From Acarospora socialis (lineage: Eukaryota > Ascomycota > Lecanoromycetes > Acarosporales > Acarosporaceae): 64,000 nt of DNA. The notes below the pieces were generated by a model, which did not search any database, had not been told where the DNA came from, and saw only the letters and a program-made list of their open reading frames with translations. The first letter of the stretch is position 1. Each line of letters begins with the position of its first letter. Below, piece by piece: positions 1-64,000 of the stretch. The position numbers and the translations under genes were made by a program. The stretch spans positions 1,245,001-1,309,000 of the forward strand of contig JAMYGW020000006.1 of NCBI GenBank assembly GCA_025617375.2. Reading direction: 5' to 3'.

Positions 1-449
1 AGATGGTATTGGTGCTTCCGCAGCTGTGATGGAAAGATTGACAGCTAACGTTCGAAACAGATGGCTCCGGTTGGCTGCAGGTTCGCTCTGGAAGCCTCGA
101 AGGCGTCGTGCCCGCCGCATACGTTGAGCTGATCCCAGCATCTACACCCACCCTCTCCGACCGACCGGGATCTACATACTCAAACTCATCCGCGTCGCTG
201 GCCGGAAGCATGAGCACTACGGGGAAAAAGAAAGGGCCTGCCGTGGCACCGAAAAGGGGAGCCAAGAAGCTGAACTACGTAGTCGCCTTATATGATTATG
301 AAGCCCGAAGCGATGCCGAGTGGAGCATCACCGAAGGTGAACGGTTCGTACTCATCAACAAAGACTCCGGGGATGGCTGGGCGGATGTGGAGAAGGGCGG
401 GCATGTGAAGAGCGTGCCCGCCAACTATATCCAAGAAGTTTCACATTGA
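1..449 (+). CDS. BZZ1: SH3-domain protein, Bzz1-like, 3' end (partial)
   Basis: This is the C-terminal end of a gene that starts outside the window. Bases 1-5 end one exon. An intron runs 6-60 (GTATTG donor, GCTAAC branch site, AAACAG acceptor). The last exon is 61-449. It first reads the end of one SH3 domain (DGSGWLQVRSGSLEGVVPAA, then YVEL), then a low-complexity Ser/Lys linker, then a complete second SH3 domain with the ALYDYEA motif, the DGWADVE turn and the VPANYI end. Two C-terminal SH3 domains joined by a short basic linker fit Bzz1, an F-BAR protein that activates Las17/WASP actin assembly at endocytic sites (family knowledge). The F-BAR part lies outside, so another double-SH3 protein remains possible. 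Confidence 0.75.
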
Positions 450-1407
450 GGGTTATTGACGCACGGTCTGATTGCGAGGGCGTTGAGTATGGGGCAGCAA
501 TCATCGCAGGATAGTACCCTGGCGCAGGCGTCCCGAGCGGTTCCCATTTTGATTTGTTACGTCGTTCAGGAGAAAGACAACCTATAAGGTTTCGACATCT
601 TGGGGGCCTCCAGCCATGAACTAGCGTTGCTGTGTATCGAAACTGTTCCAGTCACTGCTGACCATTTGGAAAGGTGTTGACCGGTAGATGAGCAAGGTCC
701 TGCAATAAGGGGCCTCCAATTGCTCGATTCTCTTTCTCCAGGTATTCGTGTAAAAGACATAACCAGATCCTGTATGGCCAGCAGTTCTGGCGTCATGCGG
801 TTATGATGATACATGTAGAGAAGAACGAAACAACTAATTAATGAACATACATGGAAGTCCCTCTTATCAATGGCGATGGTAACCTTGGCTTCAAGTACAA
901 ATTAAACCTGAAAGTCTGCAGTCTCATATAGATCATATTCATGTTACAGGTGATGGCACCTCAGGCCGGTGTATCAAAATAGAGGGGCAAATGGCAGGCG
1001 TGATCCGTGGTTCGTTTATAATGCTGACGAACCCCCTTGAATATTACTCCATCAGGTTTAGTTTGACGCCACTGCCAATATTTGCCGAGACTCCCCTGTC
1101 TCCTTTTCTTCAGGCCTCTGCTATCTTCCAACCCTTTTTCTTCTGTTTCGTTCCTGCCACTTTTCTTGCTGATCAACGACTTCTTTCGCCATTCAACAAT
1201 CGACTCTCGTTTACCGATTGTTTTGCACCTTCTTCTAAGATCTTCTAATTAAATCAACCATCTTTGCCAGTCTCTCACTCTCTCGGGACTGTAAATTCAT
1301 TGTTTACCAAGCCTTGCGGATTCTCTCTTCCAAAGAATTAGCATCTCGACCACTTTGAGAACGTCTCGCTTTTTGGTAGCACAGGATTTATACTTAATTC
1401 TTCAACC
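450..1407. other. Intergenic region upstream of the GH72 gene
   Basis: No convincing gene is seen. The last 400 bases before the GH72 start are rich in C and T runs, as in many fungal promoters and 5' UTRs. Short open frames here lack splice partners or recognisable domains. Confidence 0.5.
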
Positions 1408-2924
1408 ATGAAGGGACTTGGAGCTGTCGTCTCCACATCGGTGGCTCTCGGAGCAGCCACTGCCATTGCTGCTGTGGCACCTTTAGCACCACGAGCAAAC
1501 AGCGTCCCTCAAGTCACTGTGAAGGGCAATGGTATGCTGTCCTCAATGCCCGGAACGAACGATCGCTGACTTGTGCAACAGCCTTCTTCGCAGGTGGGAA
1601 TCGGTTCTACATTCGTGGCGTTGACTATCAGCCTGGTAAGAGCTCTTCGAGTCGACAATTGTGCAGGAACACTATCTGACGGCCTGTCGTGTTGCAGGAG
1701 GATCCTCTAATGTTGCGGACCCAATTGCCGACGTCGCCGGCTGTAAACGAGACATTGCGGAATTCACCAAGCTTGGTATCAATACTGTCCGAGTGTACAC
1801 CGTCGACAATTCCAAGAACCACGATGAATGCATGAACGCACTCGCTGCTGCTGGCATCTACCTCGTGTTGGACGTAAACACCCCGAAATACTCATTGAAC
1901 CGAGCCGACCCCAAAACCTCATACAACGACGTCTACCTTCAAAACGTGTTCGCCACCATTGACGCCTTTGCCAAATATGACAACACTCTTGCTTTCTTCT
2001 CCGGTAACGAAGTGATCAACGACGATGCCTCGACTGCGGCCGCTCCATATGTGAAGGCGGTAACCCGTGACATGAGACAGTACATCGGGAATCGAAACTA
2101 CCGCAAGATCCCGGTCGGATACTCCGCCGCGGACGTCAACTCCAACCGGTTGGAGATGGCGCAATACATGAACTGTGGTACCGACGACGAGCGAAGTGAT
2201 TTCTTCGCCTTCAATGACTATTCCTGGTGCGACCCGTCTTCGTTCACGACTTCCGGCTGGGATCAGAAGGTGAAGAACTTTACCGGCTACAGTATTCCTC
2301 TCTTGTAAGCTCGACTACTTTTCAATCCATACAACATTGACGGTCGCGCTAACTTCCCCAAGTTTGTCCGAGTACGGATGCAACACCAACAAGCGTCAGT
2401 TCCAGGAAGTGGCTTCTTTATACTCCAAAGACATGACGAGCGTATACTCCGGTGGCCTCGTGTACGAGTACGTCGAGGAAGGATCCAAGTACGGCCTCGT
2501 AAAACTCAACGGCAACTCCGTCACCGAGCTGGACGATTTCAACGCCCTGAAGACTGCCTTCGCCGGCACCGCGAACCCACAAGGCGATGGCGGTTACAGC
2601 TCGAGTGGTGCTGCGAGCAAATGCCCCGCGAAATCCGCCACCTTCGAGGTCGACAGCGACGGCCTGCCCGCTATCCCTGAGCCCGCCAAGAAGTACATGA
2701 ACCAGGGCGCCGGTACCGGCGTCGGTCTGAGTGGACCTGGGTCTCAAACGGCCGGTACCGCCAGCTCCGGAACCGCCACTGCCGGCTCAGGCGCCGTGAC
2801 AGCCACCGGATCTCCCAAGAAGAGTGCTGCTGGTGCACTTCGCGCCCCTACTTTCAGCGTTACCCCTGTCGTTTGCGGTCTTGTCGTCGTGGCATCGTCT
2901 CTTCTCGGTGCGGCTCTCCTATAA
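1408..2924 (+). CDS. GH72 beta-1,3-glucanosyltransferase, GPI-anchored (Gas/Gel type)
   Basis: This enzyme cuts and rejoins beta-1,3-glucan chains at the cell surface. There are four exons (1408-1531, 1582-1635, 1698-2304, 2363-2924), all with GT-AG borders, giving 448 aa. The start is an ATG followed by a hydrophobic signal peptide. The family entry motif [12 protein letters not shown] is assembled across two introns. The acid/base Glu164 lies in SGNEVIND and the nucleophile Glu265 in FLSEYGC, itself created by the third splice. The conserved GLVYEY stretch follows. The C-terminus is a Ser/Thr/Gly-rich linker ending in a hydrophobic tail, as expected for a GPI signal. No cysteine-rich X8 (CBM43) module is present, so it belongs to the group without that domain. 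It stands alone, without operon-like partners. Confidence 0.95.
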
Positions 2925-3297
2925 GATATCACATTGACCTGGGTTGTCCTTTATAAGCCGTGTGTGGTGGGAAGGAAACTGTCACAGCACGCTATGGGTT
3001 CGGTTTCGAGGTATCATGTTATCTTATCGTTAATCGGCAAAGGATAGATAGAGTCGTATGTTTATTATCATCATTGTCGTCGTGGTTCCATGCGTGGTCG
3101 TTTTCAAATGGTGTTCATTGTACTTGATACACGCATGAGCTTGTAAGAGGAATGTATAGAGGGTGCATGGAGAGCCATGTCTAGTTCAGCATGCATCATA
3201 CTATCATAAGAGACCCTTGTTCATTTAGGATTGTTGTAAATAAAGCATTGTACTTTCCATCGACGACAGATCGAAATCTCAGGACATCACCAGGACC
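2925..3297. other. Convergent intergenic region
   Basis: This is the shared 3' side of the GH72 gene and the minus-strand gene that ends at 3298. It is AT-richer than the flanking exons. I see no gene in it. Confidence 0.5.
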
Positions 3298-4636
3298 TCA
3301 GCCCCACCTCTTCTCAATACCACCGCCGTCAAAATCCACCCACCTCCCCACACAGATCCTCCTGATTATCTCATCCGCACGCATCACCAACGCCCAGCCC
3401 CATCCGCCCTCCCGTTCCGACAAGCACAGCCACCGTCTCCCATTCCCGTCCGCATCCCATCTCCCACCCCAGATTCCAGCCCCGACTCCACTCCCCTCCC
3501 ACCCCGCCAACGCCTCCCTATCCCTCTCAACCTCCACAATCACCCTCTCAACCTCCCCCCTCGCAGCTCGCACCTCCTCCTCCTCCCCATCACCGCCCAA
3601 TCCCCAACACCCATCCAGCAAGAAACGGGCACAGAGCGCCTTCCTCCTGCTCCTCCTCCGCCACATCTCACCATCGAGTTCAGCAGCCACATGTCCCAGC
3701 AGACACAGGACATGCTCGATATTCCCTCTACACCTCGCCATCAACCCGTCCGAACCCTCCCTACTGCTGCTGCTGCTGCTGCTTCTGACACGAGCACCAT
3801 CCCGATCCCTCTGCACACCACCGTCCAAAACCAAAAGCCGCCGACGGATCCTCCCCATCCCCGACCGAACACCCCGAACACGCACCCGGCTCCGCCCCGC
3901 CCACCCGCTCGCGAAACCGGCTACGAAATCCAGACAGCCCGCGACGCTGATCTCTCCGGCCCCCCCTGACGGTGGCGTGCCTGCGTCGTCGAACCCCTCC
4001 ACGCCCTCGGACGCACGCTCCGGAAACGCACCCCACTTCGCGACGAAGCGGGCTATGCGCTTTGACGACACCGAGGGGCAGTCTTGGAGCGCGGCCAGGT
4101 CGTCGGCGGCGGTGTGGCTGCCGTGCATGCAGAGGCGGTGCAGGGCGTGGAGGCCGGCGGGCGAGTGGTCGAGGGTGGGGTGGAGGGAGAGGAGGATTTG
4201 GAGGATGCGGGCGTCGGTGAGGGCGGGGTGGGTGTTGGTGTTGGCGCGGGCGCTGGGGTCGTGGGGAAGTTGCGTGGGACGGCTGGAGGGGGTTTGGGCG
4301 GTTAGGAGGGTGGCGAGGAGGGTAGAGAGGGCGTCGAGGGTGGTGATCGTTTTGCGGGCGTTGGTGAGGGCGGTGGTGAGAGGATCGGGGATGGAGGATG
4401 GTGGGGGTTTGGTCGGTTGCCACGATTTGTTGGGTGGGTCGGTATAGTCGTGCCCTTGTGCGCCTGTTTGCGGTGTTTGTTCCGGCCTGTTCTCGTTGTG
4501 TTAGTGTTGGGTTCGAAGCTCGGTCGGGTAAGTCTTACATGTCCGATGTCGGGTTGGAGAGATCGTCGTATGAGAAGGGCGGAGTCGTAGCGCGATCTGG
4601 TGGAGGAGCCCATTTTGGCGGCCAGCTGTCTTCCAT
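3298..4636 (-). CDS. Hypothetical protein, 428 aa, unrecognised
   Basis: I do not recognise the family. Two exons are proposed: 4539-4636 and 3298-4486, with a 52-nt intron (GTAAGA donor, CACTAAC branch site, AACAG acceptor). The phase-2 join reads SNPTSD-M-PEQTPQ. The start ATG gives MEDSWPPKWAPPP. Upstream the same frame reaches a stop after about 40 codons. The first 60 residues are Pro-rich and probably disordered. A Leu-rich helical part follows (ALSTLLATLLTAQ, ARILQILLSLHPTLDH, GLHALHRLCMHG). The second half is Arg/Gly/Glu-rich with a run of seven serines coded by an AGC repeat near 3764-3783. The long plus-strand frame across the same bases is a Ser/Pro-rich mirror with no helix-like composition, so the minus strand is preferred. 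Confidence 0.6.
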
Positions 4637-5194
4637 ACATGCTGTTGAGATGGACGACTCTCGGGACTTGGCTGGTGTAGGGATGAGAGGGCCCGGTAGC
4701 CAGAGCGCGGGAATTGGAAGGTTTGGGGTAAAGGATGCGATTTGGGAGAGACGGCGTCAACGTCCATTGCGTGATGAGCTTGGACGGTCAAAGCTTGAGC
4801 TGTTGGAATATTATAACGATAGCTGTTGGTTTGTGAACGATGGAAGAACGAGATGGGTCGTTGCGCTGTTGTAGAGTTTATCAAATACATCGTAAGATGA
4901 GAAAGTTTAGACAATGTTTCTTTCAGGCGACTTGAGATGCTCAGTATGGAATAGAATAATTGGATAACAGACCGGATCTTAGGGTTCGTCTATATTCGGC
5001 CGATATAGGCTTAGTGCGATGGTGTCAGACTGTTCGGGATTAGTGGAGTTGGTAATCCGATGTGTAACAGTGAAGCTTGACCATTAGCGGAGAGCGTCAC
5101 GATATCTGGCTTATTTTCAAATCCATTAGTAGGAAGGGTTCTCGTGTTGAATTGAATGCGAGGCAGCGATGATTGAATTATAAGATTCATAGGT
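4637..5194. other. Intergenic region
   Basis: This holds the promoter side of the 428-aa gene and the 3' flank of the GT8 gene, both on the minus strand. No further gene is supported. Confidence 0.45.
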
Positions 5195-6426
5195 CTAAAA
5201 TCCATCCTCGATGCCCTGGCTTTTCTCATCTGCCAGCCTCTGCTGATTGGTAGCCCACCACCATCTATGCGACTCTTGCGTTGGGTTTCCGGGGCTTTCA
5301 TCCCATGGCTTTGGACTTAGTATGTAATGAATATTCTTGACCTCATCGTCCCTCCATATCGGAGCATGCACATCCTTCCATCTTAGAGTCTTCAATGCAT
5401 TATAGATGTACGGCAAGGGGAGCCAGCGGTTTGCGAAAAGATCGGATAGAAGTGACTGGTCGGCAAATTCATAGTCCTCGATGGCAGAGGATGTCGACAG
5501 ATGTTTAAGTATGGCGTTGTATATGGCATCACTAGGGTTGACGACTTGGAGGCCTCCGTTGACCATGGCTAAGCCTGCTGTAGGTGGCGCCCCATACCTC
5601 TGAGCTGCATCGGGATCTGCATGTTGACTTGTGAATGCACAGTTGGCCGGAATCCTGTCGATTGCGTTAGTGCTAATCTTATACCGGCCACTGAGCTTAT
5701 CACGCTCTCGTGGGTAATCTGGATGTGCTTAGTAGTCCCTTCCCCATCAAAATAATAATGTGCGAATATGAGATTTGAGGGAAGGGTCATCCGTCGCCGT
5801 TGGCGTAGATGCGAAGGCATCGGGAACCAGGCGTAGGCTGCGGCGCAAATTGTTGGACGCATAAAAGGGGACTGACCAGTCTTTGGGATAGTGCGGTTTC
5901 TTGAGAGGATTGCATACGCAAGCATGACTGGCAGCAAAGACTCTATTCCCCTTGCCCTCCAGACTCGGTGGATCGAGCTCTAGTTCCATCAATTCGTCCA
6001 TGTTCTTCTGCACCATCATATCACTATCGAGTTGTACAACCCTATCATACTCGACCAGCGAGAAAGGTGTAAGTTTGCTCCAGCAGTCATAGAAGCGAGT
6101 ATCATTGCTGTAGTCCTTGTGTATCGACGGGAGGAGGTATTTGACCCGCTTCTTTGGGATTTCGCGACTGTCTAGGGCTTGATGGCCCTCTTGAGGGAAG
6201 GTATCCGTGTAGAGAGCGACGAGAGGATATTTCGATTTATGCTTCTTCAATGAGTAGTCGAGAGTCAACAGGCCGGAGAGGTATTTGGTGTTTGTAATGA
6301 GAGTCGTCCAAACTAGACATGTGATGTCGATTGTCAGCTTCAACGACTTTCGGTTGCGGGGAATGATAGGGTACCTTTACTCGACCCTACAGCTCGGACC
6401 TTGTCTAGATTTGATGAATCTGCCAT
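5195..6426 (-). CDS. Family 8 glycosyltransferase (glycogenin/galactinol-synthase-like)
   Basis: This should be a retaining sugar transferase using a nucleotide sugar. There are three exons (6375-6426, 5877-6312, 5195-5654), giving 315 aa. The first intron is 62 nt and the second 222 nt. The joins restore family sequence: SSK-VWTTLITNTKYLSGLL and KDW-IPANCAFTSQHADP. The metal-binding DSD motif is at residues 113-115 (VVQLDSDMMV), and the NGGLQVVNPS motif follows in exon 3. No signal peptide or membrane segment is seen, so the protein is probably cytosolic. Fungal GT8 proteins of this size are usually annotated only by family, and the acceptor cannot be told from sequence. Confidence 0.9.
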
Positions 6427-6785
6427 GATATGATAACTCTATAGGATGTAGAAAGGATGAACGTCATGGGTGAAATTTCCAAGGTCTGGGCCATCGGAGT
6501 TATTTTCTGTCTTTATGTGCATATCGATCTCCCGCTTTTAATGCAGGGTCGGCCGCTAAGGTTGTTAGGTTTGCACCGCCTCCCGCAGGAGTTTCGGCCT
6601 TGTTGGTCTACTTCCTTCTTTACAGCCATGATGTCAATTAGGGCGTTCTCGCTCGTGCCTAGTTGTTGCCATGTAGGGTGTTTGTGAAGTGTGGGTTGTG
6701 TTGTGGTGTTCTTGCTTAGTGCGCAGACTTCGTCCATGAGCCTTGACAGCTTGTGCTCTTATACAGGCACAATCATCGAGACCAC
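6427..6785. other. Intergenic region between two minus-strand genes
   Basis: This is the promoter side of the GT8 gene and the 3' flank of the PAH-domain gene. Nothing else is recognised. Confidence 0.4.
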
Positions 6786-7522
6786 CTACTTGCTACTCAA
6801 CTCACTACCTCGCTGAAGAGCCCAGTACCGCTCTATCAAATCTGGCTCCCCTTCCAGCAACTTGATGACATGAACATGTGTGTCAGTCCCCTGCTCTAGG
6901 TTTCGCCAGTCTGTAAAACTTATACGCAAAAACTCCTCATACTTTCCCGGATGCCCTTTGAAGCGCTCCTATGGAACGCGGAAAAGTCAGCTTGCTTTCC
7001 CCAATGCCATGGCCAAGAGGATAGGTTGTTTATATACCTCAACGTCCTTTACGAATGCAGTAGCCTCCTCCATGCTGAGACCACCAGGATTGCGCTTCTG
7101 TGTGATAAGGCCGGTCAGCCTGCAGAGTTGCGCCTTTGCGGCTACCTGCTCTGCATGGGAGCTGGTTGGTGCTTCGAGGAAGGCTGAAAACATGCTCCTC
7201 AATTGACCTTGACCCATGAACAGGTCGTTCATTTGTGTTTGCACTTGACCGATTGGTATCTCCTCCCACATGAATTTCAGCAGTAACTGATTGAATTGTT
7301 GCTCCGCGCCTGGGGCGGACTCGGAGAGTTGAGCCTTAAAATCGATCTTAGCCGGAATGCATGCAACAGCGAGGGCTATGGGAACCAGTGTCAAGCCGAC
7401 AAGACACCTACCCTAACATCATCCTGTAGTCTCTGGCCCTCCAGGAACTGGCTCGCCTCGTCGCTGGCGAGAAAGGGTCCGATCGCGTCATGGAGCAGTT
7501 GGGCATTCTGATCGTTAGACAT
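6786..7522 (-). CDS. Small protein with one PAH-like (paired amphipathic helix) repeat
   Basis: There are three exons (7412-7522, 7038-7346, 6786-6968), all phase 0, with introns of 65 and 69 nt, giving 200 aa. The C-terminal 60 residues follow the PAH pattern: FKGHPGKYEEFLRI, then a spacer, then HVHVIKLLEGEPDLIERYW. PAH repeats are the helical docking domains of the Sin3 co-repressor. The central part (about 40-135) is mainly helical with no known motif. Full Sin3 has three or four PAH repeats and a histone-deacetylase interaction domain. Here a single repeat stands alone, so this could be a transcription-associated adaptor or an unrelated helical protein. No signal peptide is present. Confidence 0.65.
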
Positions 7523-8385
7523 GATATAGATTTGTACGTATATGCCTCTACAATAATTTCGAGATTGACGGTTGGTTAGATGAATAGAATCGGAGGTAAC
7601 AGAGCTACCCGGCTCATAGGAAACAACAAGCCCTTTGTAGTTCTGGACATGTAAGCAACACCCTTCCCCCGAAGGGGCTGAAGGGGCTGTGCACTACTCG
7701 TAGCATGTCCATAAATAGACGGCCATGATCTTGTCGCACGAAACCCTCGAACAGATTTGTTGGTTAGAATCTGTAGCATCCTCAATATACTTACCTTACC
7801 TAGTCGGTGGCTTTCAGCTTTCCCGACCCTCAAAAGCAGTTAGTTCGCCAAGTACGGAAGCCGGAGCGGTAATCCTTGACATGTTAGGGTACGAGTAGCT
7901 TCATCCTCCATTATTGCTGCAATACGTGGCTCAAGCTTCTACTTCACAGCTCCACATCAGACAGAGGTCGTTCAGACCCTGTGTAACGTTTTTGATTCCA
8001 CGTTGTAGCACTTTGTCAATATCATCTGGGACCGGAATGTTGCTCTGTTGAGCGCAAAGGTCAAAGACATCGAAGGATAGAGCACTTTGTTACTAGCAAT
8101 AGAAAGAAGTTGACTTTCGAGGATCTAAACCAATCAAAAAGAACGACTAAACACCGTATCCCTTCATTTCCGCCTGTCATCGGGGCCATCTGAACCAAGT
8201 CACTTGCTCAAACATCTTGTCCGCACTGGAGCCTTGTCAGCTTCGATGATACAAAGGAGTACTAGAGCAACATACACTTTCCCAAGACCGTTCATCAGAA
8301 AAGAGGGGCCGTCTAGCCAACACATTTGCCGCTATTTGGGTCGGCTCTGCTCCAAGGTCAGTGTCTAAAGCGCAAACACGGTTGA
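7523..8385. other. Intergenic region
   Basis: Short frames at 7576-7833 on the minus strand lack domain signal or convincing splice continuation. I see no gene. Confidence 0.4.
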
Positions 8386-8801
8386 TCACAACTGGTAGGA
8401 CCCCCACCTGTACTTCCAGTTCCCGTAGCTGGTCTCCCCACCATACTGGCATTTGATCTGCTTAAACATGCCGTCTTGACATTCTGCTGAAGTGATGGAT
8501 CTGCCCATTTTGTCGTCACCAATATGCTATGGAGATGTCAGCAAAACCCACTCCTCTGAAGGCTGCGCTGGGTTCATGTATTTACCGTGAGACTGAATTC
8601 CCATTTGACCCCCCGATTGTCTACGACACATTGATAACGTGTCTCGTGGTAAGTGTATGCGGCCGCCAGATAGTTGCAGATTGTTGGGACAAGGGGCGAA
8701 ATAGCACCACTGTCTGTGGCTGGGCCTGATTTCCAGCAGCTGACCGCATTGGTGGAGGCAGCAGCGCTCAGGGCAAGAACGACAAGGTGAGAGAACTGCA
8801 T
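8386..8801 (-). CDS. Small secreted cysteine-containing protein (effector-like)
   Basis: Two exons (8586-8801 and 8386-8526) are joined in phase 0 across a 59-nt intron, giving 118 aa. The start ATG opens a clear signal peptide (MQFSHLVVLALSAAASTNA). The predicted mature protein of about 98 residues has five cysteines (SCW, TICN, YQCV, AECQ, IKCQ) and ends KYRWGSYQL. Short length, a leader and several Cys but no known enzyme motif are typical of fungal secreted effectors or small antimicrobial-type proteins. No family is recognised. It lies head to head, 1.57 kb away, with another secreted Cys-containing gene that starts at 10368. Confidence 0.75.
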
Positions 8802-10367
8802 GTTGAAGTGTCAAGGCTGATGGGTAATTGATCGTATTGAATGGATTTGAATATTGAACTGTCAGATGGAAAGTGTTGTGTAAATATTGTCGGGGCTTGC
8901 TCTGCTCTCGTGGTTGATGGTGATGATGAGTATGAATTCAAGCAGTGCAGACGACCATACTTATATTCATGATCAAGACAGGCACACCCGGATCGAGCTG
9001 AGGGTGCTGGATGCCCGCAGACGACATTTGCGTCTCTTGATTCTGCTAGTATAGAGATCTCTCCGTTGGACCGACAGCCTCTGTTGGTGTTGGTGGAATT
9101 GTAGATCGTCATCCTCAGCTGAAATCAGCCCTAATATCAAAGCACCTATAAATTGATAGCACAGCCATGTTTCAAACTTGCTCGCTGACTGAATCTGCCC
9201 ATTCCTGTGTTTCGAGAATAGGCTGTATAGGAGATGCATGAGTATGGATCCCACAATGATTGTCTCTAACATGGTGACAAGTCCCTGTTGGCATGTCACT
9301 CAGCTTGGTGCATTGCGCAATCCTCAGGCTGAGCGAGCCCATGCAACACATTGAAGTATTGATAGAAGCCAAGGCTTGGCGGTTTCTAACGAATAGGTCA
9401 GTCCCAATCCGTAGCTCACCAAACCGCACTAAAATCTCGGAGTATTACCTTTATTATACTCGCCAAGTCCACCGAGGCTATGCGTACGACACTGCGGGCT
9501 GCTGGTTGCATATGCTAAAATGACTAATATAGTTCTGAATTCTTGGTTTCTCATACAAATTGTGTCTGTGCCATCAGGAGTAGCGGATTTTTCAGATGCA
9601 ACCAGTGTCGTGACCCCTGTAAGCTTACTGTACGCTTGCAACTTCATCTCCCTGATCTTTGCTTCGCCTTGTACTAATATTACTCCTCATTAATGTTACA
9701 TTCACTATCAATGCAATCCTTCGTGTTCCATCTTAGATGGTACAACTTGAAGAAGGCACACCTGAATTTCCTACTACCCCGCTGATCTATCTATTCCCAC
9801 ACAGGTAGAAGGAAGTGAAGAGACTAAGCTACCATTCTTGCTCCTTGGCAGGGGCTGGGACTGAAATGCGTCTACCTAGTGCTGACCCTATGTCTATGTA
9901 GAGAGAGGGCATCGCGGTCCTCATCTGATCATGTTCTCTGTTACATTGATCCTTCCCTCCACACTTCCTTTTGTTTGTTGGCTATGTTGGTATAGACAGG
10001 AGCCATTGCATGTTTCACCCGTTGTAATGATTTCAGCTTCACGTCGATGTCCATTACGGCAGTAAGCACAGCCCATCACAACAGTCGGTTGCTCATCCTC
10101 CTGCAGTTGCAAATTGGGGCCATGAAACTCAGCTGAAGCCAACAGCCCAGCGGAAGTGCTAGCACTCCTAATCCATTCTGCTACACGGTTTATCTGTCGT
10201 TGACAATGCCTATATAACTGGCTTCAACCGGAACTTCTAGCTCTCCTTACCAGAACAACATCTTAACCCTACCAAGAAAGTCATTGACACCTACTCTTTT
10301 CAAGCAGTCTCTTCAAATACGTAACATATCTCGTCTTCTCAGATTGTTCAAAAGCCACCAAATCACC
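8802..10367. other. 1.57-kb divergent intergenic region between two secreted-protein genes
   Basis: This region must carry both promoters. Minus-strand pieces at 8973-9299 and 9429-9647 translate to a hydrophobic stretch (ETIIVGSILMHLLYSLFSKH) and a short leader-like piece, but I could not join them into a plausible spliced gene. They may be a decayed membrane-protein gene. The last 150 bases before 10368 contain CTATATAAC, TATA-like, about 155 bases upstream of the ATG. Confidence 0.35.
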
Positions 10368-11061
10368 ATGAAGACTATCTCCATCTACGCCGTCATGGCG
10401 ATTCTAGCTCTGGGAGAGGTGAACGCTGCAGCGACGCCCAAAGCAGAATACCACGTCGTTCAGGATACCCCGTTCGGTCCAGTCTACTCAAGCGTCGCTC
10501 CCAAAGTTCGCCGCGATGAAGATAGCTTCCATCCAGTTGGACATAACGCCGACGGCACCGTTTATTCAAACTCGCCCTCTGCCTACGCTTTGTTCAAACG
10601 CGACAACCCCTATACACCTGTTCCCCAGTCTGATGTGGTGGCTTATATCAACGAGCAGTAGGGCACCTATTGAACGGGTCAGAGAGGAGACACTTACCCT
10701 GCTATAGTGGTCTTCAACCAGATGGTAGCATCGCCAAGCGCGACGAGCCTCTTGAGAAACGCGACTTCGCGGCGTGTGTAAGCACTGATTCATCTCAAGT
10801 TTGATTGCCAAAGACTGACGAGGGATCCGTACTGCAGGTAGCATGCGTGGCAGCTTGTGGACTTCTACAAAACGGGATTCACCTTTTGAGTGTTTCACAA
10901 CAGGTTCAATTGTAAGCGTCCTACCAAGCTTGCAACGATGTCTATTGTACTAATTGCTCGGTAGTTGTCTTGGAAACTGCGCTCTACAAGGGGCTTGCAC
11001 TGACTGGTTCCGGACAAGGTATGTCAGGGATTACGGCAATGTGTTCCCACCGCAGGCATAA
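10368..11061 (+). CDS. Secreted Cys-containing protein with repeated kexin-type KR-D sites
   Basis: Four exons are proposed (10368-10657, 10708-10777, 10838-10911, 10965-11061) with introns of 50, 60 and 53 nt and canonical borders, giving 176 aa. The signal peptide is MKTISIYAVMAILALGEVNA. Dibasic residues followed by Asp recur at KVRRDED, ALFKRDNP, SIAKRDEP and LEKRDFAAC, with short loosely repeated segments between them (GPVYSSVAP, GTVYSNSP, DGSIAK). The C-terminal part after the last site holds the cysteines (ACVACVAACG, FCLGNCALQGACTDWF). This is the layout of a pro-protein cut by Kex2 in the Golgi. The first splice restores YINE-HGLQPDGSIAKRD, strong support for the intron. The 3' end could instead include one more intron after 11012. 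Confidence 0.6.
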
Positions 11062-11339
11062 GCGCAGCGTTCATATTCGCATGTCTCTTCGATCTCTGAG
11101 AGAGAAGCTGTTGGAGAATGTGGACGGAATGCAGCTTGGAGCTGCTATTTCAATGTTGCCGTTGGTTGATTTACAATCCTGTTGCCTGCATTTCATTCTA
11201 CTATCTTTGAAGCAATTGCTATCTGCTGTTGAATTGCTGCATGACGATCCCTTTTGGTTTTCTTAAATCCTTGTCAGAATACAAAGCCACAGATTATACA
11301 CGCTGATTCCATGTTATCGTCTATCCTCAAAATGGTTGT

Positions 11340-11578
11340 TCAGGGTAGATCGAATTCGATTTCCACAGTTTCCAAAAGCATAGCAGGGATTAACAGATAA
11401 ACGCCACCTGTAAAATCAACGCTGTCAATTCTCATTTCAACTGCAACCAACTTTCCAGCACTAACTTACGGTTCCGAGCCCTAGGGCAAACTCCTGATTG
11501 ACGCCAACTCTTCTCACAATACTCATCCATGAGCTTCATAATCTCCTCATCGGCCAAAGCCCCACCCACAATCCCTTC
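11340..11578 (-). pseudogene. Possible 3' remnant of an unidentified gene
   Basis: On the minus strand, bases 11578-11470 read EGIVGGALADEEIMKLMDEY, then CEKSWRQSGVCPRARN. A canonical 62-nt intron (11408-11469, GTAAG to TTTACAG) joins this to a 22-codon last exon ending in a stop at 11340. A stop lies directly upstream in frame and no start or upstream exon could be assembled. It looks like a 5'-truncated gene. No family is recognised, and composition alone does not prove coding. Confidence 0.25.
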
Positions 11579-11749
11579 AACTTACATTCGAATCTTTGCA
11601 GAAGTCATAGAGCATATGGGGACTGCCGACACATCATATCATCTCCATGATGTGTGCGGTTCGTAGGCTGGCCGTGGGGTCGAGTCGGGTCGGGTTGGAG
11701 CCCCCCATACCCGTACTCGGCTAGGTTGTGGGTTCTGGGGCAGCAACCC

Positions 11750-12610
11750 TCATCCGCACTCACATGACCCGCGGGTAAACCAGGTGGAAAGTGCGCGCTG
11801 TATCATAGCTGAACATAGTCCCATTGATTCGAAAACGGGTGCACAATCACTCTCGCACTGGATTGCTGCACTGACGAGATTGAGAACAGCTGTCAGATCT
11901 GGCAGCATACCCGTTTCACGGCGTTTAGAGAAGTCGTTGGCCCAGATGTAATTGAATGGTGTATGATCTCTCGGATCTAAGCGACTTCGAGAACTTCGCA
12001 GGGTTGCCAGCTCGTCATCCTACCTATCATTGGCGAACATTAGCTTCGTCGAATCCTGCACGTCAGAGCGTCTTCCGCAAGAAGCTGTGCTTCTGCTCGG
12101 ATCTTCTCCACATTCTCCAGTATGCTCGCCTCCGCGCTTCCAAAAGTCGAGAACCTTGATAAGATGCTCGAGGTCTTGCAGTTGAGCCATCTGTCTTGAA
12201 GGACTCATTCGACCACTCTTGTGCGACTCCAGCTCAGAATTGGCGGCTGAGCTCTGACTCTGTGCATCGTAAGCTTTCAGGTGGCGCAACAGACTTTGCA
12301 ACGAACTCCCCCTCTATCATTCCTATGTTGCGCTTCTCTGAAGGCCGGGGCGTCTTCTTTGGCTTGACCAATGAGTTCCCCTCTTCCATGGCGACTGAGA
12401 AGCAACGCTTATGCCACTGAGGGCGCGGAGAGCTGGAGTTGCCAGAGATCTGATGGAGGCTAGAAATAGCAGGTAAATTGATTCTGTCACCGAGCAAGCG
12501 ATAGAGTCAGCCGTTCGCATGAGCAAAGAAACCGCCAAATCCAGGTGAGGGACGTACGCTTCTTGCTGAACACTGCAAATTTGATCGATCCAGACTTCGA
12601 TATCGATCAT
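11750..12610 (-). pseudogene. Decayed PD-(D/E)XK-type gene of the fungal PDDEXK_12 kind
   Basis: A first exon (12558-12610, MIDIEVWIDQICSVQQEA) splices across a 98-nt intron to 12459 and reads LHQISGNSSSPRPQ. The frame is then lost. Later pieces in other frames read SGRMSPSRQMAQLQDLEHLI, ILENVEKIRAEAQLLAED and DHTPFNYIWANDFSKRRETG followed by MLPDLTAVLNL. These are in the right order for a family of fungal proteins carrying a degenerate PD-(D/E)XK nuclease-like domain, often found in accessory regions. At least two frame changes and an in-frame stop separate them, and the nuclease core is missing. Family assignment rests on remembered pattern, so it is moderate. Confidence 0.5.
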
Positions 12611-12965
12611 TGCAAGTCAAAAATGTAGGATAGGGAAGGTACCTAGACGATGCAATTTGTCGTATACGTTGTTACTTATTTGCGCTTGCTTTGTTTACAT
12701 CGGAGATGAAGTAGTACAAATACCTACCTAGGTACATAGTACCTTAGTGGGGTTCTAAGGGTCCAGTTTATGGTTTGTGAGACGATCATGACATGATTTT
12801 ATACAAACTTCATTGATTGTAACACACCCAATTTCTCAACTCGTCTCTTATGGAGATATTATAATATTTCCATAATCTCGGGACTCATTCCAGATCAATA
12901 GCTCCTAAAATAGTCTTGACATCTATGCTCGAGCATCGGAGCTCATCCGTTGCGCAATTCAGCCG
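12611..12965. other. Intergenic region upstream of the mitochondrial carrier
   Basis: AT-rich, with a short repeat of CCTACCTAGGTACATAGTACC-like character near 12723-12746. It contains no gene that I can support. Confidence 0.4.
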
Positions 12966-14326
12966 ATGTCGGCAGCGGCGAGCAGTACTGTTACTGATAC
13001 GGTCACGAGTACCAGCAACAATGGAGCTCTGGCCCCAGGACAACCTCCCAAAGTTGCAAAGAATCAGAATTACAAAGGTTTTGTTGCTGGAGTCTTTTCC
13101 GGAATAGCTAAGCTGAGCGGTGAGCCACGGCGCATGCTTTGCCCTAGTATAAGCCCAAGCTGATCCTGGGCAGTTGGGCATCCGTAACGTCCTACAATGG
13201 GGTTATATAAGAATGTCTGACTGATGTCTTGCAGCTTTGACACCATCAAAGTGCGCTTGCAGACGACGCAGAAAGCGCAATTCAAGGGTCCGCTGGACTG
13301 CTTCCTCCAAACCGTTCGCAAAGAGGGTATTACGGGCTTGTACAAAGGCGCAACACCACCTCTTATAGGATGGATGTTCATGGACTCCGTGTCAGTGGTC
13401 AGTTGTGCGGGTCTACTGCGTCAGGCTGACTTGCGTTCGAAGCATGCTGGGGTCTCTGACCTTCTATCGTCGGGTACTCCATGAGAGATTCTTCGTCCGT
13501 CCGAACCTTACTGCTCTTACCCCGTCGGGTATTCATATGGATATCCCAGCCATCGAAAGCACTACACAGAAATTGCCCGCTGTCGGCCATGGCATCGCTG
13601 GTATCATGGCGGGGTGGACGGTCAGTTTCATTGCTGCAGCGGTTGAGCATATCAAAGCGAGGTTGCAGATACAATACGCAGCCGACAAATCGAAGCGACT
13701 ATATAGTGGTCCGATTGACTGCTCGAGAACAATAGTAAGTCGGCCATCTCACTAGAGATAAATATCCGTTCCCAAGCAGCGAACTTAGTTCTCCGTTGAG
13801 CTTTCATTGATACCCCCAAGTGCATGGATTGGCGTCATCTTTAGTTACGATCACCGTGTCAACAGCATAGCTTCTGTAAATCTGTTGAGCGCCCGCAGTA
13901 AGCTAACTCATACCATAGTTTCGAAGCCACGGCATCCCTGGCCTTTATCACGGGTTGTCCGCAACGCTCATTTTCCGGAGTTTCTTCTTCTTCTGGTGGA
14001 GTTCCTACGACATCTTCACCTCTATGCTCACCAACAACACCACCCTTTCCATGCCAGCAATCAACTTCTGGGCCGGAGGCCTCTCCGCCCAGATCTTTTG
14101 GATTACTAGCTACCCCTCCGACGTGGTCAAGCAACGGATCATGACCGACTCGTTAGGAAGTGATCGAAGGTTTCCACGGTGGAGAGACGCGGCAAAGGCG
14201 GTGTGGAGGGAGAATGGGTGGAGAGGTTATTGGAGAGGCTTCCTGCCCTGTTTCCTGCGAGCGTTCCCGGCGAACGCAATGGCGTTGGTGGCATTCGAGG
14301 GCGTCATGCGTGCATTACCGGCGTGA
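12966..14326 (+). CDS. Mitochondrial carrier family protein (SLC25), with a 10-nt microexon
   Basis: This is a six-helix inner-membrane metabolite carrier. Five exons are proposed: 12966-13119, 13174-13183, 13235-13390, 13443-13734 and 13919-14326, giving 339 aa. The second exon is only 10 nt (TTGGGCATCC). Without it the reading phase fails; with it the first carrier signature reads LS-VGHP-FDTIKVRLQ. The second repeat has VEHIKARLQIQY and the third SYPSDVVKQRIM. The repeat tails EGITGLYKGATPPLIGW and GIPGLYHGLSATLIFRS also match the family. The EHIKARLQ form in repeat two recalls yeast Ymc1/Ymc2 and related amino-acid carriers, but the substrate is not settled by sequence. The fourth intron is 184 nt; the others are 51-54 nt. 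Confidence 0.9.
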
Positions 14327-14504
14327 TACGGTCGTGGAAACTTGCATACCACCTTCTGTATGTAATCATGAGATATGGCTGCTCGTAATATGCGGAATGG
14401 ACATTGAAGAGGACTTTAGCAAAGAGAGGGATAGATGTCTCCACGTGGTAATAGAGAATCAGATGTCGGACATTTGAGAAAGCCGATATGCATAATACGC
14501 CTGG

Positions 14505-16144
14505 TTAATTCGCCTTGCCATAGTCATCCATCCAGTCTCGGAAAGCAAGCCTTACTATGTTTCTCCCCATCAAGCTGCTCATTTCCAGGGAGCTTTCGAT
14601 GCTCTCAATCTCACTTGAAAAGTAAAGGTTCCTCGCGGTCGAGATCGGGCGGAAGTCCTTCTCTGTCTTTGGCGGAAGCTGAGGGTAAGCGTGAGGCCAG
14701 GCTTGTCGGTGCACCCAATGTACATCAGAGCCATCCAGTGATGTGCCGTCTTTGTGACGGAGGCCAAGAAGATGGGCTATCGTGGTGTCATTGAGGTGCG
14801 AGGGAGTGATAATCTTATATACCCTTTCCAGGTTTGCCTCCCAGTAGAATGGGCGGATTACGCGCTGCGGAACGGTACTCTGGAACAAGCCAGGGTCGCT
14901 GGCATCAGACGCGTTCAGGGTTGTCCGCAGGTCGTTTGGGGGAAATGCATCCTCGGGAAGATCGAACAGGGCCGGGTTCAGGAGCACGGGCGTGACGAAG
15001 TGTGTCACATGTCGCTTGACATAACGCGGCTCCGCTGATACGGTATCAAGGGGCTCGATATTGACAGAGGTGGATGGTGCCGGTACCGCGACAATGACAG
15101 CGTCGAAGTCTGCAACATGGCGTTCAAGAGCCGCAACTGTTGTTCCCGATGACTTCCACTTAATCGAGAAAGTACCGTTATCGTGTCGGATGATCTGGGT
15201 AACTCGGGAGTTGAGGTTTAGATGCGCCTTGGAAGCATTGACCATTGCGTCGAAGAGTCGCCAGTTTCCCCCTTTCACGGAAGTCGTGTCCTCTGTGTTC
15301 ATAGCCATCATTGCTGCCAGTCCATGTACTGTGGCTAAGTTCTGAGCGTAGCGTTTCCGCGTATTGGCTTGAATGATCTCTGTAGAATATGGAGGTAAAA
15401 TGTTATGTTTCTCTAGATAAACCTCTGCGGCGGTGGAGAGAGCTTGCTCGATATTTGCATGAGGAACAGTGTTAGAGTGGAAATCTGGACTGGAAATGTT
15501 GATGTCGAAGTTGACCCGCAGTTCATCAATGACCTTTTTGGCCAGGGCTTGGGTCCGAAAAGGCGTAAGTCCATCCTTCCAAAATAACTTTGCACGTTTC
15601 CGCCAGGCGGGAGATTGCCATTGCTGGTAGAAAACGAGCTTGCTGCCGTCCCATACGCCGATATCTTCATTGCGTCGAACATGGGTGGCTTCCTCAAGAC
15701 CAAGGTCTCTCATCGTCGACATGAGAAGTCGATCTTCTCTTGAAAAGGTGCTAGCCCCAATTTCGAAATCGTCAACGAGCTCATCATCCACGTGAGCGAC
15801 CTTTGCTCGGCCGCCAACGCGATCGGCTCGCTCGAAGATGGTAATATCTATAGGTATCTGGTTCGAAGTAAGTCCTCTCAAGTGATAGGCACACGACGAC
15901 CCAGCGGGGCCAGCCCCTATAAGATTTATTAGTACAGCAGAAGCCAAGGCAAGCAATAGCACCCCAGCTTACCAACGATGGCAACACGCTTCGCATTCTT
16001 ATCGGTAACACCGTTGCCCGACCGTTGGAAGCCATATCCTCCTGGTTTTGCACCAGACAGTAGTTCTTGCGTGGCTGTCGCTGATGCTAGGTATGAGAGA
16101 GATACAACAATCAAAGCGCTGCAAAAGCGAGCATGTAGCATCAT
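14505..16144 (-). CDS. Prenylcysteine oxidase/lyase-like FAD flavoprotein
   Basis: Two exons (15973-16144 and 14505-15916) with a 56-nt intron give 527 aa. The splice falls inside the FAD-binding Rossmann motif and restores VAIVG-AGPAGSSCAYHL; a second ATG directly follows the first. A signal peptide (LHARFCSALIVVSLSYLASA) precedes it. The GG-doublet region RVGGRAK, the FEIGASTF segment and the long C-terminal substrate domain (GNWRLFDAMV, THFVTPVLLNP, KIITPSHLNDTTI) fit the prenylcysteine lyase family. Those enzymes use FAD and oxygen to split farnesyl- or geranylgeranyl-cysteine left from degraded prenylated proteins, in a lysosome- or vacuole-type compartment. It is transcribed convergently with the carrier gene, 178 bases apart. 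Confidence 0.9.
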
Positions 16145-17921
16145 GGCGCCCCGAATACCAATGACTTTGATGTTTTATATCCTGTGTTTTCAGTCGACGT
16201 CGGCTGCCACAGATGACGGAGAATCTTCTGAGGACTGACAACTGCTGCTTTTTAGGAGTAGAGTGGATCTAGGTAGTCCCTACAAAGTTGAATTCGTCTA
16301 TAAGCAATGTCGATGGCCTCGGTCTGAATCTTCTTCGTCGAAGGCAGATCTCCGCTGCTAGCAGGTTCTCAGTTCTTGAGGCCTGTTGGAGGGGGATCTA
16401 TATGGTCAAAGTTACTCCTGCTGTGCCTCTGAAGGACATCTGGTAGTTTGTGGCGCAGATGGCAATGCCATGTCGGACCGCGCCTCTGGGGCAACCTAGA
16501 GCCATGATTCGCAGCGCACTTTGAGCCGTATGTCAGAGATGGCATTGCTCTTTTACCCATTGCTAACCGGCCACTTGGGACCCAAAGAACAGGTCCAAGG
16601 GACAGGCTTATTTGTATGAAATAGGGCTGATCCACAAAACATGGAATGCGAATGATGAATAGGACTTCGACAAATAGAGCGCTTGGTGGTTTCATGCAGC
16701 AATAGAGAATCGAATCTGACGCTACCTTGACCTTTTTACGATCCGGGTCGAGGGCCTCTATCTTTTCAGAGTAAAGTGATGAATGGGCTGAAGAATGTTT
16801 TGTGAATGACACTAGGTCAGATAGCTGCTAAGGTACCGTTCCAAAATCATATAAGATAAAGATGACTCTTTGGTAGATGGTTCTGGTGTGGATTTTGCTG
16901 CACCACAGCATCCTTACCCGCTATGCTCTCATATATGATACCAGCTGTTGCATCGTATGGATGAGCAAGTCTCAACTCGGTATATCAAACTTACCTGTTA
17001 AACGCCGCCGTAACAGGTTCACAACGACGTCTCACCAGGTTAGAGATTTCTACACGACCATGCGATGGGAGATGTTATTTGCCACACCATGTACCTTGCT
17101 CTTGAAGAGATACTACTCTTAATGCTTCAAACAAGTCATGCCGCTGAACAGTGCGTCAATATCGTAGCTTCGTAGCCTTCCATTGGCCTACCATCTGCTT
17201 GTATCAAGTCAATTCGCGGTAAATAAACACGGCATACACTTCTATCAAGATATCAACCAGGGGGCTCTGGGCATTCCAGAAGATGCGCATTCCTTCCTCA
17301 CCCTACACTAACCCTGTCGGCGGTTTCCTCAGCCATCTGCATGGCCGATCACTATCACAACATTACCGCGAACTCATTCGTCCATTTCTGCCTGTATCAC
17401 AACTTACCGAGAACTCGAGAGGTTATTCGTAAGCGACTTCCGGCAAGGCATCTTGGTGTGCATCTCTAGGTGCTTAAAGGAGGAAGCTTGTGTCCGTTGA
17501 CCATGGGTCGGGTATCGGCCGACTCCCACATATCAGGTTATATGCGATCTTGAAAAGCAATAGCAACACCGTTGCATTCAGTACGACATCAACCAAGCCA
17601 ATCGACGGAGGATGGTCCCTTGCTACAACATTCAGCCAATCCAATATTTCGGAGGGGATTGTCTGCTGGACACGGATGGCTACTTATATCTACCTTCAGG
17701 AACCGGACAATATCAGACCGCAGCCCGTTGTGCATCTAATCATTAATTCGCCGCTCCATCCACCCCATTGATCTCACCCTGCCTGTTCGTGCAAAGTCCG
17801 AGACCTCCGTTAAGTCCACCGTACTGAAGCTGCTTTGTCATCGCCGTAAGCTGGACAGCTCCGACGCTGCGGCCTGTTGCCCTGGTCCGGGTAATAATAG
17901 TTCAGGATCGCAAACAATACT
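16145..17921. other. 1.8-kb intergenic region upstream of the NAD kinase gene
   Basis: A 147-codon minus-strand frame (16369-16812) and a shorter plus-strand frame (17490-17771) are open, but neither shows a domain, signal peptide or convincing splice partners. I treat the region as promoter and unassigned sequence between two divergent genes. Confidence 0.4.
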
Positions 17922-19945
17922 ATGGCAACATCCAACTCGGCGAAGGCAGACCCACATCCTAGAAATGACGAGGGGGATAAGACCAATGTCACATCGAAAT
18001 CTGGACAGTCATTAGAGGCGTTCAAGACCGGCGCGGTGCCGACAGTTGCGATAAACACACGGCCGGTGGGAAGCATACCGTCTTCAAGTATTGGCGACAC
18101 CTTGCTGCGCGAATATGCAGTATATCTGGACCCACTGAAAACAAACGGGGAAACCCATGCTAATTACGGAGCTGAAGAACCATCCAGCTCAATATCACAG
18201 GCATCAACGCAAGTCGACAGCTCACCGCAAGACTACGCAACTTCACAATTCCCCTTGCGAATACCAAAATCCTTCCTGAACCACCGTAAAGGTGCTGTGT
18301 CCATTGAATCAATTCCTCGCCAGACCATCTTGAAGGCACTTGCCTCACGACCTCCCAACGCCGGCATTCCAACGATGCCCTTAACAGCTTCCCTCTCAGG
18401 CCTGCTCAGCGCTTCTACAAACCATGACAGCACACCCGGCACTGCAGTGTCGCAAAGACTCTCTGCCGCACTCTCAGATTTGCAACTTTCCTGCCCCCAG
18501 CGAGACCTTACCTCATCGACAGCACGTTTCACCTCCTTGAAATCCCCTTGCTTTTACCACCAGAGGTTCGACGACGCCGTAAATATCGAGAAAGTACTCG
18601 AGGAAATTGCAGACGACGAGTGGATGTCCCATTCACGCCTGATGCAGACGGCGACAGGTGTTCGCGAGGTCTCGAAACAGCTGCAACGACGACCAATCAA
18701 ACGTGCAGTTCGGAGCATCATGATCGTCACGAAAGCAAGGGATAATCACCTTGTAACATTGACGAGGGAATTGGCCGAGTGGCTTCTCAAGACACCGCGC
18801 TATGGCTCGGATCTGGGTATCAACGTCTACGTGGACGCCAAACTCCGTAAATCGAAACGCTTCGACGCAGCACGACTGTTAGACAAGAACCCTAGATATC
18901 AACAAATGCTCAGATACTGGACGCCGGACCTGTGCTGGACCTCACCTGAGAAATTCGATCTCGTCCTCACGCTTGGCGGTGATGGCACCGTTCTCTTTAC
19001 CTCCTGGTTATTTCAGCGCATCGTCCCACCGATCCTCAGTTTTAGTCTCGGCAGTCTGGGTTTCTTGACGAATTTCGAATTCGCCCAGTACAAGCAACAC
19101 CTAGATCGCGTGTTGGGAGAGCAAGGTATGCGGGTGAACTTGCGCATGAGATTCACATGTACGGTATATCGCTTGAGCAGGAGCTCGACGGGTAACGGCG
19201 AAGTGGAGGAGGGAGAGCAATTCGAAGTTTTGAACGAGCTGGTCATTGACAGGGGTCCGAGTCCGTACGTCTCGAATTTAGAATTGTACGGCGACGATGA
19301 GCTCTTGACTATCGTCCAGGCAGACGGCTGTATATTTTCCACTCCCACCGGTAAGCTTGGATCTATTGCATTACCACTTTCTCCTCATTCCTTCTTCAAG
19401 TCTCCACTAACCCGATCTCCCAACCAGGCTCAACAGCATACTCCCTCTCGGCCGGCGGTTCCCTGGTGCATCCCTCTCTCCCCGCTATCCTCCTTACTCC
19501 CATCTGCCCGCATACCCTCTCCTTCCGCCCCATGGTCTTGGCCGACACTCTCCTCCTCCGCATCGCCATCCCGCGCTCCTCCCGCGCGACGGCATACTGC
19601 TCCTTCGACGGCAAAGGGCGCGTCGAGTTGCGGCAGGGTGACTTCGTGACCGTCGAAGCGAGTCAGTATCCGTTCCCAACAGTTGTCGGGGAGGGTGGGG
19701 CAGGAGGAGAGTGGTTCGAGAGTCTGCGAGGCGCGTTGAGGTGGAATACGAGAGGGGCCGTGCAGAAGGGTTGGGGTGGGGCCAATGGTGACGGGGAGGG
19801 GACGGAGAAGGATGGTGGAGAGGAGGGAGAGTGGGATATCGACACCGATCCGGAAATCGCGGTTGATGATAGTGGAATCGGAGCCAGTGAAGAGGGGAGT
19901 ATTAGCGCTAGTCCCTTGAGGAGACAGATGGGTTTGCTGTCGTGA
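17922..19945 (+). CDS. ATP-NAD kinase (Utr1/Yef1 type)
   Basis: This enzyme phosphorylates NAD (and in some relatives NADH) to NADP(H). Two exons (17922-19350, 19428-19945) with a 77-nt intron give 648 aa. The splice restores [18 protein letters not shown], a conserved substrate-binding block. The catalytic GGDGT motif is at residue 352 ([10 protein letters not shown]), followed by [13 protein letters not shown]. About 200 Ser/Pro-rich residues precede the catalytic domain, as in fungal cytosolic NAD kinases. The C-terminal tail after residue 570 is Gly/Glu-rich and variable. There is no obvious mitochondrial leader, so the Utr1/Yef1 group fits better than Pos5. Confidence 0.95.
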
Positions 19946-20950
19946 CGATCCTTGAGGTGCCTTAGGAACTGGGTTTTGAGCGGGCGTTCTGTATCGAATA
20001 GTAGGGTAGGAGGTTGTCATGTTGGGTTCGGATGAATTGGGCATAGAGGGCTGGGCTTCGCACAGCAATGTGAAGGGGGGGGTGATCCGCCATGGGGCTG
20101 TGAGTAACGATAACGACAAGGTATGTATAGAGTACTGAGACGAGATGAGGTTTCGATAAAGCCTGGTCATAGCATGAAGAGGATATCTTGGCCTTGTAGG
20201 TCTTTGATCGGCATTGTCACCTACATTATACCAACTCGGATTGACTCACCACTCCCTGTGTTCATCTGATCTTTTTCAAGCCCTCCACCAACAACGATCA
20301 ACAGAACCGAGAACTAGAAATCAAAGGGACGAAAGAGAACACGACAAACAACTACACAAGCCAAAGCGTGACTCCCAAACAACCGTGCAGATCAAGCATT
20401 GGTGCGCAGTCACCATCATTACTGATTGAGCATGAAATAGTAGGTATATGTCTGCTTCATGTAGACTTGTAAAGCCATGAAAGAGAAGCAATTTCACGAG
20501 GCAAGGCTTTCTCCTACCAGAGGGACTCTCCTCTCTTGTTCGTATCGGTCTCAATTATCACAGTATTAGTAAGGTAATCCGTTCATGTGCGAGAAAAGAT
20601 GTCGGCCGGTTGAAATGTTGGGAGACAAATTAGGATGCGTGACAGTCTGATTCGGGCTAGACTTCCCGAGAACTCGGTTAGAGGTCGATCCCCTGGACTT
20701 GACTTAAGGATACTTTTTCAAATTCGTGAGGGAGTCAGCTCCTGTGATTATTCTGAGATCAACTCGAGCGTGTCCATAACCCAAACTGTCCAGCGCTTGT
20801 CTGTTCAGATAGTCCCCTCGCTGGGGTACTCCAGTATGTGTGATCATCCTGCGACATTGCCTAATCCCTAGCAAAGACGCGCGACTTCAGGAACTTGGGC
20901 ACTGACCAGATAGCCCGCTGAGCGAGTCCGCCGATTGCACGTCCCCCACA
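19946..20950. other. Intergenic region
   Basis: One kilobase between the NAD kinase stop and the GT62 start. Open frames are short and without features. No RNA gene is recognised. Confidence 0.4.
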
Positions 20951-22147
20951 ATGTCCATGTCAAGATCCTTGCGGCGGACCAATCCTATAACGCTCGTCCT
21001 CGCCAGCCTGTTGGCTTTTGGCTTCCTCTACTTCCTCTTATCTCCCTCCTCCTCCGACAAGCCCTCGTCATTGGCACAACAGAAGCACGACTCCGCAGCA
21101 TCAAACCCTCTGTCCCCACCAACTTCACCTTTTCGAAAACAGACACCAAAGTCCAATGGCCAACGAACACCTCCTCCGGTAGTTCACTACCATCTCAACA
21201 ATCTCACCACCTCTTCCAATCCCATCTTGAACCGCGAAACGGTCCTCATCCTTACTCCTCTGGCTCGCTTTTACGAGGGCTACTGGGAGAATCTCCTTCA
21301 GCTCTCGTATCCGCACGAACTTATTGCCCTCGGCTTCATCGTCCCCAAAAGCCGAGAGGGGAATGCCGCAACAAGCGCCCTCCAAGCCGCCATCGCGAAG
21401 ACGCAGTCTGGCCCCGAAAGTCAAAGATTCGCAAGCATCACGATAGAACGGCAGGACTTTGATCCGCCGATAACCAGCCAGGACGAAGCGGAGCGACATA
21501 AGATGGACAATCAGCGAGCCCGACGAGCGAGCATGGCCCGAGCCCGCAACTCGCTTCTTTTCACCACCATCGGCCCGGCCACGGCGTGGGTGCTCTGGCT
21601 CGATTCGGACATTGTCGAGACGCCGCCGACTCTGATTCAAGATCTCGCCTCGCACGACAAACCCATCATCGTACCGAACTGCTACCAGCGCTATCTGAAC
21701 GAGAAGAAAGAACCCGCCATTCGCCCCTACGACTACAATTCGTGGCAGGACTCTACGGCCGCGCAGAACCTGGCTTCGAAGATGGGGCCGGATGAATTAC
21801 TGTTAGAAGGGTATGCCGGAATGGCGACGTATCGGACATTGATGGCACACGTTGCCGACACGACCCGGGAACGGGAGCAAGACACGATCATACCGCTAGA
21901 TGGCGTAGGGGGAACGGCGTTGTTGGTCAAGGCGGAAGTGCACCGGGACGGCGCAATGTTTCCTCCGTTTCCGTTCTACCACCTCATCGAAACGGAGGGA
22001 TTCGCCAAGATGGCGAGGAGGCTGGGGTGGCATAGTTGGGGTCTGCCGAATTATTTTGTAAGTTCAGGGCTCAATGCTCGTTGCAGATGGCATAGGTTTG
22101 GGTGATTATTGACATCTCGTCGACAGGTATACCACTACAACGAGTGA
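20951..22147 (+). CDS. GT62 mannosyltransferase, Anp1/Mnn9/Van1 family
   Basis: This is a subunit of the Golgi mannan polymerase complexes that extend the N-glycan outer chain. Exon 1 (20951-22057) and a terminal exon of only 21 nt (22127-22147) give 375 aa; the last exon adds VYHYNE, matching the usual ending of this family. A basic N-terminus and one membrane anchor (ITLVLASLLAFGFLYFLL) make it a type II Golgi protein. Family blocks are VLILTPLARFYEGYW, the metal-binding WLDSDIVETP (Asp218 and Asp220), PNCYQRY and WGLPNYF. Which of the Anp1, Mnn9 or Van1 paralogues it is cannot be decided without alignment; the short, single-domain form is nearest to Mnn9. Confidence 0.92.
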
Positions 22148-22924
22148 AATTGTTCTCTTTACTCGAAGCTTCTCCCCTTCTCAATGTGTCATCGGATTTC
22201 CATGGGGTTGTGCTCTGCATATACTACTTCACATCAGCAGCGGCGTTCGGAGATGCTGTGGGAGTTCCGGTGGGATGCATACATAGGTAGTGCTTGTACC
22301 CAAGTTAGGTACGATATTCGGGAGTCTATAGGCTACAACAATGCATTGATCTCCCTACCGCCACGGTCTGTGGGGTTTGGAAACTCGGAAGTCTATTTGT
22401 TGACAATGCCGTCGAGAGAATGCTTGGTAGGAGGTTCAAGTCATACCTCTGGTGCTGAGATACTCAAGTACATTTTCGGACTCGAACTTGGCCTGCATGT
22501 CCATGTGACTCTCTTTCCGTACAGCACGTCTCCGCGAGCAAGATCGGGCACTCCCTCCCAAGGCTTCAGTTCGTTGCTGTTTTCTACTATCCCCAACTCC
22601 GAACCGTCCTCGCACAATGTCGGACCAAGTCTCCCTGTCATGCGAGGTGAGGCTTACCTGATTGCTCTCGCTCCTCTTCACCGCCAGATCTTGAACGACC
22701 ACAACTGCCTCATGTTCGATCCTAGAAGCACCCCATCCATCGTCGATGCTTCTCATGGTCTCGGTACCGCATAACACGGCACGGACGTAGCGTATGAGTA
22801 TATATATTCGGCAAATATCTCTCATCTACGCCCAGGTTTTGCCGAATGGACTTGGACTAACCCTTCCGTTCTTGTGAGATAGATGTCGCCGGTCTATGGC
22901 TTTCAACTTGGGGATGAACTTAGT

Positions 22925-23020
22925 TACAGTACCGGTCGGTAAGTGTTTATCCCAGGATGTAGACATTTACTCATTTTCCCCTACCCAGGAGGGATAAACA
23001 CTTACCGACTAGTACTGTAG
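22925..23020. repeat. Imperfect inverted repeat, 29-nt arms
   Basis: The arm at 22925-22953 starts TACAGTAC and ends GTGTTTATCCC. The arm at 22992-23020 is its reverse complement, with 27 of 29 positions paired. The only difference is CG against TA in the middle of the arm. The loop is 38 nt. The transcript could form a strong hairpin. It may be the terminal part of a small non-autonomous element; no target duplication was identified. Confidence 0.7.
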
Positions 23021-23205
23021 GTATGAATTTGGGCATGAAGTTAAGCATGGGGAATGCCTCTAGATGTGAGCTTAGGCATAGAGTTTGGTGTGTAGTTAGG
23101 CATAGTTCCAGGTATGAGTTAGGCACGCTTTAGATGTGGGTTTAGGAGTGGGTTCAGGCGTGAACTTAGGTGTATGTCTAGGCTTGAGTTTAGGCATACT
23201 GAAGG
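23021..23205. repeat. Degenerate tandem repeat of TTAGGCATGAG-like units
   Basis: Units of roughly 10-14 bases such as TTAGGCATAG, TTAGGCACGC, TTAGGTGTATG and TTAGGCATAC recur about 14 times without a coding frame. Unit length varies, so this is an old minisatellite rather than a fresh expansion. It begins directly at the end of the inverted repeat. Confidence 0.6.
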
Positions 23206-23567
23206 AGACACAGGTATGACAACATCTAGATTCACCCCTAAGTCAAGTTTCAAGTCAAGCGGTAGATCCGCGTCAGTTTTAAGAGCTAAGGGTGAATCAA
23301 GTTCTTAGACAAAGTTGGAGGATGGATGGGAGGTAGTTTTCCACTAATCTATGTACCGCTCACGAAGTAGGATCTGAAGGGTATATGATATCATAACCAG
23401 CGCTGAGGTAGCTATAGCGAAGAAAAATAATCCATCCCAAGGGACATACCACTTATGAAAATAGTCCATTGCAGTGCAGTGCAGTCCGGTTCCGGTCCAA
23501 GACGTACCTACCCACCCAGACGCCCCATAGCAAACGCCCTTCGAACGACCGAAGTTTCTAGATCCGC

Positions 23568-25059
23568 TCAATAAGGATCCCACTCCAATCTCCTCTCCAA
23601 CGCATAACTCTCCCACGGCACGCCTCTCCACACCTTCTTCCCATCCTTGACCGTCCAAAACTCCGGCTCGAAGCTTACGGACCCCCAGCCCCTGATCAGA
23701 CTCCTCCAGTAACACGCCTCCGCCGCCGGCGTCAGATACCTGTCGCGGAAAGTCCTGACGTTATTCTCGGCGATGCGTTCGGCCTCGGCGCTGTCGGCAA
23801 TGAGCGCCTGCATTTTCTCCTCGAGATCGCCGAAATCTCGCCTGACCTCGACGTAGTTCTGCTTCGGCCCGGATTTGACCATCAGCGGGTACTGATGCTG
23901 GACCCAATCCATGGCGTGCGCGACCACGACGCTGCGGCAGTTCTGCAGGTACTTCAGGCGGCCGGAATACGAGTTGCCCTCGGTGTGGGCGAGGAAGCGG
24001 TACTGGCAGTGCTCGTCCATGGATTTGAGGTCGGCGCTCATGCTGGCGTCGTTGTGCCACTCGATGGCCTTGACGTCCGCCCAGCTCTTGCCGGCCGTCT
24101 TGGCGATGAAGTCCTCGCGCAGCGGTAACTGCATGATGGCGCCGCGCCACAGCAGCTGCTCCCGCTTGCGCGCCCACGTGTAGGCGCCGTCCGTCCGCGG
24201 GCTGCCGGATTCCATCTCCAGCGCCTTGCGCTGCACCTCGATGTAGCTGCCGACTTTGGGCTCCGGCCAGCTCCAAAAACCGTAGTCCGGGAGGAGCCAG
24301 ACGACTCGCTCGTCGGCACGCCGCGCATAGGACCACGATGCATGCGGCGCGTTCTTGTCGTCGGAGATGAAGGTGAATTCGATGTTGGGGAGGGGGGTGG
24401 GCGAGGTGACGAGGGCGCGGTGCAAGGAGTGGAGCGTGGCCAGCTCGCGCGAGTAGATCTGGCCGCGGGTGGAGATGATGTAGAGCTGTGCGAGTAAAAG
24501 TGGTGGTTTGTTATTATAGTTTTCTTATTTAAGATGTGTGGGGGACGTGAAGCTTTGGTTTTGACACAAGACTAGGAGACCACCACTCATGTAGTGTGAT
24601 GGGGTAGGAATGACTGGTTCGCAGTATGGCAATTGAAAAGCACAGAACAATACGAACCTCATGCTCGTAGATCATGCCTCTAATATACCCATTGACAGGT
24701 TCAATGGCGTCCATCTCCTCCAACGTGATGCTCTTGCCATGCCTGTCCCTCACCGCTCTCTTGACCTCGTCGAACAAGCCCGGGAACGCCTGTTCACATT
24801 GCTCTTCGTCCAGAACGAAGTTTTTCCCATCCCGCCGCCAGTCCCACGTGCCATTAAAGCCCGAGAGCACGGAAGAATGCACTCTAGTTTCGTCGGTGAA
24901 GCTGGGCCGAGCGCGAAGAGACGGTGGCGAGAGTTCGTAGAGGAAGATAAGGAACAACAGGAAGATTCCGCCACCGAGGAAGAGGTAGGGTCGCCGGCGG
25001 TAGAGCAACATGGACCTCTGTACGGGATCGGACTGCTGGAGGGACTGTAGTAGAGACAT
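23568..25059 (-). CDS. GT90 (CAP10-domain) glycosyltransferase
   Basis: Two exons (24658-25059 and 23568-24485) joined in phase 0 across a 172-nt intron give 439 aa. A cytosolic basic stretch is followed by a membrane anchor (PYLFLGGGIFLLFLIFLYEL), so this is a type II Golgi or ER protein. The C-terminal half carries CAP10 blocks: VVWLLPDYGFWSWPE, REQLLWRGAIMQLPLRED, KYRF-type HCQYRFLAHTEGNSYSGRLK and NYVEVRRDFGDLEEKM. GT90 members transfer xylose or glucose; the best known is Cryptococcus Cap10, needed for capsule, but ascomycetes carry several members of unknown acceptor. The splice restores EHE-LYIISTRGQIYSRE. A 172-nt intron is longer than most here. Confidence 0.9.
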
Positions 25060-26141
25060 CCCCTAGTTAAGACCCGTGGAAACTACCTCACTGGTGCTGT
25101 CAGGCTTTGATGGACCTTTGATGAGCAGCGTCCATGCGTTCGAAAAGGTTGTTGAGTTTCAATTTGTGAAGAAAGGCAGCAGCGTAAGAGAAATGGGGGC
25201 CACGGGGGTTGTGTCTACGCCGCTTTGTTACCACATGCGACCTATCTTTGGTTGTACCTTCGTACAGTACTAGTCTAAATTGTAGGCCAACAAATGGATA
25301 TACTCTATTCTCAATGGTTTTTCACTGTTTAGATGTCAATAAAAGAGTGTGTAGCATGAAACAGTCTGAGGCCAAGAAGATACAGCTGAGTGTATGAGAT
25401 GTTTCACTTTAAAGTATGATGTTAAGATATGTGTCGTTGATTTGGGATCGGTAAACACTATTATAACCGACCATTACTGTGTGTACATACCTACAATAAT
25501 ACCTGGAACGAAGTCGATGGACACTTGGCCGGCCCGCGCCGTTAGGTGTCAGGTGTTCGCGTATTTGTATTCATCTGCCCTCCCATGTGGTGGCAACTTA
25601 CTGTTCGAGTACCTTACCTTTGTCCTTCTGGAACCCAGAGGATATGCATTATTTTCTTAGCAGCAGCATGTTTCGACTGTTGTGCCTCTGGCTTATCTAT
25701 CAACAATACGTGATCCAATTTACCATCTAAGCGCTACGAGTAGTTGTCATCCTCAAGCGCCGTTCCAAGCGTCTGCCTTGCAGATCCAGAACCCATACAC
25801 AGTTTCGGAGCTCCGAACGGAAATGATGCGTGTCTTATATGCTACTGTTGTCTTCGAAGCGCGCGTCCAGACGGGCTGGCTTTTGGTGCGCTCACTTAAA
25901 CAATAAATGCAAAGTCTTGAGACAGACACAGAGGTTTCGGTTTGTGGGGTCTATTTGCTGCGCCGCACCCTGAGGGGCAAGGCCTTCTGCCATTGAAAGG
26001 ATGCGTATCCTTTCAAACTCAGATCTTTTTCCTGCAGTTATTCCACCACTACCAATCTCGAATGTGGATATAACGACGGTCATTCTATCCTTGTGTCCAG
26101 TCTGATTGGGGAGCGGAGTCTACTCCAGTCAGCCCTACAGA
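25060..26141. other. Divergent intergenic region
   Basis: This lies between the starts of the GT90 gene (minus) and the lectin-like gene (plus). Several short frames, none with domain signal. It presumably holds both promoters. Confidence 0.4.
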
Positions 26142-27792
26142 ATGGAGAGGAAACACTTTTCGGCAGAGGATTCCAAAGTATACGTATTTGCTCGCGTGTA
26201 ATGAGGACCATTGCTGAATCTCTTCCAGGCCTTGGGATATCATGAATACGACTCGAGAGCTGGACCGGAGGTTCACTATTCGTCTGAAGCCGGTGTCTAT
26301 CCTCCAAGAGCTGGTCCAGAAGTTCACTATTCGTCTGAAGCTGGTGTTTATCCTCCACGGGCGGGTGAGTCAAGAATACTCCACGTGGACCTCCGTGGCT
26401 CACACCCAGTGCGACTTTAGGTACCGTCAAAGGTGGCTTGGAGCTATATGAAGCAGATACGCCAGCGACGAAGAGGGGACGGAGACGAATTTGCATTGTA
26501 ATCGCAGCTGTGATTTTCATTGCGCTCGTTATCGGTCTCGGTGTCGGTCTCGGGGTAGGTCTAACACAAAAGGATAGGAAAAGCGGATCCAACGGGTAAA
26601 TCGTGCAATGGTTGTTCTCGTGTATACCGAGATGAAATCGGCTTACGATGTGGACAGCTCATCGAGTCCCGCGGATGCTCCGAGTAGTAACAATCCGGGA
26701 AACACTCCGGCCCCGGTGGTCCGCAACGACGCTGCCGCATACAATGGCACCTCCCTCAGTGCTATAACTTACAGTCCAACCGGCCAGCCAACTGAGCAAA
26801 ACTACGTCGTTTTCTATCAACACTCCAACGGTGACGTGCGCAAAATCATCTACAATGAGTCTCACTGGCATCCGTCCGAGCTTGTGACCAAGGAGGCTCG
26901 ACTCGGCACCGGATTCGCATCTGTATTCCTGGGGCCGGCCCCAAGCATTTACCTTTACTACGTCGACAAGAACAACTTCCTGCAAGAGTTGCGCGGGTCG
27001 CACGGCAGCAACACGTGGGTGAACGGGACGCTGGGTCTCGCGCATTTCAAGGTCTCGGCGGCATATCCGCATATCGATGGTAACTACGCCGGCGGATGCT
27101 CCACTGGCGGGCGAGGTTCGGTCTATTTCCAACCGGACGACGGCCCGGTGCAGGAGGCGGTATGGAACCAAGACAGCGACTCTTGGAACGGTGGTTTGAC
27201 ATTCACCAACACGAAACGTGGTTCCGATTTTCTGACGGTGTTGGAACCGGGAGTGTGGCGTTTCTACGCTATCACGGATCAGCTGCAGTTGCAGGAGTAC
27301 GTGTGTAACAACTGTTGTGCAAATAGCAGTGCTTCCTGGCAGGAAGGTATGTTTTTTCAGACTTTCTTTCCTGGATATGCGAGATCCCTTCACCAGATCT
27401 CCTGCCCACTATGCACGGTATCTGACTCATCACCACTAACGCTTCGTCATCCAAACACAGGTCTCACGCACTCCGCCCTAGCCAACAACTCAGCTCTTGG
27501 CGGAGGAGGCGTGGGTGCCGACAGACTTCTGTACTACAAGTCTTCGAACGACTACCTGCAAGAGCTCAACAACACCGGTCTCCCGAACGCGGAGAGCTGG
27601 GACTCGGACCCACGGGTAGTCGTTCAGAACATGCTGCCAACCTCGAAGATCGCATTCGCGGCCGGCTTCGTGGGCAAAGATCAGATTCCGAGCGTCTTCT
27701 ATCAGACGAACGGCACTGATGTCACGGTTAGTCAGAGGATCGCGGCGAATAAATATTGGATGAGCCCCGTTGCGCTACCGGTAGCGCTGTAG
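26142..27792 (+). CDS. Membrane-anchored fucose-specific-lectin-like protein
   Basis: Five exons (26142-26177, 26229-26364, 26421-26595, 26658-27346, 27461-27792) give 455 aa. All borders are GT-AG and the phases agree. The N-terminal 60 residues carry two copies of a 17-residue repeat (GPEVHYSSEAGVYPPRA). A basic patch and one membrane segment follow (ICIVIAAVIFIALVIGLGVG), then a Ser/Asn-rich stalk and a repeated domain of about 330 residues with beta-propeller-type strands (YVVFYQHSNGDVRKIIYN, IYLYYVDKNNFLQELRG, WRFYAITDQLQLQEY, RLLYYKSSNDYLQEL). This layout and these strands resemble ascomycete proteins annotated as fucose-specific lectin-like. It is probably type II, with the lectin domain outside or in the lumen. 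Sugar specificity is inferred only. Confidence 0.8.
26259..26360 (+). repeat. Two in-frame 51-nt tandem copies in the lectin-like gene
   Basis: Bases 26259-26309 and 26310-26360 encode almost the same 17 residues in the cytosolic tail of the lectin-like protein. Differences are mostly at third codon positions, which suggests that the amino-acid sequence is under selection. Confidence 0.85.
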
Positions 27793-28143
27793 GACTTGGT
27801 AGGAGAAGTCAGTAAATACGGAAACAGAGTACATAGATTTTAATGGTAAACCTGAATGTTTTCACGTCAATATTCATATCACTTGGACCGATTAGTCTAC
27901 TTTCTTTAGGTACAAAGTACATAAAAGTGTGAGTTTTACTACGCTTTGTGGTTTTGCCCACTACCTAGGTAGGTAACCATAAGGTAACAATGTATCACTA
28001 GCAGTGGACTCCCTCACATGCAAGAGGAGTGAAGTCGGTTCTGGGAATTACTCCTAAATTGTATGCATATTCTCAAAATCAAATCTTCTTTCTTTAAATC
28101 TTTGACTCTTCAGCCAGAAAATTAAGTGTATAACAAAAGATAT
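27793..28143. other. Transition from gene space to the AT-rich nest
   Basis: The first part is the 3' flank of the lectin-like gene, including TACCTAGGTAGGTA. The last CpG before the nest is at about 28,036. From there to 28143 the DNA is AT-rich and CpG-free, like the block after 39624, and is probably the older sequence into which the copia element inserted. Confidence 0.5.
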
Positions 28144-28317
28144 TGTTGAAATTGAAACATTTCTATTGCTTAATATTAGATGTCTTAATTATCTAGAAGA
28201 CTAGAATACACAAAGAATAACATTTGTGCATGATGACTAAGCATATCACATGACACAGAAGATTTCAACACTAGATTAAATAGAGTTGAACTTTTAAAGA
28301 GTCTTCTAATTTCAACA
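28144..28317 (-). repeat. Copia 3' LTR
   Basis: The 174-bp repeat with TG/CA ends, the 3' LTR in element orientation. It differs from its partner at about a dozen positions. Three differences are CA here against TG there (AATAACATTT, AAGCATATC, ATCACATGAC). Confidence 0.9.
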
Positions 28318-29949
28318 CTCTTTCTTAAATCTAATTAATCTAGACATTCTAGACAATCTAGATATTCATTCACTAATCAGTATAAATTCTCTGATTCTAT
28401 CAAGAAGTAAATCTGACAGCAAGATGACAAAGAAGTCATGAAAAAAATTGAGATGACAGTGAGATGAGAAAGTGAGAACAAGATAAAAAGAAAAGATGTA
28501 ACAAAGATGCAAAAAATGAAGCAACAACAAGATCAGAACTCAAACACACAATAAAAAGAGTGAATAATTGAGAAGAACTGACTTAACAATCTTATGATAT
28601 AAACTATAATTTGTTATACTTCACAAGTCTGTCAAGTCAGTTATTCTGATCATCATTAATGAGTATTTTATCAATTCAATTTATAATGTTGTCAACATAA
28701 GTTCTAATCAACAAAGAAAGTGATGATGAGATTAAGACTTGAATGTGTGATCAAAAAATCAGTTAATAATTTAAAAAGTTGACTTAATTACTATGATGTA
28801 AACTATGATCTGTCATACTTCATGAGTAAGTAAGTTAACTACTCAGATCATAATTAATTGATGTCTCATTGATTTGATTTATAAAGTCATCACAGTTAAA
28901 AAATCTAGCTGATTAAGAAAATAACAGAACTTAATAATGAGTAAAAACTTGATGAATCTGTCAGCTGTTTGTTCAGATATAAAGACAAACTTAAGATTAA
29001 TGAGATTACAATTGACAGTCTTATGAACAAAGTAATACTGAATATCAATGTACTTAATGCAGATATAAAACTCAGAGTTTTAAATTAGATTTATAGCATC
29101 ACAATTGTCAGCACAAATAATGATAGAATCATTGTCATTAAGAAAGTCAATTTTTGTAAGAAAATGATGAAGTCATATGACTTTCTTTGTTACTTACATT
29201 TTGATCATGTATTCAGACTTAATGAACAACAAGACAACAGTCTGTTGACATTTAAAACATTAATTAATAAAATTTTTGAAGAAAAGAAAAAAATAAGTGT
29301 CAGTGAACTTCTGAGTATTATGACATCTGTTTCAATCAGCATTGATATAGTCAATGAGATCTGTATTGATGATGTTATAAATGATATTTAAGTTCATAGT
29401 GTCAGTAAGATATTTGAAGACTTATTTAACAGTATTGTAGTGTGAGACATTTAGATTCTGATCAAACTGACTAATAATAAAAACAATGAAGATGATGTCA
29501 GAACACATTTGTAACATGATGTACATTAATGATTTTACTGTCTTTTGATAACATCAAATAATGATGATGTCAGTCTGAGTGATGAACTTCTTTATAAGTA
29601 CTACATCAAAATTCATAAATATGTCAACAAAAACTGTCTGTAACTGTTAAAATGTCTTAAGAATCTTATTGATGTAAACTGTCTGAGTAAAATAAATAAT
29701 GTGTTTAAAACAGTTACACTCAATCTTCATGTTTAAATAATAGAACACAGAACTGAGATCTAACATCTTAAAGATGTTAATAAGATGTACTTTGACATCT
29801 TGAATGACTGATTTATTCTCTTTTATAAGAAGAAGATCATCAATGTAAACAGTGATGATAACATCATCATTGATTCAAAAGAAGACACTATAATCAGAAT
29901 TGAGACAACAGAAATTAAACAAAATAAAATGATCACATAGAGTCTTATA

Positions 29950-30165
29950 TCAAAGATAAGATGTCTGCTTTAAATCATATAAGATTTTATTGAGCAAGAC
30001 AATCATGTTAAAAAGCTCATATTCATGAAAAAGCTTTATATAGACAATCTGATTGATAGAATCATAAAGAAATGTAATTGTCATGTTTATTTGTTCAGTC
30101 TTTAAATCAAAATGAGTGATCAAGATAAAGAAAGCTTTGTAGATTTGTGACTTGACAACAGACAC
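29950..30165 (-). pseudogene. Copia reverse transcriptase fragment
   Basis: The minus-strand translation gives ALFILITHFDL-like and MTITFLYDSINQIVYIK blocks, then ILYDLKQTSYL. These match the copia reverse transcriptase pattern of a hydrophobic helix, TAFLxGxLxExIYMxQPEGF and SLYGLKQSPR. Several positions have changed in the way expected from G-to-A mutation (for example YGLKQ to YDLKQ). The frame is closed on both sides. Confidence 0.75.
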
Positions 30166-31379
30166 AAAGATTTAATTATAATTAACATTAAATTGCTGTT
30201 TGTAGTTCTTGACTACTCAGTGAGTCTTATAGTGACTAATTTGATCATGAACATCACACTTAATCTTATACATTCAGCATTTTTGAAGAACATACTGACT
30301 CAATAACACAGAAATTATCTTTCATGTGTTGTTTTTCTTCAAAGAGTGTATCTTATTCTTCATCATTTGCTTTCACTTTTTACACAGTGACAACTCAATG
30401 ACTTGTTTATAGATAGAAGATTTGACAATATTGCTTGAAGAGATTACAACATATGCATATAAAAAGTGTGCATTAAAGTCATCAAAGAATTCAGAAAGTT
30501 GAGAATTCTGAGATGAAGAGAACAAAAATGAGAATTCAAAATGAAGAGAAGAATAATTAATCATAATGTTAAACAGTGTCAGTGAGAAAAATGAGTGAGC
30601 TTTAATGACTGAATACTGTATAAATGATGTTGAGTCTCAATTTTTCATGTTAAACATACTAAATCAAAATGTATTCAATGAACAAGAATCATTCAGATCA
30701 ATGTCTTGAAGATTTTAAAAACACTGTAACAGCAAAAATTATAATAGTGATGTAACTGATCTGAAAACTTTTTCTGAAGAGAAAGAAGATTGTGATGACA
30801 AAGATGTGAATAAAAATGAAAAATTAAAAGAAAGATTAACAGTATTAAATGTCTCTTTCTTGCTGTAGATCTCTATGTTAATCATATTTTTATAGACATT
30901 AATATCTTTTTTCACAAAACAGTTATGAATAATAAGAACACATTCTAATTCTAAGTTTTAAACATGATAAATAGAGTTACTGTTCATGTTTAAATAGTGA
31001 CATTTAAGACTGTGATTATTAAATTTGATTTTTTGTTGACATTATTTCTTAAAAATATGTGCTCAAACAGTAATATCAAAAATACAAAGACTTAAGAGAT
31101 CAGAAACATTGTCTGTTCATGCTTTATAAAATATTATATTGAGTGCATAAGTAAAAGATCAATTCTTTAAATAAACTGCAGTTCAAATAACTTTCAGTCA
31201 AAGATAAGACTTCAGATCAGAATCTTTGAGTATAGTTTTAGTAAATTCATAAATAATGTGATTTAGTCACTCAGAAATGTCATTTTCTTTAGATGAGTAA
31301 AATGTAGTAAATTTTCATGTAATATTATTAATGATGAATCAGTTCTTTAGAACAAGATATTCACATTTAAGATTAGTGC

Positions 31380-31704
31380 AAAAATATTTTAAAGAATAGT
31401 TAAAATGATCTGTCTTCATTAAAGTGATGAAGTTCTTGATATGTTTGACTGTTTTAATCTTGAACTTCATGAAAAATATTCACATAAATTTAGTAAAGTT
31501 GTTGATGAAGATAACAAATCACTTTGAATTATTATAAGTGATGAATGTAATAAATTCAACAATGTTCAAATGAACAAGATTTAGTAATCAAGTTACTCAC
31601 TCAATGAAAGCATTGTAGAGACAATGTATCTGTCTGATCTTAATGCATAATTTACAGATATCTTAATGTTTAAAAAGATTCTTAAAATCAATATCATTGA
31701 TGAT
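31380..31704 (-). pseudogene. Copia integrase fragment, cut by the gypsy insertion
   Basis: The minus-strand frame reads FVIFINNFTKFM, a stop in place of Trp, then IFFMKFKIKTVKHIKNFITL. This follows the copia integrase core pattern (YFVTFIDDFSR..WVY..K.K). Upstream, a remnant of the zinc-binding Cys pair (ICKLC) runs up to the gypsy insertion at 31705. Several stops are present. Confidence 0.65.
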
Positions 31705-31709
31705 CTTAA

Positions 31710-32025
31710 TGTTATGTCCCAACTGAGATTCCTCGGTTATAGGGCTAGGGTTTGTGCTCTTTGATATAAAGGTCCAAAGGTTCTAGGTAAACAGTAGCTT
31801 TGTATTGTGTAACTAGATGAGTTGAACACGATCAATTTCATAAGAGAATCAATCCTACTATATAGAAATGAGCACACTGACATGTTTCGTGCTTCAGTGT
31901 TTCAATGTGCCCCTGGCACATGCTCATGAGGGAATGCTCAGCATTTTGTTGTTTCATGCTCAGGTCTACACCTCTCAGGTGTACTTCTGTGTTTCACTAT
32001 TTCTTTTTGAGATATGATTGTAACA
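31710..32025 (-). repeat. Gypsy 3' LTR
   Basis: 316-bp direct repeat. Compared with its partner it has TG where the partner has CA at several sites (TGTTATGTCC, GAAATGAGC, ATTGTGTAAC) and keeps CG at AACACGATC, where the partner has CA. Both keep CTCGGTTATAG. Confidence 0.95.
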
Positions 32026-32041
32026 TCATCTCCTTCCTTCT
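32026..32041 (-). promoter_or_regulatory. Polypurine tract of the gypsy element
   Basis: On the minus strand the 16 bases just inside the 3' LTR read AGAAGGAAGGAGATGA, all purine but one. This is the place and composition of the plus-strand primer in LTR elements. Confidence 0.75.
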
Positions 32042-32108
32042 AGGCACTAGTCCTCTAGGTCTATTTAAGTGAGAGTATATATTGGTGTCTGCTCATCACC
32101 CTTTGACA

Positions 32109-32621
32109 ATGCATTCAAAATCCAAAAATTGCCTTCAACTCACTGATACAATATTTTGTAAAGAAAATCCTGCACTTGTTTCTTGTGATTGCTGTCTGGG
32201 CATCAGTCTCTTGTGCATTGTAATGCCTCTTGATCTCTCTGCCTTGTCTGACTCATTGAAGTCTGCAAAGTGTGCTGAGTGTGTGCATCAAGGTTGTTTC
32301 TGTGTCGGTCTCTTCCTGGATTTTCTGGAATTTGTTCATTTGAAAACTGAAAATGAACTGTTGTTGGCTCTTGATGAGCAACTCCCCATGCTTCTTGCAA
32401 AAATTGCTAGATTACAGAAAACCCTGAAACAGTCTGAAGCTTGCATCAATACAAAAGCAAAGTGTCTTGCTGAAGAGCTTGTGAATGATAATGATGAGAC
32501 AGAGGATGAACTTCCTCAATCATTGTTGCAACTCATTAATGCAATGTCTTCATCTTTTTGGGCTGATCTTGACCTTGATCCCTCTTCTCAAAACATCAAA
32601 GCATTCTCACACAGTTCTTGA
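32109..32621 (+). CDS. Open antisense frame inside the gypsy element, 170 codons, CxxC protein
   Basis: This frame lies opposite to gag-pol, between the end of pol and the 3' LTR, and is open from an ATG to a TGA. It reads like a folded protein, not a shadow: a Cys cluster (SAKCAECVHQGCFC), a helical, probably coiled segment (LLLALDEQLPMLLAKIARLQ then KTLKQSE) and an acidic tail (NDNDETEDELPQSLLQL). Many Cys, His and Gln codons are TGN or CAN, as expected if former CGN arginines lost CpG. A TATA-like GTATATATT is about 35 bases upstream of the ATG. From memory, similar KCxECxxxGxxC plus coiled-coil hypothetical proteins are common in plant-associated ascomycetes, often near gypsy elements. 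Function is unknown. This copy may itself be mutated and silent. Confidence 0.6.
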   Translation: MHSKSKNCLQLTDTIFCKENPALVSCDCCLGISLLCIVMPLDLSALSDSLKSAKCAECVHQGCFCVGLFLDFLEFVHLKTENELLLALDEQLPMLLAKIARLQKTLKQSEACINTKAKCLAEELVNDNDETEDELPQSLLQLINAMSSSFWADLDLDPSSQNIKAFSHSS

Positions 32622-32639
32622 GATTCTCCCTGGGTTCCC

Positions 32640-32862
32640 AGGTGTTTTCTGAGGTATCATATTCTTTTCATTTTACAAGATAGTAGACTTTCTCACTAAT
32701 CATTCTTCTTTCTAGAATATCCTCAACTTCATATTCTTTGTTGGGTTCAACAGGTGTTTTGTTGGTTTGAAGTGGTATGAACTGATTGCAATGCTGTAGC
32801 ATGAATGCATGAAATACTGGGTGTATTCTCATTTCTTGAGGTAAGTCTAGCTCATAGCTCAA
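32640..32862 (-). pseudogene. Gypsy integrase C-terminal/chromodomain-adjacent segment
   Basis: The minus strand reads YELDLPQEMRIHPVFHAFML then HCNQFIPLQTN and YEVEDILERRM. This corresponds to the LPxxxxIHPVFHVSxL and Y.VE.IL..R pattern at the end of gypsy pol proteins that carry a chromodomain. No intact chromodomain follows. Confidence 0.8.
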
Positions 32863-33129
32863 TTTCTTGATGTTTCATTTTATCTTGAATGGTTCAATGT
32901 TCTTGTTTTTCAGCTTCTTGCTTCTTCCTTTTGTTCTTATGTTGTTTGTTCTTAGATATATCTTTTCTCTCTCTTCAAATGATTTTGCCTCTGTTGTTCA
33001 TTCTGTCTGCTGTTTGATCTGTTCTGTTAGGTCTTGGTGCAGTTTCTTTATTTAAACAATATTTAAGATTGCTTTCTGACTTCATGATTCATGTTCTTTG
33101 GGATCTTGTCATATCTTTGAGTTATAGTC

Positions 33130-33945
33130 ATAGTTTGCATAGAAAGGCGTTTCTCCCATGGTCTCATTTCTTGTGTTGTTGTACACAAACTGTGTCATTG
33201 ATAACAGTCATACCCAGTTGTTCTGGTCTTTGTTGACATAGTGTCTCAAGTATGTTTCTATCATTTGATTCATTCATTTGCTCTGTCTGTCTGTCTGTGA
33301 GTAATATGTGGTTAACATCTTATGTTTTATTCTGAGTTCTGTTGTGAGCATTTCTCAAAACTTGCTTGTAAACAGCTTGTCTCTATTGGTGATAAATTCT
33401 TTTGGTAGTCTGTGATTGCTAACCAACTCTCATAGTATTGTGTACATCAACATTGGTGCTGTTGTGATCTCTTTGAATGGAATGAACATTGTGTACTTGG
33501 TCAATCTGTTCACTATAGTCAATATGCTATTGAATCTTACCCCTCATGCTGGGTCCTTTGATGGTGGTAACTTTGTAATGAAGTTCATGGTAACTGACTC
33601 TCATGGTGCATTTGATGCACCTAGTTGTGTTACTTCATCATACTGTTTGTCTTGATTGATTTTATTTCTTTGACATGAGTTGCACACAACAATCATCCTG
33701 ATGACTTGATTTCTGAGATCACTAATGTTGTGTCTTCTTTGCACTAGATCTTTGGTGCATTTGATTTCTAAGTGTTCCCCAGCCTTGTTGTAGTGGCACA
33801 CTTCTATTAGTTCTTTGTTCATTAAGGAAGCTTGCTCTACCTTGTATGTTGCTGCTAAGTTCTTTATGAGGATTTCTTTGTTGTCTTCACTTAGAATTCC
33901 AGCATGTATCATTTGTACACCTTCATGATCAGATTGCCTGCTCAA
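33130..33945 (-). pseudogene. Gypsy integrase (zinc finger and core)
   Basis: The H2C2-type finger remnant (VCNSCQRNKINQ) is followed by the catalytic core in the minus-strand frame: SVTMNFITKLPPS, TIVNRLTKYTMFIPF, NRDKLFTSKFWEML, TYYSQTDRQTERMNQ and VYNNTRNETMGETPF. In TNRDKLF and TYYSQTDRQTER the family pattern S-D-R and H-P-Q-T-D-G-Q-T-E has changed residues. Stops interrupt the frame. Confidence 0.85.
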
Positions 33946-34521
33946 GGCATCTGCTTCACCATTCTCATTATCTTTCTTGTAATGAATCTGAAATTCATAA
34001 TCTGCTAACTGTTCTGCTCAATGAACTTGTTGTTGATTGAGTTGCTTTGTTGTTGTGAAGTTCCTCAGATTCTTGTGATTCATATAGATCTGAATTGGCT
34101 TGCTTGTTTCTGCAAGGTAAGGTCTTCAATCTTGTAGTGCTTCAACTATTGTGAGAAGTTTCTTGTCATGAACTTCATATCTTTTCTTGAATTCTGATAA
34201 CTTTCTAGATCAGTATGCTATGAGTCTCTGTTGCTCATCTTCAATCTGATATAGACATGCTTTTACTGCAAAATCTGAAGCATCAGTTTTCAGTGTTTTT
34301 TCACATGCTGGGTTGGGTATTCTCAGGTGTGTCATTCCACTAAGACTTTCCTTTAATGTGTGAAATGCATCTTTCTGTTCTTCATTCCAATGCTATTCTT
34401 TGCTCTTGTGTGTCAAACATGTTAGTGGTTTCACAATTCTTGCATAGTTTGGTACAAACTTCCAATAATAGTTCATTAACTCTAGAAAGACTTGTACTTC
34501 TTTGATCTGTTTTGGTGTTGC

Positions 34522-35090
34522 TCAGTTTCTGACTGCTTTTGTTTTCTTTGAATTCTTCTTGATCTGTTCAGGTTGAATCACATAACTCAGAAACTCAACT
34601 TTCTTGGTTTTGAACCTGCTTTTAGATTTTTTCACATATAAAGCTCTCTCATTGAGCTTCATCAATACTCTGTGTACATGTTTGTGGTGCTTCTCAAGGT
34701 CTTTCAAATATATGAGGATGTTGTCAAGGTACATGATCACAAAATCATCAAGATACTCTCTCAACATGTTGTTGATTAATCTCTGAAAGATGACTGAAGC
34801 ATTCTTTAGCTCAAACAGCATGACAGTATATTCATAATGTCTGTATCTTGTTCAGAATGCTGTTTTTCATTCTTCATCTTCTTTCATTCTAACTTGATAA
34901 TAGGTGTCCTTAAGGTCTAAGCTTGTAAACCACTTAGTCTTACTTAATTGATCTTGCAACTCTTCTATCAATGGTAGGGAATAACTGTCTTGATGAGTTA
35001 TCTTGTTGAGTTGTCTGTAGTTGACACATAGTCATTTCTTGTCATCTTTCTTTGGTACAAACAGGATCAGGTATTCTGTTGATGACTTTA
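34522..35090 (-). pseudogene. Gypsy reverse transcriptase
   Basis: The minus-strand translation gives CVNYRQLNKIT, FTSLDLKDTYYQVRM, TAFWTRYRHYEY, MLFELKNASVIFQRLIN, then the active-site stretch FVIMYLDNILIYLKD. The YLDD box has become YLDN, a G-to-A type loss of a catalytic aspartate. Stops and further changes break the frame. Confidence 0.9.
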
Positions 35091-36539
35091 ATGATTTAAT
35101 GAATTTTCTCTTTAGATTCTTGTCAAGGTAAGTTCTTACTTTCTTGAGTTGGTCTTTGCTCATTGGGTATAGTGACATTCATTTGAGTTGCTTTCCATTC
35201 AATAGCAGTATTTTGTGATCCCATGACTTATGTTCTGGTAAGCTCATTTTGAGTTGTTTGAGAATTTCATATGTGTCTTCCACTGCACATATTTCTTTTG
35301 TAACTCAATCAATTCATGAATTTCTTCTGCATAATCAGGGCATTTCTAGTACCATGTTGTATCTGATTGATCCCATAACATCAAATGTTATCTTCTGTGA
35401 GTTTTCAAGAATTGAGGTCTTCACACAGATTTTCTCATCAATTCTTTCAATGATTCTGTTCACCATTCTTATGTTGAATGAACAGTGCACTTGCTGTGTC
35501 TCTAATTCCAACATGTTGACTATTTGTCAGCTCATAATGTTACTGTTTGCTTCAGAATCTACCAATGCATTGATTTGATGTTCATCAATCATAATCTTGG
35601 TTCATATTCTATAATCATTGTTCTGTCTTTGAGATGCCACTAGCTTCTGTTTCTTTAGTCTTGTTGAGAAAGCTCTTCATTTTTTGACTCACTTGGTTGT
35701 TTGACTCATCTTCAAAGTTCTTGAAATCATCTTGATTTCTTTCTGACCATAAGACTTGCATACTCTAGGCTGTGCTGCTCAATGCATCTTTTGAAATGTA
35801 ATTGAGGTTCATACTGATTGTATTTCATCTGCAATTGGCTCTCAAAGACTCTTATTCTTTGCAGAAATTCAGATGATATATATTCTTCACTGAAGATTCA
35901 TCTGTCTTCATTCTGCATGATATATTCTTCAGGTAAGCATATCTCAACCTTGTGGCTTTTTGTCTTTCAAACAAGAGATTTTGACAATGTTGCATCATCA
36001 CTGCTGAAACATTCATCTTTAACAGCTGTCATCAGTTTCTCTAACTGATTGCATGCCTTCTGTTCTTTTGCTTCTCTGTGTTGTGCTTTCTGTTTTCAAG
36101 CTTGCATTTCTTGCTTGAGCTCTTGCTTCTCAAATTGAAGCTTTTCTTCTTTCAACACTTGTCATTGGTTCTCAGAGTGCTGGTACTCTGTCTTCAGTCT
36201 CATGTTGATTTTTCATTGATTGACTTCTTCTTGGTCTGCATCTGAATTCAAGGCAATTCAGGTGCTATCACTGTAGTCTTCTTCTATCTGAGTTTCACAA
36301 GTATCAGTCTCTTTAATCTTGGTTTTCAGAACACACAGTTCTTTTTTCACAGTATTGTCTGATCTAGGCCGTCCTGTGATATCATAAGTCCCTTGTTTCT
36401 GGTGTGACTTCTTTGAATAGTATTTGACTTCATTCTTGCTGCTCATGTGGGTTCAACACATGTCATCATAGCAAGCTGTTCAGCTAAGATCATCATGCAC
36501 TACTCCCTTAGTTGTGATTGCAGCTTCCTTCCTTTTTCC

Positions 36540-36615
36540 CTTTGGTTTCTTGCAGTCTTGCGCAAGATGCCCAATAATATTACAATTATAGCATTTTCAC
36601 ATTTCTTGATAGCTT
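36540..36615 (-). pseudogene. Gypsy gag zinc knuckle
   Basis: The minus strand encodes KCYNCNIIGHLAQDCKKPKG, a complete C-x2-C-x4-H-x4-C nucleocapsid knuckle. A stop lies directly before it. Parts of gag continue at higher coordinates up to the 5' LTR. Confidence 0.85.
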
Positions 36616-37432
36616 GAAGACTTCTCTTCTGAGAATTGTTTCTTTTCTTGCAATGCTCTCTTCAGTCTCTGTACTGAAGGTCAATCTTGTTTCATCATGT
36701 TGAGATTCATGAAGTTCAGATAATGTTGTCTTTGATTTTCTCTATTGACTCATTCTGTTCATCTCTGATGTCAGTAGTCTTTTCTTTTCATCTGTTGCTC
36801 TCATTGGTGGTCATCTATTGTGATTGTCTTGTTGATAAGTTCTTGTAGATCATCTGACCTGTTGCTTTGTGCAATCTCATCTTTGATAGATTTCTTCAAG
36901 CTTCAATAATAAGTTGATGCTAACTGATCTGAGTTTCATTGCATAAGCACCACAATTCATTGAAACTCTGCCACATACTTGACTGCAAATTCTTCTTGCT
37001 GTAATGTGTGAATTTTTTGTTTTGCTGCACATTTCTCATCAACCACCTCAAAGATTCTTCTCAGCTCTTCTTTGAACTGCATTCAGTTCTCTATGCAAGA
37101 TGTATTTCATTCTTGATCAGGAATGCTCTTGACCATGAACTTGTTGAGCTGTGATTTGATTCAGTCAAATGCCATGTCCTTCATGTAGAATGTTGTGAAT
37201 AAAACTCTGTTGATGTTGCTTTCAAACTTCTTTTGGTTGAAGCTGACATACAGGTCAATCTGGGCAAGAAATTGCCTCAGAGTTCATCAATCTCCTGTAA
37301 AGTTCTCTGGAGTCTTGACTTTGAGTACTTTGTGATTGATGTTGACTATCTTTGTTGATTTGATGCTCTGTGACACACTGTCTGAGGTTGATTCTTTGAA
37401 TGACATTCTTTATATTGTAAGGGTGTTCAAAG

Positions 37433-37748
37433 TGTTACATCCCAACTGAGATTTCTCGGTTATAGGGCTAGGGTTTGTGCTCTTTGATATAAAGGTTCAA
37501 AGGTTCTAGGTAAACAGTAGCTTTGTATTGCATAACTAGATGAGTTGAACACAATCAATTTCATAAGAGAATCAATCCTACTATATAGAAACAAGCACAC
37601 TGACACACCTCATGCTTCAGTGTTTCAGTGTGTCCCTGACACACACTCACAAGAAAACACCTGACATTTTGTTGTTTCATGCTCAGATCTATGCCCCTCA
37701 GGTGTATTTCTGTGTTTCACTATTTCTTTTTGGGGTATGGTTGTAACA
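37433..37748 (-). repeat. Gypsy 5' LTR
   Basis: 316-bp partner of 31710-32025. It has CA at several sites where the other copy has TG (TGTTACATCC, ATTGCATAAC, GAAACAAGC). Confidence 0.95.
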
Positions 37749-38201
37749 CTTAATCAGTTACTCAATATTGACATAATTTAAGTGATTTAATCAACAGTGT
37801 CACATTTTAAAAGATATCTTGAACTCTTTATTAATCACAAAAACATAAAACTGAGATGTATTGTTGAGTTATAGTCAGAATAAGTCATCAACTTCAGATG
37901 CATATCTGATGATTTTATCATTATAATGTAAAATGCAATTCTTCATATTGAACATAATGTCTTCAACTCATATACAAATACTGAAAATAAGATTTGCAGA
38001 GATGATAAAAAAGTGTATAATATTATTGAGAATGATCTCTTGTATATTTTCATCAGAACAAATTAGATATAGAGAGACTTGACTTTTTTTTATAATTTTA
38101 GCTGTTTCATTAGCTGTAAGAAGAAATCTATCAATAGATTTATAAATGATGAAAAACTCACATGTTGAGCACAAGTGATCAGAGACTGCAGTGTTGACAG
38201 T

Positions 38202-38579
38202 TTATATGTTTATGATACAAGACTCAATGATATGAGCATGAAAATAAAGTTCAACAATGTTATAAACTTCAAAATAAAGCTCAGAAACATGAACTTCAGA
38301 ATAAAGCTTGATGATGTAAGTATCAGAATGAAGTTTGTTGATATGAGTTATAAAGTTAAGAATTGTAGTATTGTTATTATTAAACTTAAATGAAGTGAAT
38401 AACTTAGTCACTTTGTCTTTGTTCTTGCTCTTTTGCTTAGCAAACTTAGTCACATTAAATTTCTTTTTCTTATGAAAATATTTAAGAAAGCAGTTATGTT
38501 TTTCATGATTAGTCTTCTTGCAGTGAGTGTAAAGAAGTAACAACATCAATTTGAAGTTTAATTTAAAAATCAAGTTCAA
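38202..38579 (-). pseudogene. Copia gag zinc-knuckle remnant
   Basis: The minus strand reads YTHCKKTNHEKHNCFLKYF. The copia gag knuckle C-x2-C-x4-H-x4-C is visible with its first Cys changed to Tyr. The rest of the open frame is AT-driven low complexity and no longer resembles a protein. Confidence 0.7.
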
Positions 38580-39450
38580 GTTCTTGCTTCAAAAGATCAT
38601 GATCACTGAAATCTTGTTATTCTTCATTTTAATCTCATCAATAAGTTTAACAGCAAGAGTATCAAAAATAGAAGTAATGACTTAAATAAATTGACATTTA
38701 ACTGTGACAAAGACATTAAAAGTAAATCTCAGATTGTTAAGAAGAACTGTGAGTATAACTCAGTCTGAAAAGATAAAATTCATCTCTTTTAAATGTTGTG
38801 ACAAAGTCTTAAGCTGATCAACATAGTTCTCAATGAACTTAAAAATGTCATAATAATGACTGAGAAGTATAGTGAACATGAGATATCTGACATTGAATTC
38901 TTAAATCTCATACAACTTCTTCAGTTTTAATCACATTTGATGAACAAATAAATCTTAAATGAAACTTTTAAAGTCATTCTGACAAGAAAGAACTATAATA
39001 ACACATGTTCTATCATTTTCTCTACTTCAGATGATGTATTTCAACAAGAATTTTAAATTCAGATTGTTGACTGCTTCAGAGACAACAATAAATTTAGAGA
39101 AAGTGCTGAAAACAATAGTTCATAGATTTTTGTTCATAAGAACAAACTTGACATTGATAATTCATGAGACATAGTTATTAGTGTCAGCAAGATGAGAAAA
39201 GTTGAAAATGCTGTTTAAGAAAGTCATAATTATGTGAATTATATCTGCAGAATGAACATTAAAATGTATAGATTATTGAGAAGATGAAAGAAGAACATTA
39301 TTCAAGAATATTGAAGTGATAAAAAAATTGTTCAAGAAAGTATTCAGATAGATTATTGAAACAAGAAAAGATGCTGTTGAAATGATGACAGCAAGATCAA
39401 TTGAAAACAAAAAAACATTCTAAATAAGACAGAAAGCTGAGCTCATAATT

Positions 39451-39624
39451 TGTTGAAATTGAAACATTTTTATTGTTTAATATTAGATGTCTTAATTATC
39501 TAGAAGACTAGAATACACAAAGAATAATGTTTGTGCATGATGACTAAGTGTATCATGTGACACAGAAGATTTCAACACTAGACTGAATAGAGTTGAACTT
39601 CTAAAGAGTCTTCTAATTTCAATA
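39451..39624 (-). repeat. Copia 5' LTR
   Basis: 174-bp partner of 28144-28317. It has TG where the other copy has CA at three sites, and its terminal CA has become TA. Confidence 0.9.
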
Positions 39625-40185
39625 GATATGAATTTAAAATCTGAGATTTAGTTTTAAATGTATGTAATTCTTAGTTTCTCAGTCATAAAGACTGCTTTTA
39701 AGTGAATGTGTATCTGAAGTCTTTAAACTGCAAAATGTTAGTCTTTATTTGTTGAATCTTTAATTTTTCAAGTAAAAAATTCATGTTTTGAGTCTCAAGT
39801 TATGTGTCAGTTATTTTGAGTTAATAATTACATAAAAAAAAAAGACCTTAATCAGACAGATAGATCGTCTATTTAGGAGGGATTCTTATTAGCTGAGGAT
39901 TAATTAAGAGAGTATTATATAAGATGTGCAGGCTGCAGGTGTGGGCTTTTTCGCCGCACCCTTACAAGCATGGCCCCCATCGTTATTATTAATACTACTG
40001 ATAGGATGAGATATCCCTTCGCACCTGTGGTACGAACTACCACAGCATTCAGCGAGGCCGAAGTCTTCTCTGACGATGGTTTGCTCTCCTTCTCTGGGAA
40101 CTGATGATGTCCAGGCGGGCCACTTACTTACTTGCTTAATTCTAGTATAGTTGTTATCACGAATATCTCGAAGTTCACTGTCTCA
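39625..40185. other. Edge of the nest and upstream region of the STAND gene
   Basis: Bases 39625 to about 39870 are AT-rich and CpG-free, like 28040-28143, and are probably the interrupted older element or spacer. From about 39870 base composition returns to normal. An ATG at 39970 opens 38 codons ending at 40102, but no phase-compatible splice to the STAND frame was found. Confidence 0.45.
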
Positions 40186-43100
40186 ATGCCTCTTAAAGCT
40201 GGTGCAACTGTTCGGATGGTTAATGTTGATGCCTGTGTACAAAAGTCGGAGCTCAGCGAGTTTCTCACGAACCACGGTCTAAGATCAGTTTTGCATCTCT
40301 CTCTGTGCCCAAGTTCCTCTGGACACGATGCTATGCAGGTTGCCACAATCACTTTGAGAACGCCGTCAGAAGCAAAGAGGTCACTGGCCTTGACAGGAAA
40401 AGTGTTGCGGAGGTTCAAAATTGCGGTTGATATTGACTTTATGGGCTTGACTGTTCTCGCTGCACCGAAGGAACCGCAACTGGAGTAAGCTGAAGCCTTC
40501 TTGCCTGTACTGCTCATCACAGCTGATGTGACCACCAAATAACTACTAGTATCATCGCTCTCCATGGTCTCAATGGCCACGCATTTGAAACCTGGGTCTA
40601 TCACAACGATGGACAGCCCGATAAGGAAGCCATGTGGCTCCGGGACTTCCTGCCCGGAAACACTCCATCAGCGCGGATAATGGTCTATGGATACAATTCG
40701 GCGTTGGTGGGTTCAAACACATCTGTGAGCGGGATTAAGGATTTTGCCTACGACCTACTGCAGCGCATCCTTGACGATAGAACAACCGATAAGGTAGGCG
40801 TTACAACGACCACTCTTACTCGGGACTCTTCGAACAACTTATGGATTATTCTTAGGCAAAGAGAAGACCCATTGTATTCATATGTCATTCGTTAGGAGGA
40901 ATTGTGGTGAAGCAGGTAAGTCATTACTACAGGATTTATGTTTGAGAGGCATGGAGCTTCAGACGGTCCAGACTGAATTGTTCGAAAGGCTCTTATCCTT
41001 GCTCACGCAGAACGTTGCCGCTACCCATGCCTCTGGGACGCTACTTATTCAGTCTTATTTCTCGCCACTCCCCATGGAGGCAGTAAGAGTACAGACCTTG
41101 CGGTTTTACTCTCGAACATCGCATCCCTAGCGTTTCAGAAGCCTGCAAAGCAACTTTTAGATACTCTTAGACTTGACTCTAGCACTCTCTGCAAACTAGC
41201 GGTCGACTTTCATGCTCTACCATCTGAAATCAATATTGTCAGCTTCTATGAACGCAGGAAGACCCCTGTCCTCAACTCCTTGGTAATTCAGTCTGAGCAT
41301 CCGATATTGCTATGGCTAATTGAAGCAAGGTGGTTGACGAGCAGTCATCGCTGCTCGGACACAAGGACGAGCGATTGATCCCTATTGATGCTACTCACAG
41401 TGGCATCTGCAAGTTCAGCGGGCCATCTCATTCTTTGTTCGCCCCAGTCTTGGCACAAGTGAAAAGGTGCTGCCGAGACTCACCTAGCGTAATAAAGACA
41501 CGGTTTGATGATAGAAGACTCCCAGGTATGCGAGTACTCCTTGGGGATGTAAAGATGCTGACACTTTGGAAGCGATGGCAAGACACCATTCAGTCTCAGG
41601 AGGCCATCACTTTATCGTCCCGCAGGCCAAGAACCCTTACTTTTCGGGAAGAGAGAGCGAGCTGGCACTGCTCGACAAGTACCTGACAGAGGCGGACTAT
41701 GACGCTTGCTCAACCTACCCCATCGTTGCGGTGCATGGCCTAGGTGGCGTTGGGTATGCCAAATCTTGGCTAGCGTTTCGCGGACTCGGCCCTGCTAAAT
41801 TTCACGCGTTCTGTTAGGAAAACTCAATTGATCACCGAGTATGTCTACACAAGGAAGATGAAGAAACCAAATGCCTCAGTCTTCTGGGTTACCGCCACAA
41901 GTGAGGAGAGTATTGATCTCCAATTCCGGCAGATTGCAGAACAGTTACTCAAAACCAGTGCATCGGCTGATGAGTCGGAACACACGAAGCAGAACGCTCA
42001 GTCATCAGAGAGGAGTGTACCACATGGTCAGGATGCAGTTGGTAATGTAGCCAACCTAGAAGCAGCAACTTACTCGGGGCTCAGATACGTGCAGAACTGG
42101 ATGCTCGCACCAGGTCACGAAGACTGGTTACTGATCTTGGATAATTTGGATGACATTCAGATCAATGTTCGCCGGCTTCTCCCACTCGGAGCTGCTGGAA
42201 GCGTTGTGATAACAACGCGAGACCGCAGGGTTATCGGGTCTATTGCAACTTCAGTTATTCTGTTGAATGCAATGGAATCACCAGATGCTGAGCGTTTACT
42301 TCTTCGACTTCAGAAGTGGAACAGCAGTCTTGACTGGGGAAATCCTGAGTCTCATCCAGAGTATGATGCCATACAACTGATCGTCCAAGAGCTTAATGGA
42401 TTTCCACTTGCAATTGCTCAAGCTGCCGCCTTTATTCGAGAAAACACTCCTATGCAATTTCAGGAGTATCTGAATTTCCTGAAGCCACGAAGTGAGGACA
42501 GAGAACTACTCATGAGGTTTAAAGAAGCCAATCCAGACTACCCAGAGTCTGTCATGACGACCTGGGAGATATCTCTCCGCTACCTTGAGAGGACACAAAG
42601 CCGAGCATCTAAGATTCTCCAACTTCTTGGGTTCTTCAACCATTCTCAGATTGCAGAGAGTCTATTAACCAGTGTTACTAAGGACACCATATGGAGATAT
42701 GCTTCAAGATACGAAAAGAGAAGGCTATCAACCAAGCTCCAAACCGAGTTGGCATACTTAAAACATGATGTAGGGTTCCGCACCGCAATTGGCGCTTTGA
42801 CGTCGCTGTCTCTTGTCAAAAGAGACTTGGTTCGTCACCTCGGCCCAGTACTATCAGTGAATCCGTTAGTACACGAATGGAGTAGGGTTCGCCTTAACTC
42901 AAGTCCAGCACAGCAAGCCAATTACTCGATAAGTGCAACGCTAATCTTATACCAGTCCTTCCCCCTGGACTTAATTACCAGAGTATACGATGAGCCACTC
43001 GAGGATTCAAAGGGAATGTATAGCCGAGTTGACCAGGTCATGCTGCAACTGAAGAGTGTGCTTCTTAATCTACGCGACTATCATGCATATGCAGATTCTT

Positions 43101-45321
43101 CCCCTATTGAGTGCTTCATACTGTGTGGGACACTTCTCTTAGCTTCTTACGAAAAGCATTCAATCTATCATCGACCGATTGACAAGAGCATGGTTACTGA
43201 TATACGCCAAACAATGACAATGATAGAATCGCAAATTGAGCCCAGGTGCAGGCCAATTCATTCGATAATATCTACAGCACTCGCAAACCTGTATCTGTCG
43301 AGCTCCAGTCTCCACGCAAAATCTCGGGTCTACGAAGTTCTGAAATCTGTTACGCTTGTAGACGCCTTGGAAGACTGCGATGCTTCACTACTGATGCTAC
43401 TTGTTACTGTTATCAACGACATCTCAAATCGCGCTAGCAAGACACAGCAAAGCCTTTACGATCTAGTGGGAGCAGCGCACAAAGTGAAGGATGTTCGATC
43501 TTCAAGCAATGTTCAACAGTCCAATAAAGTCATCATACCACCAGACGTCAAACACAGGGAGTTGGATGTACAAGTCTTCAGCGAGCTTCATCGAGTACTA
43601 GCTTCTGCGCCTCACGTCTCAGCATTCGTTCGACAAGTATCTCTCTACGTTGATATTTGTCTGGTCAAACTCATGACTCCGTATGAGTACCATGCGTGTT
43701 CAGGCCTCAGTCTTGTGGATATCCTCTCCTCTGCGAGCCTAGCACATCTTCATTGCAATGAAAAGGCCGCGTACATCTGCCTTGGTGCGAAGCTGCTTCT
43801 TGAAGACACACGATATTGGGATTTCGACGGCCTCAGAAGAATCTTCTCACTTGCGATGAGGGAGTGTTTAGTCACTTTGAAAGAGCTTCAAGAGGAACGT
43901 GAAAAGGATCAAGCGAAGCTGACAGTGGCAAGATGGTCACACAGTGGCTATATATCAAGCAGCTTTGGAAGAGCCGATTCTACCATCGACTCTTCGAAAA
44001 CTCCACGATATCTGCTCTCGGTCTTCGGTTCTTTCGATTATATTTGGTCAACCACCTTCCGAGTCGCCGAGGCTATCTCCGACCCGAAATCACTATGGAA
44101 AGTTTCGGGTCAAAGTGGCAGTTATCATGGAGCACTAAATCATACACAGAGACAGTACGCCCCGCGACTCATTAATAAAGCTAGAACAGTCTTCGCCTAC
44201 GTCAAAGCTCGGGGTTTTCAACATCAGATCATATACCTAGAAACTACATACTTGCCGATTCTGGATGATAGACAGGGCTTGATTGGAATCTTCACGCATT
44301 TGGAAGATTGGCCCGCTGTCTCCGGTTTAGTACAGGAAGTGTTGCAATGCAAAATAATTGTGAATAGCTATAACGAGACAAGGCATAAGCCATGGGAGCT
44401 GGAGGAGGCAAAGTCAGATATTGGCAATCACAGTGAGCCAGGGGAGCCTCGTCTTGATGCCAGGGAAGTCAACAAACAATCTTCCAAGTCTCATGCTGCC
44501 TGGTTGCCGTTCTTGAGAAGAAGCCGGAGACAAGGTATGTGAAGCATACGGATCGGCTTAACCTATACTTATATGCTCTAGGACAATCACAACTCGAACC
44601 AGTCAAGCAAAATTCAATGTCCGCCGATCAAATGCGAGCTTCACCTGCATTATATTCAGATGAGCAAAGGCAATGGGAGTCCATATTTGCTGCCCGACTA
44701 GACAAAGCGGCCGGTCAATTGCTGTCACGAAAAGTGAAGATGCTGCCAGTCACAACCAAATTTGATCCAAACAGCATACTAGATCGGCTTCAACTTCCAG
44801 ATTCCTGCAGATGTCTGACCTATGATAATGTCGATAGTACTATTGCTTCGTTCATCACCTTGGTGGAGAAACAATGCCGTCTGCCATCCAACCAAGTGCA
44901 AGTTTTCGAAGCCAAGCTGAGCGCAGTTAAAGGGATTGAAGGATTGGCGCCGAAGCATCTAGGCCGACTGGAGTTGATCTTCCAGCTCTCGTGCATATTG
45001 CTGGACTGGTTGGCCAAGGCTGAGGATCAGGAGAACCGTGGTTGGTGAGCTGTGATAGAACTCCACCTCAACGGACTGAGTTGATTTTAAAATAGCCTGG
45101 TTCGCCGACCAAGTAAGATCTTCGAAGATTACGGGGCCTTCTCCGACTCGGATGACTCCGAACAAGAAGAAGGAAATGACGCCGAGGAGAGTGATGGGGA
45201 GTCTTCGTCAGACCAGTCTACGGGGCATCTCGCGAGTGAGATGATAGCTGGACAGCGAACAGCCAGTGGCTCGAGTCGCGTTTCGGAAGAGTGTCTCTGG
45301 GAGGATCATTTTTGGGGCTAG
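40186..45321 (+). CDS. STAND/NLR-like protein: RRM-like segment, serine hydrolase, NB-ARC, C-terminal helices
   Basis: Nine exons (40186-40484, 40550-40793, 40856-40915, 40989-41282, 41330-41466, 41526-41753, 41818-44534, 44582-45044, 45096-45321) give 1,555 aa without a stop. Residues 1-95 look RRM-like. A hydrolase of the DUF676/PGAP1 kind follows: IIALHGLNGHAFETW, nucleophile Ser193 in FICHSLGGIVVKQ (formed by splicing), VLFLATPHGG and a late THSGICKF block. NB-ARC: the P-loop GLGGVGKTQLI is spliced (Lys422), then LLILDNLDD (525-533), VVITTRDRR and GFPLAIAQAAAF. The long C-terminal part is helical without clear repeats and ends in an acidic Ser-rich tail. Such fungal proteins act as signal sensors in cell death and non-self recognition; the trigger here is unknown. 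The donor at 41467 (GTGCTG) is weak. An upstream start is possible. Confidence 0.88.
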
Positions 45322-45881
45322 TAGGGCATGGTTCACCGGCACCATAACTCGGCCGCGCGAACTTTAGGGTCTCGGTAATGATACATGACTTAGATCTTTT
45401 GCCATGCTCGACCGGTCTCTATGAAGCCATGATGTACACACGTAGGGTGCTAAGTGTACAACGTGGAAACCTACCGACACCCAAAGGCCGTCCCCTCCTA
45501 CAGGCTGGCCTGGTCGCACTCGGTGTTGCGTCTGTTGTCGACCTCTTGGGCACCGAACCCTTCTTCAAGTAACAATGGTCGTTGTAGCGGCGGCCAACTG
45601 GCCCGGGAATCGCCAGAGGCTGCAGGATTCATGACATGAAACTGTATCTGCTCGAAGCCAGTCATGACCGAGGCTAGCCGTTGAATATCACAAGAGACTC
45701 CAGTGTTCGAAGCTACTTTGATACCGTATATAAGGTACCTTGTAGGCTATGCCTAACAGCCTCGGCACCTCCCGCACTATCATCCCAAAGTCCAACTCAC
45801 AAACAACAACCACCACCACATTCCCATAAAACCCCACTACCCACCCCTTCAACCAAACTGCCCCCTTTACCCAACCTGAAA
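45322..45881. other. Intergenic region upstream of PEX4
   Basis: No gene is supported. The last 100 bases before the PEX4 start are C- and A-rich, as in other promoters of this window. Confidence 0.4.
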
Positions 45882-46574
45882 ATGTCCAGTGCCCATCGCT
45901 CCCCAACCCCACCCTCAACCAAGCGCCTCCTGCACGAACTCCAACTCTACAGCGCCGAGCCGAACGACGCCCTGCTACACCTGGGACCCGTGAGCGACGA
46001 GCAGATCTTACACTGGGAAGCAGTACTAAAGGGCGTGAAGGGGAGTGGGTATGAAGGTGAGTCGTCTACATCTCATACTCTGTGCCTATGGGGGAAGGAA
46101 AAACGGCACCGTTTAGGAGGGACTGTATGGTACACGGCAGGGCTGAGCGGGATCAATGTATTTGGGGCAACTAGGGGGTCTATGGAAGCTCGACATCCGG
46201 ATACCGGAAAATTACCCGCTGGCGCCGCCGGATATACGGTTCGTGACGCCGATCTGCCATCCGAACGTCCATTTCAAGGTGAGTTCTCCTAGCCTCTCCC
46301 CGCTCAACGCACCTCTTGTGTTTTAAGGAGCTTTGGCTGAGGTTCATGCTGGCCGCGCTAGACCGGAGAGATTTGTCTTGACCTCCTCAAGACGTCGTGG
46401 TCGCCTGCGTACACCATCACGCAAACGCTCACTTCCATCCATCAGCTGCTCACAGATCCGGAGCCCGATAGTCCGTTGAATGTTGATATCGCGAGCCTGC
46501 TCCGGCAGGGGGATAGAGTGGGCGCCGAGGGTTTGGTCAGGTTCTATACCGGAGAGTATAGATGGCAGGGATGA
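45882..46574 (+). CDS. PEX4: Peroxin-4-like ubiquitin-conjugating enzyme (E2)
   Basis: Three exons (45882-46056, 46175-46278, 46362-46574) with introns of 118 and 83 nt give 163 aa. It is a complete UBC fold: WKLDIRIPENYPLAPPDIRF, the HPN motif (ICHPNVHF) and the active-site Cys98 in TGEICLDLLKTSWSP, then TITQTLTSIHQLLTDPEPDSPLN. The ILHWEAVLKGVKGSGYEGG stretch and the ending VRFYTGEYRWQG fit the Pex4 branch, which mono-ubiquitinates the receptor Pex5 at the peroxisome so that it can be recycled (with Pex22 as anchor). Another E2 of similar size cannot be fully excluded. Confidence 0.88.
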
Positions 46575-46707
46575 GGGGCACCATGTTGCGGTCTTTTCAT
46601 TCGGATGTGATAGCGATTTGGCGAAGAGCGTGGAGTTCTGGTGCACTCTTTGGTTCATTGAGGTATCCGCTTCGATGTCGACGAAGATTAGTCTGGTGGA
46701 ATCGTCC

Positions 46708-48072
46708 CTAGTCGAATGGAACCCTCCTCAGCCCTTCCTGACCCGTTCGTTTCTTGATCTCTTGCGCTGCGCCTATGCTACTTGGTACTTTGATGCCGCA
46801 GCAATCGCCCCAACCTGTGTTCTGATGAACATGCTTCATCCCGTCTTGCATCACGACCACCTCTCCGCCTTCGGTTTCCTTTTCCTCGCTAGGCACTCCG
46901 ACCTCCTCCTCCTCCTTGCTCATACCCTCCACGGCCGGCACAAGCGAGCCGAAGAGGAAGTGCTGCATGACTGGTAACTTGCCCAGAACTTCCGCCACAA
47001 ACATCCTTCGCATCCCGGCTTCGACCTTGTCCCACCCCTTCGCTGCACTGATGTCGTCGAGCATCGGACTGTGCCAGCGTAATCCTTTTACGTTCTTCAC
47101 GCTTTCCACGAAACGAACCTGGTCGAGGTATAGGTAATCGTCGCCTTCTTCCTCTAGTATAAGGTTGTTGTGGATGCTTAGTGGCCGGATGTAGGGATGG
47201 TGAAGTAACTGCGAGGAACCAAATAGGAACGGAAGGAACTGATAGTCGTCGAGACCCCAGACGCCATGAGAGCCGGCCGGCTCAAGGTAGTAGGTAGTTT
47301 GGATGAGGCGCATGAGATGGAGATAACGGGTGAAGGCCACCAGGACGAGCGGCGCGGAATCGGCTTGAGTGATCAAGCCAAGTTGGTAGAGGCAAAGCCT
47401 ATATCTTTTACTTAGCATGCCAAACAGATCCGACGAGAGGTAGAGAGAGTCAGCGTACAGCCAGACCATGAAGTTCAACTCGTGGCCAGACCCGTAGTCG
47501 ATTCTCGTCCTGTTCCCGAATGCTTGCTGGAAATAGGTGCCAGCCTCTTCTCTAGCTCCAGCGTCGTCGATGCCTAGCCGTGCCTGCCACTCATCGCTCG
47601 CCTCCGCGATCTTGTCGACGAACACTCGGAAGGCCGGATTGCCGAACCGGCTCCCACCTTGGTCTTCGGGTGGACAGCTTCTTACGCATTGTTCAATCTC
47701 GTCTAGGATCTTCCAAACACCGTTTACCACAGGACTGAGGCTGTCCTTTCCGATATCCGAGATCTTTTGATCCTGCACCGACTCCGTGAGCGAGAATATG
47801 AAGGAGAGTAAGAGCGTGTATGTGTCTGATGCAAGGAATAATTGGTGGTCTCGAGGAGACAGTATACGGCGTGTTGGGTGAGTAAAGAGAATGCTCGAGA
47901 GATCGGGCGGAGGCGGTAAGTTGGGTGTTGACGGCACAGGTAGCGGATTCGATGGTGGGGGCGCTCGGCGTCGGGGTGTGAGGCGAGGGAGCTTGGACGA
48001 GAGGTCCGACGTCTTCGCGGATGACTTTGACATTGCATCGTCGCTGGACGGTATCTCCACCGAAGCAGGCAT
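46708..48072 (-). CDS. PP2A phosphatase activator PTPA (Rrd-type prolyl isomerase)
   Basis: A single exon of 454 aa from the ATG at 48072 (MPASVEIPSSDD). The same frame stays open 56 codons further, but that stretch is Gly/Arg-rich promoter sequence shared with the divergent gene. Residues 1-70 are Ser/Pro-rich. The PTPA domain follows: VNGVWKILDEIEQCV, YGSGHELNFMVWLYAD, FTRYLHLMRLIQTTYYLEPA, the signature GVWGLDDYQFLPFLFGSSQL and HNTGWGDCCGIKVPSSIGAA-type end. PTPA/Rrd proteins help load metal into and activate PP2A catalytic subunits. Fungi have two paralogues and I cannot assign it firmly to Rrd1 or Rrd2. It is convergent with PEX4, with 133 bases between the stop codons. Confidence 0.93.
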   Translation of the reverse strand: MPASVEIPSSDDAMSKSSAKTSDLSSKLPRLTPRRRAPPPSNPLPVPSTPNLPPPPDLSSILFTHPTRRILSPRDHQLFLASDTYTLLLSFIFSLTESVQDQKISDIGKDSLSPVVNGVWKILDEIEQCVRSCPPEDQGGSRFGNPAFRVFVDKIAEASDEWQARLGIDDAGAREEAGTYFQQAFGNRTRIDYGSGHELNFMVWLYADSLYLSSDLFGMLSKRYRLCLYQLGLITQADSAPLVLVAFTRYLHLMRLIQTTYYLEPAGSHGVWGLDDYQFLPFLFGSSQLLHHPYIRPLSIHNNLILEEEGDDYLYLDQVRFVESVKNVKGLRWHSPMLDDISAAKGWDKVEAGMRRMFVAEVLGKLPVMQHFLFGSLVPAVEGMSKEEEEVGVPSEEKETEGGEVVVMQDGMKHVHQNTGWGDCCGIKVPSSIGAAQEIKKRTGQEGLRRVPFD

Positions 48073-48219
48073 GTCGATCGTAAGCCAGAGGAAAGATTCC
48101 CGCGCGTTGGGTTCAGAGGTATCAAGTATACACGCCGCCGCAAATACATTCCTCCGCCCCCGCCGCACCCTTTCCACCCCCCATCCACCAATCCCCACAC
48201 CCACCCCCCATCCAGAAGA
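48073..48219. promoter_or_regulatory. 147-bp bidirectional promoter between PTPA and RRP46
   Basis: The two start codons are 147 bases apart on opposite strands. The last 70 bases on the plus strand are almost free of G apart from a few positions (CCCCCGCCGC, CCACCAATCC), a pyrimidine-biased core promoter. No TATA box is obvious. Confidence 0.6.
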
Positions 48220-49163
48220 ATGACCCTCCCCCCGCCTCACTCAACGACACTCGACGTCCTCCACCGAGCCGATGGCTCAGCCCACTACACTCAAAACGGC
48301 TACACCGTCCTTGGCGCCGTCAACGCGCCCATCGAGGTCCAGCGGCGCGACGAGCTGCCCGAAGAAGCCGCGATCGAAGTCAACGTGCGGCCGGCGGTGG
48401 GCGTGGGAGGTTGGACTTTCACTTCCACCTCCAACCCTTCTTGAGAATTATGCATGGTTGGAAGCTAATTGACGGGACGAAGCACAGGTGTCCGCGAACG
48501 CCATCTCGAGACCCTCATCCACTCCACCCTCGGCGCAGTCGTCCTCGCGCAGCAGTTTCCTCAAACCCTCATTCAGATCACCCTGCAGATAGCCAGCGCG
48601 CCGCCCGATACCGGATCTGTGACGTCACATTCCTCTCAATACGTCTCGGTCCGTTCCCTTCCGCTTCCCCTTCCCTCACCCACCCCCCGCCACCCTGCAG
48701 AAAGCCGCTAACCAAACCAACCCCACAGCCCCTCCCCCTCCTCCCCGCCCTCCTGCAAACCGCCCTCCTCTCCCTCCTCTCCGCCTCCATCCCCCTCTCA
48801 ACAACCTACACCAGCGTCCTGCTCGCCGTGCCCCGGTCTCAGTCTCAGTCTTCGACCTCGCCGATCGTGTTCGCCGACCCCTCGCCTTCGCAGCTCCGGA
48901 ACGCGGCGTCCGTGCACGTGCTGACGTTCTCGGCAGGAGGGGAACTGTTGCTTGTGGAGAACGAGGGGGAGTTTGATGTAGGCGTTTGGGAAAGTGTGGT
49001 TGGGGAGGGGGAGAGGATCTGTCGTGGAGGAGGAGGGGAGGAGGTGGAGATGGATGTGGAGGGGCAGGGGCAGGGGATGGGTATGGGGATGGAGCAAGGG
49101 TTAAGGGAGGTGGTGAGGGGCAAGGTGGAGAGGGATATGAGGTGGAGGGAGGAGGTCAAGTAG
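48220..49163 (+). CDS. RRP46: RNase PH-fold exosome subunit, Rrp46-like
   Basis: Three exons are proposed: 48220-48409, 48488-48642 and 48729-49163, giving 259 aa. The donor of intron 2 may instead be at 48619 (251 aa); both keep phase. The first exon carries LHRADGSAHYTQNGYTVLGA then EVQRRDELPEEAAIEVNVRP, the Rrp46 entry block. Next come RERHLETLIHSTLGAVVL and, after the second intron, PALLQTALLSLLSASIPLST. Rrp46 is a non-catalytic ring subunit of the nuclear and cytoplasmic RNA exosome. The C-terminal 60 residues form a Gly/Met/Glu-rich tail (GQGQGMGMGMEQG) unlike the usual family end, probably a lineage-specific extension. Confidence 0.85.
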
Positions 49164-50221
49164 AGAGGGAAATGTAGGCGGGTCGGGTAGGGGCAAGTTC
49201 TAAGCATCAATAGGATACCCACTTGTCCATGTCGGAGGTTAGAGCCTGGGGCTTGCAAAGTTCGGTATGGTCTTCTTATCACATACAATAACGGGTGGTA
49301 ACACTTCACAGACGTACTAAAGCCTATCCACCTCCTTCCTCGCCGTGGCAACATGATGACATTGTAATGCACGTAGCTCTAATCCAAACCCGTGTCAAAG
49401 TGGTATCTGTACCCATAGACCCTCGATATTGGCCAGTCAAAGTCATGTATATCACGTCCTAACCGCTGGAAACAGAAAGTAATACGTAATCTGTGTATTG
49501 AACCGTAGCTATTGGTCAGAGACGTAGACCGCCCTATCTATCGACTGAAATCTAGCTAACTGGATCTTGGGTAATACGTTTCCAAATAGCCCCCGATGCA
49601 GAAGCTTCCCGCCTTCAAGTAGCCGCGTCAAATGTGAGGAAATGATCAGGAGGTAGTTCCAGAGGAGTTAGAAGAAACGTGATGAGTAGCGTGAACGCAC
49701 CCAATGCTGCCAGCGACAGGGGCTACGTAAAGCCCAACATGAGCGGCAGCACCAATGTACCCTAGAAGCTTCAGAAGCGAAGAAGCAAAATTCGGAGCGT
49801 CCTGCCAACAGGTCATGAGAGTTAAAATTCGAGAGGTGCCTAAGTAAGATGAATAGTGCCAAAGTTGCGAGTCATCCTGGGCAAAGGCTGAGCACAATAG
49901 AGGGAAAAAACCGCCACGCTCATTGTGCCACTCAATGCCGTTCGAAGTGAAATAAAATCGGAGGGTCATAAAGTTAGATACGGATGGTGTAAGCGTTCCC
50001 AAGTGGGTTTCCAGAAGTGAGGTATAGGTGAGATATCCGACTTCATCCATCGTGCTGGCTCCGCTGACATCTCCGCAAGCTTATGACACGGCCTGCACCG
50101 TAATGCCAGTAACGCATCAGCAATCCATGGACAACCCCAATACGCCGTTTGATGGACGCCGCAAAACGAATAATTCGAAGAATGAAGGACCGAAAGCTGC
50201 CGGGACCTTCCAGATTCCACC
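49164..50221. other. Convergent intergenic region
   Basis: It lies between the 3' ends of RRP46 and the Ser/Pro-rich gene. Apart from the weak minus-strand frame at 49646-50050 nothing is recognised. Confidence 0.4.
49646..50050 (-). CDS. Possible small hypothetical protein, 134 aa
   Basis: An open frame starting MDEVGYLTYTSLLETHLG and ending with a hydrophobic segment (LLKLLGYIGAAAHVGLYVAP) and a Ser-rich tail. No homologue is recognised. A GT-AG pair inside could remove the central part. It may be a chance frame between two convergent genes. Confidence 0.25.
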   Translation of the reverse strand: MDEVGYLTYTSLLETHLGTLTPSVSNFMTLRFYFTSNGIEWHNERGGFFPLLCSAFAQDDSQLWHYSSYLGTSRILTLMTCWQDAPNFASSLLKLLGYIGAAAHVGLYVAPVAGSIGCVHATHHVSSNSSGTTS

Positions 50222-53056
50222 TTATTCTAGGTTGAGTTTTTCTTTAGATTTCCAAAAGTGGATCAAACGACTGATGCGGTTGCCCTTCTTCTTCTCGGTC
50301 TTTGCCGCGTTGTCTGGCTGAGCTCGCTCTTCGATAGACAACTTGCTCCTTTCGCCATAAGAACCTCCAACAAGCCTAGAAAGGCTGGCCAGGCTGGAAC
50401 GCTTGCCTGTGCTGACATTTCGGGTCCTTGTGGTCTCCACTGCAGAAACTGATAAAGAACGCTCGGCGGATGAGCGAGTACCAGCACTGCTTGAGAAGCG
50501 GCCAACTGGATGTACGTTGGTCATAGTCGACGCGCTACTGGTCAAGGAAGGGACATCTTCAACTGACATGCGAAGTTCCGGTCCTGGCTCGCCGTTGAAA
50601 AGAGAATTCAATGTACGACGGTCGGTGAAGGATGAAGATGGTGTAGCAATCCGAGGACCGTCAAATGAGGAGTTTGTGAAGCCTGGAGACGAGATTGTAG
50701 AGGAAACGGTCCGAGGAGTTGTCGGCTGCAGTTCGGAAGCCGACCATAAGAGGTCGATGGGTGCCGAGGCAGGGCGTCGAATCAAAGATCCATGAGCAAG
50801 GGACAATGTAACTGTCGATTCATCCGATGATTTGGACACGACGGAGGTACGAGGCTCCTCGTGAGCCGGCACGATCTCAACGCTACTGGATTCCTCAACA
50901 ATGGCCTCAGAATTGAGGGACCCGGTGGATGTCCCTTGTTTGACTGCCGAGACGAGTTGGCGCCGCTCCGTATCACTCAAGCCTGATCCCTTGCGCTTGA
51001 TGCCTCGTGGAGGTTCAGAATTATCTTGCCATGACCAGCTGAGAGCTCCCGTTGGAGACATATCGTCCGCGTCAACCACCTGAACACCAATGCCCAAGCC
51101 CTCGACTTCCGCCTGCCCTTCATTTTCCAAGCAGAGTCCCTTGCTTCCGGTATCAGTCGTTTTTTCGTCCTCGTCTTCATCTTCCTCGAAGACATCGGCC
51201 ATGGTGGAACTGCTGGCCAAACGATGCAAACCGAGAAGGCCGACGTTGAAAGGAACCATTTCAGGTGCACTTTCAGCTCGACGGTGGTAATGCATACCCG
51301 GTCCCATGAACCCTCCTGTTGCTCCACTGCTGTGCATTGCCCGTTTGCCCACCGTGAAGCCCCTATCCAAGGCATTGCGGAATTGCGGACCGAGACTGGG
51401 TGTATTGAATGGACCTAGCGCAGCATCAAGATCAATTACCGGGCTCATCGTTTCTGTATCGGTTGAGGCAGATGGCTCTCGTGGCTTCCAGTCAGCAAAA
51501 CCTGTCCGTAAATGAGGCGGAGGTGTTATCTGTGCGGTCGTCGTGCTGATGACGAATGTGGGATCCTCATCGAAATTGACATCGAGATCGTCTAAACCGC
51601 TTGCGGGTACGTAGTTCCGTAGAGGTGGCGTTGGCGTCCGTCGACCCACCGTCTTTGGCTTTTGACTTCGGTATCGTCCTTTGCGAGATAGGATTGAGCC
51701 AGCCCATGACTTAACTTTCTTTTGCTTCTTCGGTGCCCTCCGCTCGGGTGACACCTTGGCTCGCGCAGGAGAAAATAGGCTCGGAGAGGATAGACCAACA
51801 ACACCAGGCTCAGAAACATCCACAGAGGAGGGTTGGGTTCGGTCAGACACCGGATCTAGGCATCCAACTACTGGTGACGAGCTTGGAGATGCTTCCATTG
51901 ACCTTGCCTCATCTCCAAGAGTAAGAATACTGCTCTGATTATCCCTACAGATGCTGCGTTCGGTAGCGTTCAGCTCACTCGTCGAGGACGAAGCAGATAG
52001 GGATCGCTCCTTAAAAGTCAATTTCCCGTCAACCGCATTGGTGTCGTTAGAGACTGCGCCAGTCATGACGGCTCCAGCGGTCTTGGGCCTGGGGCGCCTG
52101 GTATAGTCTTCGGAGGTTGAGGCGCGAGCCGACCGTCCGGACTTTGCTGAAGGGGGGCTTGCGGTGCCGGCGCTGACAAGGGAGGTGATACTATCCGAGA
52201 CGGAGTGAGAGCCCTGAATGGGTGACATGCTACTCGATGTCTCAGAGGAGACTATTGACAACGGCCGCGGGATGTACTCCAAGGTATCGGAGAAGCCCAC
52301 GCGAGCTCGTACCTGACCTGAAGCTGGGGCGCTCTCTCGACGATTACGAAGGACAGGCGATGGCCGCGCTGATGGAATTGGTGCTCTTTCTGCCCTCTCG
52401 TGGGTAAGTGCAGGATTCGCCTGTGCATCTACCTCTGACGGAGTGTTGGGTGCGCTGCCAACGCGTGGAATGACTCTCGGCTCGGAAGGTTTGAGAATGA
52501 GGGACACGTCATGACTTGAGATAGCCCCCGAGCGTCGGTGAGAATGACCACGTCTACCAGCAGGGGGACCGAGTGACACTGCCGAGGTCGGAACGGTCAT
52601 GGGCCCATCTCGCTTGGTAGGGCTGGTGCTCCTGAGACCAAGTCCCCCAGCCTCTCCGTCCCCACCGATGAACTCGCTGCCACCTCTACGATGCCCGCCA
52701 CCCCTGAGAGGCACGCTTTTATTGGGTGTAGGTGATTCTGGTGGAGTCGTTATGCTTCTGACCGGACTCGGTGACTTGCCAGGATGGAAGTCGAAGGCTG
52801 GAAGGCCGCCTGTCGATATATGGCTCGGTCTTGTTGCACTTGGGGGGTTTGGGTGGCCAGAGGACACCGGTCGTTTACTGAACGTCGCTGGTGAAGTTGC
52901 AGCTGTCACAGAGAGATTGCGTCTCGCCGGGAAGACGAAGGGTGGGTTCGGTTCTGGGGCGACTGGCCGTAACGCGTATCCGTCAGTACCAATCACATTG
53001 TCGAGATGACCACCCATCGAGACAGAAGGCTCCACATGCATCGAAACCTCAGCCAT
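50222..53056 (-). CDS. Large Ser/Pro-rich, mostly disordered protein
   Basis: A single exon of 944 aa from the ATG at 53056 (MAEVSMHVEPSVSMGG); an ATG 23 codons upstream is also in frame. The composition is rich in Ser, Pro, Arg and Thr throughout, with many SP and TP sites and conserved-looking islands: HSHRRSGAISSHDVS, RVGFSDTLEYIPRPLSIVSS, KSWAGSILSRKGRYRSQKP, DEDPTFVISTTTAQITPP and a basic end NRISRLIHFWKSKEKLNLE. The island order fits a Pezizomycotina family listed in databases as cell wall proline-rich protein, although I see no signal peptide or GPI site, so a cytosolic or nuclear, phosphorylated regulatory protein seems more likely. An acidic run (EEDEDEDE) sits near residue 640. Confidence 0.85.
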   Translation of the reverse strand: MAEVSMHVEPSVSMGGHLDNVIGTDGYALRPVAPEPNPPFVFPARRNLSVTAATSPATFSKRPVSSGHPNPPSATRPSHISTGGLPAFDFHPGKSPSPVRSITTPPESPTPNKSVPLRGGGHRRGGSEFIGGDGEAGGLGLRSTSPTKRDGPMTVPTSAVSLGPPAGRRGHSHRRSGAISSHDVSLILKPSEPRVIPRVGSAPNTPSEVDAQANPALTHERAERAPIPSARPSPVLRNRRESAPASGQVRARVGFSDTLEYIPRPLSIVSSETSSSMSPIQGSHSVSDSITSLVSAGTASPPSAKSGRSARASTSEDYTRRPRPKTAGAVMTGAVSNDTNAVDGKLTFKERSLSASSSTSELNATERSICRDNQSSILTLGDEARSMEASPSSSPVVGCLDPVSDRTQPSSVDVSEPGVVGLSSPSLFSPARAKVSPERRAPKKQKKVKSWAGSILSRKGRYRSQKPKTVGRRTPTPPLRNYVPASGLDDLDVNFDEDPTFVISTTTAQITPPPHLRTGFADWKPREPSASTDTETMSPVIDLDAALGPFNTPSLGPQFRNALDRGFTVGKRAMHSSGATGGFMGPGMHYHRRAESAPEMVPFNVGLLGLHRLASSSTMADVFEEDEDEDEKTTDTGSKGLCLENEGQAEVEGLGIGVQVVDADDMSPTGALSWSWQDNSEPPRGIKRKGSGLSDTERRQLVSAVKQGTSTGSLNSEAIVEESSSVEIVPAHEEPRTSVVSKSSDESTVTLSLAHGSLIRRPASAPIDLLWSASELQPTTPRTVSSTISSPGFTNSSFDGPRIATPSSSFTDRRTLNSLFNGEPGPELRMSVEDVPSLTSSASTMTNVHPVGRFSSSAGTRSSAERSLSVSAVETTRTRNVSTGKRSSLASLSRLVGGSYGERSKLSIEERAQPDNAAKTEKKKGNRISRLIHFWKSKEKLNLE

Positions 53057-55492
53057 GTTGAAGGAGAGTGTCGTCCCGTCCGGTGGGCTGACAGACGGTG
53101 TGCACCGCCTCGTTACTTGGTGCAATGCGGCAGCCCTCAGTTGAGAAGAGGCGACTATGCACGAAGGAGAGGCGGCATCCAGGCAGATGTTTCAGCACGC
53201 TCGTGAGGACAACACTGCTAACGGAGCTAATAGGTATTCGAACGGCTCTCAGGGTGGCGGCCTAAAGTCACAGATGGAACATGCTCGCAGTCGTCGGGAT
53301 GTCGGAGAAAGGTGGTCGACTGTCAATAAGGACGATTTACTAAGACAGAGGAGGGTTCATTAGCTTGAATGACCAACACAGAGACAATAGAAAGATCACA
53401 CAATAGAATAGACGTGAATAGATACCTCAGGGTTATCCAGCTAGCGACAAGTATAGAGTATTGGGGAAGTCAAATGGTCACAAGCATAACATGAAGGGAG
53501 GTTGTAAAGGAGTGGACGGCCACAGTCCAACGAATTCAATCAGTCAGATTCCTGGGCCAAGCGTGCCAAAGGATGGTGATGGTAGTTAAGGCGTTGCTGA
53601 TGAAAACACTCTCCGTTAAGTACTTCGTGTTGATCGGAGTGAAGAGACAGAGAAGAGGTAGAGCTAGAGCTAGAGGTGTTGAGAGGGGAGAGTAGCTTTT
53701 GCTTTGGGGAACTGTGTTTCTTACCGGTTAAAGTAGAGGTACCTACCTATACGCTTGAACTCTTTTAACCTTTCGGCCAAGCCTTTCAGTAGCGAAATTA
53801 TACGTTTAACCTGATACGGTAAAGCCGGCAAGCATATCAGCAACAGCCCTCCAGGCAGGAGATCCACTTAGATACGCATGGGTAGGTTAGGTAGTACAAA
53901 ACTTCCAGGTTGGACATGCCTCACCTTACGCATATGCACCGGGTCATGTCATGTTTGATGTTGCGATTGGATTCCGATTTGATCGGAGATCAAGCATAAA
54001 CGGTTGGATTATACCTACAGCGACCGTAAAAGAAAGACGAAGAGATTTTCTCGCGGGCATGTGAACGTTGCATGTGCTTATACTTCCGCACAAGAGATGC
54101 GATTGAGGTACGCATACGTCTCTGGACAGCTTCACCGACACTCCCCACGTCACACAGACCGAGAGAAAGTAACAGACTCCTACTTCTCCTCCGTTGATGG
54201 CGGGCCCGGGTGATTTGAGATACGAGAGATGGCTCGGTACTCCGGTACGAGCAAGATGCTCTAACCGGCTTGGTGACGCCATGCACTGCCGCTATACCCC
54301 TTCAAGGGCGGTGCAGCCAAAGAAGGGTGTTCGACGAGTAGAGTACCGCGACAAGCGATGGATTCAAGAAACAAACCCAGAGAACTATACCTACTTTGCT
54401 CTCCATAAGGTACCTTACGCAGTTGTGGAGACGAAGACCAGTGGAGTAGTAACAACGCTAGGAGAGATCTATGAACACAGGACTTCTTCAGAGCATTATT
54501 CAAAATCTGTCTCTTTGTCTCTTGAACGGTCAATTAGGTTCTGGACCTCGGCAGGTGAGGTATACGAGTAGGTAGGTAATCTTCAATGCATCCCGATGTC
54601 TCGCATTGATAAGGTACAAGTAAGGACCAGTATTTCCTCCTTATCGATATCACGATGAATGAATAAGGTCCTGTCAAGTCTGAATTCCTTGCATTCAGAC
54701 TCACCCTGGATTGACCAGTCATTGTTGAGGAGATTCTCCACCTTAGATACGTGTACTTCCATACCCTGTACTCCGTAATTGACCGAATGTCTATCATCGG
54801 CCCTATAACGACATTGAGGTAATGCAGGGCTCCTGCCTCCGCCTGACAGTCCTGTCGACCTCGTGCTGGGCCACGCCGACGTCCGCGGTCCTGGATGATT
54901 TCAATTGAGTCTGACACAGCTGATCATCTCCAGACCACCTCCGCACTTGCATGTGCTGTACATCAAGTACTCTAGGTACTGGGCGTTGCTGCAGGTTGCG
55001 GCAACGTCGACGTTCATCCCGGGTTCTGACCTGCGGCAACGAGGACTCTGCATCGGAGCAGACTGCGGCTTTGAGGCACGGGCCCTCGAAGATCTATCGA
55101 CACTCGCACCCGTGTAGGTCTAGTACGAGTGAGTACGTCCGTACCAGTATCTGCACGTTTGCTGTACTCAAGGAAAGTCTCAACTGACTCGCCCTTGCAT
55201 CGTCGAACGGGCTATTACTCGTAGGCAAATGTGACGTCCCGTCACAGGAAGTGTGATTCTGTACTATGTAATTCATACTTACGGCATCCAACGTGAAATG
55301 AGTCGAAAGACTGTGCTTTTCATCCCCAATCTTCTCCGACCTGCATAAGGTAGCAGGACGAACAGCGCCGATTGTTGCAGTAGTCTAGATCGCGTTGCGG
55401 ACCGTCGAAACTCGCAATCATACCTTCTCGAGGTAAAGGCATATCGATAACAACAACGCATATTGATCATGTAATAATATTAATGTCTTGAT
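53057..55492. other. 2.4-kb intergenic region
   Basis: It lies between divergent genes, with the promoter and probably a long 5' leader of the Ser/Pro-rich gene on the left. A short GAGCTA repeat lies near 53660. No frame above about 120 codons has domain signal, and no tRNA is recognised. Confidence 0.45.
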
Positions 55493-57504
55493 ATGCTTGT
55501 ATCAATGCCAATAGCATTGCCATTTCGGAGCAGATCTTGCCCATGTTGGCGAATATCAAAGATTCTAACAGGCACCCTACGAGTTCAACTTCCATTATAT
55601 GCTCGATCTCTCACATCTCACGCGCATGATGAACATTCTCAGCCTCAAGAATCAGAAAGGACCACCGTTTCCACCAAACCTTTATTTCGTACTGTGTTCG
55701 TTCAATCGCCGGCCCTTGTTGTAAGTTTGGACCAAGGCCTTACACTGTATAAGATGCCAGTTGCCACATGTCCGAAGCTGACCTGGGGTAGTCTCATAAA
55801 GACATCATCAAACGCCTTCCTTTAGTTGGGCAATCGTCCAAATTTGCAAATCCGCTGCTGCTCCTTCTCTTGACCCCATCATTTGCGAGCTGGCTGAACG
55901 ACGAACAGACTTTCGTTCATGATGCGCTCAGCTATGTTTTTCAATCGACTCAGGCTACACATGAGTTCAGTGTACTCGCCGCGGTCGTGGATGGACTCCC
56001 ATCTCCCGAACTACATCCCTGGTCCCGTGCCCATCAGAAACTGGGAATCGTGGAGAACTTGTCACTCCAAGGTGGACGAGAGGGTGTTGCTGTCCTGGTC
56101 GCGGAATCCACGCGGATAGCACCAGATCTCTTCACCACAGCGAGGAGGATGGACGACCTTGACCCGGCGACTTCCAACCAACGAAGTACAATATCATTCT
56201 ATCTCAAACCAACCAAGAAGGCTCTACGGCATACGGCACATGCTATACCACCAACAAGGCATGCGGCATATTCTATAGCACCCAAAAGGCATGCGTCATA
56301 CGAGATCGAATTACCGCTGGCGAACACGATATTTCGAAACGGGCTGACATCGACAATGTTTGCCTCGCGCTGGGCTCGGTCAGGATCCTCGGTGCCACTT
56401 GAACTCGAAATGGTCGAAAGACGCCCTCTACGCCATCAGCGGATACTCATGCCGGTCAATGCTGAACCCGGTATTCATAATGGGCATTTTCTCGAGGTCC
56501 CCCTGAAGAGCCTGACGGTACCATGGATCGTAGCATCGGCAATGGGTAATATCGTCCGTCAGCTATACACGGACGCAACTGTGTCCAAAACGATGCCAGC
56601 ATCTGAAGGCCTCGAGGAAGCAGTCGGTAGATTCTTGAAGAAAACGAGCCATTGGACGTCACCCCAGAGTTTCACAGTTTGGGCTCTGATAACCCCGAAA
56701 GAGAGATGGCACGGCGAGCCGACTGCGCAAGACGCGACGATTTTCGGTAGCCTTCAAAACGGTTCCCGGCTGCATCGCGTCTTGAGCGGCGGTGGCGGTT
56801 ACGGGAAGAAGATGGGTTTGCTGGCCCTGGACCCGGACACCGCTTACAGCTCTGGGAGCAAGTCCTCGGCGTTCGGAACGGGAGCAGACTTACACGAGGA
56901 AGAGAAAGACGCTCTGGGTGAGGTGGTCAAACTCGGGGATGTGATTCAATTCTTCATCTACACCCAAGGCGTTACAGCCAAGATAGTCGAGGGCAGACGG
57001 ACGGGGTTCGATCAAGCCGAAATCGACTTTGGTACAATACCATCTACGATTGATTCCATGCCCGATTCTTCCACCGAAACACAGAAGACGGATGGAGTGC
57101 TCCCCATCAATTACCGCACCGACATCTTCGGTGCGCTTTCCGAGCAAGGACTCAGTCTGACAATCGACAGCCATGGCCCCGAGGGTCAGGAGTCCTATGG
57201 CGCCCAGCGTCTCGGACGTGTGGTGCAGAGTAAAGTTGACGTGCCATTCACGAGATATCGATTGCGGTATAATTCCGGCCTGTTCAAAAAACATGCAGCC
57301 ATGAAGTATTCCGACAATCTGATGATTTCCGGAGAGAAGCCTACCGGGCAGTATAAGGCCGTAGACGCACAAACTCTCACAAAGGCACTTGGTGATATAC
57401 TTGAGAGCTCGGCAGGTGAAGACAGTGCGAAAGCTGAGCAGGAGACTGATATAAGGTCTCCGGAAAGTCGAGACGGTACTCCGCTTGTAATCCGATACTT
57501 CTAA
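55493..57504 (+). CDS. Conserved FIST-like protein with mitochondrial-type leader
   Basis: Exons 55493-55720 and 55792-57504, joined in phase 0 across a 71-nt intron, give 646 aa. The N-terminus is Arg/Leu-rich and free of acidic residues for 45 positions (LPFRSRSCPCWRISKILTG), a typical mitochondrial presequence. The main part has blocks that I associate with a fungal family carrying FIST-type sensory domains: LLLLLLTPSFASWLNDE, VLAAVVDGLPSP, ISFYLKPTK, LPLANTIFRNGLTSTMFASR, ASAMGNIVRQLY and, near the end, DIFGALSEQGLSL. Between residues about 196 and 225 a short unit (RHTAHAIPPT, RHAAYSIAPK, RHASYEIELP) is repeated three times. The biochemical role is unknown. The FIST label is from pattern memory and is moderate. 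Confidence 0.7.
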
Positions 57505-57973
57505 ATAATTACCTCAAGACTTGGCTCTAGAAAGATTATGTATGAATGATGAGTGAGGGATTGAGGTTGAGAAGGGCGATCCAGTACAAGTATGTCTGAG
57601 TCAATCACGGTAGATGAGCATGATCGGTATGCTTGCTCACAAAGTGCCAAAGGAATAAGGCGTATATAAACGTAGAGATAGCACATCCTTCTACCTCAGG
57701 CCTGTCCAGGAAAACACATGGAATTACAGTACTTATACAAAAAGTGGTAGGTGGGTGATTAAACCTGTATCACGAACGCCTCAGCTGCCAAATGAAACGA
57801 ACACATCCTTCTTCCTGATAGCCCCAGTGGCGGTCGCAACACGACATTCGCATTACATTAGAGCATATGGCTTAGGTGCCAGGAACCAAAGAAGCGATAG
57901 TACTTCTACCGTGCCTCGAAATCGTCATAGTGTCTCTTTACGAGAGGTCTGATCGAGAAAGCCTAGGTCAGAT
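57505..57973. other. Convergent intergenic region
   Basis: This is the 3' flank of the FIST-like gene and of PCC1. No gene is seen. Confidence 0.45.
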
Positions 57974-58426
57974 TCATGGTACAGGCTCTCCTCCTCCAAG
58001 CACATCAACATCCAACTCTTCCATGATTCCCAGCACAACCCCTAAGCTCTCCATGAAGCCATTGACCGCCACCCTCAACATGCGATTCGTTGTAGCCTTG
58101 TACTCGGTACGGAGAACTGTCTTCTGTGCTTCCTCAGTCTCCATCCCGACAGTATGCTTGTTCGCATCCGCTGATCCATTCAAGCCATCGGTTGATGCTG
58201 TTGTGTTTGGCGGTACGGTGAGAGAAAAGCTCCGCGACACCAGCGGAGAGAGCTCGGCATCGACCTGAAGAGCACGAAGGGCGGAGAGCGCAAGACGGTG
58301 CGTTGGGAGCGGGACGTCGATTGTCCTAAAATATGGGTCAGTGAGTACCCTCCAGCTATTGAAGAGTCGTCCAAGGCGACCGTACAAGGAGCAGGGAAAG
58401 GCTGGGTCGATGACTGAAGGGGCCAT
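57974..58426 (-). CDS. PCC1: KEOPS/EKC complex subunit Pcc1
   Basis: Exons 58386-58426 and 57974-58325, joined in phase 2 across a 60-nt intron, give 130 aa. The splice restores FPCS-LTIDVPLPTHRLALSA. The family core is LRALQVDAELSPLVSRSFSL, then a 25-residue Ser/Thr/Asn insert, then VLRTEYKATTNRMLRVAVNG and FMESLGVVLGIMEELD. Pcc1 is the small dimerising subunit of KEOPS, which makes the t6A base of tRNAs reading ANN codons and influences telomeres and transcription. The intron has no stop and a length divisible by three, so retention would only insert 20 residues. Confidence 0.9.
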   Translation of the reverse strand: MAPSVIDPAFPCSLYGRLGRLFNSWRVLTDPYFRTIDVPLPTHRLALSALRALQVDAELSPLVSRSFSLTVPPNTTASTDGLNGSADANKHTVGMETEEAQKTVLRTEYKATTNRMLRVAVNGFMESLGVVLGIMEELDVDVLGGGEPVP

Positions 58427-58922
58427 CGCAACCCCGCGACCCAAAGCCCTAACGTAGATTATGGAGTACCAACCATGCGCGGTGATGTAGGTTTCAGGAC
58501 CGAGCTAAATTGGTGGGGTGGCGGAGCGGACGAGAACATCCCATGGATCCAACTAGCGTCGTCGTCCCGACAACCGTCGACGTAGTCCCAAAGAGGAAAC
58601 ATAACAAGCCTAGCGTCCTTTCCCTGGTAGGCTGCTATAGAGCTCGATTTCGAGCAGACCTACATCTCAACATCTCTCGTTTTTGCAAACCATTTACACA
58701 CACACAACGCTCACTTCAACCATTGTATTGTTAGAAGTATCCCTACAATACAGCAAACATCATTTTGAGAAGACGAGAAACAAGTTGCGGACAGTCTCAT
58801 TTGCTGTAGAAGCATATTTTGGTACATCGGACCTGCCATAACAACTATCGCGGTTTCTCCGAGAACCCATCGGCGACTAGCTCCTCGCAATCGGAGAAAG
58901 TACACCACTCTCCTGCTGTGGG
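58427..58922. promoter_or_regulatory. 496-bp divergent promoter region, PCC1 and CDC14
   Basis: The start codons of the two genes face away from each other across this interval. It has no coding signal. The right half is T/A-richer with ACACACACAAC. Confidence 0.45.
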
Positions 58923-61017
58923 ATGTCTCCTTCCGCAGCGACCAGCTACGGGCAGGTGATAGAGTATATCCAAGGTACATCGCTGCGCTTATCGCACTCG
59001 CAAGCGTATTGTATCTTCGTCAATGCTAATACAACAATACCACAACAGACCGCCTCTACCTTGCCTCCTACACTCACCCACCCAACGTCGCTACTCCATT
59101 TCCGTATCCTGCTAGCACCACAAGAACAGCGCACAAACGATCCTCGAAATCGCAGAATGGCCCGACACCGGCGCCTGTCGCAAGTGGTCCGAAAGTCCAC
59201 CCACCTGTGTACTTTTCGATAGATGAGAGCTTGTTATACAATGCCTTCCACGCCGACTTTGGTCCATTGCACATCGGTCACCTCTACCGCTTTGCGGTAC
59301 AGTTACATGATGTTCTCGGAGACCCGGCGAACAATGAGAGGGGCGTGGTGTTTTGGAGTAAAGCGGACTCAAGAAGTAGGACTCATCTTCAATGTTCCAT
59401 CCACTCATATGAAGACATGCTGACAGGACTGTCCCTTTGTAGGTAGAGCGAATGCAGCCTGTATCTTAGCCTGCTACATGGTCATGATTCAGTCATGGCC
59501 ACCACATCTGGCACTAGCGCCGATAGCGCAGGCGGACCCGCCCTTGATGCCGTTCCGCGATGCAGGGTACAGTCAAGCGGACTATGTCATCGGCATACAA
59601 GATGTGGTTTATGGTGTGTGGAAGGCGAAAGAGGAAGGTCTCTGTGGGCTCAGAGACTTCAGCCTGGAGGAGTAAGTCTATACCCTTCGAAGAAGCCGAA
59701 TCGTTTGCTCACATATATCTGTACAGATATGAAAGATTTGAGAGAGTCGACATGGGAGACTTCAACTGGCTGACTCCACAATTCTTGGCTTTTGCATCTC
59801 CCCAGCACCAACCAACCGCTCCAATTGCGCCATCATCTCCATTATACGCCTCGCTACCAACCACAATCTCGGCTGTTCGAACATCAAAGCTACCAACACC
59901 TTTCAAGAACGTACTTTCGCATTTCGCATCGAGAAACATCGGTCTTGTGGTCCGGCTGAATTCGGAGCTGTACTCTCCATCCTACTTCACCGCCTTGGGT
60001 ATCAATCACATTGACATGATATTCGACGACGGCACTTGCCCACCACTGCCACTAGTGAAGAAGTTCATCAAGTTGGCGCATGAGATGATCACGGTCAAAC
60101 ACAAGGCTATCGCAGTACATTGCAAGGCAGGTCTAGGCAGGACAGGTTGTTTGATCGGCGCATACCTGATCTACAGACACGGATTCACGGCGAATGAGAT
60201 CATCGCCTTTATGCGCTTCATGCGACCTGGGATGGTCGTCGGGCCGCAGCAACACTGGCTGCATCTGAACCAAGGGACCTTCCGGGAGTGGTGGTTCGAG
60301 GATACGATGAAGGAGAAGCTTGCGCTTGTCTTGCCGTCGACGCCAACAAAAACAAGCCAAAGGCTACGTATCGTGACCGATAGTCAGACCGCAACTCCAC
60401 CAAATGGAAGCCAGAACAGCAAACGAGCAGCACTCGGCGAGATCGACAACAACGAAACTTCTGCCGCAAGCGCAATTGATGAGAACCTTCCAGCGCCAAC
60501 ACCAGGACAACCTAGGAAGACCGGCAGGATAGACGGAAGACACCACCCCTACTCTCGAGCAGCATCAGTCGGCTACGGCGTCGAGAACGAGATGGAAGGA
60601 AAGCCAGGCACAGAGGTGGTCTCGATGCAGGCTCATCGCCAGAGCCAAGGCGGATCCGAGAGCGAAGAGGAATGGCAGCTGCGCGTCATGGCGCGGCGGG
60701 CCTCATCGCGCTCGCCGCTGTCGTCGGAGAAGAAGAGAGCCGTCAGCTATACGACGACCACGACGACCACACACACTAGCTACAGCACCGCCAAAGCCGG
60801 CTCCGCTGACGACGTGGAGAACTGGACCACCGAGACCGTTAGACCCAAGACACCCGGAAGTACCAAGAGCGGCAGCGGCAGTGGCACCATAGGCGTTGCG
60901 AAAGTGAGGGCGACGCCGAGACGTAGCGCGGATAGCAGGAGCGAAAGTAAAGGCGTCCGGAAGACGAGCGGAAGGATTGGAAGTGTCGGCGCTGGCGTAA
61001 TGACCAGAGCCAAGTGA
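58923..61017 (+). CDS. CDC14: Dual-specificity protein phosphatase Cdc14
   Basis: Four exons (58923-58974, 59049-59375, 59443-59671, 59727-61017) give 632 aa. The N-terminal half has the Cdc14 core: IQ-DRLYLASYTHPPN, VYFSIDESLLYNAFHADFGP, ANAACILACYMV, YERFERVDMGDFNWL, then RLNSELYSPSYF and the catalytic loop HCKAGLGRTGCLIGAYLIY with Cys335 and Arg341, followed by MRPGMVVGPQQHWLHLNQ. Cdc14 reverses Cdk phosphorylation at mitotic exit, cytokinesis and sporulation. The C-terminal 250 residues are Ser/Thr/Arg-rich and disordered, with SP/TP sites and a basic tail suited to nuclear or nucleolar targeting. Family length is normal for filamentous ascomycetes. Confidence 0.96.
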
Positions 61018-62163
61018 TGGGCTCCGCTATACTGGCCGGTCACCTATTACCCCGATCCCATGTCGGAGTGACATTGTGAGTTATGCTTTGGCGGTACTGG
61101 AGCCTTTATCATGCATGCTTATCCCTCATTGGAAACGACTGCGTTTTTCATCCGATTTTGCATTCGCTGCTCTTGCTCGTATAACGGTCCTGGTTGGCTT
61201 CTCTTCATTCGCTTAGGGGACATGGGGAAACTGTTGGCGTTGCTTTCTCAGTAGACTGGAGTTCTGGCTGCATGTCCTGTATCAAGATGAATTCACGCCG
61301 TTGTGGATGGGAACGCTAGAAACGCAGTCTACTCTTTACGATTGGTCTTGTGCTTGAAGTCAACGTTCGCGGTAGTGTCCGAGGCTCAGGGCGAGAAATC
61401 GTCGCCACGCGAATTCAAAGGAACTCAAAATAATCCACGCTTGGATCAGTCAATTGTACAGATATATGGGTGAGAATTCAATCAGTGTGAAGTTCCTATG
61501 GAGGAGTGCATGCATCAGTGAGTTGAATGCAAGAAATTCCTAGATTCAGTACTCAAGTTTGCATGGTGGACGTGTGATAGATTGCGAGTTTTCTGCTTTG
61601 CGTGGCGACGATTTCTCGCCCTGAGCCTCGGTCCTTCCTCATTGAAGGTATCAAAGTTCTGACTATGCAGACACTCCATACCCTTATATCAGCATACCTT
61701 AACAAACCACAGCATCGGTCCATAACTCATGACTGAACACAAAGCACACACCCAATTCAGCAAATATACAAGGTACCTTTTACACAGAGACGAAGACCCC
61801 AATCCACCAAGTCAGACCCCCAGCCTCATCCAACACCCTGCCATCGTGACCTTGCAACAGCCACAGACGCCACATCCATTCCCACCCACCACGCGCAATA
61901 TAAGACGTCAGCACCGACCCACCCCCAACCTAACCTAAACTCACCTCCCACAAACGGGCCATCATCTCTCCGACCCACTCCCACTCCGCTCCCCTCCTCT
62001 CCCAACACCACACCTCTTAGAAACCGCCCTTCTCCTCCCCTTACCCTTACCCTAACCCCCCCTCATCATCCCCTCCTTTACTCATCCCACCCAATCCAAG
62101 CAACCCCTCTTCCCCCCATCCAATCCAACTCCGCACAACCTCACCCCCCTCCGCCAGCCCACC
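61018..62163. other. 1.1-kb intergenic region with a perfect inverted repeat
   Basis: It holds the inverted repeat at 61379-61631 (listed separately). From about 61,790 to the next start the plus strand is strongly C-rich, including a short CCCTTACCCTTACCCTAACC tract near 62038-62057. No gene is recognised. Confidence 0.5.
61379..61631. repeat. Perfect 32-nt inverted repeat, 189-nt loop
   Basis: The arm at 61379-61410 begins CCGAGGCTCAGGGCGAG and ends GTCGCCACGC; bases 61600-61631 are its exact reverse complement. The loop is AT-richer than the arms and has no coding frame. The structure could be a small foldback element or the terminator/hairpin region downstream of CDC14. No flanking duplication is evident. 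Confidence 0.85.
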
Positions 62164-63471
62164 ATGTCCACCCCCTCCCCAGTCATAACCCTCTACACCG
62201 GCTCCACCGCACCCAACACCTACTCCTGGTCGCCCTTCAGCACCAAACTCGAAGCGCGTCTGCGCTTCTCCCATCTCGCCTACACCGTCGCGCAGGACGC
62301 GTCGCCGAGAGCGGGGCCTAGGGGGAGGATCCCTTACGCACGCATTCCGTCGTCGTCGTCGTCGAGGGATTTGTCTTCTGGGCAGAGGGGAGGGAAGAGC
62401 GGAGGGGAGGATGGGGAAAGGAAGAGTGAGGAGGGCGAGGGGAGAGGGATACGGGGAGAGAACGGAATGGGCGAGAAGGGGAAAGAGGGTGGGGAGATGG
62501 TGGGGGATTCGGCGGTGATTATTAGGACGTTGGTGGAGAGGGGGTGGTTGGAGGATTTGAACGCGGGGTTGGGGGATGGGCGGAGGGCGGGGGATGTGTT
62601 GATTAGGGCGCTGTTGGAGGAGAGGGTTTATTTTCTGGCGGTGAGTTTTCTGCAATATCTTTTCCCGATTATGGGGTCTTGTGGGGTGGGGTGGGGGGTC
62701 GGTGGCAAACGAAGGTTGTTAGGGTTATTTGGGTGCATGATGCGGGTGAGGGTGTAGGTAGGTCGGTGGAGGAGGTAGAGAACGAGAGGGTGGGTTTACA
62801 AGAGCTGAAGGTAGCCAGACTTCTGGATTTGAGGGCTAGGCTTTTCCTCCCCATCATGGTATTATAGGACGTGCAGATATAAGGCTTGATACCTCGACTA
62901 TAATACGCTGACTCTAGCTTACACAGGCCTACGAACGCTGGTGTATCCCGAGAAACTACTACCGCAGCCGCGACGAGGGCCCGCTGGCCAACATCCCCTA
63001 CCCCATCCGCGTCGTCGTTGGTTGGTTCCTCCGCCGCACCCTCGCGCGGAACTACGACGGGCAGGGCGTGGCTCGGTATACGGATCAGGAAAGGAGGATG
63101 TTTGGCGAGGAAGGCTGGAGGACTGTCAATGATGTTTTGGTGGCGAATAATAAGAATAGGAGTAATAATGGTGTTGGTAATGGTGAGGGGAAGGGAAGTG
63201 GGGCTGTTTGTTGGGTGCTTGGGGGCGACAGGCCGACGGAGGCGGATGCGAGCTTGTATGGGATGCTGGCTGCTGTGTTCATTGCTTCGGCGTGAGTGCA
63301 GACCTGTTGGATTTGTGGGAGTTGGTTTGGGTTGAGTCGGCTAACTTGTCGTTCATGCGCGCGTCTAGAAATCCGGAGACACAGGAGACGGTTCGCAGGT
63401 TTCCTGCGCTGGTGGAGTATGCGGAGAGAATCCATGCAACGTACTTTTCGGACTATAAAGGGTGGACGTGA
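62164..63471 (+). CDS. GST-fold protein of the Tom37/metaxin/FAXC kind
   Basis: Exons 62164-62640, 62927-63291 and 63369-63471 give 314 aa. Intron 1 is 286 nt, intron 2 is 77 nt. The N-terminus is a thioredoxin-fold start of the GST_N_4 kind: ITLYTGSTAPNTYSWSPFST, KLEARLRFSHLAYTV and GRIPYARI. A Ser/Gly/Glu/Lys-rich insert of about 45 residues, coded by G-rich DNA, follows before GDSAVIIRTLVERGWL. The helical C-terminal domain has AYERWCIPRNYYRSRDEGP, IRVVVGWFLRR and the conserved GGDRPTEADASLYGMLAAV. Relatives include failed-axon-connections proteins and many fungal GST-like proteins of unknown substrate. The insert may vary between strains. Confidence 0.85.
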
Positions 63472-63664
63472 CGGGAAAAGCGGTTTCATGCGAGCGGGTA
63501 CGACGCTGAATAAAGTCTATATTCTCTTTCTTGCAATACTAAGACAGATAATAGAAAGGGGTGTCATATTGCAAAATTCCGAGAAACCCAGTAGCCCAAC
63601 CCGTGCTCCAAGAGCTCCTCAGTTCATGAACTCCTTCCTTCCCACATACTCCAAACCTTGTGAA

Positions 63665-64000
63665 TTACTCTTGAACCCACGCAACCATCGCCTGCACAGT
63701 TGACACCATCGTGAAGACACCGACGCACACGGCAACACCGATCTCTACCTTGGCAGTATACCACGCCACCACGGCCGCCGACGCCTGGGAGGTAACGAGT
63801 ACGGTAGCCAATAAGTAACATAGGCGGGCCTTATCGAGGACAGGCCAAAGGATGACAGCGTTACCCGGATGGTGAGGTAGAACGGTTTGCTGGCTGTGTT
63901 GGAGGACTTTAGGGTTGTGGAAGGCCTCCGTGAGAAGTCTGTTAGGCTTGCCGTTGAGCACGTTGACAGGGATTGGATATCTCTGACCAATCTGAGACAG
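63665..64000 (-). CDS. C-terminal end of a membrane protein (partial)
   Basis: The frame is open from the window edge to a stop at 63665 and has no start inside, so the gene begins beyond 64000. It reads LSQIGQRYPIPVNVLNGKPN, a hydrophilic stretch ending PGNAVILWPVLDKARL, then two membrane segments (CYLLATVLVTSQASAAVVAW and VGVAVCVGVFTMVSTVQAMV-like). No family was recognised. It is convergent with the GST-like gene. Confidence 0.65.
   Translation of the reverse strand: MSQIGQRYPIPVNVLNGKPNRLLTEAFHNPKVLQHSQQTVLPHHPGNAVILWPVLDKARLCYLLATVLVTSQASAAVVAWYTAKVEIGVAVCVGVFTMVSTVQAMVAWVQE

What the first reader, a model, noticed from the sequence alone, without database searches (positions are those of the whole stretch)
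32109..32621. Antisense open frame survives inside a mutated gypsy element
The gag and pol frames of the 31710-37748 element are full of stops, yet the opposite strand between pol and the 3' LTR keeps a 170-codon frame. It has protein-like features: a Cys cluster (SAKCAECVHQGCFC), a coiled segment and an acidic tail. Many TGN and CAN codons look like former CGN arginines, so a once Arg-rich, perhaps nucleic-acid-binding protein is likely. An accessory gene carried in antisense by a retrotransposon could regulate its sense transcript, silence or protect the element, or act on the host.
Basis: partly seen in the sequence, partly recalled or inferred. Interest (0 to 1): 0.75.

Follow-up and report, generated by a model that had tools for sequence, protein, structure and literature searches.

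The report
Backward zinc-cluster gene in fungal retrotransposons
A family of mutated virus-like mobile elements in this fungal genome carries a small gene written on the opposite strand; it encodes what looks like a fungal zinc-cluster protein and has been kept by selection, so the element may have its own built-in regulator.

Summary
An ATG-initiated 170-codon frame lies at 32109-32621 (+), antisense to a CpG-mutated gypsy element (LTRs 31710-32025, 37433-37748), tail to tail with pol and beside the 3' LTR. It is a gene family, not a lucky open frame: three searches give 227 distinct places in this genome; 120 of 150 pol 3' ends have it tail to tail, and so have 12 of 12 sampled from the other 30. 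Transversion-only dN/dS is 0.15-0.54 in this frame, against 0.86 or more in four other frames and 0.48-0.85 in the sense frame sharing third positions. The protein has six cysteines in Zn2Cys6 spacing, a 60-residue helix and an acidic stretch; models resemble GAL4, LAC9 and HAP1, with weak scores. A TATA motif precedes the ATG in 40 of 40 copies. The gene varies with its LTR (r=0.86), not with pol (r=0.12): gene plus LTR were swapped between lineages. Best reading: an antisense-encoded regulator of its own LTR, working like HTLV-1 HBZ. Expression and DNA binding are not shown, and the basic residues of classic Zn2Cys6 recognition are mostly missing. Antisense accessory genes are known (Boty brtn, plant Retand).

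The parts
31705..31709 (.). target site duplication CTTAA, left copy (right copy 37749-37753)
   Evidence: read directly around the LTR ends
31710..32025 (-). 3' LTR of the element (sense is the - strand); the part next to 32025 is U3
   Evidence: aligned with 37433-37748, 281 of 317 identical; U3 side follows from the sense strand
32019..32078 (.). block of about 60 nt (LTR tip, polypurine tract, antisense TATA) nearly free of transversions between copy groups A and D
   Evidence: 0.000 tv/site in five of six 10-nt windows from -90 to -31, 0.054 in the sixth; 0.19-0.31 on the LTR side and 0.21-0.69 on the ATG side; polypurine tract by inspection
32062..32069 (+). TATA-like motif TATTTAAG, presumed core promoter of the antisense gene
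   Evidence: TAT[AT]TAA[GA] starting at -41 to -56 from the ATG in 40 of 40 copies; 1.9% per copy in mononucleotide shuffles
32109..32621 (+). antisense accessory gene, 170 aa, ATG to TGA (P0001)
32175..32312 (+). zinc-cluster region, residues 23-68; Cys 26, 29, 36, 55, 58, 65
   Evidence: models; fold matches
32316..32495 (+). long helix (coiled coil), residues 70-129
   Evidence: AlphaFold2 model
32487..32534 (+). acidic stretch at the end of and after the helix
32536..32621 (.). overlap of the antisense gene's 3' end with the pol frame's 3' end in this copy
32671..32862 (-). pol C-terminal part with chromodomain-like sequence, used as pol marker
   Evidence: the name chromodomain rests on recall of the motif
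37433..37748 (-). 5' LTR of the element

Best explanation
The frame is the decayed copy of an accessory gene that a clade of fungal gypsy retrotransposons carries on the antisense strand between pol and the 3' LTR. SHOWN by computation: the gene was found beside nearly every pol 3' end examined, was under purifying selection in the antisense frame, has a conserved TATA-like motif upstream, encodes a six-cysteine protein whose predicted fold resembles Zn2Cys6 domains (weak scores), and varies with its LTR rather than with pol. INFERRED: the gene is transcribed from its own promoter at the inner edge of the 3' LTR; the protein binds zinc, dimerises through its coiled coil, enters the nucleus and binds the U3 part of its own LTR (or nearby), so tuning or protecting the element's sense transcription. 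Because both LTRs of a new copy take U3 from the RNA's 3' end (established retroelement biology), gene and promoter move together as a cassette. It would thus work like the antisense HBZ gene of HTLV-1.
For: Copies: 150 scored hits of 327 candidates; 227 distinct places in three searches, one of them entered in part. Position: 89 of 150 pol 3' ends have it 51-64 nt away on the opposite strand, 120 of 150 with two more queries, and 12 of 12 fetched out of the 30 left; 40 of 40 loci fetched for the gene have the pol end facing it. Selection: transversion dN/dS A-B 0.16 [0.10-0.26], A-C 0.34 [0.21-0.56], A-D 0.54 [0.43-0.73], B-D 0.50 [0.39-0.67], within A 0.15 [0.08-0.27], within D 0.38 [0.27-0.52]; the five other frames 0.48 or more. 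Protein: 36 of 39 homologues fit CX2CX6CX(5-20)CX2CX(6-8)C; the six Cys are kept in 35-40 of 40 copies against a mean majority fraction of 0.66; 13 of 14 listed PDB entries (8 proteins) are Zn2Cys6 domains, LAC9 1.7 A over 33 and GAL4 1.8 A over 36 residues. Promoter. Cassette: pol data reject group D as one clade (AU p=0.0005) while the gene's tree gives it 97 support; LTR-ORF r=0.86, LTR-pol 0.28, ORF-pol 0.12, and within D 0.79, 0.09, 0.03.
Confidence: 0.55

Rival explanations
1. The protein is an accessory part of the particle or integration complex (for instance a nucleic-acid chaperone or a targeting partner of the pol chromodomain), not a transcription regulator.
For: The first half of the zinc cluster mostly lacks basic residues, so classic promoter recognition is doubtful; N-terminal helix and coiled coil could serve assembly.
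Against: It does not vary with pol (ORF-pol r=0.12, within D 0.03), as a partner of integrase should; it has a conserved TATA motif upstream.
Confidence: 0.2
2. It is an element-encoded anti-silencing or self-limitation factor that recognises its own LTR type, so gene and target diversify together, as VANC and its motifs do in Arabidopsis VANDAL elements.
For: Gene and LTR vary together and are exchanged against a common pol; CpG sites are destroyed in this element (o/e 0.04); VANC precedent (PMC5735166, abstract read).
Against: No motif was identified in the LTRs, and no methylation or silencing data are held. This is a special case of the best explanation, told apart only by experiment.
Confidence: 0.15
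3. The functional product is the antisense RNA, and the open frame is incidental.
For: Antisense transcripts of retrotransposons can act as RNA (discussed for plants in PMC7264820, passages read).
Against: Selection follows the codons of this frame better than any other; 36 of 39 protein homologues, at 22-57% identity, keep the six-Cys spacing.
Confidence: 0.04
4. Chance open frame, or a shadow of a sense-strand constraint.
For: One sense frame that shares third positions shows 0.48-0.85; the last 18-28 codons overlap pol, and there dN/dS is 0.68-1.02 with limits that cross 1.
Against: The sense frames carry 4.7-9.1 stops per copy against 1.6 in the gene's frame over the same columns, and dN/dS in the gene's frame is the lowest of the six frames in all six comparisons.
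Confidence: 0.01

Closest known systems
brtn, antisense gene of Boty-like gypsy elements, Botrytis cinerea (Zhao et al. 2011, Virology 417:248; paper not held, known to me here only through citing papers)
   Same: Fungal gypsy element, antisense gene between pol and 3' LTR, function unknown (as described in PMC7264820, passages read; PMC8365987, passages)
   Different: Paper and sequence are not held, so homology could not be tested; no zinc cluster, selection test or LTR linkage is mentioned for it in the passages read
HBZ of HTLV-1 and APH-2
   Same: Antisense gene next to the 3' LTR; HBZ is a nuclear transcription regulator with a bZIP dimerisation segment and an activation domain (PMC10186651, passages read)
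   Different: HBZ is a bZIP protein in a retrovirus, with spliced forms and antisense promoters within the 3' LTR; here a Zn2Cys6-like fold and a TATA motif between LTR and gene; no homology claimed
Plant Retand TRP28, Grande gene23 and RIRE2 antisense ORFs
   Same: [quoted passage not shown] TRP28 predicted to bind DNA (PMC11963269, passages); Grande gene23 nuclear and transcribed from its own promoter (PMC7264820, passages)
   Different: Other protein families, plant hosts; in Retand a pol-LTR region of 2.9-6.6 kb
Fungal Zn2Cys6 binuclear cluster proteins (GAL4, LAC9, HAP1; PF00172)
   Same: Six-Cys spacing, a short helix after each CX2C, following long helix; best structural matches
   Different: Basic residues between Cys2 and Cys3 mostly missing; no Fungal_trans match in the window protein
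PF12511 DUF3716 and the P0051-like family of Talaromyces and Fusarium
   Same: Similar CX2C ... CAACTRRGRPC core followed by helix; weak DUF3716 matches in 4 of 39
   Different: Whether these genes sit in transposons is unknown; P0051 itself gave no DUF3716 match
VANC anti-silencing proteins of Arabidopsis VANDAL elements
   Same: Element-encoded, sequence-specific, protein and target evolve together (PMC5735166, abstract)
   Different: DNA transposons and an unrelated protein (recalled); no anti-silencing shown here

Membership tests
Zn(II)2Cys6 binuclear cluster domain | CX2CX6CX(5-12)CX2CX(6-8)C spacing | tested here: met
   33 of 39 homologues; 36 of 39 if the linker may be up to 20; the window copy itself has an 18-residue linker and fits only the looser form
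Zn(II)2Cys6 binuclear cluster domain | PF00172 gathering score reached | tested here: inconclusive
   matches in 17 of 39 homologues at E up to 1, best 3.2e-4; the rows printed with scores (P0002, P0004, P0051) lie below the cut-off, none for the window protein; scores of the other members were not shown
Zn(II)2Cys6 binuclear cluster domain | basic residues between Cys2 and Cys3 (strict PROSITE-type pattern, recalled) | tested here: not met
   0 of 39; 23 of 36 have no K, R or H there
Zn(II)2Cys6 binuclear cluster domain | fold of the domain | tested here: inconclusive
   4 of 5 and 13 of 14 listed VIA-align entries are Zn2Cys6 domains, but all scores are low
Zn(II)2Cys6 binuclear cluster domain | binds two zinc ions and DNA | not testable with these tools
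   needs protein
[quoted passage not shown]
HBZ-like regulator (works like, not a member) | transcribed in antisense from the 3' LTR side | not tested
   only a conserved TATA motif, 40 of 40 copies
brtn of Boty | protein homology to BRTN | not testable with these tools
   sequence and paper not held
DUF3716 (PF12511) | gathering score reached | tested here: inconclusive
   4 of 39 homologues match, best E 0.024 (P0004, 15 bits against a cut-off of 22); none for the window protein

The most novel reading that the evidence does not exclude
A fungal retrotransposon lineage carries an exchangeable control cassette: a U3 promoter plus an antisense zinc-cluster gene whose protein recognises that promoter type, either to shield it from the host's CpG-directed silencing or to decide which sister elements may be expressed. 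Lineages with a common pol swap cassettes, as immunity or specificity modules are swapped in phages.
Probability: 0.22. Interest if true: 0.88.

Novelty: new variant of a known kind. Interest (0 to 1): 0.72.

Why it matters
Antisense genes next to the 3' LTR are known in HTLV, plant gypsy elements and Boty of Botrytis, but in retrotransposons their function is open (PMC7264820, passages read). Here the family is large, shows selection on the protein, has a fold of DNA-binding type and a conserved promoter motif, and varies with its LTR. That turns an open question into a direct test: does each protein bind its own LTR type? It would also be a parallel to the HBZ arrangement that uses a transcription-factor fold typical of fungi.

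Tried and rejected
Gp-FAR-1, DUF5063, AAA_6, HALZ and many other Pfam matches look like coiled-coil resemblances; they differ from member to member, and those printed with scores lie below their cut-offs. PDB sequence searches: one chance-level hit, then designed or natural helical and coiled-coil chains and a few zinc-finger or receptor chains at E above 0.3. Fold searches: no match reached E 0.001. IMG/VR: 98 pattern matches, no relative. The last protein search went to P0051 to ask about a host origin; it found 15 proteins (P0051 included) of a family with Talaromyces and Fusarium members of unknown context, so the origin stays open. I asked whether a CTCGG site in the LTR is specially spared from CpG loss: among 13 of 20 group A copies with a readable site 3 keep it and 10 have lost it, so no. 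The idea that this copy's open frame was itself kept by selection is rejected. Selection in the pol-overlap part of the gene could not be shown.

Full report
What is there. The frame at 32109-32621 reads on the + strand from ATG to TGA, 170 aa. The gypsy element around it runs on the - strand: RT-, integrase- and chromodomain-like pieces lie to the right and read leftwards (names from recall of the motifs). The LTRs are 31710-32025 and 37433-37748, 281 of 317 positions identical, flanked by CTTAA (read). The ATG is therefore 83 nt from the inner edge of the 3' LTR, and the gene runs towards pol; its 3' end overlaps the pol frame by 86 nt in this copy, and the commonest overlap is 53 nt (28 of 40 copies, counted to the first TAA or TAG). 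CpG observed/expected is 0.04 in the element and 0.90 in the rest of the window, with TG 1.51 and CA 1.67, so the decay is CpG-directed. The host is a fungus by its content: 67 matches to Fungal_trans (PF04082) in a 31.1 Mb genome, none in 14 control genomes. The species is not known to me.

More than chance. A search of the genome with the 170 aa gave 150 scored hits of 327 candidates; apart from the window itself they run from 34 to 82% identity, most over nearly the full length, and 3 of the 150 have no inner stop. Forty copies aligned in full contain 108 inner stops: 83 TGA, 25 TAA, no TAG; the excess of TGA is what CpG decay of CGA would give. So the open frame of the window copy may be luck, but the family is not. 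39 of 40 copies have ATG at the aligned start.

Position. With the pol C-terminal peptide as marker, 150 hits of 335 candidates were scored. Of the 150 antisense hits, 96 have a marker within 3 kb: 89 on the opposite strand 51-64 nt downstream (69 at 52 nt) and 7 elsewhere; 54 have none in the capped list. Conversely 89 of 150 markers have the gene; adding the searches with P0015 (150 rows) and P0012 (7 of its 150 rows used) adds 31 of the other 61, where these longer queries reach to the marker or slightly over it, and so makes 120 of 150. Of the 30 markers left, 12 were fetched, and 12 of 12 have a match to the gene in antisense, in L049 to its second part only; 18 were not looked at. The three searches together give 227 distinct places. 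The gene is thus a regular part of this element clade.

Selection. Because CpG decay makes transitions everywhere, I counted transversions. Forty copies were used: group A, the 20 best hits; B 5, C 2 and D 13, picked by hand from the more distant rows; the groups go by similarity of this gene. Over the part that does not overlap pol, dN/dS in the gene's frame is 0.16 (A-B), 0.34 (A-C), 0.54 (A-D), 0.50 (B-D), 0.15 (within A) and 0.38 (within D), all bootstrap limits below 1. Of the other five frames, four run from 0.86 to 32; the fifth, the sense frame that shares third positions, shows 0.48-0.85 and carries 6.6 stops per copy against 1.6. Third positions hold 0.72 [0.60-0.87] of transversions in A-B and 0.45 [0.38-0.51] in A-D, where a third is expected. 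The alignment was made in the gene's frame, which could favour it in gapped A-D pairs. By region (A against B and C): zinc cluster 0.22 [0.10-0.46], coiled coil 0.18 [0.09-0.34]; N-terminal helix and tail 0.35 with limits that cross 1; pol overlap 1.02. In A-D the zinc cluster stands at 0.63 [0.39-1.19] and the coiled coil at 0.58 [0.41-0.81]. The pol end serves as a rough positive control: 0.32-0.76 with wide limits, some above 1.

A promoter. TAT[AT]TAA[GA] starts 41-56 nt before the ATG in 40 of 40 copies; mononucleotide shuffles of the same stretches give it in 1.9%, and it occurs in 1 of 40 on the other strand of that stretch and in 1 of 40 within the gene. Between groups A and D, five of six 10-nt windows from -90 to -31 hold no transversion and one holds 0.054 per site, while the leader and the LTR on either side differ at 0.19-0.69. 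Part of the block is the LTR tip and polypurine tract, which serve the sense strand; the TATA part is most simply an antisense core promoter.

A cassette. Groups A and D have 76% identical pol ends but 41% identical antisense proteins. Transversions per site fall from 0.24-0.36 in the first 360 nt of the gene to 0.003 at its end and 0.01-0.06 in pol, while the LTR and leader stand at 0.12-0.25. On purine/pyrimidine data the pol sequences reject group D as a clade (AU p=0.0005), whereas the tree of the gene's first 120 codons has it with 97 support; group A is not one clade in either tree. LTR distance follows the gene (r=0.86, Mantel p=0.0005) and only weakly pol (0.28, p=0.03); gene and pol are uncorrelated (0.12, p=0.11). 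Within group D alone the values are 0.79, 0.09 and 0.03, so the two-cluster sampling does not explain it. Gene and U3 LTR have been exchanged together against pol. Adjacency could explain this, but pol is at least as near to the gene as the LTR is, and the conserved block between LTR and gene offers a place to switch as well, though a shorter one.

Interpretation. A zinc-cluster-like, coiled-coil protein with an acidic stretch, written on the antisense strand and inherited with its promoter LTR, is best read as a regulator that acts on that LTR, as HBZ acts on the HTLV-1 LTR (PMC10186651, passages read). Transcription, zinc and DNA binding and the sign of regulation are inference. Antisense genes at this place are known: brtn in Boty (passages about it in PMC7264820, PMC8365987, PMC4227169 and PMC5987419), and Retand, Grande and RIRE2 in plants (passages). 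The word antisense does not occur in the held main texts of PMC3248453, PMC5872316 and PMC4427930 on LTR elements of fungi, Coccidioides and Paracoccidioides (term searches). Searches that combine retrotransposon terms with antisense, zinc cluster, Zn2Cys6 or binuclear cluster listed no paper whose title or abstract start describes such a zinc-cluster gene (listings); most subscription papers are not held.

Noticed in passing
window 31710-37748 against the rest of the window: CpG observed/expected 0.04 in the element and 0.90 outside, TG 1.51 and CA 1.67: mutation aimed at CpG in the element.
   Followed up: partly
pol end of 40 copies; window about 32668: In 38 of 40 copies the first stop of the pol frame after the marker stands at the same place, 46 nt short of the antisense gene's end. 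A shared stop rather than scattered decay; I did not ask why.
   Followed up: no
L011, L017, L026, L027: A second element lies within the same 8.5 kb (further ORF, pol-end, IN or RT matches): elements are clustered, back to back or nested.
   Followed up: no
P0051, P0053, P0054-P0066: A family with Talaromyces and Fusarium members, mostly about 200 aa, with a similar Cys core and helix and no precomputed Pfam domain; one UniRef entry of it is called DNA repair protein RAD50, which looks like a misnaming. It may be related to the source of the gene.
   Followed up: partly
L010, L012 and others, about -75 to -31 from the ATG: The conserved block holds a CTAG-spacer-CTAG pattern just before the TATA motif in many copies, a possible binding site (by eye).
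   Followed up: no
G000:C2:1988907-1989044: The only DUF3716 match found in the genome lies about 0.56 kb beyond one antisense gene copy.
   Followed up: no
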